Source: Hanleya hanleyi
Lineage: Eukaryota > Mollusca > Polyplacophora > Lepidopleurida > Hanleyidae
NCBI GenBank assembly: GCA_036873755.1
Contig: JAVTVY010017232.1
Span: forward strand, 1 to 64,000
Length of the DNA stretch: 64,000 bases
Reading direction: 5' to 3'
Shown here: positions 1-64,000 of the stretch, one piece after another
Layout of the letters: each line of letters starts with the position of its first letter
Position numbering within the stretch: position 1 is the first letter of the stretch
The notes under the pieces: model-generated
The model's input: the letters and a program-made list of their open reading frames with translations, nothing else
Databases searched by the model: none
Told to the model about the DNA's origin: nothing
Position numbers and translations under genes: made by a program

Positions 1-560
1 GCGCATGCGCAGAATGCCGATACTTCAACCTCACACCCAGCCCATCAGATGCTCCTTCACATAAGCTTCACTTTGATACCTCACTCGACCCCATCGGTCC
101 ATTAGTGGCTCCCCTAGCTCCAAACCGGCTATTTCCATACCCTTGGGTCACCGCGCATGCGCAGAATGCCGATATTTCAACCCCACACCCAGCCCATTAC
201 ATGCCCCCTCACATAGGCTTCACATTGATATTTCACTCGACCCCACTGGACCAGTAGTCAATCCCCTAGCTCCAACACGGCTATTTCCATACGCTTCGGC
301 CACCGCGCATGCGCAGAATGCCGATATTTCAACCCCACACCCAGCCCATTAGATGCCCCTTCATGAATGCTTCACATTGATACCTCACTCGATCCCACTG
401 GACCAGTAGTCAATCTCCTAGCTCCAAAAAGGCTATTTTCATACCCTTCGGCCACCGCGCATGCGCACAATGCCGATATTTCAATCCCACACCCAGCCCA
501 TTAGATGCCCCCTCACCTAAGCTTCACTTTGATACTTCACTCGACCCCATCGGACCATTT
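1..560 (+). repeat. 151-bp tandem repeat, about 3.7 units
   Basis: Units begin with GCGCATGCGCAGAATGCCGA near 1, 153, 305 and 456. They run through 'cccacacccagcccatta', 'ttgatacctcactcgacccca' and 'ggctatttccatac'. Units are about 90 percent alike by eye. Each carries one palindrome that matches the NRF1 consensus. Open frames here are a by-product of the repeat. Confidence 0.9.
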
Positions 561-673
561 TATCTAGGGACTACTTTTTCTCCGCGGAAGCTTTTTCCCG
601 AGACCGAATCACCGCCAGACATGACTGCATCACCGCGGATGAATACATTCTTGCACTCACTCACACCATCCAC

Positions 674-905
674 ACATTGCCCGCCATCTTGTACCCAGCA
701 CCCACCATCCACACACGCCGCCATCTTGTACCCAGCACCCACCATCCACACACGCCGCCATCTTGTACCCAGCACCCACCATCCACACACCGCCATCTTG
801 TACCCAGCACCCACCATCCACACACGCCGCCATCTTGTACCCAGCACCCACCATCCACACACAGCCGCCATCTTGTACCCAGCACCCACCATCCACACAC
901 ACACG
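674..905 (+). repeat. Minisatellite, 34-37 bp unit, about 6 copies
   Basis: The unit is 'gccgccatcttgtacccagc' followed by 'acccaccatccacacac'. Starts lie near 682, 719, 756, 790, 827 and 865. Small length changes at the CA-rich junction separate the copies. All three frames on both strands are open, so the apparent proteins here are artefacts. GCCGCCATCTTG is a YY1-like motif, repeated in each unit. Confidence 0.9.
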
Positions 906-960
906 CATGCGCACACGCCCAATTGTGACGTCACCAAAGGTTCTGCGCATGCGCACTGAC

Positions 961-1379
961 GCGCTATTACGCCAATTTACCGTTTGTATACTACTAGCGT
1001 GATCGAAACGTTTATGACTACTAAGAGGAGTATAACCTATAGTTGTGTTAAACTTATGGAGCTTGTTGCCAACCTCAGGATCTCTTGTAGATTGAAAAAG
1101 CTTCCTCATACAGGCACAGACTCAAGGTCTGAAATCGCTATACGGGACTTCATGATGGTTAACCTTGACATCTGCTGCCTTGGCCTTTGCATCAGCATCC
1201 GTATTTCATGCGATTCCACCATGACTAGGTAGCCGACAAAGAACAATACTACTGCTATTCAACTCTACGGTCATATAACTTTAGAATATTCAGGATGGAG
1301 GGTTGGGTTGTAGATCTATTCTTGTTCGCTTGGAGGCATGACAGAGAGTCTGAGAATATGACATACTTTAATTGTACTG
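961..1379. other. No recognisable feature
   Basis: Unique-looking sequence. The short open frames do not resemble a known protein and show no splice signals I trust. Confidence 0.5.
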
Positions 1380-1675
1380 GGCCCAATACCTTCTAAGGCC
1401 GTCAAAAGAGTTTTGGCTTAACCAGTAAAAATAGAACTTTTGTCCGGTAATCGATATCTTTTGGTTTTGGAACCAAAAATAGTAGCACACGCCACTCTGT
1501 TACCATCTTTGGAACCATCAGTATATATAGCTTGATGCGACTCATACTTTCCCACGTTATACCAAATTCTTGCCGAGAAACTATTTGGTTTGTGTCAGCC
1601 TTTTTAAATTTCGTAGGGGTAATATTTACATGTACTCGTGGTTTGGCTAACGATATTCCTTGCGACACCTATCCT
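1380..1675 (-). pseudogene. LINE RNase H domain remnant
   Basis: Read on the minus strand, a decayed RNase H domain of a non-LTR retrotransposon is visible. The segment KPRVHVNITPTKFKKADTNQ comes first. A frameshift near 1560 follows, and then IYTDGSKDGNRVACATIFGS with the first catalytic Asp (about 1500-1540). The next motif, normally containing the catalytic Glu in an F-T-A-E-A-K-like context, reads F-T-G-stop-A-K at about 1412-1425, so both the Glu and the frame are lost. Downstream A-K-T-L-L-T-A-L is still recognisable. RNase H after RT is typical of I/Nimb-like and related LINE clades. The rest of the LINE is absent. Assignment rests on motif recognition. Confidence 0.72.
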
Positions 1676-2011
1676 CTGTATTAACGGAATTATACAGAAG
1701 TTACGAAAAGTATACGGTATAGCTCCGAATGACTGGCACACCATGACTTCGATATCAATGATATAGTAGCCGTATCGAGCCATTTTTGTGACGGTAATAG
1801 AAATCATCACAGTTTTCACATGATCGACTAGACGACATATGTGTGCGATATATGCGCGTTCTTCTGGAATGTTAGTGTGAAGAAAGGGTTTTATGGTGAA
1901 GGGAACGTGCGAAGAGAACCTGTACATCGATGTATACGTTCAATATGAAGGCTAATATACAGTGTCGCTTGTTCCCTTTAAATCAAATGAGAGATTGGTT
2001 TAAAGCGAAAT
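1676..2011. other. Degenerate sequence, possible old Penelope-type tail
   Basis: About 1676-1730 ('ttaacggaattatacagaag', 'ttacgaaaagta') loosely matches the tail of the Penelope-type family seen intact at 61245-61290. The similarity is weak and the rest is unassigned. Confidence 0.3.
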
Positions 2012-2785
2012 CGTCGTCCAAAGGTTATCTTAAAGTAATAACGTCACTCCAACCTTCACGATCATCGTCCAAAGATATCATAAAGTAATAACGTCACTCC
2101 AACCTTCACGATCATCGTCTACAGATTATCATAAAGTAATAACGTCACTCCAACCTTTACGATCATCGTCCAAAGATTATCATAAAGTAATAACGTCACT
2201 CCAACCTTCACGATCATCGTCCAAATATTATCATAAAGTAATAACGTCACTCCAACCTTCACGATCATCGTCTAAAGATTATCATAAAGTGATAACGTCA
2301 CTCCAACCTTCACGATCATCGTCCAAAGGTTATCATAAAGTAATAACGTCACTCCAAACTTCACGATCATCGTCCAAAGATTAAATCATAAAGTAATAAC
2401 GTCACTCCAAACTTCACGATCATCGTTCAAAGAAGTAATAACGTCACTCTAGCCTTCATGATCATCGTCTACAGATTATCATAAATTAATGACGTCACTC
2501 CAAGCTTCACGATCATCGTCCAAAGGTTATCATAAATTAATGACGTCGCCTCAAACTTCACGATCATCGTCTAAAGATTAAATCATAAAGTAATAATGTC
2601 ACTTCAAACTTCATGATCATCGTCTACAGATTATCATAAATTAATGATGTCAGGTTATCATAAAGTAATAACGTCACTGCAAACTTAACGATCATCGTCC
2701 AAAGGTTATCATAAAGTAATGACGTCACTTCAAACTTCACGATCATCGTCCAAAGGTTAGCATAATGACGTCACTCCAAACTCAA
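2012..2785 (+). repeat. 51-bp minisatellite with CRE-like core, about 15 units
   Basis: The unit reads 'gatcatcgtccaaagattat', 'cataaagtaataacgtcact', 'ccaaccttcac'. Copies vary by point changes and some are shortened (near 2430 and 2650). Almost every unit contains TAACGTCA or TGACGTCA, which are CRE/ATF-type motifs. It lies downstream of the R-spondin stop codon. No frame is continuously open. Confidence 0.9.
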
Positions 2786-3174
2786 CACTTATAGTTGAAC
2801 GTAGATTTATAGACGAGAAGTCACTGGAGCGAGGTGATTGTATAATACTGTTGGCATATAAAATCAGCTAATTAAACGTGACATATAGGTGGTGAACAAC
2901 GATGTCGGCGTACTGAAGGTAAGTCCTATAATCCCACAGACCCATATTCTGACTGGATATCGAAAAACATCACAAAAACCAAAATGGTCCCTGTGATGAT
3001 TTGTATTTCAGCCACGCTGTTATTGTAGATGGACACGTGGACATCTTGGATGGCATAACCACACGGCCTCTAGCACCGGCTTGAGCAATGCTGATTTATT
3101 GTTGAATTTTTTTTTTTCCACAGCCTGTGTTCAACGTGAGAATCAGAGAGATTATTTGCTTGATTCTAAACTAA
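2786..3174. other. No gene; short family-B tail scrap at 3040-3090
   Basis: The only recognisable piece is 'ccacacggcctctagcaccg' at about 3058. It matches, in reverse orientation, the tail of the Penelope-type family B seen at 4245 and 47030. There is a T-run near 3107. Confidence 0.45.
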
Positions 3175-3460
3175 ATAGTGCTTGGTGAATGTGAAGGAAT
3201 GGGCTTTGAAATCGTCATATTTTATAATTGAAGCACATAATCGTACTTGTGAGAGAACAGATATTTGTTTGCCAAAAGTAGTGCATTGGAATACCCTTAT
3301 GCTGTTGGTATGAAAATTCCACATAGATATTAGTAAATGAAACATTCAAGCAATGCTAAGAGAACACTTGAATGAGACCCTGATATGTAGCAGACATGAA
3401 GAAAGCATCATGGCTTCTGTAATCAGAATATTGGTGATCAGCTTTCGTAAGCAAATTATC
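3175..3460 (-). pseudogene. Decayed Penelope-type reverse transcriptase fragment
   Basis: Compared by eye with the nearly complete minus-strand copy at 60871-63360, this stretch keeps the same order of phrases. These include a 'ttggtgaatgtgaaggaatg' counterpart, 'gagagaacagata', 'cattggaatacccttatgct' and 'ccacatagatattagtaaatg'. It corresponds to the RT region around motif B (MGTNCAPL). Many indels and stops are present and no ORF survives. It is an old copy, and family assignment depends on the better copy. Confidence 0.6.
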
Positions 3461-3564
3461 AACGAACTAACACCCTACACTAGTAACATATACCAACATT
3501 TAAGAAGAACATCGTAGTTTTCTACATCTCTGTCGGACTTGTAGAAAGACAACGATTTCGGATC

Positions 3565-3995
3565 TCTTTCCTCCTTATTCACCAAACGTTGTATAAACGA
3601 TCTCTATGCGTTGTTGATTTACTTGGTTACTCCATCAACGCAGTGAAGGACACATATCCACTGTCACTAAATATGAAGGATTAGGGCATGCATATCAAGT
3701 TAGATCAATTTCTAACGAGCTAACGACGATTACAATTTGGACCTAGTCAGCTACCCCTTTCTGGACAGTAAAAAGTCAGGAGGACCTGTACTTTGCGTAT
3801 TCATATCTAGTATAGCTAGATCCTGTGAGAAATGTTAAACGATTCACTCATAGCAGAAACTGGTTCGAGGAGACTATACCATCAATGTCCTCCATTCAAG
3901 GTTTCTCAAATTCCGTGATAAATATCACAAAGTGGTCTTTGGTGCATCGTTTTGCAGCTTGTGTTACGGGCCGTTTGCACAAAGGCTTGATTCCT
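3565..3995 (+). pseudogene. Decayed Penelope-type RT, motif C to C-terminus
   Basis: A plus-strand fragment starts with 'tattcaccaaacgttgtata' (the F-T-K-R-Y-I region just before the catalytic YIDD in better copies). It continues through a degenerate D-F-N-L/V-N-Y stretch. It ends in a readable C-terminal segment (about 3868-3990) containing V-L-H-S-R-F-L-K-F-R-D-K-Y-H-K-V-V, followed by a stop. That ending parallels L-H-S-K-F-L-K-F-G-D-T-Y-R in family A. The differences and the different following tail suggest a separate family (B). Several frameshifts make it non-functional. Confidence 0.6.
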
Positions 3996-4007
3996 CCTTA
4001 TTCTAGT

Positions 4008-4076
4008 CTGAATGTGACCTTCAGAGGGAGGCTTTCCTGTCTGAATGTGACCTTCAGAGGGAGGCTTTCCTGTGGA
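4008..4076 (+). repeat. 33-bp direct duplication
   Basis: 'ctgaatgtgaccttcagagg' plus 'gaggctttcctgt' occurs twice back to back. A diverged third copy is at about 4355-4388 ('ctgaatgtgaagtgccaagg'). Confidence 0.8.
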
Positions 4077-4244
4077 GTCATATGATCTCTTTCTAGCCGC
4101 CAGACGTGATCAAATTTGCACCTTTATCTCATGTTGAGGCGTTTACTCCATACGTCATCGATGCTTATCCATTAACATCAGACGAGTTACTTATTTGAGC
4201 TGATCTGTCGTCAAGGCTCCCGAGTTGGCGTATCTAATTCCGTA

Positions 4245-4450
4245 TATGCCGGTGCTAGGGGCCGTGTGGTTACTTCATAATTTCCACATGAACACCTGCA
4301 ATAGCAGCGCAACTGAGATACAAAGGCTACGTCTTAGAAACATTTGTATTCCAGTCTGAATGTGAAGTGCCAAGGGGGGCTTTCCTGTGGAGTCATATAG
4401 TTGCTTTTTAGTCGTCAGACGTCCATTTTCCCCATCCCTTACAAATTTCA
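4245..4450 (+). repeat. Family-B Penelope-type 3' tail
   Basis: It begins 'gccggtgctaggggccgtgt' and continues through 'tccacatgaacacctgcaat', 'ctgagatacaaagg' and the segment ending 'ggagtcatatagttgctttt'. The arrangement parallels family A tails, which read 'cggggctaggggccgtatga' then 'gttcatatgaacagtcacaa'. Other family-B tails in this window are at 36090-36420 (minus), 46845-48050 (tandem, minus) and 57355-57545 (minus). Confidence 0.55.
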
Positions 4451-6280
4451 CCAATATAAAGTGTTCAATTGAACCTTCATGGCCACAGCGTGCATGGCTG
4501 GGATTCATTAGGCAAATCATTTGGTTGACAGAATATCCATAAGCTCATTGTTGGTAGCATGAACAGCTGTTCGGCGTATGTATCTAGGTTGGAAGAACCA
4601 GATTTCAATTGAATGCCTGGTTGTGACTTTTTGCACAGAAAATACGATGGGACTGTAAAAGGGAAACAGGCATATAACTTGGTTACAGTGCATGTGAGAA
4701 GGATGCGGTCACTCCAATCAAACAGTGTTATGGTACCGGCGTGACTAGTCATATTTCATGACACGGGTTTGATTCCAGTGCTACTACTGTCCGCAGCAAA
4801 GGTATTGCTCTTATCGAGCCATGATTTGTTGTAAACAAGGGCCGCCTGGCCAGTGTCGAATCTGATGCAGCCTTATTGGGTAAGAACACTGGTGGCTGGG
4901 TGTCGAAGAGCTGTCGCCATTCAATATAGTCATAACTCTTTGCTCGGAAGATTGGACCGAAATGATAAGCTGTGAAGTCAGCATCAGTTGTAAATTTGTT
5001 TTCTATTATTGACTTTTGAATATGTCCCCATGTATGTTTTGCCGTGAAGTATTTAACACTAACAGAAAACAAAAATAAATATAATTTACACATTTTTTAT
5101 TCATAGCACATGTATATATCATAGCGAGAGTGTATCTGCAGAAATCTGAACATGGTAATTTAAATTATTAGCGGGAAAGAGTAGAAATAAACTGCATTTA
5201 CTGCATGGCGACGGTTAACCGCAGCATGACCGGTATTGTTAGACCTAATTATATCATAAACTTTTTGAATCGCGGACGATATCACTTAGAGACAACAGAG
5301 TTGAATGCCTGGTTTGAGACGGGAAAGTGTCCCGTAGTGGGCCAAATAACACTTTTACAAAACAAAAATATGAACTTCAACAAAAGTGTTTGACAAGACA
5401 CAATTTTAAAAGCAGCGACACTAGACGCGTTGACATACATTTTCAGCACTTGTATGCTAAATGGCATATTAACGCAAACCCTGTGCATTTCATTTCACCA
5501 AAATACTTTTCCTTTCTTTTTCGGCTTTCATATAAAATCACTATAATAACATGATGTAAAAGCACACATACTTTTATACATTAAACTACAACTATAACTC
5601 TCATCAGACCATTATATTTACTTTTAAACAATGATAATTGTAGCAGTATATACAGAATACTTATTAGTCGTGGATATCAATACCTTTGAGGTGCAAGAGA
5701 GGGAAGATTGTACCTGTACAATTGAAACCATAATGCTTTGCAGAGCTGAGGCTCCATATACTTATCATATGCACTTTACGTACTACTCTTCCCAGAGTAC
5801 CATATCCCCACGGATAGGAGAAAGCCAGTTGGATCTCACACAACCCATAAACTGGGTTTGTCAAGGTTTTCCAGAACTCTGCTAAACCCCGAACGACTTG
5901 ATCGACGATCCATGTCCACGTACTTTCAAATCAAATTTTGTGTTTTTCGGTAATATGCAAAACTATCCAATCTTGTGGGATGAAGAGCTTTGCTGCGACC
6001 AGAAAATCTTGGGATCACATCATGCGACCATGAAGAACAACATATTACTTCTCAGGGAACACCATGTATTGTTTTTCTTCTGTCTAAAACTTACGCGTAT
6101 TTACTTCCTCCTTTAGTATCGGTACCAAACAAATTCTGCTGTGATATGAAAATCAAGGTTACTATTACTCAAAGACACTCATCAAATTGATGAGTGTTTT
6201 AATAAAATTATTTGTACTGAACTCTATTACGGACAGAAGTAGAACAGTGGAGTGTATGGTCTTTACAAGACTCTTCGCTC
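4451..6280. other. No recognised gene
   Basis: Several open frames of 60-115 codons occur on both strands (for example minus 4749-5093). None resembles a family I know. The region is AT-rich and lies just downstream of the R-spondin 3' end, so part may be 3' UTR. No polyadenylation signal could be assigned with confidence; one AATAAA occurs on the minus strand near 5095. Confidence 0.4.
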
Positions 6281-6283
6281 TAC

Positions 6284-6372
6284 CTGCTGGCTGTGTCTCT
6301 ACCTGCTGGCTGTGTCTCTGGCTGTGTCTCTACCTGCTGGGTGTGTCTCTACCTGCTGGCTGTGTCTCTATT
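6284..6372 (+). repeat. Short tandem repeat, 19-bp unit
   Basis: 'tacctgctggctgtgtctc' occurs about four times with one shortened unit. Confidence 0.85.
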
Positions 6373-6969
6373 TTGACAACTGATACTAATTACAATGTTC
6401 CAAACACCAGACATCAAACATCCTGTTATTGACAAATTTGTCATTTCTGAAGAGTGTCCAATTATTTGGGTGGAATCAACTCGGTTGAAAGTAATGTTAA
6501 TATAAGCCGTGGATAAGCCGATACGGAAATCAAACGCAATTTAACAAAGCCACTGACTTATCCAAAGACTCACCCTTCGCTCTCTCCTATTCCGCTACTC
6601 TCGAGACCCTTTCCCAGACACATTGATTCCTATATTTCACCTGTCTTTCGTATTAACTTGTGGATTTCATTATTAAATACTGTTTGTCAAAAAATATATG
6701 CAGCCCAGAGTATTCTTAACTCCGCAAACGTTAATGATGGTAGAAGTCCCAACACAGACGTCACACCGCTGTCATCATTGTACATCTTTTCCTTGTACTC
6801 CATTTTCGCAAAATCTGGAACGATTTCTCGGGTTCTATCTGAATGCAGTATACAGATATCTCACCAAATATATACAACATCGTTATTGCCGAATAGTGAG
6901 TTCCTGATGTCAGTTATCGCGGTCAATCTATTTCCAAGAAGGAAACTTCCAGAGTAACAGTCGCAGAGA

Positions 6970-7205
6970 TCACAGTTTTCCCAGTTGAGCCAAAATGACA
7001 TCCGGTTCGATGACAACGTCTCCTTTCAAAGAATTAGCTTCATTTTTCCGTTTATGTTTTCGTTGCCGCTGGCGTTTGCGAATGCGCTTACGTCGTCTTT
7101 TCCTCATCTTGCGTCTTAATTTTTTAAGCTTCTTTTTCCTGCGATGTAGTTTTTTCTTCCAACGCCGGCTGTACTTGGGTGGATCGGACATGTTCGTGAG
7201 AAGAT
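6970..7205 (-). CDS. rspo: R-spondin, last coding exon (basic C-terminal region)
   Basis: This is the terminal coding exon of a secreted R-spondin, a Wnt-pathway enhancer that binds LGR4-6 and ZNRF3/RNF43 through its furin-like repeats and proteoglycans through its TSP1 and basic tail. The 3' splice site is 'ctttgtattttcag', with the exon's first base at 7205. The split codon completes phase 1 (G from the TSP1 exon plus AT gives Asp). The exon reads D-L-L-T-N-M-S-D-P-P-K-Y-S-R-R-W. About 40 residues follow that are dominated by Lys and Arg (K-K-K-L-H-R-R-K-K-K-L-K-K-L). It ends in a short acidic/hydrophobic tail and a TGA at 6970-6972. The basic tail matches the known architecture of the family. 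On its own the exon could be mistaken for a small basic nuclear protein starting at the internal Met. The matching phase and the upstream TSP1 exon, 499 bp away, argue against that. Confidence 0.88.
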
Positions 7206-7704
7206 CTGAAAATACAAAGAAAGTAGTTTTGTAGTCTTGTGAAATAGTATCACTTTCTCGCAGTCTTAGTCCATAGTATATTCCCACGCCAAGGGTCTCT
7301 CAGAACTATATTTAGTGGAACGAGCCACCATGAGAGCGAGAAAGTTCTCTCCCTTGACATGGAAAATTGTTCCGATAATGACCACGCCCCGATTTACAAA
7401 TGAAGATAAGAATGAGTTCCTCTGATAAAAAGAATGTTCAGAATAAACCAGTTTTCCAACTTACGAATAGATTTTTCAGACAACTCTATCCCCATAATAA
7501 TGATTCCGCCTGTCAAACTGTCCATATATGTTAGGTACTCCAGCGATCGATGAAGGTGAAGGCTTTCAAGAGCCGATAGTCAACACAGATCCGAACGATG
7601 TAGTCAATATTCACTAAAGGGTTCAATAACCACCCCGTCATCTTCCTGGGCCACAGCCAGAATGACAAAATTTATTCTTGATTTACACCTTATCATAAAC
7701 TTAC

Positions 7705-7890
7705 CCACACAATACCTGGTAACCATCTTACATCGCCTGTTTTCCTCCAACATGGGGCATGAAGCGCCATTTATTGACGGTGATTCTAGGACATCCCGGG
7801 TACGTTTCTCCACACCATACTTGTAACCACATGTCTGGCCATTCCGGGAGCACGTACCCCAGCTATTCCACGGTCCGATCATACAATCCA
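7705..7890 (-). CDS. rspo: R-spondin, thrombospondin type-1 exon
   Basis: This 186-bp exon has canonical signals: acceptor 'ctttgttacag' ending at 7891 and donor G|GTAAGT at 7705/7704. It is in phase 1 at both ends. It reads V-D-C-M-I-G-P-W-N-S-W-G-T-C-S-R-N-G-Q-T, then C-G-Y-K-Y-G-V-E-K-R-T-R and ends C-K-M-V-T-R-Y-C-V-G. It contains six cysteines and the W-x-x-W signature of a TSP1 repeat. The T-C-G-Y-K-x-G-x-E-x-R-T-R pattern is characteristic of R-spondins rather than other TSP1 proteins. The upstream partner is the FU2 exon at 35624-35773, across a 27.7-kb intron. No stop or indel is visible and the exon looks functional. Confidence 0.93.
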
Positions 7891-8308
7891 CTGTAACAAA
7901 GTAATCAGATGAAACATTCGTGAAAGGTCGTTCGTTGAAATCTGCATTTAATCCAAAATTACAGATGCTCCCTGTTTTTAAATATACTGGCTCTATAATG
8001 CCAGACAATAAAGTGTCCCACTTTATGTCACAACAAATACGAGCAGGGAGGCACTTCTAAATCGCAAAACAATAATATAAATTTAGTAAAATTGTTTTGG
8101 AGAGACGAGCATTCTTCATGACGTCACCTGTATTCGAAGCAAGAAGCCTTTAATGTTGGGTAAAAGAAAAGGAACGGATCTTGGGAACTGGTGACCTATT
8201 CTCTCGTTCAAACTATGTGTCTTTATGAATTTGGGGGAACTATCGATTCTTTATGGTCGACGATATCATTTTGAGTGTGAAATCTGACGCTTGTATGCAC
8301 ATTTGATG

Positions 8309-8822
8309 AAGATTGTATATACTGAATGCCTGTGTGATGGCTAAGATTGTATATACTGAATGCCTGTGTGGTGGCTAAAATTGTATATACTGAATGCCTG
8401 TGTGATGGCTAAGGTTGTATATATTCAATGCCTGTGTGATGGCTAAGATTGTATATACTGAATGCCTGTGTGATGGCTAAGATTGTATATACTGAATGGC
8501 TGTGTGATGGCTAAGATTGTATATACTGAATGCCTGTGTGATGGCTAAGATTGTATATATTCAATGCTTGTGTGATGGCTAAGATTGTATATACTGAATG
8601 CCTGTGTGATGGCTAAGATTGTATATATTCAATGCCTGTGTGATGGCTAAGATTGTATATACTGAATGCCTGTGTGATGGCTAAGATTGTATATACTGAA
8701 TGGCTGTGTGATGGCTAAGATTGTATATACTGAATGCCTGTGTGATGGCTAAGATTGTATATACTGAATACCTGTGTGATGGCTAAGATTGTATATACTG
8801 AATGGCTGTGTGATGGCTAAGA
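8309..8822 (+). repeat. 34-bp minisatellite, about 15 units (R-spondin intron)
   Basis: The unit is 'attgtatatactgaatgcct' followed by 'gtgtgatggctaag'. Variants alternate 'actgaatg' with 'attcaatg' and 'gcctg' with 'ggctg' in a higher-order pattern. It lies about 420 bp upstream of the TSP1 exon. Confidence 0.95.
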
Positions 8823-8876
8823 ATGTCATGGCTGAGCGTGTCTCTTTTCTATAGAAACTAAGGATGGACATTTATT

Positions 8877-9358
8877 TTAACCCTACCAGGCCGGGAGGGG
8901 GCGAAATGCCCCCCTTCGGAACGACAGGAAATTGAGAGCTGAGACTCCTTGACTTTATAGTATATCGTATTGAAGTCATTTTGGGCCTATTTGCATAACC
9001 CCCCGAGTAGATGATCATTGGTAAATTCAAGATGGCGACCACGTGGGGTACCAGAAAAATGATGTTTTCGACATTTTTCTTCAAAATTTCTGCTTTTCCA
9101 CGATGAAAAGTGAACAAAAACTATTTTATTTCACATCACATTGATATTTACTAATTTATCACGCAGTTTTTGCGGAGAAATTGCACAAATGAAAAATTCG
9201 AAAAATCGACCAAAAATGCCGTTTTTGAAACGACGTCACTGACGTCATCATATCGGCCATCTAGCTCAAGGGGTAACGAAAATAATTAGCGGGGTGGGGG
9301 GAATGGCCCCTCATCTGGCCTGGACAGGTCGCAAAAAGCCCAGGCCTGATGGGGTTAA
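8877..9358 (-). mobile_element. TTAA-flanked MITE, copy 1
   Basis: The element is bounded by TTAA at 8877-8880 and 9355-9358. It has inverted ends TTAACCCTACCAGGCC and, from the other side, TTAACCCCATCAGGCC. Its interior is colinear, in reverse, with the element at 27258-27844. Shared landmarks are 'ggcctgggctttttg', 'gcaatttctccgcaaaaac', 'aaataaaatagtttttg' and 'cgccatcttgaatttac'. No transposase is present, so it is non-autonomous. TTAA targets fit piggyBac or Kolobok type elements; which one cannot be told from this sequence. Confidence 0.85.
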
Positions 9359-12300
9359 GGTGGAGAACAATGTCCTAGCTGGGTAAGAAGATGAGAACCG
9401 GACACTCTTAGTCACCTGACATTCTAAGCATTGCTGTATTTTGTACATCGTCATAATTTGCAGGCATCTATGAAAGCATTATTAAGTCGATAAGTGACAT
9501 ATATGATAGCAATGCAGCACAGTAACAGACATTAAATGGCACTCAATGCGTACATGTTTATTGCAATAGTAGCATAAATATGTCAGACGAAAACATGCCC
9601 ATGTTATCCCCGAACACTGTAAAGCGTGAAATTGGAAAATGTATATCATCCCCAGCGTCGTTTCACTTCATCTATTTGTCATAGAATGCTGAGCGCAAAA
9701 ATTTTTGTCATCCCACATAAATTATCTCTTCGATCAGAAAGCAAGGGTAACAGATTGGTAGTGAATTTTTGGACTTATATAAATAGTTGTTATTTTGAAC
9801 AAAAACTCAGAGGAGGTGGAATAACATTAAACTGTCATGACCGGACAAAGGGCAAACTGGCCTGGAGCTGTTTGTGCTGACCGGTGACGTGGGGGTACAG
9901 GTACACCTCCCGACCCCATTACAATCACACAGTTTATACAAGTGATTTACTTGTTATTATTGTATTACATTAAGGCAGATTAGCGCAGGTACTCTTATCA
10001 GCGTTGTAACATTTTCTGGGCGCTTTCTTCTACTTCTCCCCTGAGGGTGAAACGCTATAGGGCTGTCTTTACAAAACGAGATGACTGGTATGTGAAAGAC
10101 CATCCTCGGTTTGTTATGACAGTCTGCCTACAGAAGTCCATAGCCCGCCCAGGTCGAATATTCCATTATGAACCGAGTTGGCACGCTACAATCTCTTCTA
10201 CCACGATGTTGTTTTATATTGTTGTCCAAAATACGAATCGGAGAATCGGGGATGAATGCTATGAAAGACAGACAGCAATAAAAGCACTTCTCGACTACAG
10301 GTGTTTCCTCAATCTAATCTCATTTCTGCGCCTGCTTAATCTTCTCACTTTCTGAAAAGGTTGTTTTCACCCAACAGTAAAGGTATCATGCTTCACGCAC
10401 TCAGCTTTTATAATATGTCAGATAGATGTCAACTTAGATTTGTTAGAAGGGGAATATATACCATGGCTCTGTGCATATCGTCAAAACTTCAGAAATCTAC
10501 CATGTGCCTACATTTTGTTGGATTTTGTATTCCATACAAAGGGGAAAGGTTTTCTTCAGGTGCCTAATCAAACGAACATTTTCTTCTTTACATAATACAG
10601 TCTATGTATGCTAGACACCACTTGAGCACAATTTGCAAGATTTATAGATCGGAACCTGCATTTTTGCCAGGGCTCTTCTGTAATGCACTGCAGGTGGCAT
10701 TCTTTTGTGATGGTTGGAACGTCAAATCTATTAACTTGATAATGCGAAAGTACTTTTTGCAATGCAGTACTGATCTACGTATAAGTCTTAATAAATAAGG
10801 AATAAGGAATAAACACTTATAGTTTACACAGATATAAGTATTCAGAGAATAAGGTAAATGAGCATGATATCGATTATATTAACTGAAGGTAAAACAAGAT
10901 TCACCCTCATTGCCATATCAACTTGAAATAAGAGCCTAATTGACATTACGGGCTACGTCATTAAAAAAATCTACCCGTCTTCATCGTTTCAATGAGTTGT
11001 TGGTGCCTAATGAAATTGACGGTGATCTCAGCCTTGACTTTAGCTTCTCACTAAAGTTAATGCATCCATTCACAGAAATAAGATTTCAATGATTTTCTGA
11101 TGTCTGGTATCAAGTGACCTTTTTCGTTTGAAATATGCGTGAGGCATTCCGAAAGTTTGATAAATCCTTGAACTGGAGAAATAGCACAGACACTAATAGC
11201 ACAGACACTAATAGCACAGACACTATTTTCAATAATTTTCTCGACCACAGTGACCTTGACCGATACCTTTACTTTTGGAACGCAGCATAGCTATCAATTT
11301 TGTGTGGCCTCATCGCTATCCTGACGATATTGGAGAGAAATCGGCCAAGGTATAGCTGATGTAGTCCCAAAATACTTCGGTTTTGTTTTGTGACACATAG
11401 TCTTTCCCTCGTATATCCATTGATAAAAATGCAATTTTGAAAATTCTTTTGCGAAGGCTGAATATTGATTGTCCGATATTTCGCCTATGCAGTGACCTTG
11501 ACCTCAATTTTGGTGAGCGGCCTAGCTATTAATTTGGGCTAGCCCCATAGCTATCCTGACGAAATTGGAGAGAAGTCGGTCAATTTGTTAAAAAGAAGAA
11601 GAGAATGTGCATTCCATAGGGGTGCATTCCTAGGCTTCGCCAGCTATATCTAACGTAGTCCAAAAATACAATAAATTCGTTAAACTTCTTCATTCGTGTA
11701 ATTCCATAAATGGTCAAGTGGTGCCCTGCGATGAGCACAATGCAGCAGCACGATGACGGAGTTTTGGAGTTTTCTATAAACTATCACTTGTAGTTAAATA
11801 TGTTTGTACCCCTGGAGAAATTGTGGTTCCCACGTGCCGACGCGGCTGCTATCCATCGGTGCCCATAACAAATTCAGAAACGTTTGTCGGTATTACCGGT
11901 GAATATGGTTAAATATACAGGATCCGATTTCTAGGTGAACGCAACAGCACTTTGGAAAACCACCTACAAAATAATACTATTAAAGAGATAAAATTGCCCC
12001 GAAGAGAAATTTTATCAAATCAGTTTTCAACAAATAGTGAATAGTAACAAGGAACGTGTCTTACGAGAAAGTCCATATAAATGTATCCCCATAGCGTTAG
12101 TCTGTGTACTTTCATAGAGAATACCTTGATATACAAAGGCGACTATAGGCTGAATCACGCGAAAACACCTCATTGGAAAGCTCTCTCTCTCGAGACACAT
12201 ACATGTAGCTATCTTGAATTTTCAAACGGTCGACCTTGAAACAGAAAATGTCCAGGTTATATAATAGCAGAGGTAACTGGATACCAGCCCCTTCAACTAT

Positions 12301-12944
12301 AAAATGGAGACACCAAAAGCTGGTCCTATGTTTAAACCATCTGAATGCAATTTAAACGGCGGTAGAATTACCGAGAAATGCATAAAAATAATTACTGTAT
12401 CGTTATGGGAATATAATAATATATGACGCCTGTATATCGCAGTGATTCCGTGAAATAAACGAGGAGTTGCCTTATGGATTTAAAAAATAAAGTACATTAT
12501 TTGGAATCCTCTCTTGGAAATGTTATTGCTTGGAGTAGCAGTAGATATGAACATTGATGGGTTATAATATTGGTTCATTGGGAAGCAGGGTTAATTCAAT
12601 GTCAGGATTAAACATTAGTCCCCAAATTCTGCTAACGACCTATGTTTTGGTACAAGTACACAGCTTTGTTTCACAGAGAAAATATGTGAAATGGTATGGT
12701 ACCATCTATGCCTGCATAGAGGGCATTTTCTCGCTATACCGGATCTATTAGTATATTGTATGGGCTGCAAAATGATTCTAGATTGCCAAATGAATTCTCG
12801 TTATAGTGGTCCAACAGCTGGTAAACACTTATTGAGTTATTCAGTGGTTGGGAAATTAATGGTTTGGAATCATTCAAATAATTATCGATGGACTCTTCAG
12901 TAAACAGTTAGCAGAGCTGCAGAATATATTATATAAATAATGTT
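9359..12944. other. R-spondin intron sequence without recognised features
   Basis: Mostly unique AT-rich DNA. A 15-bp triplet repeat ('agcacagacactaat') lies at 11187-11226. Short frames of 60-100 codons on both strands show no family signature and no coherent splice context. Confidence 0.5.
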
Positions 12945-13215
12945 AATGGCCACTCCACGGCCACTATGTTGGTGAATGGCCACTCCACGGCCACTATGTT
13001 GGTGAATGGCCACTCCACGGCCACTATGTTGGTGAATGGCCACTCCACGGCCACTATGTTGGTGAACGGCCACTCCACGGCCACTATGTTGGTGAATGGC
13101 CACTCCACGGCCACTATGTTGGTGAATGGCCACTCCACGGCCACTATGTTGGTGAATGGCCACTCCACGGCCACTATGTTGGTGAATGGCCACTCCACGG
13201 CCACTATGTTGGAAG
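12945..13215 (+). repeat. 30-bp minisatellite, 9 nearly identical units
   Basis: The unit is 'gaatggccactccacggcca' followed by 'ctatgttggt'. Only one or two base changes are visible over all copies (for example 'gaacggcc' near 13065). All frames are open on both strands, which explains the repetitive apparent proteins. Confidence 0.96.
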
Positions 13216-15479
13216 TCGTTGAATCATTTCCACAGTGTACTTCTATATGGACCATGCTAATGATGACAGCAGGAAATAGTCATATACGTATCCCCGAGTT
13301 CACTTTTATGAAAAATATGAACGCCCACTTCACATAAATAGGCAAGAAGAATACCACTGGGCATTTATTTCAATTTCAACGGCCATGGTTTTACATCTAT
13401 CAACCAAGTTGATATTTGCACATGGGGTCAGTTTGGATCTACTATTTGTTCTTGTGGATAGCGGTGATGCATTAGCAAAAAATTCTCATGAATAATTAAA
13501 TAGCCATAATAAATAACAATACCGAATATATATCTGAAAAGAAGGGGAGCGGAAAAGGCCTTCTCACATCGTTGAAGGGACTATCGCGAGCGGGATCATA
13601 ATGTATGTTATCAACCTTGTGAAAAGCATATTGAAAAGTAAAACATAATGTAATTTGTTGTATGAGGCCACAGTGTCACAGTGATGTCATAGTGATGTCA
13701 TGGTGATGTCATAGGTGTAATCCAAGACAACTGAATATCATTCTTCTCCAGTATCTCACTTCTAATACAAAATATGGTCAGTCCTTATATTATACGGCCC
13801 ATTTGAAATCAACTGCTATGGTGATAAATACCTGTAACTATGGGCTGTAAGGTTTTAATTTATCAGACAGTGATTCATTAAATCACGAATGAAGATTTCA
13901 GAGAAGGTCTGTTTCCAATAGTCCTTTTGAATATGATCAATATTGCCCCCACCCCTCTCCCCCCCCTCCCCTCGGGAAATGAAGCCATATAATCATATTG
14001 TTGCTATGGCGACTGATTTTCCGATTACTTACATACAAATGATAGTTACTTTCAAGGATGGATGCATAATTGTCAAAACTATCTGTTTTAAATAAAAAAA
14101 CAAAAACATTTCACTAAGTAAGTTGAGATATTGACAAGTACAGGATGAGAGATATATTTTTCTCGTTATATGCAGATGAGGTTTTGTGAAATATTAGAGG
14201 AAAAATTTATCAGCAGAACTGAAACTTTGGTTTGCCATAGGACGCTTGTAATATCTCGGCAGCCGTTCACCAAACAAACATCATGTTTTCAGAATTGTAT
14301 GGGAATCTGGTGTACACAAATCGATCGCTTTTTGGTCCCTTTAATCATTTCTTAAATCAACATCAACACAAAATCGTTTTGATTTCAACACCAATTCGCG
14401 TTGATTATAACACAAGTTAGTTTCAACGCAATAATGGTGATAGAATGTATTCAACACAGTTATTCCGCAATGTGGCTATATCTGGCTAATATTAGTGATT
14501 TTTTTTACTTCTTACAATGGTTCATGGGTTCCACAGATAAGTATTATTTGGTCTGCTTACTTGTGGAATTACCTAAGAATTATTTAGTCTGCTTACTTGT
14601 TGATTTACCCTGAAATTAATGGATTTATAATAATTCTATCACCATAAAATTGATAGGTTTTGTAGATGATGTTGATAGTTTATCAGCGATTTTATTTAAA
14701 AAATCGAGTAGACTACACATATCTGACTTGCTTCCGTACCAGGTATGCGGTTACATCAATCTTAATGACCCTTTCACATGTCGAAGTAACTATTTCCAGC
14801 TATTAACTGTATTAAAGAGCAATTCCAGAAGAACTCACGAATAGAACTGTATAAACATCTGTACAATCATAGACTTGGAATATCTCTTAACTAACGCATT
14901 GGTATTTGGAGGTGAGTTCTGGTAGTTGTGTTTGAACCATGCACTTGTAATCCCTTATTACGCGATGAGCTTGGAGCTGGTATATTTCACCTCTAACATG
15001 CTTCATATAAGCTTACGAACTGTTTCCGAATCAACACACTGGGTTTACTGGTTGCACCGTCTGACGACCTTTGGTAAGTATGCAACACCCAGAGTTAACT
15101 TCTCCCAAAGGACGACAGCCGCTCGTGGAACTTTTCTGAATGTCACTAAATATAGCCATCCCGAGACATAACACATATGTAAGTGGCCGAGACCGTACGC
15201 ATTTTATTGAGGAAACAGAAATATACTTGTTCATTTGTACTTGGTTAAACTCTCCAGTACGGAAAGAGCATACAGTAAAAAATAATGATATATAAAAATA
15301 TAAGTATGTGTGATAAAACTTATCAACGATAAATGTGCATATATATTGATTTGATATTACGTTCGAACTATTTGTGCAGTAATTTGGATTCACTTTGAAG
15401 TCATTTTTGTACTCTTGTGTACTATAGTATAGCATGGGTAATAAATACTACAGTTTACTACAGCATATAGTAACCAATA
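13216..15479. other. R-spondin intron without recognised features
   Basis: Contains a C-rich low-complexity tract near 13948-13972 and a short 'gtgatgtcat' repetition near 13680-13712. No gene, exon or mobile element could be supported. Confidence 0.5.
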
Positions 15480-17620
15480 ATATAGCGAGCCGGGAAGAAT
15501 GATTCTGAAGGCCGTCCAGAAGATAGTCTTGACTGCATTGAAACAGTACGTTATTGATTGGTCTAAGCGAGAAAATGTTGAACCTACACTCCTCGCTGAA
15601 TGACTGAACCTCACCAAGAGCAAGATCGTTGAAACAATCTGCCATTTTGACAGAAGTATACCTTCTCCAAGCAAAACAAGTACTGAAAAACCTCAATTCG
15701 CAAGAAGTTGTAACAAATCTCGAGATTCGCCATAGTCCCAGCAGACAAAGCTCCAAATAATATAACTTGATTTATATATGAATACTACTATTACCAGGTG
15801 CTAGTTAAGGAATTGATTACCATCATCGAATACGTCAACTTACTCCCAAACTTGTTTTCCAACCACTCATAACGATACACCGAAAGTGTACTGGACCCCC
15901 AAAATGCATTAATCACCATACAAAGCTAGATTCATAGCTGGTTCTAGAAGCTGCACCAACAAGCTTCTTTCAAGCCTGGGCCCTTCACGAGGTGAAAACA
16001 CTGCGCGAAAGGTATTGCGCCACTATTTCTAAAAAATCTGGCGTTAAATGTAAGTGGGTATTGGAAAAACTCAAAATGTCTTACGGAAGAACTTTATGCT
16101 GAAGGTCACATACCGTACAGGATTTCTCGACTCTCTATACTACAATCCCTCTTACTGACCGTCTAAGTTCATTAATAGTATCTGTGTTCATGAAATATAT
16201 TAATGTAAGAAGCCATAATACTACAAGCGTCTAGTCCGTCATTCATAATTCAGCCGTCGTCCATTAAAGAATATCCGCGTCCATAATCCAAAGACCTATT
16301 CCATATCCATATAACAGTATTAGCACCAAATTCAAAAAGACAATCATAGTATACATAAACATAGGCTAGTTTCCTGCAAAAGAGAAGCGATCAACAGTTT
16401 TCAATGATGCCGACAAGACATCATGATGTTCCAAAAATATAAAATCCGTATCGCTGATCAGTATTCTTAATCCATAATAATCGTTGTAAAGTCGTTATCT
16501 AAAGAATGATGTATCTCAGTCACGCTTTGATTGTGACTGTTCATATGAGCACCATGAGGATCTTGAAGTACATGGGTTCATACGGCCCCTAGCCCCGGGT
16601 TAAGCGGAATTAGACACAAGTTACGAAACGTAACGCCATAGATCTTGCATTCTTCAGCTCTACTCCATACAACGGATATCATTCAGGGATGTTTCTTTGT
16701 TTATAGAGTTGCTAGAATTTCTCATTAAAAATAACTATGTGATATATAGGTATTCCGATGGGTGCTAATTGTGCACCCTTGTTGGCTGACTTATATCTGT
16801 TCTCTTATGAATATGACTACATGCAGGCGCTTTCAAAAAACGATCAATTCAAAGCCCGTTCCCTCTCATTCACCAAACGCTATATAGACGCTGTAGATAA
16901 TCGCCATATAAATGACAAAGTGAAGGATATATATCAACCTTCACTGGATTTGAAGGAAATTACAGATAGTCCTAACGGTACATCATATTTAGACCTATAT
17001 CTTTACAAAAATGAAGCGGGCCTTCTCTCTCGTCAACTTTACGACAAAAGAGATGATTACAATTTCGACATCGTAAACTATCTCTTTCTGGACAGCAATA
17101 TTCCAGTGGGATCTGCGTATGGCGTATACATATCTCGTCGTGTAGTATTTGTTAGATGCTGTGTTAAATGTGACGATTTTATTCAACTTCACAAAACGTT
17201 ATTACAAAAACTTACGAGCGTAGCGTGCAAGATCAATGGCGTTACGTTTCGTAACTTGTGCCTAATTCCGCTCAACCCGGGGCTAGGGGACGTATGAACC
17301 CATACACTTCCAGATCCTCATAGTGTTCATATGAGCAGTTACAATCAAATCGTGAATGAGACACATCATTCCCTAGATAACGACTTTACAACCAAAATCA
17401 TGAGGATGAAGATTACTGATCATCGATACGGATTTGATATATTTTTAAACATGGTTGAAAATTGTTGATCGCTTGTCTCTTGCAGGAAAATTACCTATGT
17501 TTATGTAGACTATGATTTGTTTTAATTTGTTGCTAATGCTGTTGTATGAATTAGGTCTATGGACGCGGAAATTCTTTAATGGACGATAGCTGAATAGTGC
17601 ATGATGGACTAGACGCTTGA
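15480..17620 (+). pseudogene. Penelope-type retroelement copy, split by another copy
   Basis: This is a plus-strand copy of family A. From left to right it carries the pre-RT region (D-W-S-K-R-E-like, near 15560), the P-A-D-K-A-P-N-N segment (about 15745) and the P-K-M-H-x-S-P-Y-K-A-R-F-I-A-G segment (about 15900). After the insertion it carries M-G-A-N-C-A-P-L-L-A-D-L-Y (16758). A frame of 179 codons runs 16758-17297. Motif C reads Y-I-D-A-V-D-N where the better copy has Y-I-D-D-L-L-A-V-D-N, so a 9-base in-frame deletion has removed the second catalytic Asp. The tail ends at 'gactagacgcttg'. A reverse-oriented tail (16219-16649) interrupts it between 'agccata' and 'ttcttcagctc'. Several further stops make it inactive. 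Confidence 0.75.
16219..16649 (-). mobile_element. 5'-truncated family-A tail inserted in the copy above
   Basis: It runs from 'tacaagcgtctagtccgtca' (the inverted 3' terminus) to 'cgccatagatcttgca'. It holds only the non-RT tail. The host sequence, read against the copy at 60871-63360, should run 'agccataaagcattcttt'. Host sequence is found on both sides, so this is a nested insertion of opposite orientation and younger than its host. Confidence 0.8.
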
Positions 17621-17639
17621 ATTTCGCATAACGACCACA

Positions 17640-17770
17640 TTCCCTATAAATTACGAAGCCTCAGATGGTCTGGTTGTGATGTAACATATGCTGGAAAAAC
17701 AGAAAGGCGTTTATTCGAAATATGCCAAGAGCATCCTAGTGGCAAACTAGCCCGAAAACATCGGCTAAGG
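17640..17770 (+). pseudogene. GIY-YIG endonuclease fragment
   Basis: The plus strand reads C-D-V-T-Y-A-G-K-T-E-R-R-L-F-E-I-C-Q-E-H-P, then S-G-K-L-A-R-K-H. Y-x-G-K-T-x-R-R-L-x-x-R-x-x-E-H is the typical core of GIY-YIG endonucleases carried by Penelope-like elements. It starts right after the 3' terminus of the copy at 15480-17620. It may therefore be the beginning of another copy in a head-to-tail arrangement, or a displaced C-terminal domain. No continuation follows. Confidence 0.55.
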
Positions 17771-18591
17771 AGTCTATTTTTTTTTGGTTGCTGTTGCTGA
17801 CCCCTTAGCCCGAATCATTTATACAGACCGAAAAGGAAAAAAATAAATAAGACGTCAGTCGCTCGTGATCTTTAACTGCACACGGCGTGGGCAATTGAGA
17901 CAGAGGCACAAAAAGCATTTTATCGAATAAATAATATGATTTGGCATCTCCAGCACTATGACAACCACCTAATGACTCCTTTAATTAGACGGAATCTGCC
18001 ATCAAACACGGATTTTGTCAACAAAACCGTTGTGTTTCTGTCTCCATACTTTACAGGGACATGCGCAGAATGGGGTTGACCTTTTGACTCACGTCATCAA
18101 GAAATGAATCTATGTTGGTTTTAAACCAATAGCGACGTGTGTTTATTCACGTGATCAGAAAGGTCACGAGATCAAAATAGCGAAGGTCATATTCTCACAA
18201 GATGTCAGAAAGGCGCGAAAACGTTAAAATCAATGGAGGTTTTTTCTCACACATTTGATCACATTTTGTCAGCATCAAAACAGTCGTGATAGATGGTACA
18301 TGGACAAAGAAGCTCAGGTCGGTCAAACTGTATCAAATCGGCATATTTTTTCTCTCCCGTTTCGTTATTTTCGTCAGCGAAAAGCCGCTTTTCGCGACAT
18401 AAATTTTTATCGCTAAAATTTAACCCACCCTCGATCTGGGCTGTGATAAGAATGCCACGCCCCCTTACCTATATTCACCTATCACAGCCAGAGTTTCTGG
18501 GTTAGTGGCAAACGTGAACTGGCACTGTATGTTATGGCTAACCTGCATACCATCTAATGTAGTCTGTTAAATATTCAAATCCATGGCTCAT
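17771..18591. other. No recognised feature
   Basis: Intron DNA with no repeat or coding signal I can name. Confidence 0.45.
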
Positions 18592-19350
18592 TACACAGAT
18601 ACTATTAATGAACTTATACGGTCAATAAGGTCCTGATGAGGGATTGTAGTATAAAGAGTCGAGAAATCCCATGTGGATACATGTCTGACCTTTAGCATCA
18701 AGTTCTTCCGTAAGACATTTTGAGTTTTCCAATATCCACATACATTCAACGCCAGAGTTCTTAGAAATAGTGGCGCAATACCTTTCCCAAAATGCTTTTA
18801 CCTCATGAAGGGCCCTCGTCAATAGGGTTGAAAGAAGCTTGGTGGCGCAGCTTATAGAACCAGCTACGAATCTAGCTTTGTATGGTGATTTATGCATTTT
18901 GGGAGTCCAGTATATTTTTGGTATGTCGTTATGATTGGTTGGAAGACAAATACCTCTTTCGCTGAGAAACTTTTTGTGATTGTTAAATAAATCTTCCAGA
19001 GTAAATGCAGTTTGGGAGTAAGTAGACGTATTTGATGAAGATATGTCTACACTCAATTGTTTAACCAGCACCTGGTAATAGTAAGATTTACATATTAATA
19101 TTATATTATTCGGAGCTTTGTCTGCTGGGACTCCCAGTACTTGTTTTGCTTGGGGAAGAGTACTTCTGTCAATATGGCGGATTGTTTCAACTACCTTGCT
19201 CTTGGCTCTTGCTCTCGGCCTTATTCTTCTTGGCTCTCTATATTTAGGTCCTTTCATCAGGAGTAATTTCAGATCCTTATCACTCACCACATCAAGGTCA
19301 CCAGTCACAATATGTTTGCATGGTGTATAGATAAAGTTCACAATTCACAA
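18592..19350 (-). pseudogene. Penelope-type RT fragment, open reading frame with internal deletions
   Basis: A 239-codon open frame (19341-18622) reads, in order, F-I-Y-T-P-C-K-H-I-V-T-G-D-L-D-V, then K-Y-R-E-P-R-R-I, then V-P-A-D-K-A-P-N-N-I-I, then P-K-M-H-K-S-P-Y-K-A-R-F-V-A-G, and ends soon after D-F-L-D-S-L-Y-Y. Against the copy at 60871-63360, two blocks are missing in frame. One lies between the E-P-R-R-I and K-S-K-V-V-E-T segments; the other lies just before the P-A-D-K-A segment. The frame remains open across both. It lacks motifs B and C, so it cannot be an active RT. Confidence 0.7.
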
Positions 19351-19399
19351 TCACAAACCAAATTTGACATTTTGACATTTGACAGGCATTCTCAATCTA

Positions 19400-21915
19400 T
19401 TGCCCGGAAACCAAATTTTAAATGTCGCCACCTGGAGATGCAAGTGGGCGAAACGCAATCTCAAGAATCATCTCATAGCATGGTACATGTATTAGCTTAT
19501 AGTATTGGACCCTTCTATGGAGGGCCAATGATCGGCTGATGCAGCAACAACAACATTTTCCCAGTTAGACGGCAGATTTTGAAATCGAAAACGAGACCGC
19601 GCTATGTTATCAGTCAACTGAGACAGTCACGTGGTTGTGTATGAAGATTGGGGTGGCTCCTATAAATAGTGATCCAATGAAAATGTTCATATTAGTTTAA
19701 AATGGCGGGGTCGAATGACCAATCACTGAAGTGGAGACAGCTGGAACAGTACGGTGACACTGTCCGTTAATATCCCGATTTAACAGAGAGTTCTACAGTC
19801 TAGGTACATGTATCAGCATACGAACTTTGGAAAGAATCTGAAGAGGGGTCTTCAAGTTATTGCCCGGAAACCAAATTTAGATTTGTAGGCACAAGTGTGC
19901 GAAAGACAATCCCAAGTGACATCTTATAGCATATAAATACCAAATTTGAGAAGAATCCGATGAGCAGTTGTCAAATTACTGCCAGAAACAATTTTCAGAT
20001 TTTGTCCACCAGGTGTCGCCACCAGTATGCAGAAGCAGGCGAAATACAATCCCAGAGGACATATCATGGCGTGGCATCTGCATACCAAATTGGAGAAGAA
20101 TCCGATGAGCGAAATCAAATTTAGATTTTGACACGAGGTGGTGCTACCTGTAGCCGCAAGTGGGCGAAACGCAATCTCAAGCGACATCTTATGCCATGGT
20201 ATTTACCCGGAGACAAATTTGGGATTTTGCCACCAGGTGGCGCCACCTGTAAGTGCAAGTGAGTGAAAGACAATCCTATGCAACATCTCCTGGCATGGTA
20301 CATGCATGCTAAATTTGAGAAGAATGCATGCAGTTCTCAAGTTATTGGCCAAATACAAATTTCAGATTTTGTCATCAGATCGCATCACCTAAGCAGAAGT
20401 GGATAACGCAATCCCAAGCAACATCTCATGGCAAGGTACAATGTATATGCATGCCTAATTTGGGAAGAATTCGATGAGCAGTTCTCAAGTTATTGCCCAG
20501 AAACCAAATTTCGAGTGACATTTCAAAGCGTTTCAAAGTTATCGGTTGCAGCAGAAAAGAACGGAAAGAACCCTAGTGGTGCCACCTTCAGGAAGATCTT
20601 TCTGAAACACAATAGCAATCAACATCTTGTCACAAGGAATGCATATATGCCAAATATTGAACAAACTAGATACAGTCGATCGAATACGATCGAGAAGGCA
20701 TCCTTTTTTGCATCTTTAGTAAAGGAAACATTCATTGTTTGTGAAGAAAGTAAAAACATAAAACTTAGGAAAACATCATTAACATGGCCCCATAAGATAC
20801 CTTGAGGGAAGGTACCAACATACCAAATTTAAAAGAATCAGGTCCAACATGCAGTTACTGTCCGGAAATGCAATTTTACCTTGGCCCACAGGTAGCGCCA
20901 CTTGAAGGCAGATAGGCATACAAAATAATCCCAACCGAGATCTTGAGGCAAGATTCCTTGACATTGGAAATAGAAAATGTTAACTTGGCCTACCGGTGGC
21001 GCCACCTATGATCAGATCGACAAGAAAAACAATCCCAAGCGAAATCTTCAGCTAAGGTACATGTATTCATATACCAAACTTGGAAAAAATTCATTCAAGT
21101 TTTAAGCTAGAGATCATTATTGATTTTGTATAAATTAAAGATGGCCGCCCATCCTTCCCGCCACTCAGAGGAACTGATGTGGTTATTCATTAATGCAAGT
21201 CTCTTCATACGTCGATGCTGCAAACCAAGTTTCATATAGAACACTTAATTGGTATCAGAGATAAACATCATTAAAGATTTTGCATAAATTAAAGATGGTC
21301 GCCAAGATTTCCGCTCAATCAGAGAAACCAGATCTGTCATTCATCGTAAGTCTCTTGATGCATCGATGATGTATACCAAATTTTACATCGAGCACTTCAA
21401 CGGAATCAGAGATACAGATCATTGATGATTTTGCATAAATTAAAGATGGCCACCAAGGTTTTCGGTCAATCAGGTCCCGATTTTAAAGTATCTGGATGTA
21501 TCGATTATGTTTACCAACTTTCATATAAAACAATTGAATGGTAACCGAGATATGTATGATTATCGATTTCGCATAAATTAACAGCTAACAGCTAATCAGA
21601 AAAGCCTGTTTGGTAATTCATTGAAAGTTGCTTGATGTATCGATGATGTATATCAAATTTCGTATTGAACAGTTGGATGGTTTCCGAGATATGGATCATT
21701 ATCCATTTTGCATAAAATTAAAGATGGCTGCCAAGGTTTCCACCCAATCAGGTCCCAATTCAATAGGCTTCTGGTCCTTGACTAGGTAAATAAGCATACC
21801 AAATTTGGAATTCATCAGTGGAACCGTTTTCCGACTGTCTCGCTCACGAATGGACGTACGGACAGAAGGACGTACAAGACGACGACAATACCCCATGGCC
21901 AAAATTGGCCGAGGG
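19400..21915 (-). repeat. Hairpin-headed array A with CTCF-like motifs
   Basis: The element reads from right to left. The head at about 21880-21930 holds the hairpin GGCCAATTTTGGCC and a run rich in GTCC/GTACGTCC. About 150-bp diverged units with 'gcataaattaaagatggc' follow (21120-21725). Next come units around 'ccaccaggtggcgccacct', 'aaatttgagaagaatccgat' and 'gttattgccc' (19380-21080). Units are strongly diverged. No protein is encoded. Confidence 0.7.
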
Positions 21916-22429
21916 ATAAAAACATGGGTCTGTGACTGATAAATTGGGGTTGCAATTCATTGACGGGTGGCAGAATTATACCAATATTGCAGACGGCACC
22001 CTGGGGGTGGAGACATGCTCTCCTTGAGGGTAGTGGTGGTGTGCTGACATGAAAGCCATAGAAAGCTCCCTGTACATGAACAATCACACTGACAACTGCA
22101 TGCCATCATCTGCCAGTTTGAAGACCAGCACGGTTGAATTCAATTCAATTCAGGAAATTGATCATATGCAAAGTGTGCACCCGAACTTGAGGAACTCAGT
22201 TGTAATTAATAGTAAGTTAAATATGTGGACACAAATGGTTCGTGCAGAAGCTTTAGGGTAAATCATATGATGTGGAATGCAATTATTTGATAGCAAAATT
22301 GAAGGAAATGTTGTCCTTCATTTAAGATGACACGAAACTAAAAAACTAAGGGTTCACTACTGCGGGGATTTCCCCGCCAGTTATTTCATATTATACTTCT
22401 GAAATAAAATATGGTTTATGCAAAAGCTT

Positions 22430-23650
22430 TAGGGTCAATCTTATGATGTGGAATAGAATGATTTCATAACAAAATTGAAGGCCCATTTTAACTGGAACGG
22501 ACAAGAAGAGAAACTCAGTGGCGCAACCTTCAGGCAGATGTTGCTGAAATGCAGTAGCAACTGGCGTCTTGTCGCAAGGAATGCGTATGCTGAATTTCTG
22601 GTGAATCCAACAAAGCATTTGAAAGTTATCGCTTGCAAAGAACATCGCTTGCAAAGACATTCACGGGCAGGAATGGACATGAAGAAGCGCGACCCAGTGG
22701 CGACACCTTCAGGCAGATGATGCTGAAATGTAACAGCAGCGGCTGAGCCGGTGTCTTGTCGCAAACTTAAGGAATGCGTATGCCGAATTTCGGGAGAATC
22801 CGACAGAGCATTTGGAAGTTATCGCTTGTAAAGAATTCAAACTGACATCCCCGGACGCAAAGAACCAAGATCCATTTTGACCCAGTGGCGCCACCTTCAA
22901 GCAGATGTTGCTGAAATGCAATGCCGACTGGCGTCTTGTCGCAAGGAATGCGTATGCTGAATTTCTGGTGAATCCAACAAAGCATTTGAAAGTTATCGCT
23001 TGCAAAGAACATCGCTTGCAAAGACATCCACGGGCAGGAATGGACATGAAGAAGCGCGACCCAGTGGCGACACCTTCAGGCAGATGTTGCTGAAATGTAA
23101 CAGCAGCGGCTGAGCCGGTGTCTTGTCGCAAACTTAAGGAATGCGTATGCCGAATTTCGGGAGAATCCGACAAAGCATTTGGAAGTTATCGCTTGTAAAG
23201 AATTCAAACTGACATCCCCGGACGCAAAGAACCAAGATCCATTTTGACCCAGTGGCGCCACCTTCAAGCAGATGTTGCTGAAATGCAATACCGACTGGCG
23301 TCTTGTCGCAAGGAATGCGTATGCTGAATTTCGGAAGAATCCAACGAAGCATTAGGAAGTTATCGCTTGCGGAAAATTTGAACAGACATGCACGGATGCA
23401 CACGGACACAAAGAACCAAGATCCATTTTGACCCATTGGCGCCACCTTCAGGCATATGTTGCTGAAATGCAATATCGACTGGCGTCTTGTCGCAAGGAAT
23501 GCATATGCCGAATTTCGGAAGAATCCAATAAAGCGTTAGGAAGTTATCGCTTGCGGAAAATTCGAACAGTCGACATGCACGGACGTACACGGACACAAAG
23601 AAGCAAGAACCATTTTAAAGTCCCCGGACGCGTTGCGGCGGGGGACAATT
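22430..23650. repeat. Tandem array sharing units with array A
   Basis: Diverged units of about 115-190 bp carry 'cccagtggcgccaccttc', 'cagatgttgctgaaatgc', 'gcgtcttgtcgcaaggaatg' and 'gaagttatcgcttgc'. A block of about 365 bp is repeated almost unchanged (roughly 22560-22925 and 22925-23290). It ends with 'ccccggacgcgttgcggcgg'. Related units occur in array A near 20520-20680. Confidence 0.8.
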
Positions 23651-24150
23651 ATTGACTTTTAAGGGGGTAGATATGATATTATATTGAACATGGAAAACGA
23701 AAATGAAAACCAAAAAAACCAAAAAATATAATATATGTCAACCACTTCAAAAATAAATAATTGCATAGCGCTAATCTTAACAATTTCACACAAGACCTAT
23801 ATATCTTTATAAAAATGAAGCGGGCCTTCTCTCTCATCGACATCGTAAACTATCCCTTTCTGGACGGGAATATTCCAGTGGGATCTGCGTATGGCGTATA
23901 CATATCTCGTCTTGTAGCATTTGTTAGATCCTGTGTTAAATGTGACGATTTTATTCAACGTCACAAAACATTATTGCAAAAACTTATAAATTTGGGTTAT
24001 ACACTTCCCTTGTGTATAACACTTCCCACTTCCCTTATATATGTGTTGTAATACAACCAAGCGCCTACACTCAAAGTTTTTCAAATTTGGCGATACATAT
24101 CGCATGCTGATAGCAAAATATGAGCGTAGCGTGCAAGATCCATGGCGTTA

Positions 24151-24634
24151 AAGGTTATACAAAATGGTCTCAAAATCTGCTACTTTTTTGTGCTAAATTG
24201 TTGTAGAGGTGATTATATAGACTTGTTTTACATTTTTGTATGTTTTCAAACTGCCCAAGGTTGGAAATAGCAGCAGTAAAGTGCGACAATTTCATGCCCC
24301 TTTCAAAACGGCGAAAGCTGTGACCGCTTGACCTGTGACGTCACAACCTGATTACGATCTCGCTCAAATGCCTGTTGTGACGTCCAAATGTCAGCGACAT
24401 CACGCTAGAACTCCCACAGTTGGTTGAATCTTTCGTAACAACGCCCGACGTCATAGATTATGACGTTTACGGCGCAATCGTAATCAGGTTGTGACGTCAT
24501 GCACCAGAGGTCACGGCTCCAATACGTTTTCCCCCACATGTGTGCTATTCGATAAAAAAATACTAATTTGTTGTTTGGAACACTACTGGGTATGTTTTAA
24601 TGCAAAGTAGTATAGAGTCATTTGGTATAACCTT
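24151..24634. mobile_element. TA-flanked MITE with internal fold-back
   Basis: It has inverted ends AAGGTTATACAAAATG and AAGGTTATACCAAATG, with TA on both sides (host 'ggcgtta' and 'taagtttcg'; the intact tail reads 'ggcgttacgtttcg'). A second inverted pair of 22 bp, 'tgacgtcacaacctgattac'-ga, lies inside at 24336-24357 and 24478-24499. No coding capacity. The target fits Tc1/mariner-like MITEs; TTA (Harbinger-like) is a less symmetric alternative. Confidence 0.75.
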
Positions 24635-24679
24635 TAAGTTTCGTAACTTGTCTGATTCCGCCTAACCCGGGTTAGGGCC

Positions 24680-25205
24680 TGTGGGGGGCCTAATCGTGTA
24701 TTTGCGCCTAATCGTGTCAGCGCCAAATCGTGTAACAAAATTGCGCCTAATAACGTGTTGCGCCTAATCGTGTAGGAAATTTGCGGTTAATGGTGGAACT
24801 GCGCCTAATCGTGTACGAAATTTGCGCTTAATTGTGGAACTGCGCCTAATCGTGTACGGAATTTGCGCCTATTTGTGTAAATGCGCCTAATCGTGTAAGG
24901 AGGCTGCGTCTAATCATGTAACTGCTCCTAATCATTTGAACGATCTTGCGCCTAATTTTGCGTTGCGCCTAATCGTGTAGAAAAATTGCTCCTAATTGTG
25001 GAACTGCGCCTAATCGTGTAGGAGATTTGCTCCTAATTCTGGAAATGCGTTTATTCGTGTGAGAAATATGCTCCTAATTGTGGAACTGCACCTAATCGTG
25101 GAAATCATTTTGCGCCTAATTATGCGCTGCGCCTAATCGTGTAGAAAATTTGCGTCTAACTGTGGAAATGCGCCTAATTGTGTATAGAGGCTGCGCCTAA
25201 ACGTG
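24680..25205 (+). repeat. Left subterminal repeats of the giant element
   Basis: About 20 diverged units of 'tgcgcctaatcgtgta' are separated by 'gaaatt' or 'gaac'-type linkers, giving a rough 30-bp period. The mirror set is at 33108-33633. Such subterminal arrays are often transposase-binding sites in DNA transposons. Confidence 0.9.
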
Positions 25206-25859
25206 CACAACGTGAAGACATAAGTAGTATGTAAAGGACGGATAAAGTCAACTTGACCTTTCGTCATTTTTGGGGAGGTCACGTGGAGATCACGTGATCA
25301 AGAGGTCAAGGTCACTATAGTTCCGGAACTTCCGGTCAGGTGACCTTTGGGGCATGTATTCCTCCGCGGTGATGCGGTCTGGCGGTGATGCGGTCGCGGG
25401 GAAAAGCATCGGCGGACAGAATGTAGTCCCAAATACGTGGGAGAAGGGGAAATTCTCCGGCAATCTTCGCCAATCTTCGGGACATTTTGGGGGCGAGAGG
25501 AGCTCCTAGTCAACCGATTGGGTCGAGTGAGGTGTCAAAGTGGAGCGCTCGTCCAGGGCGATCAAGTCATGGGTGGGTGCCTGCAAATTGAGGATTTGCC
25601 CCAAAAATATGAAAAGCGGAGCACGGACTTTATCCCTAAAATAGGGGAAAACTCGTATCAGCAAGGTCCAAAAGGGCTAATATCGATCTCCGGTTTATCG
25701 GGCCTGCCTATCAAGTCATGGGTGGGTGTATGTAAAAAGAGGACTTGTCTCCGAAAATATAAAATGCGGAACACGGACTTTACCTCAACAATAGGAGAAC
25801 GATTCGAACATTTGCATCTATAGAGGAAAATGACTGTATGGAGTATGGGGGTGGTCATT

Positions 25860-26500
25860 GTTTGTGGATTTTACTGTGGGTTGTGGGGTCTTGTTTTCTT
25901 CGTCTCACCACGTAAAACACGATGGGAATGGTCCCGGAGCTAAGCGGTGAAATTTTTCGAAAAATCCCGGTACCGGGTAGGTGTGTATTTTGGCCCATAC
26001 TTGCTCAGTGGATAGGTCTATACTAGAAAATTTACTCCTGGACATTGCGATATGGGTTGTGGGATCTTGTTTTTCACGTCTCACCACGTAGAACACGGTG
26101 GGTGGGGTCCCGAAGCTAAGCGGTGAAATTTTTCGAAAGGTTCACGGAGGTCTGGATAGGCCCATAGGCCTACTGGCTCAGTAGATAGGTCCATACTGGG
26201 CAATTCGCATATGTTCATTGCGATATGGGTTGTGGGATCTTGTTTTTCACGTCCCACCACGTAGAACACGATGGGAGGGGTCTCGAAAATAAGCGGTGAA
26301 TTTTTTTTGAAAAGTCCAGGTACCGGGTAGGTCTGTATATTGGCCCATACTAGCTCAGTGGATAGGTCCATACTGGGAAATTTACTCCTGGACATTGCGA
26401 TATGGGTTATGTGATCTTGTTTTTCCCGTCTCGTCAAGTATAACACGATGGGCGGGGTCCCGAAGCTAAGCGGTGAAATTTGTTTAAAAAAGTCACTGCG
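25860..26500 (-). repeat. Left-arm 177-bp tandem repeats
   Basis: About 3.5 units carry 'catatcgcaatgtccaggag', 'agtatggacctatccactga', 'acctacccggtacc' and 'cgtgttctacgtggtgagac' (read on the minus strand). One minus frame stays open over several units. The mirror array is at 31690-32470. Confidence 0.85.
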
Positions 26501-27125
26501 CGTTTGTGTAGTGGGTAAATAGTGCTGGATGAACGTTTTGGGGTCTAGGTGAGCCCCTAATGGTCCGATGGTGTCGTATGAGGTCTTATTTTGAAGCCCT
26601 CGTAGAGGAGCATTCGACTAGACTAATGTATCGTCCGTTTTCGTTATTCTGCGCATGCACAATCTGGTCGTAGTATAGAAAACAGACATTCTGGGGGTGC
26701 GTGGGGGTGTGTTTGGGGTAGAAATGGACCCCTATTGGTCCAAATGAGTCGTGGGATGTGTCAAAGTGAAGCTTTTGTGAGGTGGAGTCAGAATGGCGTG
26801 CTTTTTATTGCAAGTCGCGTCAATCTGCGCATGCGCATTCGGGTGTAGTAAGTAAAGTGGTCATTTTGGGGGTACGTGGGGGTGTGTTTTGGGTAGAGAG
26901 GGACCATCCTTGGTCCGAATGCGTCGTGTGGGGTGTCATTTTGTAGCTCTCGGGTGTAGACCCCGACTTGAGGCGTGTCCACGTCATCTGGGACATCATT
27001 GGTGACGTCATCAGTAGAAGTATTAGTGGAAGCGGGCATTTTGGGTGTGTAGGAAAGCGTTTGGGGTAGAGATGGACAACCCTGGTCCGAATGCGTCGTG
27101 TGAGGCGTCACCTTGTATCAACGCC
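26500..27125 (-). repeat. Left-arm repeats with NRF1-like palindromes
   Basis: Diverged units of about 180-200 bp are built from 'cgacgcattcggaccaagg', 'ctctaccc(c)aaacac', 'ccccaaaatgaccactttac' and 'gcgcatgcgcag'. They are read on the minus strand and mirrored at 31060-31690. Confidence 0.8.
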
Positions 27126-27257
27126 TGCCAACGTCAACCTTAACGCTTCAACGCCCTGGTGAATTAGCCCTGAGGCTCTGATTTTCTAGATAGTCCATGA
27201 AATTGACACTAATTCATCGAAATGCGGTGACACCCCCTCAACGCCTGTCGTTACGCC

Positions 27258-27844
27258 TTAATCCTATCTGGCCTGGGCTTTTTGGGACCTGTCGTGGCCT
27301 GGGGTGGGGAACCGAAATGGACCCCCAATTTATTTGTCTTACCCTTGAGCTAGGGAGCTAAAACTTACCACACTATACCCTTGAGTCAAACTCCAACAGA
27401 AAATGTAAACAAATCCAAGATGACCGCTTTGATGACGTCACAGTGACGTCATTTTCAAAAACGACATTTTTTGGTCGATTTTTTCGGTCAGATTTTCCGA
27501 ATTTTTTATTTATGCAATTTCTCCGCAAAAACAGCTTGATAAATTAGTAAATATTTATGTCATGTGAAATAAAATAGTTTTTGCCCACTTTTCATCACAG
27601 AAAAGCAGAAATTTTGAAGAAATATGACAAAAACATCTCTTTCTGGGACCCCACATGGCCGCCATCTTGAATTTACCCATGATCCTTCCCTCGGGGGTCA
27701 TGCAAATAGGTTCAAAATGATCCCAATATGATAAACTATAAAGTCACGAAGTTTCAGCTCTCTATTTCTTGTCGTTCCGGAGATAGCGCAGAAAGTTTGG
27801 CAGGGCGGAGATTCGACCCCCCCCCCTATGCCAGGTAGGGTTAA
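27258..27844 (+). mobile_element. TTAA-flanked MITE, copy 2, inside the left arm
   Basis: TTAA lies at 27258-27261 and 27841-27844. The ends TTAATCCTATCTGGCC and TTAACCCTACCTGGCA are inverted repeats. The right arm has the unoccupied site 'gggcgttaaggcgtaacgac' with a single TTAA at 30941-30944, which fixes the boundaries exactly. The interior matches copy 1 at 8877-9358 in opposite orientation. Confidence 0.93.
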
Positions 27845-28128
27845 CGCCCATGATGTAGACCGGTGAGAGAACAACAACAACAACAACAAGGATGACAGGC
27901 CAATCATTTTATTATCCCCTCCAGTACATCAAACCCAAACTGGGTGAGCTGTGTTGGGTATGTTTACAATACAAGCAGCCTCTTGTCCAATCAGAGGCCG
28001 CCATTTGGCGCTGCATCTGTCATATTCGTTCATGCCCGTTAGATGAATTCTCGGTTGCTCTTGTCCAACCAGAAGTCCCCATTTTAGAAAGTTCCATCTT
28101 CGGCCATGTTCGCTCTGATCCGTTTGTT

Positions 28129-28194
28129 CTAATCGTCGTCGGGCAGGCCAGGATACCGTTGTGGCAACATATCCTCAAATAGTTGTTTGCGCAT
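28129..28194 (-). CDS. 21-codon ORF conserved in both arms (left copy)
   Basis: It encodes M-R-K-Q-L-F-E-D-M-L-P-Q-R-Y-P-G-L-P-D-D-D and a stop. The right-arm copy at 30598-30663 encodes the same residues, although the flanking DNA differs. It follows 30-35 bases after the end of the gene copy at 28228-29146. It could be a small protein, the first exon of something else, or the last relic of a longer frame. No function is recognised. Confidence 0.4.
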   Translation of the reverse strand: MRKQLFEDMLPQRYPGLPDDD

Positions 28195-28227
28195 TCTGAG
28201 TATCTATCAGTGCATGGGTGAATACAT

Positions 28228-29146
28228 TCATCCGGTGGGGTGGTCGGTCACTTTGGTAACGAAAAACGTGACATTGGTCACCCTCTCTGCGACCCGTTGG
28301 GTGTTGGGGCTTTGTTGTTGGGCCCATTCCAACACATCCAATTGGTCCACTTGATCCCGCATGGGCTCTAGCGATGCCCTATCCGTGATGGTAAACGCTT
28401 GGTCAAATAGCCGGATGTTACTGATCGGGTAAAAGTATCGGACTTGGTCTGTCTCATTATGCTGCAGCACATAACCAAACGCTAGATTCAACTTCAAGGC
28501 CGTAGTTTGATCGTTGAAGATGGCTTCCACGTATTTGAAGAGCCGACACAGGGACTCTAATCGGAAATTGTAGATGTCTAGTAGCAGGCGATGACGGTGG
28601 AAACATCGTCGGATCATAAACCAATGGTCCCTGTAGATGTCACTTAATGGATGGGCGTCCGGTAAATGTTCACTGGGGGCATCCACTGGATCTTCCTGGA
28701 AATGCTCGAATTCGTCAGTCGTCAGTCACCGATGTCCGGCTTGATATCTAGGCCCGCTTCGACTATAGGCAAAAGCAAACTGGGCATGGGCTCGGTGCTC
28801 GGCAAGTGTTGGGTGGGTGGTGTCTCCATACGTTTCATCTCCCTGGGATCCTCTTCAGTGGGAGTGACCTTCCTGGGCTCCTCTTCAGTGGGAGTGACCT
28901 TCCTGGGCTCCTCTTCAGTGGAAAGTGGTCGCCCATGCCGTGGTGATGGACAATGAATCAAACGCTGATGCCGTCTTAACTGATTGAGCCGTTTGAAGAG
29001 TTGACCACATTCATTACGTTGTTCCCTCGCGCCCTCGTAGAGTGAGCGTTCGTGGCGCCGTAAAGCATCTTCCCTATTAAATGATCGTGCCGTCGCAAAT
29101 CTTCGGGGCCACTAAATGGCTTCAGGCAGGTCAAACAAGAGAACAT
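28228..29146 (-). pseudogene. Left-arm gene copy: C2H2 zinc finger plus conserved domain
   Basis: The start codon is at 29146. The first residues, M-F-S-C-L-T-C-L-K-P-F-S-G-P-E-D-L-R-R-H, form a C2H2 finger (C-x2-C-x12-H). A one-base loss near 29083 breaks the frame. The next frame reads E-D-A-L-R-R-H-E-R, then N-E-C-G-Q-L-F-K-R-L-N-Q-L-R-R-H and two or three copies of T-E-E-E-P-R-K-V-T-P. A second break with a stop lies near 28719. The remaining frame (28686-28228) holds L-S-D-I-Y-R-D-H-W-F-M-I-R-R-C-F, then L-K-L-N-L-A-F-G-Y-V-L-Q-H-N-E-T, then V-L-E-W-A-Q-Q-Q, and ends T-N-V-T-F-F-V-T-K-V-T-D-H-P-T-G-stop. Similar finger-headed proteins in cnidarians and molluscs are known to me only from memory, some perhaps linked to B-family DNA polymerases. 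That link is unverified. It is transcribed outward from the centre of the element. Confidence 0.7.
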
Positions 29147-29191
29147 TTCGGCTGCGTATCAGAAATTGCTGAACATTCCCACCTACCGCCT

Positions 29192-29199
29192 CTTTTATA
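29192..29199 (-). promoter_or_regulatory. TATA box of the zinc-finger gene
   Basis: On the minus strand TATAAAAG occurs in the context 'gggcttataaaagaggcggt', 46-53 bp before the ATG at 29146. This spacing fits a start site roughly 20 bases before the ATG. It lies in the part of the centre that the right arm lacks. Confidence 0.6.
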
Positions 29200-29304
29200 A
29201 GCCCGCAGCCCGCAAGAACTGTCCTACGTTATTCTTCCCAACAATCAGCTCATCGCTGCCCTGTACACTCGGGTGCGCTCTTGCGACATGTCTAGCATTG
29301 CGAT

Positions 29305-30005
29305 ATACAATATATTTCCTATATTATACAATATCTGCCCTTTATTATACCATATTTGCCCTCTATTATACAATAGCTCTCCTGTATTATACCATATCTT
29401 TGCTATATTATACAAATATAGATTATGGACGCGGATATTCTCTAATGGACGACGGCTGGATTATGAATGACGGACTAGACGCTTGTAATACAATATATGT
29501 CATGTATTATACCATATCTGTCCAGTATTATACAATATCTGTCCTGTATTATTCAATATCTGTCCTGAATTATACAATATTTGTCCTGTATTATACAAAA
29601 TATGTCCTGTATTATACCATATCTGTGTTGTATTATAATATATCTGTGATATATTATACAATATCTGTCCTGTATTATACAATATCTGTCCAGTATTATA
29701 CCAAATCTGTGCTGTATTATACCTTATCTGTCCTGTATTATACCATATCTGTCCAGTATTATACAATATCTGTCCTGTATTATACCATATCTGTGCTGTA
29801 TTATACAATATCTGTCCTGTATTATAGATTATCTGTCCTGTATTATACCAAATATGTTCTGTATTGTACCAATAAATCCTGTACTATACAATATATGTTC
29901 TGTATTATACAATATGTGTTCTCTATTATATCATATCTCTCATGCATTATACCACATCTGCCCTGTATTGTACAATATTTGTCCTGTATTATACAATACC
30001 CATGT
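29305..30005 (+). repeat. Central 20-22-bp minisatellite
   Basis: About 30 units of 'tattatacaatatctgtcct' vary as accatatc/acaatatc and g/c changes. Both strands are open for long distances, giving a repetitive apparent Y-Y-T-I-S-V-L protein that is an artefact. The array replaces the region where the right-arm gene should have its zinc-finger start. Confidence 0.93.
29421..29489 (+). mobile_element. 69-bp Penelope-type 3' tip inside the minisatellite
   Basis: 'gattatggacgcggatattc' to 'gactagacgcttgtaat' is the terminal segment of the family-A tail (compare 34045-34112, or 56614-56680 inverted). It is nearly identical to the other tips. Array units resume on both sides, so it is an extremely 5'-truncated insertion into the array or a captured fragment. 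Confidence 0.85.
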
Positions 30006-30017
30006 CCAGTTTGCTTG

Positions 30018-30562
30018 TGTCTACAGTCGAGGAGGGTCTAGATATCCAGCCGGACACTGATGATACTGTTCCACATACGCCTGACGACATCGAGCATTTC
30101 CAGGAAGATCCAGTGGATGCCCCCAGTGATCTCTTACCGGACGCCCATCCATTAAGTGACATTTACAGGGACCATTGGTTCATGATCCGTCGATGTTTCC
30201 ACCGTCATCGCCCGCTACCAGACATCTACAATTTCCGGTTGGAGGACCTGTCTCGGCTCTTCAAGTACGCGGAAGCCTACTTCAACGATCAAATGACGGC
30301 CTTCAAGTTGAATCTGGCGTTTGGTTATGTACTGCAGCATAATGAGACAGACCAAGTCCGATAATTTTACTCGAGCAGTAACATCCGGGTATTTGACCTA
30401 CCGTCACGGATAGGGCATCACTAGAGACCGTGCCTGACCAAGTGGACCAATTGGATGTGTCGGAATGGGCCCAACAACAACGCGCCAACACCCAATGGGT
30501 CGTAGAGAGGCTGACCAATGTCACGTTTTTCGTTACCAAGCTGACCGACCACCCCATCTGAT
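30018..30562 (+). pseudogene. Right-arm mirror copy of the gene, lacking its start
   Basis: Homology with the left-arm copy begins at G-L-D-I-Q-P-D-T-D-D (about 30030). It continues D-I-E-H-F-Q-E-D-P-V-D-A-P-S, then S-D-I-Y-R-D-H-W-F-M-I-R-R-C-F and L-K-L-N-L-A-F-G-Y-V-L-Q-H-N-E-T. A TAA at 30361 ends the frame where the left copy reads V-R-Y-F-Y-P. Beyond it the D-V-x-E-W-A-Q-Q-Q and T-N-V-T-F-F-V-T-K-L-T-D-H-P-I segments are still readable. This copy keeps the junction (H-T-P-D-D-I-E-H-F) that the left copy has lost. The zinc-finger start and TATA box are absent, replaced by the minisatellite. Confidence 0.7.
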
Positions 30563-30597
30563 GAATGTATTCACCCATGCACTGATAGATACTCAGA

Positions 30598-30663
30598 ATG
30601 CGCAAACAACTATTTGAGGATATGTTGCCTCAACGGTATCCTGGCCTGCCCGACGACGATTAG
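30598..30663 (+). CDS. 21-codon ORF conserved in both arms (right copy)
   Basis: Mirror of 28129-28194, with the same 21 residues and TAG. Only a few silent or flanking changes are seen ('cctcaacgg' against 'ccacaacgg'). Conservation at the protein level is suggestive but the sample is two copies. Confidence 0.4.
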   Translation: MRKQLFEDMLPQRYPGLPDDD

Positions 30664-31059
30664 AACAAACGGATCAGAGCGAACATGGCCGAAGATGGAA
30701 CTTTCTGAAATGGCGACTTCTGATTGGACAAGAGCAGCCGAGAATACATCTAACGAAAGAAAGAATATGACAGATGCAGCACCAAATGGTGGCCTCTGAT
30801 TACTTGAGGCTACTTGTATTATAAACATACCCAACGCAGTTCCCCCAGCTTGGGTATGATATACTGGAGGCGATAATAACATGATTGATCTGTCATCATG
30901 TTTGTTGCTGTTTTTCTCTCACCGGTCTACATCATGGGCGTTAAGGCGTAACGACAGGCGTTGACGGGCGTCACCGCATTTCGATGAATTAGTGTCAATT
31001 TCATGGACTATCTTGAAAATCAGAGCTTCAGGGCTAATTCACCAGGGCGTTGAAGCGTT

Positions 31060-31690
31060 CAGCAGGCGTTGATACTCCTCACATGACCCATTCGGACCAC
31101 GGATGGTCCATCTCTACCCCAAACGCTTTCCTACACACCTCAAAATGTCCGCTTTCGCTAATACGTCTACTGATGACGTCACCAATGACGTCACAGATCA
31201 CGTGGACATGCCTCAAATGGTGGTCTACATACCAACAGCTACAAAATGACACCCCACACGACGCATTCGGACCAAGCATGGTCCCTCTCTACCCCAAACA
31301 CAACCCCACGCACCCCCAAAATGACCACTTTACTTACTACACCCAACTGCGCATGTGCAGATTGACGCAATTTGCAATAAAAAAACACAACATTCTGACT
31401 CTACCCTACAAAAGCTTTACTTTGACACCTCCCACGACTCATTTGGACCAATAGTTGTCCATCTCTACCCCAAACACACCTCACGCACCCCCAGAATGTC
31501 TGCTTTCTATACTACTACCAGACTGCGCATGCGCAGAATAATTAAAACGGACGATAAATTAGTCCAGTCGGATGCTCCTCCACGAGAGCTTGAAACTAAG
31601 ACCTCATACGACACCATCGGACCACTAGGGGCTCACCTACACCCCAAACGCCCACCCAGCACTATTTGCCCACTACGCATGTGCGCAGTA
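31060..31690 (+). repeat. Right-arm repeats with NRF1-like palindromes
   Basis: Plus-strand mirror of 26500-27125. Units with 'cgacgcattcggaccaagc', 'ctctaccccaaacac' and 'ctgcgcatgcgcagaa' (about 31523) occur. The 'tgatgacgtcaccaatgacg' stretch near 31170 adds CRE-like motifs. Confidence 0.8.
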
Positions 31691-32470
31691 TCTTTTTAAA
31701 AAAAAAATCACCGCTTAGCTTCGGGACCCCATCGCCCATCGTGTTCTACGTGGTGAGACGTGAAAAACAATATCCCACAACCTATATCGCAATGTCCAGG
31801 AGTATATTTCCCAGTATGGACCTATCCACTGAGCCAGTATGGGCCAATATACAGACCTACCCGGTACCTGGACCTTTCAAAAAAAAATTCACCGCTTAAC
31901 TTCGAGACCCCTCCCATCGTGTTCTACGTGGTTAGACATGAAAAACAAGATCCCGCAACCCATATCGCAATGAACATGTGTGAATTGCCCAGTATGGACC
32001 TATCCACTGAGCCAGTATGGGCCAATATGCAGACCTACCCGGTACCTGGACCGTTCAAAAATATTTCACCGCTTAACTTCGAGACCCCTCTCATCGTGTT
32101 CTACGTGGTTAGACGTGAAAAACAAGATCCCGCAACCCATATCGCAATGAATATGTGTGAATTGCCCAGTATGGACCTATCCACTGAGCCAGTAGGCCTA
32201 TGGGCCTACACAGACCTCCGTGCACTTTTCGAAAAATTTCACAGCTTAGCCCATCGTGTTCTACGTGGTGAGACGTGAAAAACAGGATCCCACGACCCAT
32301 ATCGCAATGTCCAGGATGTTTCCCAGTATGGACCTATCCACTGAGCCAGTATGGGCCTATATACAGACCTACCCGGTACCGAAACATTTCGAAGAATTTC
32401 ACCGCTTAGCTCCTAGACCCTTCCCATCGTGTTTTACGTGGTGAGACGAAGAAAACAAGACCCCACAACC
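31690..32470 (+). repeat. Right-arm 177-bp tandem repeats
   Basis: About 4.5 units are present against about 3.5 on the left. A 172-codon frame (31760-32278) is open through three units because the 177-bp period is a multiple of three. Confidence 0.85.
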
Positions 32471-33107
32471 CACAGTGGAATCCACAAAAAATGACCACAC
32501 CCCATACCCTATACAGGCATTTTTCAGTATAGATGCAAATGTTCGAATCATTCTCCTATTGTTGAGGTAAAGTGAAGTCCGTGTTCCGCATTTTATATTT
32601 TCGGAGTCCTCATTTTACATACACCCATCCATGACTTGATAGGCAGGCCCGATAAGCCAGAGACCGATATTGACCCTTTTCCCCTATTTTAGGGGTAAAG
32701 TCCGTGTTCTGCTTTTTATATTTTCGGGACAAATCCTCAATTTACATGCGCCAACCCATGAATTGATCGCCCTGGACGAGCGCTCCACTTTGACACCTCA
32801 CGCGACCCAATCGGTCCATTGGGGCCCCTCTGGCCCCCAAAATGCCCCGAAGATTGGCGACGATTGCCGGAGAATTTTCCCCGGCTCTCCGCGTATTTGG
32901 GACTACTTTCTATCCGCGGAGGCTTTTTCCCGCGATCGTATCATCGCCAGACCGCAACACCGCGGAGAAATACGTGACCGGAAGTCCCGGAACTATAGTG
33001 ACCTTGACCTCTTGATCACGTGATCTCTCCGTGACCTCCCCCAAAATGACGAAAGGTCAAGTTGACTTTATCCGTCCTTTACATACTACTTATGTCTTCA
33101 CGTTGTG

Positions 33108-33633
33108 CACGTTTAGGCACAGCCTCTATACACAATTAGGCGCATTTCCACAGTTAGACGCAAATTTTCTACACGATTAGGCGCAACGCATAATTATGCG
33201 CAAAATGATTTCCACGATTAGGCGCAGTTCCACAATTAGGAGCATACTTCTCACACGAATAGGCGCATTTCCACAATTAGGAGCAAATCTCCTACACGAT
33301 TAGGCGCAGTTCCACAATTAGGAGCAATTTTTCTACACGGTTAGGCGCAACGCAAAATTAGGCGCAAGATCGTTCAAATGATTAGGAGCAGTTACATGAT
33401 TAGACGCAGCTTCCTTACATGATTAGGCGCATTTACACAAATAGGCGCAAATTCCGTACACCATTAGGCGCAGTTCCACAATTAAGCGCAAATTTCGTAC
33501 ACGATTAGGCGCAGTTCCACCATTAACCGCAAATTTCCTACACGATTAGGCGCAACACGTTATTAGGCGCAATTTTGTTACACGATTTGGCGCTGACACG
33601 ATTAGGCGCAAATACACGATTAGGCCCCCCACA
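33108..33633 (-). repeat. Right subterminal repeats of the giant element
   Basis: Exact or near-exact inverse of 24680-25205, with the terminal 120 bp identical. The unit is 'tacacgattaggcgca' on the plus strand. Confidence 0.93.
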
Positions 33634-34112
33634 GGGCCGTATGAACACATATACTTCAAGATCCCCATGGTGTTCATATAAACAGTCACAATCAAAGCGT
33701 GACTGAGATACATCATTCTTTAGATAACGACTTAACAACGAATATCATATGAATTAAGAATACTGTTAAGCGATACGGATTTAATATTTTTGAAACATCA
33801 TGAGGTCTTGTCAGTATAGAAGCTAACAATGTCCGGTGGCAAAGAGTGTCCGGCTCTAAGCCAGCTAGGACATTTTGGTGTCCTTCCTTGGTTGCAATAG
33901 AAAAGAATATGAAAAGGGACACTAATCCCCAGGACGCTCCCAGCCATCACACCGGCATCATTGAAAAACTGATGACCGCTTCTCTCTTGCCTTTGTTTAT
34001 GTATACTATGATTGTCTTTTTGAATTTGGTGTTATTATATGGAATAGGTATTTGGATTAATATTCTTTAATGGACGACGACTGGCTAATGAATGACGTAC
34101 CAGACGCTTGTA

Positions 34113-34982
34113 TAACAGTTCGTTGGTAATCAGCAAAAATCCTATATATACACCACAGTCCGCCATAGTAAAAATACTATAGTGTACTATAATATAGTAT
34201 AGCAGTCTACTATAGTATGATGCGGGGCGGTACTCACGCACCAGGATTTCATACATTACTCTGTGACTCGAATAATAACTTTGTGAGGTACTGATCAGTC
34301 TGAATTATGCCATATATGTGGGACTTTATACACAGATGTATTACAGCATATTGTATTGTCGTTTGATAGAACTGAAGAGTTACGCGATAAACTATTGTGT
34401 TAGTTTGTCAATGCCAATGACATTGGTTACAGCGTACATTTACACACTCTAGACTAGTGGGATCTCCAAAACGTGCATTTAAGAGGTCCTCTGAATTTCG
34501 AGATAGAAAATGAGGAAACTGATGACTTTAAAATCAACTACCTTAAAAGTATATATAGTGACAAACGTCTACAATCATGTATGTAGTATGTAAGTAAGGT
34601 CCTAGTTATATTTACTGCCTTAAAATGCATTTTCAGGGTGAAAGTGCGTAGTTTGTTGAACATGTTTATAATTGAGTCAAGAAGTTCTCCAAGAGGAGGT
34701 ATAAAGATTGTAATAGTCTTTCGCCATAATTTCGCCAGTATACTATAGTACCACTTGATGTTGTCACCGAAATAGCAATTGTACTTAATTATCGTTATAA
34801 AGAACATTCGATGTTTTTTGTTCAAAACCAAACTTGGGTCCAAAAGTATCAACATAAGAATTTAGATATGTATATGTCTGTAAGAATATCTTGATTAAAG
34901 TCAAATAAATTGTGTGAAATGGTCAATATAATATAAGTATGTAAGGCAGCCCTCATCTACCTTGAATTCATTTGGTTACAGT
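34113..34982. other. R-spondin intron without recognised gene
   Basis: A small palindromic cluster of 'actatagt' and 'tatagtata' lies at about 34168-34222. The remaining sequence is AT-rich and unassigned. Confidence 0.45.
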
Positions 34983-35373
34983 TACAAGCATCTAGTCCGT
35001 TATTCATAATTCAGCCGTCATTCATTATAAGAATATCCGCGTTCATAATCGAAAGACCTATTCCATTTTCCAACAACATCCATATAACAGCATTAGCACC
35101 AGATTCAAAGAAAACAAAATCATAGTATACATAAACATAGGCTAGTTTCCCGCAAGAGAGAATCGGTCAACAGTTTTCGATGATGCCGCAAGACATCATG
35201 ATCTTCCGAAATATCAAATCCGCGTCGTTGATCAGTATTCTTAATCCATATTATATTCGTTGTAAAGTCGTCATCTAGAGAATCATGCATCTCAGTCATG
35301 CTTTGGTTGTGACTGTTCATATGAACGCCACGAGGATCTTGAAGTACATGGGTTCATATGGCCCCTAGCCCCG
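34983..35373 (-). mobile_element. Family-A Penelope-type 3' tail, truncated
   Basis: It runs from the inverted terminus 'tacaagcatctagtccgtta' to 'cccctagccccg'. A 66-codon minus frame lies inside it (S-L-D-D-D-F-T-T-N-I-I-W-I). The right breakpoint is about 250 bp from the R-spondin FU2 exon. Confidence 0.8.
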
Positions 35374-35623
35374 CTTGTTTGTTATTACCATCAGTTGGAA
35401 AATCGTTACCACACGCTAGATTGTGCATGCTGAAAGGTTTGGCTGTTCAAAATCCCTATTACTGACCATATATCGTCAGTCAAAGGTAATTCAAGATCGT
35501 TTGCACAAATTCGAATGCCTGGGGCACAATATATTTTAGCTGTGAGCAAAGTGTCCCTAATTTACAAGGGATATTATACACAGTAATAGAATAGAATTTT
35601 GATCCATCAATAATATTTCTCAC

Positions 35624-35773
35624 CTTTTGGTCTACAGTCTTTGGAGTAATTAGCATAGAGGAGTCCATCTGGACATTTGCTCAGACACTTCCCTCTGTAG
35701 GCCACCAATGGGGCCTGACAGCGAGTACAATAATGGCGGCTAAAGCAGGCGTCGCAATTCTCCATCTGACATT
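35624..35773 (-). CDS. rspo: R-spondin, second furin-like cysteine-rich exon (FU2)
   Basis: The acceptor 'gtttattttcag' ends at 35774 and the donor AAAG|GTGAGA is at 35624/35623. The exon is 150 bp with phase 1 at both ends, so it joins the TSP1 exon in frame. It reads C-Q-M-E-N-C-D-A-C-F-S-R-H-Y-C-T-R-C-Q-A, then Y-R-G-K-C-L-S-K-C-P-D-G and ends D-C-R-P-K. The E-N-C-D-A-C-F-S-x-x-x-C-T-x-C pattern is diagnostic for the FU2 repeat of R-spondins, which contacts LGR receptors. No inactivating change is visible. The FU1 and signal-peptide exons should lie at higher coordinates on this strand and were not found in the window. Confidence 0.93.
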
Positions 35774-36089
35774 CTGAAAATAAACGAGAGAAACAAGCTA
35801 ATCAGAGGGAGCACTAATTAAATTAGACATAAACCTCTATTCAACACAACCAGTTTAGACAGTCCACCAATTTGTAGGCAGGAACGGCGATTTAAACTGG
35901 AATACAGGCATGACTTTCCAAACAACTTATCAGCAACAATCGGCTCTTCTTCAGGTTTGTTTGTGTCGCCTAATTAGCATCTGCGCCAGAGATAACACCA
36001 CCTTCCCCAGGTAGTCAAATCTATATTAAGCGGCTACAGTTTAAATTAGATGGACGTACAGACGAATTACTTCAGACACAAAATGACCC

Positions 36090-36420
36090 CAAAACTTTCA
36101 CCACTGCGAAGTCGAAAGCATCTGTTGATACCCGTGTTGTTGACGAAGTTATAAAGGGAAGCGATATGCAAAAGGTGGGGAAAATTGACGTCTGGCGACT
36201 AAAAAAAACACCATGACTCCACAGGAAATTTTCTCTCGACACCTCACATTCAGACCACCTCACATTCAGACCTGTATTGATATCTCAGCCGCTCTTTTAT
36301 TGTAGCTGTTCATGTAGAGATTATGAAATATCCACGCGGCACCTAGCACTGGCTGAAGCGAAATTAGATACGCTGATGAGGCCAATATTCTCCTCGCGTT
36401 GTGCCATCTATAATTAACGC
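36090..36420 (-). repeat. Family-B Penelope-type tail, decayed
   Basis: 'cgatatgcaaaaggtgggga', 'ctggcgactaaaaa', 'atgactccacag', 'tgatatctcagccgctcttt' and 'gcacctagcactgg' occur in the order seen at 57355-57545. The orientation is opposite to the tail at 4245. Confidence 0.5.
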
Positions 36421-36954
36421 ACCATTCAATAGATTTCTGCTTATTGTAGCGGTATGCTAATGGGGAGGTTCCATTGTCTGTCTACTGTCTTTGGATCCTT
36501 CGGGATATGCATGGACCGTGAGATAAATGAATTTAGATTTGATGCAATCAGAATATTGTCCTGTGTGGTCATGTGACTTCCTTTCAGTACTCCAGCTTGT
36601 TTGATCCAGTTTGTTTAATTGTTATCCGTATATGGCGAGATTTTGCTGGTAGACTTTTAGTCCCGAGTTTCAACCTATGTACAAAATTTTGTGATTCTAC
36701 TTATTTCTCATGGTGGAGAATGAAGCGCTTGGTCGGCGTCACGGACTTCCGAATAAGAATTTGCATTCTACTAATATTTTCCCCGTTTGGGCTGTATTTC
36801 ATCAGATGACTTGTTAAGGCTATTACATCTTCGCTCTTAAATATGTGTATGTGATATCACTCAAGTCGGTGCTCTACACCGTGTGACCATGTCACTCAAG
36901 GTGTCCATATGAGCATATAAGCTTGGTTGAGATACAAACCTTCACAGCAATCAT

Positions 36955-38600
36955 TTTTATACGCCCGCCAAAAGGCGGACGTATTATGTGATGGCGGTTT
37001 CCGTCCGTGTGTCCGTCCGTCCGTCTGTCCGTCCGTCGTGTCCGGTCTATATCTAGAACAGTTTTCTATCTACAGTTCCAATTTTTGGTGAGTGGATACC
37101 ATACGGGGAGACGATGTGTCGCGCACCAAAATGAAGGTCGAGGTCAGAGGTCAAAGGTTACTGGCCTAAAAAACAGGAAATCACTGAATTGTTCATGTCC
37201 GGTCTATATCTGTTAACGTTTTCTATCCACAGTTGCAATTTTTTGTGAGTAGATACGCTAGGTGGAGACAGTGTGTCGCGTACCAAAATTGAGGTCAAGG
37301 TCAGAGGTCAAAGGTCACTGTTGCCTAAAATCAGGAAATCATTGTTCATTGACAGTTTTCTATCTACATTTCTAATTTTTGATGAGTGGATGCCCTAGGG
37401 GGGAACGATGTGTTGCATATCAAATGTAGGTCGAGGTCAGAGGTCAAAGGTCAGTGTGACCGAAAAATCAGGAAATCATTAAAAATTTCTAATTTTTTGT
37501 GAGTGGATTTAATAGAGGGAAACGAAGTGTCGCATATTGAAAAAATAGGTCAAGGTCGAAGGTCAAAGGTCACTATGACCCCAAAATCAGGAAATTATTA
37601 AAAATAACATTTTTTTTATCAGTAGATACATTAGGGGGACACGATGTGTCACCTACCAAAATGTAGGTCACGGTCAAAGGTCAAGGTCACTGTGACCTCA
37701 AAATCGTGAAATTGTTAAAAATCATGATTTTTTTAGTTCATTGAGAAATTACGGGGAGCCGTTTTGTCATCTACCAAAATTTAGATCCAGGTCAATAGTC
37801 AAGGTCACTGTGACCCCGGAATCAAGGTCAAAGGTCAGAGGTCACTGACCTGAAAATCAGGAAATCATTAAAAATTACAATTTTTTGGTGAGAGGATTCA
37901 AGTGGATTCAAGTGAGTGGGGGAAATGAAATGTCGCATACCAAAAATTAGCTCAAGGTCAAAGGTCACTGTGACCCCAAAATCAGGAAGTTATTGAAAAT
38001 AACGTTTTTTTGTGTGTCAGTAAATACATTAAGGGGACACGATGTGTCAGATACCAAAATGTAGGTCGTCAAAGGTCAAGGTCACTGTGACCCCAAAATC
38101 GTGAAATTGTTCAAAATCATGATTGTTGGTGTCCATTGAGAAATTACGACGAGACGGTTTGTCATGTACCAAAATTTAGGTCGAGGTCAATAGTCGAGAT
38201 CACTGTAACTCCAGAATCAAGAAATCTTTGAAAATTACTTTTTTGTGTGTCAGTAGATAGGGGAACATGATGTGTCACGTACCAAACTGTAGGTCAAGGC
38301 CGGACATCAAGTCACTGTGACCCCCAAAATCATGAAATTCATAAAAATTATGATTTTTTTCGTGTCCATTGATACATTGAGGGAAGACGATGTGTCATGT
38401 ACCAAAATTAAGGTCAAGGTCACTGTGACCCCAAAATCAGGAAATCATTCAAAATATTTTTTTTCTGCCAGTGGATGCATTAGAGGGACATGATGTATTA
38501 CATGCCAACATGTTGGTCAGAGGTCAAGGTCACTGTGACCCCAAAATCAAGAAATCATTAAAAGTTACATTTTCATATGCCTGTCGAAGACGAGGTCGTG
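36955..38600 (+). repeat. Hairpin-headed array B with AGGTCA half-sites
   Basis: The head at 36955-37040 has 'tttttatacgcccgcc', with the stem-loop CGCCCGCCAAAAGGCGGACG and a (GTCCGTCC)n-like run. Diverged units of roughly 130-170 bp follow. They contain 'gacacgatgtgtc', 'accaaaat', 'aaggtcaaaggtcactgtga', 'ccccaaaatcaggaaatcat'. It fades near 38600. It lies upstream of the FU2 exon relative to R-spondin transcription. Confidence 0.85.
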
Positions 38601-41600
38601 TATTGCAATGTTGAGTTCTGCCATTCATCGATTAACATTTGTTGTCCATGCGATATCGCTAGTTTCAAGGTATGGGTTGGTACCAAACTTTGAGTATACT
38701 TTACTCGCATGGTAAAGAGGAGCCATACATTTTGAGATCAATTTATCAAAGGTCAAGGTCACAGTCCCCCCCAAATGAATCAAGTTTAGCTGACTATATG
38801 TGTCAGGTTGGAATATTCAGAGCTCTCTCCCCTACATGTATATGTCATTTGTCCTGTGGAGTTGTCTCCCATGTTTGAAACCGCTACATTTAGTTAAACT
38901 GTTGTGAAATATAAACCATACATTTATTAATTCAACGGGGAGAGGGGTCCTTTATGAACTTCATACCTGTTTATTAACTCAAGAACAAGACCAAGGGTTT
39001 ACTTCATCACTTTCTTCTTCGTTCATGAAAAATTCTCTCGTCTGAAACGAATTCATTTGCAGGAAGACTACTATTTTCTTGTGTTTGACTATTGTTGATT
39101 TCAGTGTGGGATATGTGAGCTCTCAGCTCTTGCTTCAAGGTCAACTAGTTACCAAGAGTTAAGCTCATTTTAGTTTATCATTCAATATAACATGTGATAT
39201 ATGTTACATTTTCAGAAGCACAAATTGTAGACCTTTCTCTGGATTGCTAGCTACCAATTGGAATCAAGGCTATTAAACAACCTTGAAATTTGGACCAATG
39301 TCATTCCAGATATACGGGCGTATATTGAAGCCCCTTGGGCTCTTGTTTATTATTGGTATGCATTTAGTTATGATGCATTCAGTATATCGGCCTGTTAAAG
39401 TCATGAATCTTCTTGTCAGTACGCCGCCATCTTTTCCCACCAACATAGTATGTTGCGTTTGATACAATGAATAATACTGCATGGTGTCATTTCTGAATTT
39501 GATGAAAGGTTTACAAACTAATTAATGACTCGGCAAGATTAACACGAATAACTTGAGGGAGAAAACAGCAAAATAAACTATTTTAACAACAAAAACAGTC
39601 GTAACGTGCATAGTAAATATTCCAATTTTGTCCCTGTCTCGAAGTTCAATTTGGAATTATAAAATTACACATGGGGTGAGCATTTATCTGACTTTTCTCC
39701 AATATTTCTTGGCAGTATCACATGGAAAGAGAGAATAATCGTTTATGCTTATCCTTGTGAGCGTGGAAACGCAGTTCCCGATTCAGGGAATGCAGGAACC
39801 TTCATCATTTTTTAAACCAAAGTGAGGAACAGTCACGGTGTTAGTTCATGCTGTCGAATTATCCTGATATCTTGTTATGAACACCAGCCATGTATTTTTG
39901 TCCGATTGTTCTAATTAAACACAACATTAAAAGGGTTCGATCTCCCATAACATAATAATAACACTATTTTCCCCAAGACTATATTTGAACACAATTTTTA
40001 GGCCAAATCCCATGCAACAGGCAGAACAGTTAATCTTCTCGTTGTAGCAATATGAACTGCGGGTTATACCGTCCCGGAATGTGGCCACAGAAATCACCCA
40101 CTATGTTCGTGACAATTATATGCATGCAACTCTTTCATATTCACACGTCTTGTGAACTATATATACAAAATCTGCTAGTACGAAGCAGAGAAATCTGTAC
40201 AGAGAGATAGAGCCTTGGACCATATATATAATGGCTTTGTGCCATACACGAGATAGTGATGTCGAGTAGTAAGGTTTACTGTGTTTCCTGGTATTCATTA
40301 ACATCAACCTAACCCCGAGGGTCGTCATAAAGTCAAGATCTCCACATCCCCACTCCAAAACGATCCACCATGAAATTAGTACGCTAATAAAAGTAGTACT
40401 ATTTCGATGATTTTCTTGGGCTATCTAACACTTTCAGCTGTTATTGACTGGCATGAAGAGTCGAGCGCTCTACGGGTAGCTACGTACGCAACACACACCT
40501 TCATAAATCACTAGACCCCGGTTAAGTATACCGCTTTATAACTAAGATGTAAACAAAGATTTCGAGAGAAGAGGAAGTGAAATGAAGAGAGTTTATTTCC
40601 GTTTGATAAAATACATTCCGAATGCAATCCCGGCTAATGGTAAATAGAGAATTATGAGCGAACTAACCAATACATGCGAAAGGGGGCTTTCGTAAGAGAC
40701 GAAACAAACTGCAGCTCCATATACTCACACGCATATAGTTTTGTATATCATAAACAAGACATAAATTCTTAGCTGACCTTGAAAACGACTTGGAATGCCA
40801 TCTAATAGAATAATATTGTAAAAGATTTCAGATAGAAAATGACAGGCCGTGGTGATGGGGAACCGGCGTACTGACAAGGAATCATATGATCTCATGGAGC
40901 GATATTCTACATTCCGAGAAATATTTGAATATAATTGAGAACAGCTGGCCGCGATATATTGTCTTTCGATCGACCTGTCTGTTGTTTATACCTAATTTCA
41001 CACACCCACACACACACGCAGCAAAAACTGTCTGTTTGTATGGAAGAGCAATGGAAGCGGAGTCCAGAGACCATCGATTTAGATAAGTGACAATATACGC
41101 GCGAGTTGTACATCACTTGTCGAGAGCTGACAAATCGTGATGTCCCACTCTATAACATGCAATAGTTGTTTTATTATACCGAATGTTTTATTTTAAGTAC
41201 GTACGGTAAGACTAATTCTTGTTCTGTATCGGTCATAATTTTGAAACGTTCCCGTTTGCCAGCGACATCCATAGTCGAAACAATTTCGATGCGACAGAGC
41301 ATCCGCACTGGCAGACGACCTGAATCGGCCTGTCACCATGGGTACGCTGGCCCTGAGATATCAACAAACACGAATGGGAGGCTACACCTGGCTGGACCAG
41401 CAGATGTCGCCGTGGAACAAATGTCATGTCCAACGCTCTGCCGTGGTACATGCCATTTTTTCAACGCTAAGGCAAGATATGACTGCACCATCACTGAACA
41501 TCACTATTTGTAGAATGACACGTGACAGGCTGTCAACCAATGAAAACATTACGAATTTACATGAGGTAAAATAATAGCATATATGTAGCTGCATGGTCCG

Positions 41601-42767
41601 TTGACGACTAAGATATGTGGTAATTTGCAGTTGCTAGGTAGATAAATATATATGCCTTGACTGTGGAATAGTATATCATTTGGCTTTGTAACATGGTCAT
41701 CATTTGAAAGACAATATCGCCCAACATACCAATAATTAGATCCGAGAATCGAAAGCTTTTTGAGTTCCCAAATTGGATAACATGTGTTAGATGAATGCAC
41801 AAATCGATTCAAGTGTTCATCTGAAAATATACCAGGCAACCCAAGAGAAAAAACACATCCCATATGCAGTTCTATGAGTTATAAAAAACAAATTAACCTG
41901 ATCGTACTTAAATTAGCTCCAGTGTAATATTTGCGGAATTCTTAAGGGCAAAAAAACTTTTGATATTTATCAGGCGTAAAGGTTATGTTTCAATCACTTC
42001 TTGGTGGTTCCTTCAAACATGTTGGATAATCTGCTTTTGATTTGCTCCACTTTGTAAGCAGAACAGTTGTAAAAGAAACACGCCAATGCAATTCAGAAAA
42101 CCTCTGTATCAAATCTTCATCGCAGCATTCTAACCATGTTTGGTTCTAATTTGCTCTGTCATGCAAGCTATAGGATTTCTCACAATCCATCAGCATATAT
42201 AGAGCGAAGCATTCCTCAACCCATGGGCGTCGCCAGGATTTCTTGAGAGGCGATCGTTTCCTATGCTTACTTATTAGAGAGCCCATTACTGTGATGTCCA
42301 ACATAGGACAATAACATACAGTTGGGCGCTGAAGGGGGGTCGTTTGCACCCAACGACCCCCTGCTAGCGACGCCCTTGCAACCCACTATCATGCAGCAAT
42401 AACAGTTTGAATCATACAACAATACCAAGTTATAGAGTGGAAAACTTTGCCAAATACATGCACCGTTACCCTAGAGAGAATATCATACATGCTTTTATAT
42501 ATCTTTTTCGTTAGAATAAAAGACGGTTGTCTTTTCCTTGTAATTCAATTCGTAATGCATCACATGTTCAGTAGAGGAGATTCTGTTGCAGTGCAAACTT
42601 AATCTCTGGATAACATCGCATGGCTGAGTACTCCCTTTGCACGGTGAAGATTATATTTATCTAAACATCGGGAACATCGTTCTTTAATCGCTACTCGGCC
42701 ATTTGCTCAGTTGATTTTAAAATTAATCATGCTTATGTAAAACTCGGTATATACTGGTATATTACCG
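38601..42767. other. No recognised gene
   Basis: Unique sequence, probably intron or upstream region of R-spondin. Overlapping open frames on both strands at 41166-41574 are longer than chance neighbours but match no family I know and have no convincing splice sites. Confidence 0.45.
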
Positions 42768-43067
42768 TCTTACAGAATGGTATATCACTGGCTGACAGAA
42801 TGGTATATCACCGTCTTACAGAATGGTATATCATCGTCTTACAGAATGCTATATCACCGTCTTACAGAATGGTATATCACCGTCTTACAGAATGGTATAT
42901 CACCGTCTTACAGAATGGTATATCACCGTCTTACAGAATGCTATATCACCGTCTTACAGAATGGTATATGACCGTCTTACAGAATAGTATATCACCGTCT
43001 TACAGAATGGTATATCACTGGCTTACAGTATGGTATATCACCGTCTAACAGTATGGTATATCACCGT
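42768..43067 (+). repeat. 23-bp minisatellite, about 13 units
   Basis: The unit is 'cttacagaatggtatatcac' plus 'cgt'. Variants include 'ggctgacagaatgg' and 'aatgctatatc'. Confidence 0.95.
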
Positions 43068-43284
43068 TATATTTCCATTACTTTGACGATTGGACGCGTA
43101 AATTGGATACATAAAGGGCCGCCTTGTAAAATACATGTCGAACTATATATTTAAAAATATTCAGCTCGTTTTTCAATTTCGTCAAACCAGTTTATTAAAT
43201 TTCTGCATTCATCAATATAATATAATATTGAATCTCTTAATGTCTTCGATTTTTTGTATGTATGATATAATCTGTGTGTATTTT

Positions 43285-45490
43285 TAGCCCACCATCACCA
43301 GATGGTGGGCTGTTCAAATCAGTTTTCGTCCGTGGTCCGTCGTCCGTCGTCCGTCAGTCCGTCGTCCGTCCGTAAACAATTCTTGTTACCGCGATATCTC
43401 AGGAACTACTGCATGGATCTTTTTCAAATTTGGTACACAGGTTCCCCCTGGGGTCTAGTTGTGCAAGAAACCTTTTCTGGTCCGATTCGAAAATCCAATA
43501 TGGCCACCAGGCAGCCATCTTGGATTACCGCGATTTCTCGGGAACTACTGCATGGATCTTTTTCAAATTTGGTACACAGGTTCCCCTTGGGGTCTAGTTG
43601 TGCAAGAAACCTTTTCTGGTCCGATTTTAAAATCCAATATGGCCACCAGGCGGCCATCTTTGATTTCCCCATGAAATCTTGTTACCGCGATTTCTCAGGA
43701 ACTGCTGCCTGGATCTTTTTCAAATTTGGTACACAGGTTCCCCTTGGGGTCTAGTTGTGCAAGAAACCTTTTCTGGTCCGATTCGAAAATCCAATATGGC
43801 CACCAGGCAGCCATCTTGGATTTCCCCATGAAACCTTGTTACCACGATTTCTCGGGAACTACTGCATGGATCTTTTTCAAATTTGGTACACAGGTTCCCC
43901 TTGAGGTCTAGTTGTGCAAGAAACCTTTTCTGGCCCGATTCAAAAATCCAATATGGCCACCAGGCAGCCATCTTGGATTTCCCCATGAAACCTTGTTACC
44001 ACGATTTCTCGGGAACTACTGCTTGGATCTTTTTCAAATTTGGTACACAGATTCCCCTTGGGGTCTAGTTGTGCAAGAAACCTTTTCTGGTCCGATTTTA
44101 AAATCCAATATGGCCACCAGGCAGCCATCTTTGATTTCCCCATGAAATCTTGTTACCGCGATTTCTCAGGAACTAGTGCCTGGATCTTTTTCAAATTTGG
44201 TACACAGGTTCCCCTTGGGGTCTAGTTGTGCAAGAAACCTTTTCTGGTCCGAATCGAAAATCCAATATGGCCACCAGGCAGCCATCTTGGATTTCCCCCA
44301 TGAAACCTTGTTATTGCGATTTCTCAGGAACTACTGCATGGATATTTCTCAAATTTGGTACACAGGTTCCCCTTGGGGTCTAGTTGAGCAAGATACCTTT
44401 TCTGGTCCGATTCGAAAATCCAATATGGCTACCAGGCAGCCATCTTGGATTTCCCAATGAAACCTTGTTATCGCGATTTCTCAGGAACTACTGCATGGAT
44501 CCTTCTCAAATTTGGTACACAGGTTCCCCTTGGGGTCTAGTTGTGCAAGATACCTTTTCTGGTCCGATTCGAAAATCCAATATGGCCACCAGGCAGCCAT
44601 CTTGGATTTCTCCAGGAAACTTAGTTATCGTCATTTCTCAGTGCACCATGGATCTTTCTCAGATTTGGTACACAGATTCTCCTTAGGGTCTAGTTTTGCA
44701 AGATAGCTTTTTCGGTCCGAATCGAAAATCCAATATGGCCACAAGGCGGCCATCTTGGATTTCCCCATAAAACCTTGTTATCGCAACTTCTCAGGAATTA
44801 CTGCATGGATCTTCGGTCTAGTTGTGCAAGATGCCTTTTCTGGTCCGATTCGAAAATCCAATATGGCCACCAGGCAGCCATCCTGGATTTCCCCATTAAA
44901 CTTTGTTATCGTCATTTCTCAGGAAGTACTGCATGGATCTTTCTCAAATTTGGTACACAGGTTCACCTTATGATCTAGTTGTGCAAGATACCTTTTTCGG
45001 TTCAAATTGAGAATCCAATATGGCCACCAGGCGGCCATCTTAGATTTCCCATGAAACTTTGTTATCGTGATTTCTCAGGAAGCACTGCCTGGATCTTTCT
45101 CAAATTTGGTAGACAGGTTGCCCTTGTGGTCCAGTTGTGCAACATACCTTTTCTGGTCCGATTTCAAAATCCAATATGTCCATCAGGCGGACATCTTGGA
45201 TTTCCCCATGAAACTTTGTTATTGCGATTTCTCAGAAACTACTGCATGGATCTTCCTCAAATTTGGTACACAGATTCCCCTTGTGGCCCAGTTGTGCAAG
45301 ATACCTTTTTTGGTCCGATTCGAAAATCCAATATGGCTGTCAGGTGGCCATTTTGAATTTCCCCTTGAAACCTTGTTATCGTGAATTCTCAGGAAATATT
45401 TCATGGATCTTTCTGAAATTTGGTACACAGGTCTCACATGGGGCCTACTTGTGCAAGATACCTTTTTTGGTCCGATTCGAAAATCCAATT
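43285..45490 (+). repeat. Hairpin-headed array C, about 13 units of 157 bp
   Basis: The head 'tttttagcccaccatcacca' and 'gatggtgggc' forms a perfect 10-bp stem, followed by a 'gtccgtcgtccgtcg' run. Units follow with 'cgatttctcaggaactactg', 'ggatctttttcaaatttggt', 'acacaggttccccttggggt' and 'ccaatatggccaccaggc'. Unit starts fall near 43678, 43835, 43991, 44149, 44308 and 44466. Identity is high in the left half and falls to the right. Confidence 0.93.
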
Positions 45491-45503
45491 AATACGGTAT
45501 TCC

Positions 45504-45761
45504 CGAGTTGTGACGTTGCATCACAAGAGTCAGCGGATCAAACGGTGTGGCATATTCTATATATTGACTATAGAGAATATCCATATCTTCGCCTTCCATA
45601 TCAAGGAGTTCAAATAATTGGGAATTAAAATGTATTTCTTCAAATTTTAAATCAGTTTTCTTTAGTCCATGTAGTTGCAAGTGAACTACCCCACCCTTTC
45701 GTCTGCTGGCGGGTCAGCTACATGAAGGGACGTCACTCTTGTGACACAATGTCACAACTCG
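45504..45761. mobile_element. 258-bp fold-back element
   Basis: The left end CGAGTTGTGACGTTGCATCA and the right end, inverted, CGAGTTGTGACATTGTGTCA are 30-bp inverted repeats with about five mismatches. It starts 14 bp after the last unit of array C. A short minus frame crosses it. No target duplication is clear. Confidence 0.6.
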
Positions 45762-46249
45762 ACAACTGTAAACTACTGCATGTTTCGATCCAAGGGAAAT
45801 AATCAGGATTCAGACACTTTCAAATTCGAAGTTTCAACAGTACTGCGTGGACCGGATCCCTTCAGTATTAAGTATTGTACCATCTTATTATTTTCGAGCA
45901 TGGTATCTTAAAAGAGATATCTCAAACTAGTCCAGCAAACAGAACAGAATTAGCATTCGTTCCTAATTATAAAATCTTAAGTATGCCAAAGTGTCAAAGA
46001 GATTTTTCTTCGCTTCCAGTATCAAATGATGACACGTGCAAAAAAAAAATACTACAAAACGAAGACGAAGGATCCTCCGTACATGTACATTCACTTTCAG
46101 ACTAACTTTGCTCATTTCCCTTGTACTATAACAACCGACATAAGTACAGTTTCTAGAAATCTTGAAACTCCTGAACTTAGAAAGATTATATCTTGGTGTT
46201 TTCCAGTGTCCCTTTTTCGATCTTTTTCAATCAGATTCGAAATTTTGTA

Positions 46250-46740
46250 AACAAAATTACAACTCAATCGTCGCTGGTTAAGGAATTGAGTGTAAGCACA
46301 CCATCATCGAATACGTTTACTTACTCTCAAACTGCATTTACTCTGGACGATTTATTACTTTTCTCGAGGAAAGAGGTATTTGTCTTCTAACCACTCATAA
46401 CGATATAAGAAAGCGTACTGGGCTTCCAAAAGGCACAAAACACCATATAAAGCTAGATTCATATCTGGTTCTAGAAACTATACCACCAAGCTTCTTCACG
46501 TCTGTAGACGAGGGTCGTTCAGGAGGTAAAAGTATTTCGGGAAAGGTATTGCGCCACTATTACTAAAAACTCTGGTGTTGAATGTATGTCTATATTTTGA
46601 AAACCGCAAAATGCCTTACGGTTGAGCTTCAATTGAAAGGACACATACCGTGCAGACATGTCTCCACATGGGACTTCTCTGCACTGCAATCCTTCATCAG
46701 GACCTTATTGACCGTCTTAGTTCATTAATATTATATATTA
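46250..46740 (+). pseudogene. Decayed Penelope-type RT fragment
   Basis: Colinear with family A. It has 'ctggttaaggaattgagtgt', 'actctcaaactgcatttact', 'accactcataacgatat', 'agctagattcatatctggtt' and 'ggaaaggtattgcgccacta', ending within the region before motif A ('ccatgtggggacttctc'-like). Frames are broken throughout. It lacks motifs B and C and any tail. Confidence 0.7.
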
Positions 46741-46844
46741 TAAAACACGGTCACAAAAACAGCCACAGGAAATCCGTTAGAAAAAAGCAATTGCTTATAG
46801 GCAAACAATTTTGGTGGGACAACTTCAGTATCCAGATTATAACT

Positions 46845-48050
46845 TACAACACACATAAGGGAAGTGGGAAGAGGTGCCGACATACTGACAGAGCCACATG
46901 ACTTCACAGTATAGTCTTCCGGTTAACCTATTCTAAAGCACCTACCAAGAATCTAACAATTCGTGATATGTGTTGTACCTCAGGTACGCTTTTATTGTAC
47001 CTGTTCAGGTGGCAACTTGGATGATATGACCACACGGCCCCTAGCACCGGCATAAGCGGTATTAGATACAAATCTAGAGAGCTATGATGGAAATGCTCTG
47101 ACAACTCGTATATTGATAATTGGTGAGCAGTTTCGCTGTGACAACTCGTACACTGGGGATTGGTGAGCTGTGTCGTCGTCAAATGAATATGACGGCATTT
47201 AACACAAACGACTATAGTCTGTAAGGCCCGATCTAGACCCAGCATCAACTTCCCACAAATGCCAACATATATCAAAGACCAAGAGGTCTGTACAGGGGGC
47301 GGGCCTCGGGGACGAAACGTCTACCAGCAGAATCTCGCCATATACAGGTAAAAATTACAACACATATGAGGGAAGTGGGAAGAGGTGCCGACATACTGAC
47401 AGAGCCACATGTCTTCACAGTATAGTCTTCCGCTTAACCTATTCTAAAGCACATAAGAATCTAACGATTCGTGATATGTGTTGTATCTCAGGTACGCTTT
47501 CATTGTACCTGTTCATGTGGCAACTTGGATGATATGACCACACGGCCCCTAGCACCGACATAAGCGGTATTAGATACAAATCTAGAGAGCTATGATGGAA
47601 ATGCTCTGACAACTCGTATATTGGTAATTGGTGAGCTGTTTCGCTGTGACAACTCGTACACTGGGGATTGGTGGGCTGTATCGTCGTCAGATGAAAATGA
47701 CGGCATTTAACACAAAAGACTAGTCTGTAAGGCCCGATCTCGACCCAGCATCAACTTCCCACAAACGCCAACATATATGAAAGACCAAAAGGTCTGTACA
47801 GGGGGCGGGCCTCGGGGACGAAACGTCCACCAGCAGAATCTCGCCATATACAGGTAAAAATTACAACACATACAAGGGAAGTGGGAAGAGATACTGACAG
47901 AGCCACATGACTTCACAGTATAGTCTTCCGGTTAACCTATTCTAAAGTACATACCAAGAACGATTCGTGATATGTGCTGTATCTCAGGTACGCTTTTATT
48001 GTACCTGTTCATGTGGCAACTTGGATGATACGACCACACGGCCCCTAGCA
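46845..48050 (-). repeat. 508-bp tandem repeat of a family-B tail, 2.4 copies
   Basis: Copies start near 46845, 47350 and 47860 with 'ttacaacacacataagggaa'. Each contains 'gcccctagcaccggcataag' and 'ggtacgcttttattgtacct', which mark a minus-strand family-B tail. Each of the first two also has 'gggggcgggcctcggggacg' and 'ccaccagcagaatctcgcca'-like text. Copies differ by only a few percent. A related scrap lies near 59640-59700. Confidence 0.85.
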
Positions 48051-48059
48051 CCCATCTAC

Positions 48060-48170
48060 CAAGGATTCCCCCTTTGGATTTGAGAGAAAAATCCGAGAGC
48101 GGGAGCTGTTCTGGATGCTAGAGCTTGGGTCAGTGTCTCCGTATGGTTTAAATGATATTTTCAAATGGTT
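48060..48170 (+). pseudogene. C-terminal part of a GIY-YIG endonuclease
   Basis: The plus frame reads P-F-G-F-E-R-K-I-R-E-R-E-L-F-W-M, then L-E-L-G-S-V-S-P-Y-G-L-N-D. R-x-R-E-x-x-W-x-x-x-L-x-S-x-x-P-Y-G-L-N is the usual ending of GIY-YIG domains in Penelope-like and related elements. It runs straight into RT-type sequence at 48205. Confidence 0.55.
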
Positions 48171-49311
48171 GGGCAGTGTTAGAAACAGCCATTCAAATAT
48201 TCAAAAATTCGTCATAGTCCCAGCAGACAAAGCTCCAAACAATATAATATTCATATGTAAATATTACTATTACCAGGTGCTGGTCAAGGAATTAAATATA
48301 AGCACACCATCGCCGAATACGTATACTTACACCCAAACAGCATTTAGCCTGGAACATTTATTTAACAATCACAAAACGCTTCTCAAGGAAAGAGGTATTT
48401 GTCTCCCAACCATTCATAACGATGTACCGAAAGTTTACTGAACTCCCAAAATGCATAAATCACCATACAAATCTATATTCATAGCTGGTTCTAGGAGCTG
48501 CACCACTAAGCTTCTTTCAACCCTGTTGAAATTATCAAGCGCTATATAGGCGATCTCTACACTGTGGATAATCGCTACATAAATGAGGGAGTGAAGGATA
48601 TATATCCACTCTCACTGGATTTGAAGAAAACTACAGATAGCCCTAACGGCACATGATATGTAGACCTATATCTCGGTAAAAATGAAGCGAGAAGAGAGAT
48701 GATTACAGTTTCGACATCGTAAACTATTCCTTTCTGAACAGCAATATTCCAGTAGGACCGGCATATGGCGCATCTATATTTCGCCTAGTAACATTTGCTA
48801 GATCCTGAATGAAATGTGAAGAATTTAATGAACGTCACAAAACATTATTGCAGCAACTTATAAAACGGGGCTATAACACCAAGCGTCTCCACTCAAAGTT
48901 TGTAAAATTTGGCAATTAATATCGATATAGCAAAATATGAACGCAGCGTGTAAGAGCTATGGCGTTACGTTTCTCTGTCTATTTTCGCTTAACCCGGGGC
49001 TAGAGTTCAAGATCCTCATTACGTTCATGTGAACAGGCGCAATCAAAACGTGATTGAGAAACATCATTCTCTAGATAGCGATTTCACAACGAAAATCATA
49101 TGAATAAAGAATACTGATCAGCAAAACGGATTTGATATTCTTGGAACATCATGTCTTACCGGCATTATTGAAAGCTGTTAACTGTATCTTTTACAGGAAT
49201 CCTTTGAATTTGATCCTAATCCTGTTATACAAATTAGGGCTTTGGATTATGGACGCGAAACTTCTTAAATGGACGAGGGCTGAATATTGAATGGCAGACT
49301 AGACGTTTGCA
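48171..49311 (+). pseudogene. Penelope-type copy with internal deletion
   Basis: It begins with F-V-I-V-P-A-D-K-A-P-N-N-I-I (48210) and continues to P-K-M-H-K-S-P-Y-K (48450). It then jumps at about 48525 to the motif C region, skipping motifs A and B. Motif C reads Y-I-G-D-L-Y-T-V-D-N, so the first catalytic Asp is Gly. The tail ends 'gactagacgtttgc'. Stops occur at 48440 and 48658, among others. Confidence 0.75.
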
Positions 49312-49468
49312 TTTTGATGTGTCTCTAGTTTTAGAAGGTTGGTCTAGTCTAGAACACAGCACCAAAGGATTATCTGTCAGACTGCAGCTGTAATATCATG
49401 GATCATCTACTTGCTCCTTTTCAATGCAAGGTCATCAAATGTCCATGCGAAAAGTAGATTTCATAACA

Positions 49469-49924
49469 CCTTTAGGTTAAAATGAAGTAAATGACGTCAC
49501 TTCCGCCAAAGGTGGATGTTCGTGGTAAGCATATCCCGCATTAAATGCTCAGTTGTGTTATTACTGGATAATATCATAACTAACTTTTATTGTGTTTCGC
49601 TAACTTAGTAAGTGTCGATTAATTTCTTAAAAAATTGTGACAGTCGCGAGCCTGTGTTCTTTTCAGGACACAATCAAACGACGATACCCACGTGACCAGC
49701 TCAGACGGTTGAAAAGTGCTCGTCTCAGAAGGCAGTTTACGTTCTCAAAAATCATTTGGTCATGAGTGTGGTTTGGTACATTTCACGTGAAGTGGGAGGA
49801 GTGGTAATCAAAAACATCAGTGTGTAGTTCCAGGCTAAAGTACAAGAAGGTCCGTTTTTCCGGGGCGAACTGAACCTGTTTAACCTGGAACGTAATGGGA
49901 CAAAACTATACTTCATTGTTACCT
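49469..49924 (+). repeat. Direct duplication, copy 1 (456 bp)
   Basis: It starts 'cctttaggttaaaatgaagt' and ends 'cttcattgttacct'. It matches 50790-51221 almost base for base. It carries about 23 extra bases ('tccgccaaaggtggatgttc') near its start. Confidence 0.93.
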
Positions 49925-50789
49925 ACAGATGTGACATAAAGACGGAGCTTGCTGATTCATATTTCATTCAGTCATCAATGTTTGGCAATATAATCTAATT
50001 GGAATAATCAGTATCGATGAAAATGCTGAGCAACTCGTGAATTTCATATACATGAGGCCCTTTTGGGGAATCCTAGACGATAGACCCGAAATAGGTGTTT
50101 TTTTATCAAAGTTTGTGTATTCCACCTGAGATATGGTGTTCTAAATCCACGGCGATCGTAATTTTGCAGTTAATTTTTAGTTCGTCCCGTTAGAGGATGC
50201 TGATGAAGGGAAATGCTAGATATCACAGTGGGAACTCAACCCCCCCCCCCCTCCCCTCCACAAGCTCACAAGTCCAGTCGGGACTGAGGGTCATTATGTC
50301 CCGCAGTTTGCTCTAATTATATGAAACCGATGAATATGGGCAAAGATTTCAGTCGGAGACAATTTTGCGTTAAATTTGCAACCAATCTCCCGACCAGTTA
50401 GCAAATTTACTTAGATTCGCAGGCTAAAATTTCACAAATTCCCTTCTATTTTAGCTCTCAGCGTTCTGCAAATCACATTTGACTGATGGAGTTATCTCCG
50501 TTGATAAGCCTATGATTAGATCACTTTTTTCCTTGACTGTCCTATAGGACGTGGTACACATACATGGGGAATTGTGCCCAGATTACTCCCTAACTTTATC
50601 TGAAAGATGTTTTAGCGCATTAGGACTTATATAGTGTAGATGTCAAATTTCGTTGATTGCAAAGATGGGGGGTGGGTTACAGAATTAGCTGCAAAATATT
50701 TATTCTTTGGAGCTTGGCTATAATATTGCCCTCAGTACTTCTTCAGATATTGACCTATCTGTGGTGTCAAGGGTTTCAACATTTTCATT
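49925..50789. other. Spacer between the two direct copies
   Basis: No gene recognised; a C-run lies at 50239-50256. Confidence 0.5.
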
Positions 50790-51221
50790 CCTTTAGGTTA
50801 AAATGAAGTAAATGACGTCACTAAGCATATCCCGCATTAAATGCTCAGTTGTGTTATTACTGGATAATATCATAACTAACTTTTATTGTGTTTCGCTAAC
50901 TTAGTAAGTGTCGATTAATTTCTGAAAAAAATTGTGACAGTCGCGAGCCTGTGTTCTTTTCAGGGCACAATCAAACGACGATACCCACGTGACCAGCTCA
51001 GACGGTTGAAAAGTGCTCGTCTCAGAAGGCAGTTTACGTTCTCAAAAATCATTTGGTCATGAGTGTGGTTTGGTACATTTCACGTGAAGTGGGAGGAGTG
51101 GTAATCAAAAACATCAGTGTGTAGTTCCAGGCTAAAGTACAAGAAGGTCCGTTTTTCCGGGGCGAACTGAACCTGTTTAACCTGGAACGTAATGGGACAA
51201 AACTATACTTCATTGTTACCT
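50790..51221 (+). repeat. Direct duplication, copy 2 (432 bp)
   Basis: The mate of 49469-49924. The two differ by one gap and very few substitutions, so the duplication is recent. The ends are not TG...CA, so an LTR pair is unlikely. Confidence 0.93.
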
Positions 51222-52574
51222 GAAAAGTGGGGTAGGGTGAACTTCGACTGTTATCTATCGCAGGAAATTCGGATATTTTAGGATTCGTTTTACGCATTTT
51301 GGCACATTCGTGGGGTTAAATACCGGGAAATATTGCACACTGATTTCAGTTCATTAACTACTCTGAATAGCTCATAAAAAATTCTATGATAAAATTATGT
51401 CTCAAAACAAATATGATATCATACACATTTAAGAGTTATGCCCCTTTGTAGTTTGCCGTACAACATTCTTTAGGGCCTAAATAGTATTTTTGACGTTGTT
51501 TGTTGTGTAACCTTATTCAAGTTTAGTACTTAGCCAAACGTAATCAATACACAAACATCCTATTATAGATAATATGTAATACTGTAGTGAAGACTCACGT
51601 ACAAGTATGGCACATGAAATAGCCCTCACAATCAATATACACGGCTATAGCACACATATATAGACGGTTAGATAGAACCTGACTTGTAATACGAACCCGT
51701 TCTAAAGCCGACGGATTTGGTTGAGAGAACAATTACAGTAAGTTATTGGATGCGATAGACGTTCGACTGACGGACTGCCATTGTGCAACTTGCAACATTA
51801 GAATACAGCTGGGATCTTACCGGGTAACATCAAAATACAGCGGAGGCTCATTACGGTAAAATCTACAGGTCATTTACACCTCTCCTTGAAATTAATCAAT
51901 GTGTAACAATGTAATTTTGCAATACGATCGATTGAGCTTAAGGAGGTTCCACACGAATTCAAATTTACATCTACTGCGCATGTTTCTGCGCATACATCAA
52001 CATAGGGATATTTGAATCGAAAAGAATATCAAAGAAAATATTAACCTTAAAGAAAACATTTGTGTGACATGGTGACCCTCATGTTCATTAGATTTTCCGA
52101 TTTAGAATGGTCCCAGAAATTTGTGGCATTTTAAGGAGAATGACAATTTCACTTCATAGCAAATGTGTTCTTTTTCTCTGACATTTATCATGGATTTCCT
52201 ATCTAATCATATAGGGTTATTAAAGTAGACCACGCAAATTGCCGGATTATGCCATAATTAGCTTGGTGACCCCATAATTTTACCTTTAACTTTGAAGTTA
52301 TGTGTGTTCATCACTATATATAACTTCTAGAAATTTTGGCATGAACTGTTTCTTTACGTATGTTTCACTTCAAATACTGTTGCAGTCCTGAGCGGTCAAA
52401 TCAACCTGACGTTTATAGAAGAAAGTACGTTTTCAGTCAACATTTGCATCGGTTCGCCACTGAGGTCTTGAACAAGAACACTGATGTATGGCAGTTGTCA
52501 ATTTCCTGTGTGACAGTAATAGTATAACATGTAATATAACAGGAATAATTTGCAAAGTTTGTTGAGAAAGGTGA
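51222..52574. other. No recognised feature
   Basis: AT-rich unique sequence; no exon or repeat supported. Confidence 0.5.
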
Positions 52575-52930
52575 GGCGCCTATTACATCCTGCCAACCGT
52601 GCGTATATCTGGAACGTGCTTCTTAAATATGTAATATTACATGAAGTATGATTCTCTAACACTTGCGCCTATTACATCCTGTCAACCGTGCATATATCTG
52701 GAACGTGCTTCTTAAATATGTAATATTACATGAAGTATGATTCTCTAACACATGCGCCTATTACATCCTGTCAACCGTACGTATATCTGGAACGTGCTTC
52801 TTAAATATGTAATATTACATGAAGTATGACTCTAACACATGCGCCTATTACATCCTGCCAACCGTGCGTATATCTGGAACGTGCTTCTTAAATATGTAAT
52901 ATTACTTGAAGTATGACTCTCTAACACATG
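52575..52930 (+). repeat. 88-90-bp tandem repeat, 4 units
   Basis: Units start near 52575, 52665, 52753 and 52841 with 'gcgcctattacatcctgc'. They contain 'tatatctggaacgtgcttct' and the palindrome 'atgtaatattacat'. Confidence 0.93.
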
Positions 52931-53048
52931 ATTCCAATAAACCAACAAATAATACCGGAAGTAGATTTATATCCCGAGAACGATGATGGACGTGTGAAAA
53001 TTTCACCGATGGATACCTTATAGCGAAGGTATCATAAGGTAAAATCAG

Positions 53049-53275
53049 AAGGTACGGCATATCGCGTTGGGCACACCGTCAGATCCCCGAAGTTAAGCAA
53101 CGAGTGATGTACTGGCGATGGTGATGTACTGGCTGGGTTGATCAGTGTCCATGATAATAGGAACTTTGGACACTCGTATTCTGGCACATGTAGGCACCGT
53201 CGTGATATGACTGAAAAAATGTTGAAAATGATGTTAAATCCTAGTCACTCACTCACTCACTCACTCACTCACTCC
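53049..53275 (+). mobile_element. 5S-rRNA-derived SINE with (ACTC)n tail
   Basis: The head (53050-53110) follows 5S rRNA: 'tacggcatatcgcgttgggc', then 'gtcagatccccgaagttaag', which includes the internal A-box-like 'gaagttaagcaacg'. A middle part follows with 'actggctgggttgatcagtg'. The tail is 'cgtgatatgactgaaaaaat', 'gttgaaaatgatgttaaatc' and eight or so ACTC units. This is the SINE3-type plan. Similar tails are known to me from mollusc SINEs. Confidence 0.75.
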
Positions 53276-55139
53276 AACATCATAATGACGTCATCAAACC
53301 GGAAATATGGTTATGTGTCCTCTTATATGAGCAAAGGGAAGCTACTCTATTGACAGAAATAGACGAGATATGTTAGCATAAAAGAAATGAATACACAATC
53401 GTCGTATATTGTAATACATATTTTATTATACAACTAGTTACACTACAACAGTTCAAAACCTCATTGCAAACACATCAGATTGAAAATATATTTTTTCTCG
53501 CATAATATACACATGTAAAACAAAATTTAATATTCACAAATTATTTTTTATTTATTCTTTACAATATTTTATTCATATTTCCGAATCGTTACTGTTCACC
53601 TCATAATCCCTTCCTCTCATTTTCTGGAATAAGTCCTTTTTCTGTTTGATACTCTGTTTGATAACTTTCTCATAGTTAATATTGTTTAGTCTTTGAAGCT
53701 GACTGGTTGTCTTCAAAATTTCTTTATGAATATAATCAGTTTTTTCTCATGATAATTGATCACTTGGTCGAAAAACTGTCTTTTTCATTGTCTTTGCTAT
53801 TAACCCCGTCTAAAAAAGGTCTGTTTCTCCGCCATATCCATCCTCTCTCCAGAAATTATATTTAGTACACATCTGAGTATCAGTGGGCTGGTCTGTCACG
53901 CTAGTATGAATGCTTTCTTCACCTTCATTCTCATCCTCTGAAGAATATTTCCTTTCAAACGCCTTGACTCACTCTCAGCTTCATTATTGTTTGCGATCTA
54001 ACCCTGACCCCGTTGAGACTCATCCCGTTCGTATAGCAAGCCGTTTTACTTTTTATTCAGTATTTGGTGATATCATTAAATATTTTCTGATATCAGGAAA
54101 TGATTTACTGATATCACAAATATTTGCTGATATCAGCAAATATTTGCTACTGTCATCAAATATTCAATGATAGTGACTAAAATCGAATTATTTACAAAAT
54201 AACATTGATACAAGATACAAATACAATACTAAAGGGTTTCAAACTTAATTTTGGTTAGGCTTTCGAATCCAGAACCTGACAAAGTGTAACGGAAGTACGT
54301 GTATATTGGGACATTGTTGTATGTGTAGGATACAATTGACAGGGGTCGTGGTGAGCAAACAGCAAAATATTTTCATGAGAACATACAAGAAATATGGGAA
54401 TATTTTTATTGAATAACAGGTAGTATACGAAGATACGAAGAAATGAGAGTCTGTGCATGTATAAATAAGACAGTTGACATGTGACCATGCCTAAATGCAT
54501 TAGGAACTGACAATACCACCTATATTGGCACTGAAAACGGAGAACATTTCAAGACAAAACGGAAAATCAACTGGAGAAGACCAGGAATTTTTCGAAAAAT
54601 CAGATGTTTTCAAGATGAAATCAATCCATTTAACCAAAAATATAGGAACTATAGAATTGTTTAGGAAATATAGGAGGTTGTCAAAAATATAAGAAATATG
54701 GGAGCACCAGAACCCATGATTTGATGACACTGACTGTTTTCAGAGAATGTACTATTTATAACAAACAGGAGGGGTAAACAATGGTACTTCTGGGGCATAA
54801 CTTTGGTCAAGGAGCTTCAAGAAGATCTACTCTCCTTGATGAGTAAGATTCGAGCGTAGGAATGGTCCTCCAACGAAAGTTTCCATTTGTTTAAAACGTT
54901 CTGGAAAGTAATTTCAAAGTTAGGGGAACCCGTAGTTCGGCAGTAATAAACACAGAATATCATCGCTCATTCAATATTTTAAACGCCTTGTATTTAGCAT
55001 CAGAAGCCAGAGATTTTCTTCAGTTCCACCACATATTAGTGGTATGATACTTAGGACGTTCGTTTGCATTAGCAATAGCTTTGTGACACTAAATTTAGGT
55101 TTCTGAATTATTATAAAATAGCCACCAATTTGCGTAAGA
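53276..55139. other. No recognised gene; palindromic cluster at 54061-54175
   Basis: A series of 'tgatatca' motifs culminates in a 30-bp perfect palindrome at 54117-54146 (half-site 'caaatatttgctgat'). The remainder is unassigned, AT-rich. Confidence 0.55.
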
Positions 55140-55460
55140 CTGAAAAAAGCCAGTCCCAATGTGTATTCCATGCCACGAAGATCTCACAGTGAAACATGTT
55201 CTTATTGACTGTATAGATTTTAAGATTGTAAGAGATTCTCTTTATCGAGCAGCTACTTCAGAAGATCTTTTTAGTCGGGTGAAAGGAGACTGTATCTTTG
55301 GTTATTTGAGAGAAATCGGTTTGTTGCAAAAGTTCTAATGTGTGTATGTTTTAATGTGTTGGATTACTAAGTTATTAACTTGAATACTTAGAATTTTGTT
55401 TGATCGTCACTATACAGCTGAAATACTGCTGAACGCGACGTTGAACCTTAATTCTCTCTC
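55140..55460 (+). pseudogene. LINE 3' end: C-terminal Cys/His region and 3' UTR
   Basis: The frame from about 55152 reads C-I-P-C-H-E-D-L-T-V-K-H-V-L-I-D-C-I-D-F, then F-S-R-V-K-G-D-C-I-F-G-Y-L-R-E-I-G-L and ends K-F-stop at 55338. C-x2-C-x8-H-x4-C is the conserved C-terminal motif of RNase-H-bearing and related non-LTR retrotransposons. The 3' UTR ends 'gctgaaatactgctgaacgc', 'gacgttgaaccttaattctc'. Only this piece is present, a normal 5' truncation. It may belong to the same family as the RNase H remnant at 1380-1675. Confidence 0.72.
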
Positions 55461-56613
55461 TGTCTCTCCCTGTTCTGTTATATATACCCCTATTGTTGAA
55501 AATTGCCTTATAGATACTTCACCCTTGACTTGAATATCCCCTATCTCAGCAACATCGTGAAGGATCCACCCTTCGCTGAATTCGAAACAGGTTTCATCTA
55601 TAATGTAGAAGAGAGAGACGAATGGGATTTTGCATATAAATGTTCGGAAGTAGCAATATTTTGGATCCGTTTATATGTCCTAGCTGCTAGACCCAGAAAA
55701 ATATTTGAGAATTGTCGTAATACAAGAACATCATAATTATCAACTATAGAATCCCTATCAAAGACAAATGGGATGTTTGACTATAACGAATTTGTCATCG
55801 TCTCTTGTACTGTCGACCCGAGAGTAAGTTGTATATGTGTTGTAATTGTCTTGTTACAGAGAGTACAAATGGCTGGTCGCCATGACGAATGGGTGGAATT
55901 TCTCTGGCCAATGGTTCTGCAAGTTTGAACATTTAGGAATCCAACCAGGGCCAGTCGATCATTCTGTGACCAAACTGGAAGGAAATGCTCAATAAAACAC
56001 CTGATGGGTTGGAAAAGATATGTATGGTCATTCTATCATATTAGCATTACTTGCTCTTTACTACCTCCCAATGTTTAAATCTATTATCGAAGGGGTATAA
56101 TCACTACTATGATGGCAGCATTAATAGGACTTCACTGAGAGTGAAGATGAAGAGGAGTTGAATTTGTACGGGTCTGTCCCCCAATCATGGAGCACTGAAA
56201 TTGATGATCAAGTACCATTCAGTAACATTAAACGATTGTTCGGGAAAGAGAGATTTGCAGAAGAAATATGCACGATCAGTTGTCTCCCAGCCAGTCAAGC
56301 GTTTGGTCATGAAGTTACCGATGTGAATGTCGAAAAGTTGAAAGGAAGACTCTATGGATGTGATCCGAAACTACAAATAGTTACAAATAAAACAGATGAT
56401 CACTATCAACGCGAGAAATTTTGATGAGGGGAAAACGACGTAAGGTTGGCACAACTCTCCATCTCTGGGATAAGAGCCGATCATGTGAAAAATATACAAG
56501 CAGCTTACATGCAGCTAAATAAAAATACTAAAACAAACATTGTCTCGGTAAATAAATCCCCTTACAGCAACTGTTATAAGAGCTATAGATTGGCAACACT
56601 CCATTTGTATAAT
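55461..56613. other. No recognised gene
   Basis: Three plus frames (55503-55736, 56158-56424, 56446-56640) are open but resemble nothing I know. The second, rich in charged residues, could be a decayed element protein. Confidence 0.4.
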
Positions 56614-57120
56614 TACAAGCGTCTAATCCGTCATCCATAATTCAGCCGTCGTCCATTAGAGAATATCCGCGTCCATAATCCAAAGACCTATTCCATATTC
56701 CATATAACAGTATTAGCACCAAATTCAAAAAGACAATCATAGTATACATAAACATAGGCTTGTTTCCTGCAAGAGAGAAGCGGTCAACAGTTTTCATTGA
56801 TGCCGGCAAGACATCATGATGTTCCAAAAATATCAAATCCGTATCGCTGATCAGTATTCTTAATCCATAATATTCGTTGTAAAGTCGTCATCTAAAGAAT
56901 GATGTATCTCAGTCACGCTTTGATTGTGCTTGTTCATATGAGTATCATGAGGATCTTGAAGTGCATGGGTTTATACGGCCCCTAGCCCCGGGTTAAGCGG
57001 AATTAGACACAAGTTACGAAACGTAGCGCCATAGATCTTGCACGCTACGTTCGTATTTTTTTTATCAGCATGCGATATGTATCGCCAAATTTGAGAAACT
57101 TTGAGTGGAGGCGTTCCTAT
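56614..57120 (-). mobile_element. Family-A Penelope-type tail plus RT C-terminus
   Basis: It runs from the inverted tip 'tacaagcgtctaatccgtca' through 'cccctagccccgggttaagc' to 'gagaaactttgagtggaggc'. The last part encodes the RT C-terminus (L-H-S-K-F-like, read on the minus strand). It is truncated there. Confidence 0.82.
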
Positions 57121-57354
57121 AACGATTGCTTCGTCTATAAATTGCGTACAAATTATGTATAACAACACGGTGTGTTGTTTATGCGACAGGTTAATTTGAA
57201 CACGCTTACTGGGCAGTTTATTGTTGTACAGCAGCCATACAACAGTGGATCTTCGAACCTCCGTCAATAATATTTCCGCAAATCGTTTCAATGACAAAGT
57301 CAAAATGCGAAGATATAGTAAGCTTTTGAGATATGTCAGAATCCACATCAAAGG

Positions 57355-57545
57355 AACGAATTGGAGCGATATGCAAGAGCTGGGAAATATTGACGACGGC
57401 TGGCGACTAAAAAGCAACCATATGACTCCACAGCGACACCCAACATTCAGACTCGAGAATACGGAGGAATCTCGGACGTTGCCTTAGTATCTGAGCCGCG
57501 TTTTCATTGCAGATGTTCATGTCGAGACTGAAGTATGCCATGTTT
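57355..57545 (-). repeat. Family-B tail fragment
   Basis: 'ttggagcgatatgcaagagc', 'gacgacggctggcgactaaa' and 'tgactccacagcgacac' lead to 'atctgagccgcgttttcatt'. It is colinear with 36090-36420. Confidence 0.5.
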
Positions 57546-59055
57546 TCGTGTGTGTGACGTCATAAGTATGACATACCGGTCGACGAGCAAGCCAGCGATA
57601 CACGTAGCAAATGGCGAAGGCCAATCTCCATAGACTTAATTCACAGTGTTGTTGACTTAATACTCTCAATATCCATCACTGTCTTCGTATGGTAACATGC
57701 CAGGAATGAAAGAAAGAATCCAGTCGGCCACGTGTCCCTGCATGACCACTTACAGTGATTTATTTATTACTTACCTTAATTCGTGGGCAGTAGTTGGACG
57801 AAGGAATGCAGTTACTGTCTGATTCACATACAAGGGAACGGGAGTTTCGTGGATTTATCAGTTAATATAACACACTAGCTGTCGAAACTCACAATATATT
57901 CCAAACTCTGTCTGTACAATTATTCGTCATCAAAAATATTCCCCTGGCATTAGAAATTATTTTAAAAATCTCCAAAGTTTGTGTCGTCTGAGCACCTGCA
58001 TGTTGAATACACGCGCGATCATGCCGACAACCGGGCAAGTGAAAAGATTAGTGAGCACGGAGCTTTCTCTGTGCCATGCACTAACATAATTTCAGAAACA
58101 CTAAAATTTTAAATTGGAGTTAACATACCGAGTAAACTAACATTTCAACTAAAGAAGATTCAAACAACAACAAAACTCAATTTAAATAACAAACAGGACA
58201 AAGACAACATTGAAAAACGAGTCTCTCGGGAGTATCTGAAATAAAAATAAACATGAAATTAGTTCAACATTATTCCGAAATATTTACCATAATACTAAAA
58301 TATTGTCTAATGTGATAATAAACGAGAAGGATGCAAGATAATTTTACCGATAGCGCAGAAAAATATATAAAATAAATATAAATTCTAATAAAAAAATATT
58401 ATTCAACAATTTTGACTAGCTTTTTCTTTTCTCATACCGCCCAAGTTTATCAACAGTTTACTTTACATAATACTTTCATAACAGCTCATATTGTGGCACG
58501 CAAATAGAATATAGATCTAAAGTGAATGGAAGAAATTATTGCATAAAACCTTCACTTTTTGCACGAGAAAACCGGAATGTGAAATTGAAGGCCGAAGACT
58601 TCCCTGCTGTTGTTTTTGCTTTGGCAGCACGCGGACCTCGGAGTAAGCACTTCAGATGTCGTGATAGTTTCATTCCAATTTAGAGCATATAATATTATGT
58701 TTTTAGATCTAATATAAAGTTGATTGTAATAGAAATCATATATCTCTGAGAATCTGGGGATAATGAAGATCGATCTTCGTTATTTTCTTGAAGTTGGAAA
58801 TCCTTCGGTGTAATGATAAGTGATACACCGTACAGCCTATACATTCATGCAGGGAAACAAAATGCGGACACTGGCAGATAAATTTATAAATATCGTACAA
58901 CACACATTTATATAGACCAGGTTCTAGGTAACTAATTTGACAAGAATGCGTAATAATAATGGAACTGCTCAGTGGAAGTCCTTTCTATCGCAATGAATTC
59001 AATTTAGCCTGGCTGCACACGGTAGGCTTCGCTCGGTCGCGGTTGCGGGGCTTTA
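57546..59055. other. No recognised gene
   Basis: AT-rich unique sequence. A donor-like GTAAGTAA on the minus strand near 57772 follows a short Cys-containing frame, but no exon could be supported. Confidence 0.45.
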
Positions 59056-59190
59056 TGTATCTTCATTAGATCCATACAAATTGCTAAAGGTCAGTCTATA
59101 TTCGTTCACACGTATGTCTAATAATAAACAGTTTCCCTTGTCATACTTAATTTCCCGATGAACATTAAATTCAAAATTTTTAGTAAACAA
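59056..59190 (-). pseudogene. LINE apurinic-type endonuclease fragment
   Basis: The minus frame reads F-E-F-N-V-H-R-E-I-K-Y-D-K-G-N-C, then L-L-L-D-I-R-V-N-E-Y-R-L-T-F-S-N-L-Y-G-S-N-E-D. This is the central strand region of the N-terminal AP-endonuclease domain of CR1/Jockey-like LINEs, where L-Y-G-P-N-x-D is common. Only about 45 residues survive, with no flanking LINE sequence. The sequence to its right (59200-59334) is open but unrelated. Confidence 0.65.
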
Positions 59191-59639
59191 ACCAGTATAT
59201 TGGACACGAGGACGGGCTTGCCTCCCTCCAACACGGCCCGCCATGCTGAGCCAAGACTCAAGCTGACGACCGGTCATAATTATGACGTCATGCATATATA
59301 ATTTTGTAAACAAAGCCAAAGAAAACGGTCGCACTGGTAAGAGTACAATTGCACGCCCTTCTCCATTTGAAATAAGAACTTCTCCTGTCCGATTTTCCTC
59401 ATGGATATATCAAATTAATCATGAAAGAATAGAGAATCAAATTATTCAATAAAAATTTCGTTGCATTAGAACTTTAATGGATGAGCATCAAGGACGTCTG
59501 ATGAAGTAAGTGCCATAACATGGGGAAACCTGAAATATGTAACAATAACTAGGAAAACTAACCTGTAAATTCCGACGTCGTGCGGCCCAAATATCCCACT
59601 GAAACGATAACCCTACATAATATTTGTCGAGTGACATTT

Positions 59640-59740
59640 ATAGAGGGCGGGCCTCGGGGACTAACAATCCACCAGCAGAACCCTACCATACACAGATCAT
59701 AAATTGGAGCGATATGCAGAGGTGGGAAAAATGGCATAGG
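59640..59740 (+). repeat. Family-B-related scrap
   Basis: 'agagggcgggcctcggggac' and 'ccaccagcagaaccctacca' match the 508-bp repeats near 47300 and 47800. 'ttggagcgatatgcagaggt' matches 57360. Confidence 0.5.
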
Positions 59741-59875
59741 TTGAGAAGCGGTCTGGATACCCTCGTTCTGGATACCCTGGACGGTTTCATAGCAGTAACA
59801 TATGCCATGGTTGAGGACAGTATAATGAGCAGAGGACGTCTATACGTATCGTAGTTGTATACGAAGAATATACGC

Positions 59876-60000
59876 ATATATAGACGATCTTCTCGCTGTG
59901 GATAATCGATATATAAATGGCACAGTGAAGCATATATATGGATTTGAAGGAAACTATAGATAACCTAACGGTACATCATATTTATACCTATATTTCTATA
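59876..60000 (+). pseudogene. Penelope-type RT motif C fragment
   Basis: It reads Y-I-D-D-L-L-A-V-D-N-R-Y-I-N-G-T-V, so the catalytic YIDD is intact here. A broken continuation to the Y-L-Y-L-Y-K segment follows. The fragment is about 125 bp with no neighbours of the same element. Confidence 0.7.
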
Positions 60001-60196
60001 AATGAAAGTACTCAAGAGTACTATTGTCTGGAACAGTAATGGATGTGCAATATCGATTCGTTGCTTCAGAATAGTGTACATCTATTTCGATTTTTGGGAG
60101 TTTCCGACTGCTCACTAGTGGGCACTCGAGTCAGGGAAGACAAAATATGTACTCAATAACATGAAAAGAGATAGGGTGCAATAAGCCTTTTCGCGG

Positions 60197-60682
60197 TTAC
60201 AAGAATCGAGAGTGATCCAGAGTTCGCTGTGTAAAATGAGTTACCTGTATCTCTTTATTCAGCATTACAAAGGCATGAAAACAAATGCAGTTTGTCATAC
60301 ACTGTTTACCTCTGGACATCGCAGAGAATATTTCAGCTCCTTGATGAAAGCTACCATGAACAATCTTTGTGCTGCTAATTATATGGGCAGGAGGCCCAGG
60401 ATTTGTTTCCACGTAATTTGCCATTGTTATGAGAGCCGGCAAATAATACCTACATACAAACAATTGCATAATCCATAAACTGGCAAAATAAGAACAGTTA
60501 GACCTGGCAGCTTCATCCTCACTATAAAACCTGTAGTTAACTGTGACTTTTGAAATCCAGTGATGTAAGAAAGCATACACAATCGGAAGCATGAGTGCTG
60601 CTAGCTTTACCTGATTGCCTCGTAATCGTACTATGCAACGGATACCAATTTGTTGTCTGTACTGGTCAATAGAAATCCCCAT
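60197..60682 (-). CDS. 161-codon ORF with degenerate 2A-like motif and G-S-F-H-Q-G / G-K-Q-C motif
   Basis: The start reads M-G-I-S-I-D-Q-Y-R-Q-Q-I-G-I-R-C. Around residue 90 comes M-A-N-Y-V-E-T-N-P-G-P-P. 2A-like ribosome-skipping peptides end D-V/I-E-x-N-P-G-P; here the Asp is Tyr, so skipping is doubtful. Then V-H-G-S-F-H-Q-G and S-R-G-K-Q-C follow, ending D-H-S-R-F-L-stop. From memory, the start is typical of invertebrate retroelement or mobile-element proteins that use N-terminal 2A sequences. The later motif is typical of uncharacterised invertebrate proteins, some near helicase-type elements. Neither is a characterised enzyme. It is likely a truncated 5' end of a mobile-element gene. 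No promoter or downstream part was found. Confidence 0.5.
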   Translation of the reverse strand: MGISIDQYRQQIGIRCIVRLRGNQVKLAALMLPIVYAFLHHWISKVTVNYRFYSEDEAARSNCSYFASLWIMQLFVCRYYLPALITMANYVETNPGPPAHIISSTKIVHGSFHQGAEIFSAMSRGKQCMTNCICFHAFVMLNKEIQVTHFTQRTLDHSRFL

Positions 60683-60870
60683 CGTTCTTAGAAATTTAAT
60701 TTACACGTGCCTTACAAGTTAAATTTAGAAGTTTCGAGCGTGTTTTCAGCTCCAAATGTGCTGAATACCTGGATCTTGAGCGTCAAGTCTGATAGACTTC
60801 TCTGCTCCTCCTGCCCCTGAATTGCTTATTCTGCTTCCGGTTTGTTTCTACCATCCGCCTTTATGCCAAT

Positions 60871-63360
60871 TACAAGCGTCTAGTCCGTCATTCATAATCC
60901 AGCCGTCGTCCATTAGAGAATATCCGCGTCCATAATCCAAAGACCTATTCCATTTCCATATAACAGTATTAGCACCAAATTCAAAAAGACAAAAGTATAC
61001 ATAAACATAGGCTTGTTTCCTGCAAGAGAGAAGCGGTCAACAATTTTCAATGATGCCGGCAAGACATCATGATGTTCCAAAATATCAAATCCGTATCGCT
61101 GATCAGTATTCTTAATCCATAATATTCGTTATAGAGTCGTCATCTAAAAATGATGTACCTCAGCCACGCTTTGATTGTGACTGTTCATATGAGTACCATG
61201 AGGATCTTGAAGTACATGGGCTCATACGGCCCCTAGCCCCGGGTTAAGCGGAATTAGACACATGTTACGAAACGTAGCGCCATAGATCTTGCACGCTACG
61301 TTCGTATTTTGCTATCAGCATGCGATATGTATCGCCAAATTTGAGAAACTTTGAGTGGAGGCGCTTGGTGGAATAGCCCTGTTTATAAGTTTCTGCAACA
61401 ATGTTTTGTGACGTTGATTAAAATCGTCACATTTAACACAGGATCTAGCAAATGCTACTAAGCGAGATATGTATACGCCATATGCAGGTCCCACTGGAAT
61501 ATTACTATCCAGAAAGGGATAGTTTACGATGTCGAAATTGTAATCATCTCTTTTGTCATAAAGTCGACGAGAGAGAATGCCCGCTTCATTTTTATAGAGA
61601 TAGAGATCTAAATAAGATGTGCCTGTAGGGCTATCTGTAGTTTCCTTCAAATCCAGTGAAGGTGGATATATATCCTTCACTGCGTCATTTATATAGCGAT
61701 TATCCACAGCGAGAAGATCGTCTATATAGCGTTTGGTGAATGAGAAGGAACGGGCTTTGAGTGGATCGGTTTTTGAAAGCGCCTGCATATAGTCATATTC
61801 ATAAGAGAACAGATACAGGTCAGCCAACAGGGGTGCACAATTAGTACCCATTGGAATACCTATATGCTGCTGATATATTGTGTTCCCAAATTTCACATAG
61901 ATATTTTTAATGAGAAATTCAAGCAACTCTATAAACAAAGAAACATCCCATGAATGATATCTCTTGTATGTAGTCGAGCTAAAGAATGCTTTATGGCTTC
62001 CGACATTAATATATCTACGATCAGTTTTCTTGAACACAGATACTATTAATGAACTTATACAGTCAATAAGGTCCTGATGAGGGATTGTAGTATAGAGAGT
62101 CGAGAAATCCCATGTGGATACATGTCTGTACGGTATGTGACCTTTAGCATCAAGTTCTTCCGTAAGACATTTTGAGTTTTTCAATATCCACATACATTCA
62201 ACGCCAGAGTTCTTAGAAATAGTGGCGCAATACCTTTCCCAAAATGCTTTTACCTCCTGAAGGGCCCTCGTCAATAGGGTTGAAAGAAGCTTGGTGGTGC
62301 AGCTTCTAGAACCAGCTATGAATCTAGCTTTGTATGGTGATTTATGCATTTTGGGAGTCCAGTATATTTTTGGTATGTCGCTATGATTGGTTGGAAGACA
62401 AATACCTCTTTCTTGAGAAACTTTTTGTGATTGTTAAATAAATCTTCCAGAGTAAATGCAGTTTGGGAGTAAGTAGATGTATTTGATGAAGATATGTCTA
62501 CACTCAATTCTTTAACCAGCACCTGGTAATAGTAATATTTACATATGAATATTATATTATTCGGAGCTTTGTCTGCTGGGACTATGACGAATTTACTCTG
62601 GAGATTTGCTAGAACTTCTTGCGAATTGAGGTTTCTCAGTACTTGTTTTGCTTGGGAAGAGTACTTCTGTCAATATGGCGGATTGTTTCAACGACCTTGC
62701 TCTTGGTGAGGTCCAGCCAATCAGCGAGTACTGTAGGTTCAACTTTTTCTCGCTTAGACCAATCAATAACGTACTGTTCTAATGCAGACAGGACTATCTT
62801 CTGGTCGGCCTTCAGATTTATTCTTCTTGGCTCTCTATATTTAGGTCCTTTCCAGGAGTAATTTCAGATCCTTATCACTCACCACATCAAGGTCACCAGT
62901 CACAATATGTTTGCATGGTGTATAGATAAAGTTCGACAATTCACAATCACAACTATAGCCTCCTGACGTGTATAAGTTCCAGTCAAACTCCTTGACAACA
63001 TTGGAGTAATTGAATATTTTGGTGGCTATAGATTTAGTATACTTATATGAAATGCAAGGAGGTTCTGTGAACTTGAAATAGTTTGGTACAGCGTTGCGTA
63101 CCTCTGGATCATTCAGGATTCGAGGTAAATTAATGATGTCCAGTCCTTTATCTAAGTAGTTGAGTTTCAAGAAAAGCCGATCTTGAGATGTTTCGATTAT
63201 GTTCACTGGACGATACAACCGAAAATACGCTATATCTTGACATACTTTACTGATTTTGGATGGTATTATATTTCCTGAAGACGCAGATTGCTGTATATCT
63301 CTGGCTATTTGATTTAAAGCTCGTTGAAGTTACTTCAAAATATCGCCTCCCCTAGATGAA
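60871..63360 (-). pseudogene. Nearly complete Penelope-type retroelement
   Basis: This is the best copy of family A. Read from right to left: I-A-R-D-I-Q-Q-S-A-S-S-G (63300); L-N-Y-L-D-K-G-L-D-I-I-N-L-P (63160); F-V-I-V-P-A-D-K-A-P-N-N (62580). A 344-codon open frame (62349-61315) follows. It has P-K-M-H-K-S-P-Y-K-A-R-F-I-A-G, motif A (S-T-W-D-F-S-T-L-Y-T-T), motif B (G-I-P-M-G-T-N-C-A-P-L-L-A-D-L) and motif C (Y-I-D-D at 61717-61728). The tail ends at 60871. Frame breaks lie near 62843, 62660, 62413 and 61385, with one more upstream near 63350. All RT catalytic Asp residues are present in the main frame. No GIY-YIG domain is seen within this copy. The family call comes from RT motif style and nearby GIY-YIG pieces. 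Confidence 0.78.
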
Positions 63361-63903
63361 GAAATGTGATCCTACCATAAAAAAGTAGCCGAAGTAAGTT
63401 GAGCTGGCATGCGTTGCAACTTCGCACATTGACGTCAACCTAGTAGGGGATACACGCATCATAATATTTCCATCTATCCCTCGGTCTGTATCATAAACGT
63501 TGACCATATCATTTAACCCGTTATACATTGAGTGACTGTGTTGTTTGAGAACTATAGATACGCTGACTTTCTTTGATAGTTTGTGAAGATCGCCGTAGGA
63601 ATATGCTAAATCATTTCTTTAATCATTCTCTCTATATGTGAGATTGTGTTTTACATTTTCAATTCATGAAACTTTGTAGCAAAACTTTGGCAAAATATTA
63701 TTGATGAATTCAACATTAAGTTTATACATTTAAAAAAGACTTTAATAAGCTATCAATCGAAGGTGAAGCTCACTCAGCCTTCTAAGTAATTGGACTTGGG
63801 AAATATAACATGTAAACAGATGACATTTTTCGTATTTTTCACATTTATATGTACTTGAGAGAGCACGTGTATTTTTTGTAATAAAGAAATACTGACAAGG
63901 AAA
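63361..63903. other. No recognised feature
   Basis: AT-rich sequence between two family-A copies of the same orientation; no coding signal. Confidence 0.5.
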
Positions 63904-64000
63904 TACAAACTTTTAGTCCATCACTCAATAGTCAGCCGTCGTCCATCAAAGAATTTCCGCGTCCATAATTCAAAGATCTAATTCATATAATAATAGCACT
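63904..64000 (-). mobile_element. Family-A 3' tip, runs off the window
   Basis: 'tagtccatcactcaatagtc', 'agccgtcgtccatcaaagaa' and 'tccgcgtccataattcaaag' match the inverted terminus of the other copies with more divergence. The rest lies beyond the right edge. Confidence 0.8.

Follow-up and report, generated by a model that had tools for sequence, protein, structure and literature searches.

A family of large palindromic elements, probably non-autonomous foldback-type DNA transposons, in Hanleya hanleyi

How does an element that is built as its own mirror image come to stand in a genome, and is that shape a property of the element or instead of one locus? The question arises from a stretch of 64,000 nucleotides of the mollusc Hanleya hanleyi (contig JAVTVY010017232.1, positions 1 to 64,000; here 'the window'), in which a first-pass annotation had claimed a transposable element with exact inverse ends, at least 120 bp of identity at its tips, a flanking GGGCC repeat, inverted arms of 3.5-4 kb, and a mirrored gene. 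One would expect inverted arms several kilobases long to be unstable; this element has nonetheless been copied many times within one genome, and the differences between its arms are preserved. The palindromic shape is an inherited design that spread, not an accident or an assembly error.

The element and its parts, as found in the window, are as follows:

24680-33633, palindromic element of 8954 bp on the Hanleya hanleyi contig, termini TGTGG...CCACA
24675-24679, unstranded, left copy of the target duplication GGGCC
33634-33638, unstranded, right copy of the target duplication GGGCC
24680-28790, + strand, left arm of the palindrome, ~4.1 kb (BLAST, global alignment)
29999-33633, - strand, right arm, reverse complement of the left, ~3.6 kb (BLAST, global alignment)
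28791-29998, unstranded, asymmetric centre or loop
29304-29998, 21-bp AT-rich tandem array in the loop (TRF rows 29304-29415 and 29488-29998)
29421-29489, unstranded, 69-bp fragment within the 21-bp array, 100% identical to window 60869-60937
25877-26481, + strand, left-arm inner tandem repeat, period 173, 3.4 copies
31695-32472, - strand, right-arm inner tandem repeat, period 177, 4.5 copies
27320-27850, unstranded, 531-bp dispersed repeat, left arm only, the largest arm asymmetry

Positions 24680 and 33633 are the exact termini; the arms are identical over their first 171 bp, and over the first 550 positions they differ at 12. The claimed ends, flanking repeat, and arm lengths were all confirmed. 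Three main arm-versus-arm blocks show 87-89% identity by BLAST, while global alignment gives 91.7% over 3437 aligned columns plus 896 gap columns; the best score for a shuffled left arm was 27 bits (20 shuffles). The 531-bp repeat, intact or split in two, is shared with the left arms of 15 of 16 other gene-bearing copies of the element (the exception, L045, has matches that are only partial or ~81%), and being shared by left arms across copies it must predate the radiation of the family. Searching the window against Rfam at the gathering threshold gave 0 matches.

Each tip additionally carries an array of a 15-bp motif:

24686-25207, + strand, left subterminal array, 18 copies of GCGCCTAATCGTGTA at up to 3 mismatches
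33106-33627, - strand, right subterminal array, 20 copies of the same motif

The left-array motifs are in direct orientation and spaced mostly by 18 or 23 bp, i.e., as a 41-bp dimer, and there are 20 per arm in six arms of three other copies. The mean for shuffled sequence is 0.005, and between 900 and 4000 bp from the tip there are 0 motif copies.

Is the palindrome, then, shared? The genome carries hundreds of copies: near-exact tips number 695 genome-wide (341 + 354, at up to 2 mismatches), the same pattern read backwards giving 0 + 0, and 20 copies were read. All 12 full-length copies that were compared with themselves are palindromic. At 28 of 30 tip loci, the tip is followed by arm sequence up to the edge of the locus, to within a few bases; L014 and L015, the remaining two, belong to a shortened subfamily in which inverted ends are still 0.7-1.0 kb, and no single-armed, ordinary copy, such as would speak against an intrinsic palindrome, was seen among the 30. 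In three copies (L040, L041, and L046) the tips and exact target-site duplications (TSDs) are kept, the gene is absent, and pieces of a non-LTR retroelement lie inside, including an RVT_1 domain in the interior of L040. The palindromic architecture is intrinsic to the family, as the check proposed by the first-pass annotation had foreseen for full-length copies with 5-bp duplications.

Those duplications fit transposition with a 5-bp stagger. An exact 5-bp duplication flanks 8 of 12 clean-ended copies versus 1 of 132 mispaired flanks, and, with lengths of 5-8 bp counted, duplications of 6, 7, or 8 bp flank 0 of 12. The four copies that lack an exact 5-bp TSD are L031, L032, and L035, with none, and L049, which matches over 4 bp only, while 8 of the 20 copies were left out of this count since one end is mutated or outside of the stretch (L036, L037, L038, L042, L043, L044, L047, and L048). 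Targets share the consensus RSSSY, as recounted using one flank per insertion (n = 29; a first count used 41 flanks, with 12 insertions giving both sides): R at -5 in 24, S at -4 in 24, S at -3 in 28, S at -2 in 24, and Y at -1 in 23. GGG or CCC is present at 23 of these 29 targets, against 6.4% of 5-mers farther out. Uninterrupted target sites were found for the window, L039, L041, and L045 insertions, that of the window being uninterrupted in one paralog in L037 and in four within the window, one of which reads GGGAC:

16412-16680, - strand, empty site, an uninterrupted paralog of the target (sequence comparison)
17210-17452, + strand, empty site, uninterrupted paralog
56807-57060, - strand, empty site, uninterrupted paralog
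61060-61300, - strand, empty site, uninterrupted paralog

How the palindrome arose is addressed by its arms, as compared using 10 of the 20 copies. In the tree, the left arms group together and the right arms form a clade of their own, each with support of 100/100, with 0 of 500 shuffles as low. Inner arms are 0.889-0.894 identical between left and right within a copy, versus 0.968-0.982 for the same arm between copies, whereas tips are 0.983-0.986 identical whatever the comparison. The arm clades show a single origin of the copies read, i.e., that a single palindrome with diverged arms was amplified. Over the outer ~500 bp, arm identity is not clear, and the tips thus appear to have been homogenised, although constraint may be a partial cause of their likeness and the tip tree has one weak cluster of four right tips (82/83) and a bootstrap that did not settle. 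A distinct superfamily and an inverted dimer, between which the first-pass annotation saw a choice, are therefore not exclusive, as the arm clades place an inverted duplication, once, before the radiation of the copies read.

The mirrored gene, too, was borne out, with a piece in either arm, of which the right one is frameshifted:

28228-28725, - strand, left 'DHW' domain piece, a 165-aa open frame for which no match was found
28722-29111, - strand, left C2H2 zinc finger piece, upstream of DHW
about 30077-30555, + strand, mirror counterpart of the DHW piece in the right arm, with a frameshift near residues 108-112

The pieces in both halves read outward, away from the central AT-rich array, and all 20 neighbouring DHW pairs at most 3 kb apart that occur in the first 100 rows of a list of 603 sites are divergent. 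A stop separates the left zinc finger and DHW pieces in the window copy, and the right DHW piece is split near the same residues in 12 of 16 other gene-bearing copies (those without that break being L037, L038, L045, and L048). No DHW relatives at E <= 0.001 were found in a 5.8-billion-protein set among proteins of about 91-289 aa and 234-746 aa, and of one pattern match to viral contigs 0 were confirmed. That DHW-like domains might make up the N-terminal part of invertebrate PolB proteins gained no support from comparison with two PolB N-termini of the same genome (tblastn; hhalign probability 0.2%), this being a weak test given shallow alignments; for PF03175, the 21 contigs listed up to C11772 include none of the 77 for which an exact tip is listed, both lists being truncated. 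Two candidates were set aside: TPR-like Pfam matches, located on a low-complexity frame of the 21-bp array, and a longer gene around DHW (a 427-aa frame in L051), as such frames simply continue through that array.

The family is probably a high-copy, non-autonomous, foldback-type DNA transposon, moved in trans by a putative DDE transposase of the TG..CA, 5-bp class. An inverted duplication, occurring once, would have given one element of two mirrored halves, each carrying a zinc-finger/DHW gene directed outward from the central array. The halves diverged by about 11%, with the outer ~500 bp apparently re-homogenised, and the palindrome was then amplified as a unit, as the arm clades, duplications, and empty sites show. 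TG..CA ends, a 5-bp stagger, and a GC-rich palindromic target together suggest a transposase of the retroviral-integrase/Ginger/Mu-like mechanistic class, most likely acting in trans. It would bind the ~20 direct 15-bp motifs per tip, cut at TG/CA, and insert, requiring the tips but tolerating differing interiors. Neither an autonomous copy nor a transposase turned up in the stretches read, so its class and the mobilisation in trans are inferred. For PF00665 (rve), no contig of the 34 listed up to C11772 recurs in the list of 77 that carry an exact tip, but both lists are truncated and most genomic rve matches will be retroelements; neither rve nor PolB matched any of 16 stop-to-stop frames of at least 100 aa in the window element.

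A distinct superfamily is possible. In that case the mirrored zinc-finger/DHW gene would itself encode transposition machinery, or part thereof, with two divergent genes as the ancestral autonomous state, which seems unlikely. The tip leads into these arms at 28 of 30 tip loci, and at ten more divergent copies zinc finger and DHW share one stop-free frame of 316-326 aa (eight of 319 aa, one of 316, and one of 326, the listed rows having been matched by eye). The lineage of these copies, with C31171, C2163, and C13869 as examples, has about 77-91% identity, and in C13869 two zinc-finger frames, 338 and 283 aa long, point away from each other with 595 bp between them. Across 13 left-arm DHW copies, amino-acid changes are fewer than expected (56 observed versus 70.6, a count as low being reached in 0 of 500 simulations; dN/dS of 0.40, bootstrap 0.26-0.62), these 13 having been picked as indel-free, with the broken or cut L034, L037, L044, and L045 omitted. 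The reverse +2 frame gives a like ratio, however, of 0.385, so the third-position signal is no proof of coding, and 4 of the 13 frames contain a stop versus 3.1 expected without selection. The gene is broken in the window copy, its pieces matched no catalytic family in Pfam or PHROGs (only zinc-finger-like matches, weak sub-threshold rows aside), and the reverse-transcriptase-bearing subfamily has exact TSDs without it. A self-mirrored superfamily, descended from an ancestor with two complete divergent zinc-finger/DHW genes and a shared bidirectional promoter array, their product being a new transposition protein, is similarly improbable. Were it so, this protein would act on the 15-bp motif arrays, inserting at 5-bp RSSSY, and the mirror image would be the working form, with both tips kept alike by conversion; a mirrored gene that is a transposition gene would make for a new superfamily.

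Returning to a foldback-type element moved in trans, most foldbacks have been suggested to be of the Mutator class, and the plan is indeed shared: inverted ends that are both long and composite, tandem repeats within the element, and a variable middle (PMC4079207 and PMC3169594). Membership in that class is nevertheless very unlikely here, as TSDs are 8-10 bp in Tetris of Drosophila virilis and mostly 9 bp in Tm1 of Meloidogyne, which otherwise has the foldback plan (PMC3169594). Tetris resembles this family in its composite terminal inverted repeats (TIRs; flanking, tandem-repeat, and inner domains about a variable middle) and in being non-autonomous and rearranged, with a shorter element sharing its tips; it differs in TIRs of up to 1.7 kb and in having no conserved ORFs (PMC4079207), versus a 5-bp TSD here and gene pieces mirrored in arms 3.6-4.1 kb long. 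A Transib/RAG-like element is very unlikely as well, being contradicted by the termini. ProtoRAG, Transib, and RAG share a 5-bp, GC-biased TSD with this family, but the termini of ProtoRAG begin with CACTATG, with CAC essential, versus TGTGG..CCACA here, and it has tail-to-tail RAG1L/RAG2L genes (PMC8289069); a PF12940 (RAG1-like) search gave 0 matches, with its controls silent too, so that it speaks neither for nor against. Lastly, an inverted dimer or assembly artefact private to this locus, large inverted repeats being a known difficulty for assemblers, is refuted, since the same asymmetric palindrome stands at many loci and 10 copies at different sites share ~11% inner-arm divergence.

Copies, empty sites, and target rules together provide a handle on how palindromes persist and how tips are homogenised, and the family bears as well on which transposase moves foldbacks outside of the Mutator and P groups. 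Among further systems, FB is a foldback element, and sea urchin TU elements have long inverted repeats, an outer domain of 15-bp tandem repeat, and an 8-bp TSD. Galileo, of the P superfamily, likewise is abundant, with long foldback-like TIRs and a palindromic target motif, but has a 7- or 8-bp TSD, a GTATTAC target, and a P-type transposase (PMC4168063). Ginger1 has TGTNR termini, matched by TGTGG/CCACA in the 12 clean-ended copies, which were chosen by their tips, but a 4-bp TSD of CCGG or CCGT and TIRs of 40-270 bp. Ginger2/TDD also has TGTNR termini, and the 5-bp TSD of TDD-4/5 is seen here, whereas Ginger2 has a 4-bp TSD, an AT-rich RTATAY target as opposed to RSSSY, and TIRs of 50-180 bp; the Gingers have an integrase gene, Gypsy-like in Ginger2/TDD (PMC2836005), and none was seen in the 16 frames of the window element. 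Polinton/Maverick differs in its 6-bp TSD (PMC10045372), versus 0 of 12 here, and in its PolB and integrase genes, none of which is in the 16 window-element frames. KolobokP, of several animal phyla, has a composite-like layout with long terminal repeats, but these are direct rather than inverted (PMC9587614).

The first-pass annotation held that nothing known combines such features. This is too strong for arms and internal repeats, as the inverted ends of foldbacks are likewise long, composite, and rich in tandem repeats, about a middle domain (PMC4079207). For such arms together with 5-bp RSSSY targets, TG..CA ends, and mirrored genes, no description was found in the open-licence literature. 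Ginger1, Ginger2, Transib/ProtoRAG, Polinton, and Mutator foldbacks each have one or more tested signatures that the family lacks, while its architecture is that of a foldback, i.e., long, internally repetitive inverted repeats which make up most of the element, about a variable middle.

The giant palindrome lying within the window, for which the first-pass annotation had claimed TG...CA ends and a GGGCC duplication, is confirmed in its ends, flanks and arms, and is a mobile element. Its features, in window coordinates, are as follows:

24680-33633: the element, 8954 bp, with ends TGTGG and CCACA
both sides of the element: flanking GGGCC
up to 28790: left inverted arm
from 29999: right inverted arm
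between the arms: centre, 1.2 kb, containing a 21-bp AT-rich tandem array at 29304-29998
27320-27850: 531-bp dispersed repeat, in the left arm only

The first 171 bp are identical between the arms, with differences at 12 of the 550 outermost positions. Each arm consists, going inward, of a subterminal array in which a 15-bp motif recurs, always in direct orientation (here 18 times in the left arm and 20 in the right; 20 per arm in all six arms of three other copies), a stretch for which no tandem repeats are listed, tandem repeats of ~175-bp period, further inner sequence and, innermost, a gene piece whose reading direction is from the centre toward the outside. The zinc-finger (C2H2) part of that gene is found in this element's left arm only. 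Within the central array is a 69-bp repeat fragment (29421-29489), which is 100% identical to 60869-60937. Elsewhere in the window, positions 1-960 hold tandem repeats of 152-bp and 37-bp period, short stretches of which are ~80% similar to the arms (element positions 675-867), while the long overlapping arrays at 43386-45489 (main period 157 bp, 8.2 + 4.3 copies) are, as far as seen, unrelated to the element.

Across the genome (2.48 Gb, 52,793 contigs), tips number 341 + 354 as a 27-mer with ≤2 mismatches, and 0 with the reversed control. Among the first 100 exact tips listed, 18 of 23 pairs of neighbours on one contig point toward each other, at spacings of 4.5-12.9 kb (median 8.4 kb). Twenty copies were read, i.e., 19 fetched plus that of the window, with both ends clean in 12, and eight of these 12 display exact 5-bp target duplications (GGGCC, AGGGT, ACCCA, GGGCA, ACCCC, AGGTT, CACCC and GCCCC). 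The flanks of L049 match over 4 bp only (GGGGG/GGGGT), those of L031, L032 and L035 show no 5-bp match, and none of the 12 has a 6-, 7- or 8-bp duplication; of 132 mispaired flanks, one matched over 5 bp. The copy L031 also carries, at 203-273, a second, variant tip (TGTCGGGGGCC) 70 bp outside of its own, left over from another insertion or produced by duplication of the tip. As the same 40-bp flank adjoins a tip on two contigs (L013, L028/L035), some assembly copies may be segmental or haplotype duplicates, and the numbers of copies given here may be too high.

Joining of flanks recovered uninterrupted paralogs of the target site for four insertions (window, L039, L041 and L045). For the window these are four sites within the window itself plus one in L037, with GGGCC kept in four of the five and GGGAC in the fifth. 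The L039 and L041 empty sites have the five duplicated bases once, and that of L045 differs at one of five. The empty targets of the window's element are supplied by repeats near a reverse-transcriptase frame and similar-looking frames (61315-62433, 16743-17297 and 56971-57483), which we take to be Penelope-like; the frame at 61318-62433 matches RVT_1 at E 8.7e-06, below the Pfam cut-off. The target consensus is RSSSY, as seen over 41 tip flanks deriving from 29 insertions (-5 R 33, -4 S 35, -3 S 38, -2 S 35, -1 Y 31) and with one flank per insertion (24, 24, 28, 24 and 23 of 29, respectively). GGG or CCC occurs in 31 of the 41 flanks and 23 of the 29, versus a background of 6.4% of 5-mers 16-40 bp away.

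The palindromic architecture is intrinsic. Inverted arms were seen upon self-comparison in 12 of 12 copies tested, which along with the exact duplications in 8 of 12 is the outcome by which the first-pass annotation would have recognised an intrinsic architecture. All 17 gene-bearing copies, the window's included, share an asymmetry, that is, a full zinc finger adjoins only one copy of DHW, the gene's domain lacking a family match. In the window, as in 12 of the 16 others, a break at about residues 107-116 divides the remaining DHW copy; for L043, one of those 12, it lies between residues 94 and 112. In a DHW DNA tree of ten near-complete copies, the ten left arms form one clade and the ten right arms the other (100/100 support each), with one left/right change versus 7.0 on average in shuffles. 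An assembly artefact or private dimer is ruled out by these arm clades together with the recurrent asymmetry.

Inner arms are 0.889-0.894 identical within a copy versus 0.968-0.982 when the same arm is compared across copies, while the outer 500 bp are 0.983-0.986 identical in all comparisons. In the tip tree, left and right are mixed (5 changes, a number this low being reached in 46-54 of 500 shuffles), with no starred branch and a single, weakly supported group, made up of four right tips (82/83), the bootstrap not being settled. The palindrome therefore has a single origin, after which the inner arms diverged and the tips became homogenised; radiation of the copies read followed. Constraint as the sole cause of the tip pattern is unlikely, given this identity comparison, since tips vary between copies by 1.4-1.6%, versus 1.8-3.2% for inner arms, but have nothing like the ~8-9% left/right excess of inner arms.

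A 31-base gene pattern (≤3 mismatches) occurs 307 + 296 times genome-wide (control 0 + 0) and, among the first 100 sites listed, neighbours within 3 kb are divergent in 20 of 20 pairs, spaced by 1.2-2.5 kb. A DHW protein search gave 34,590 first-look candidates, of which 150 were scored; among those scored, 14 neighbouring pairs within 4 kb are by eye 10 divergent, 3 tandem and 1 convergent. Matched by eye with the rows of a zinc-finger search, they show zinc finger plus DHW in stop-free frames of equal length at at least 10 places, eight of them of 319 aa. These places, given their lower identity, would represent an older lineage. As contig C13869 has two divergent zinc-finger frames, both arms may formerly have carried the whole gene. 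This genome may also harbour another giant mirrored element, of an unrelated kind: DNA polymerase B (PF03175) genes form, by eye, divergent mirrored pairs on 4 of 4 contigs with two separate loci among the matches listed, i.e., at 6531-7501 of L052 (G000 C4967:18000-25500), where the palindrome centre has 96% identity, and on C28015, C41214 and C17501.

Pfam found no transposase, integrase or polymerase among the window element's 16 stop-to-stop frames of ≥100 aa, but instead C2H2 fingers in one and TPR-like matches on a low-complexity array frame. DHW has no Pfam or PHROG match, nor, within the length limits of the search, a homologue in the protein or viral collections. Over 13 left-arm copies, picked for unbroken length, dN/dS is 0.40 (bootstrap 0.26-0.62), with 56 amino-acid changes where 70.6 would be expected, a count that none of 500 simulations matched or undercut. 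Past selection is only suggested, as stops in 4 of the 13 compare with 3.1 predicted by neutral decay, the sampling favoured unbroken copies, and a similar ratio, 0.385, is obtained for frame +2 of the reverse strand.

The element has defined ends, inserts with a 5-bp stagger under a target rule, and amplifies as a unit. It also tolerates different interiors, as a subfamily comprising L040, L041 and L046 retains the tips and exact 5-bp duplications with, instead of the mirrored gene, pieces of a non-LTR retroelement; in L040, Pfam identifies a reverse transcriptase. Movement most likely depends on a trans-acting transposase, which would bind the 15-bp arrays and resemble DDE enzymes of the TG..CA class, a class with a likeness to Mu. 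The inverted duplication may have arisen when the template was switched in the course of replication or gap repair.

Ginger1 has TGTNR ends and 4-bp duplications, Ginger2/TDD the same ends with 4 or 5 bp (PMC2836005), and Polinton 6 bp (PMC10045372). ProtoRAG shares a 5-bp GC-biased duplication but requires CAC ends, versus TGTGG..CCACA here (PMC8289069). Architecturally, this is a foldback element. Tetris (PMC4079207) has a similar domain order, but with 8-10-bp duplications and no conserved ORFs, in contrast to 5 bp and mirrored gene pieces; Tm1 (PMC3169594) has mostly 9 bp; and Galileo (PMC4168063) has 7-8 bp and a target motif different from RSSSY. The combination of features was not found described in the open-licence literature searched, older TU-element papers lying outside of its coverage, and no superfamily tested fits in full. 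A new superfamily has a minority chance, and the verdict is that of a foldback transposon of a new variety.
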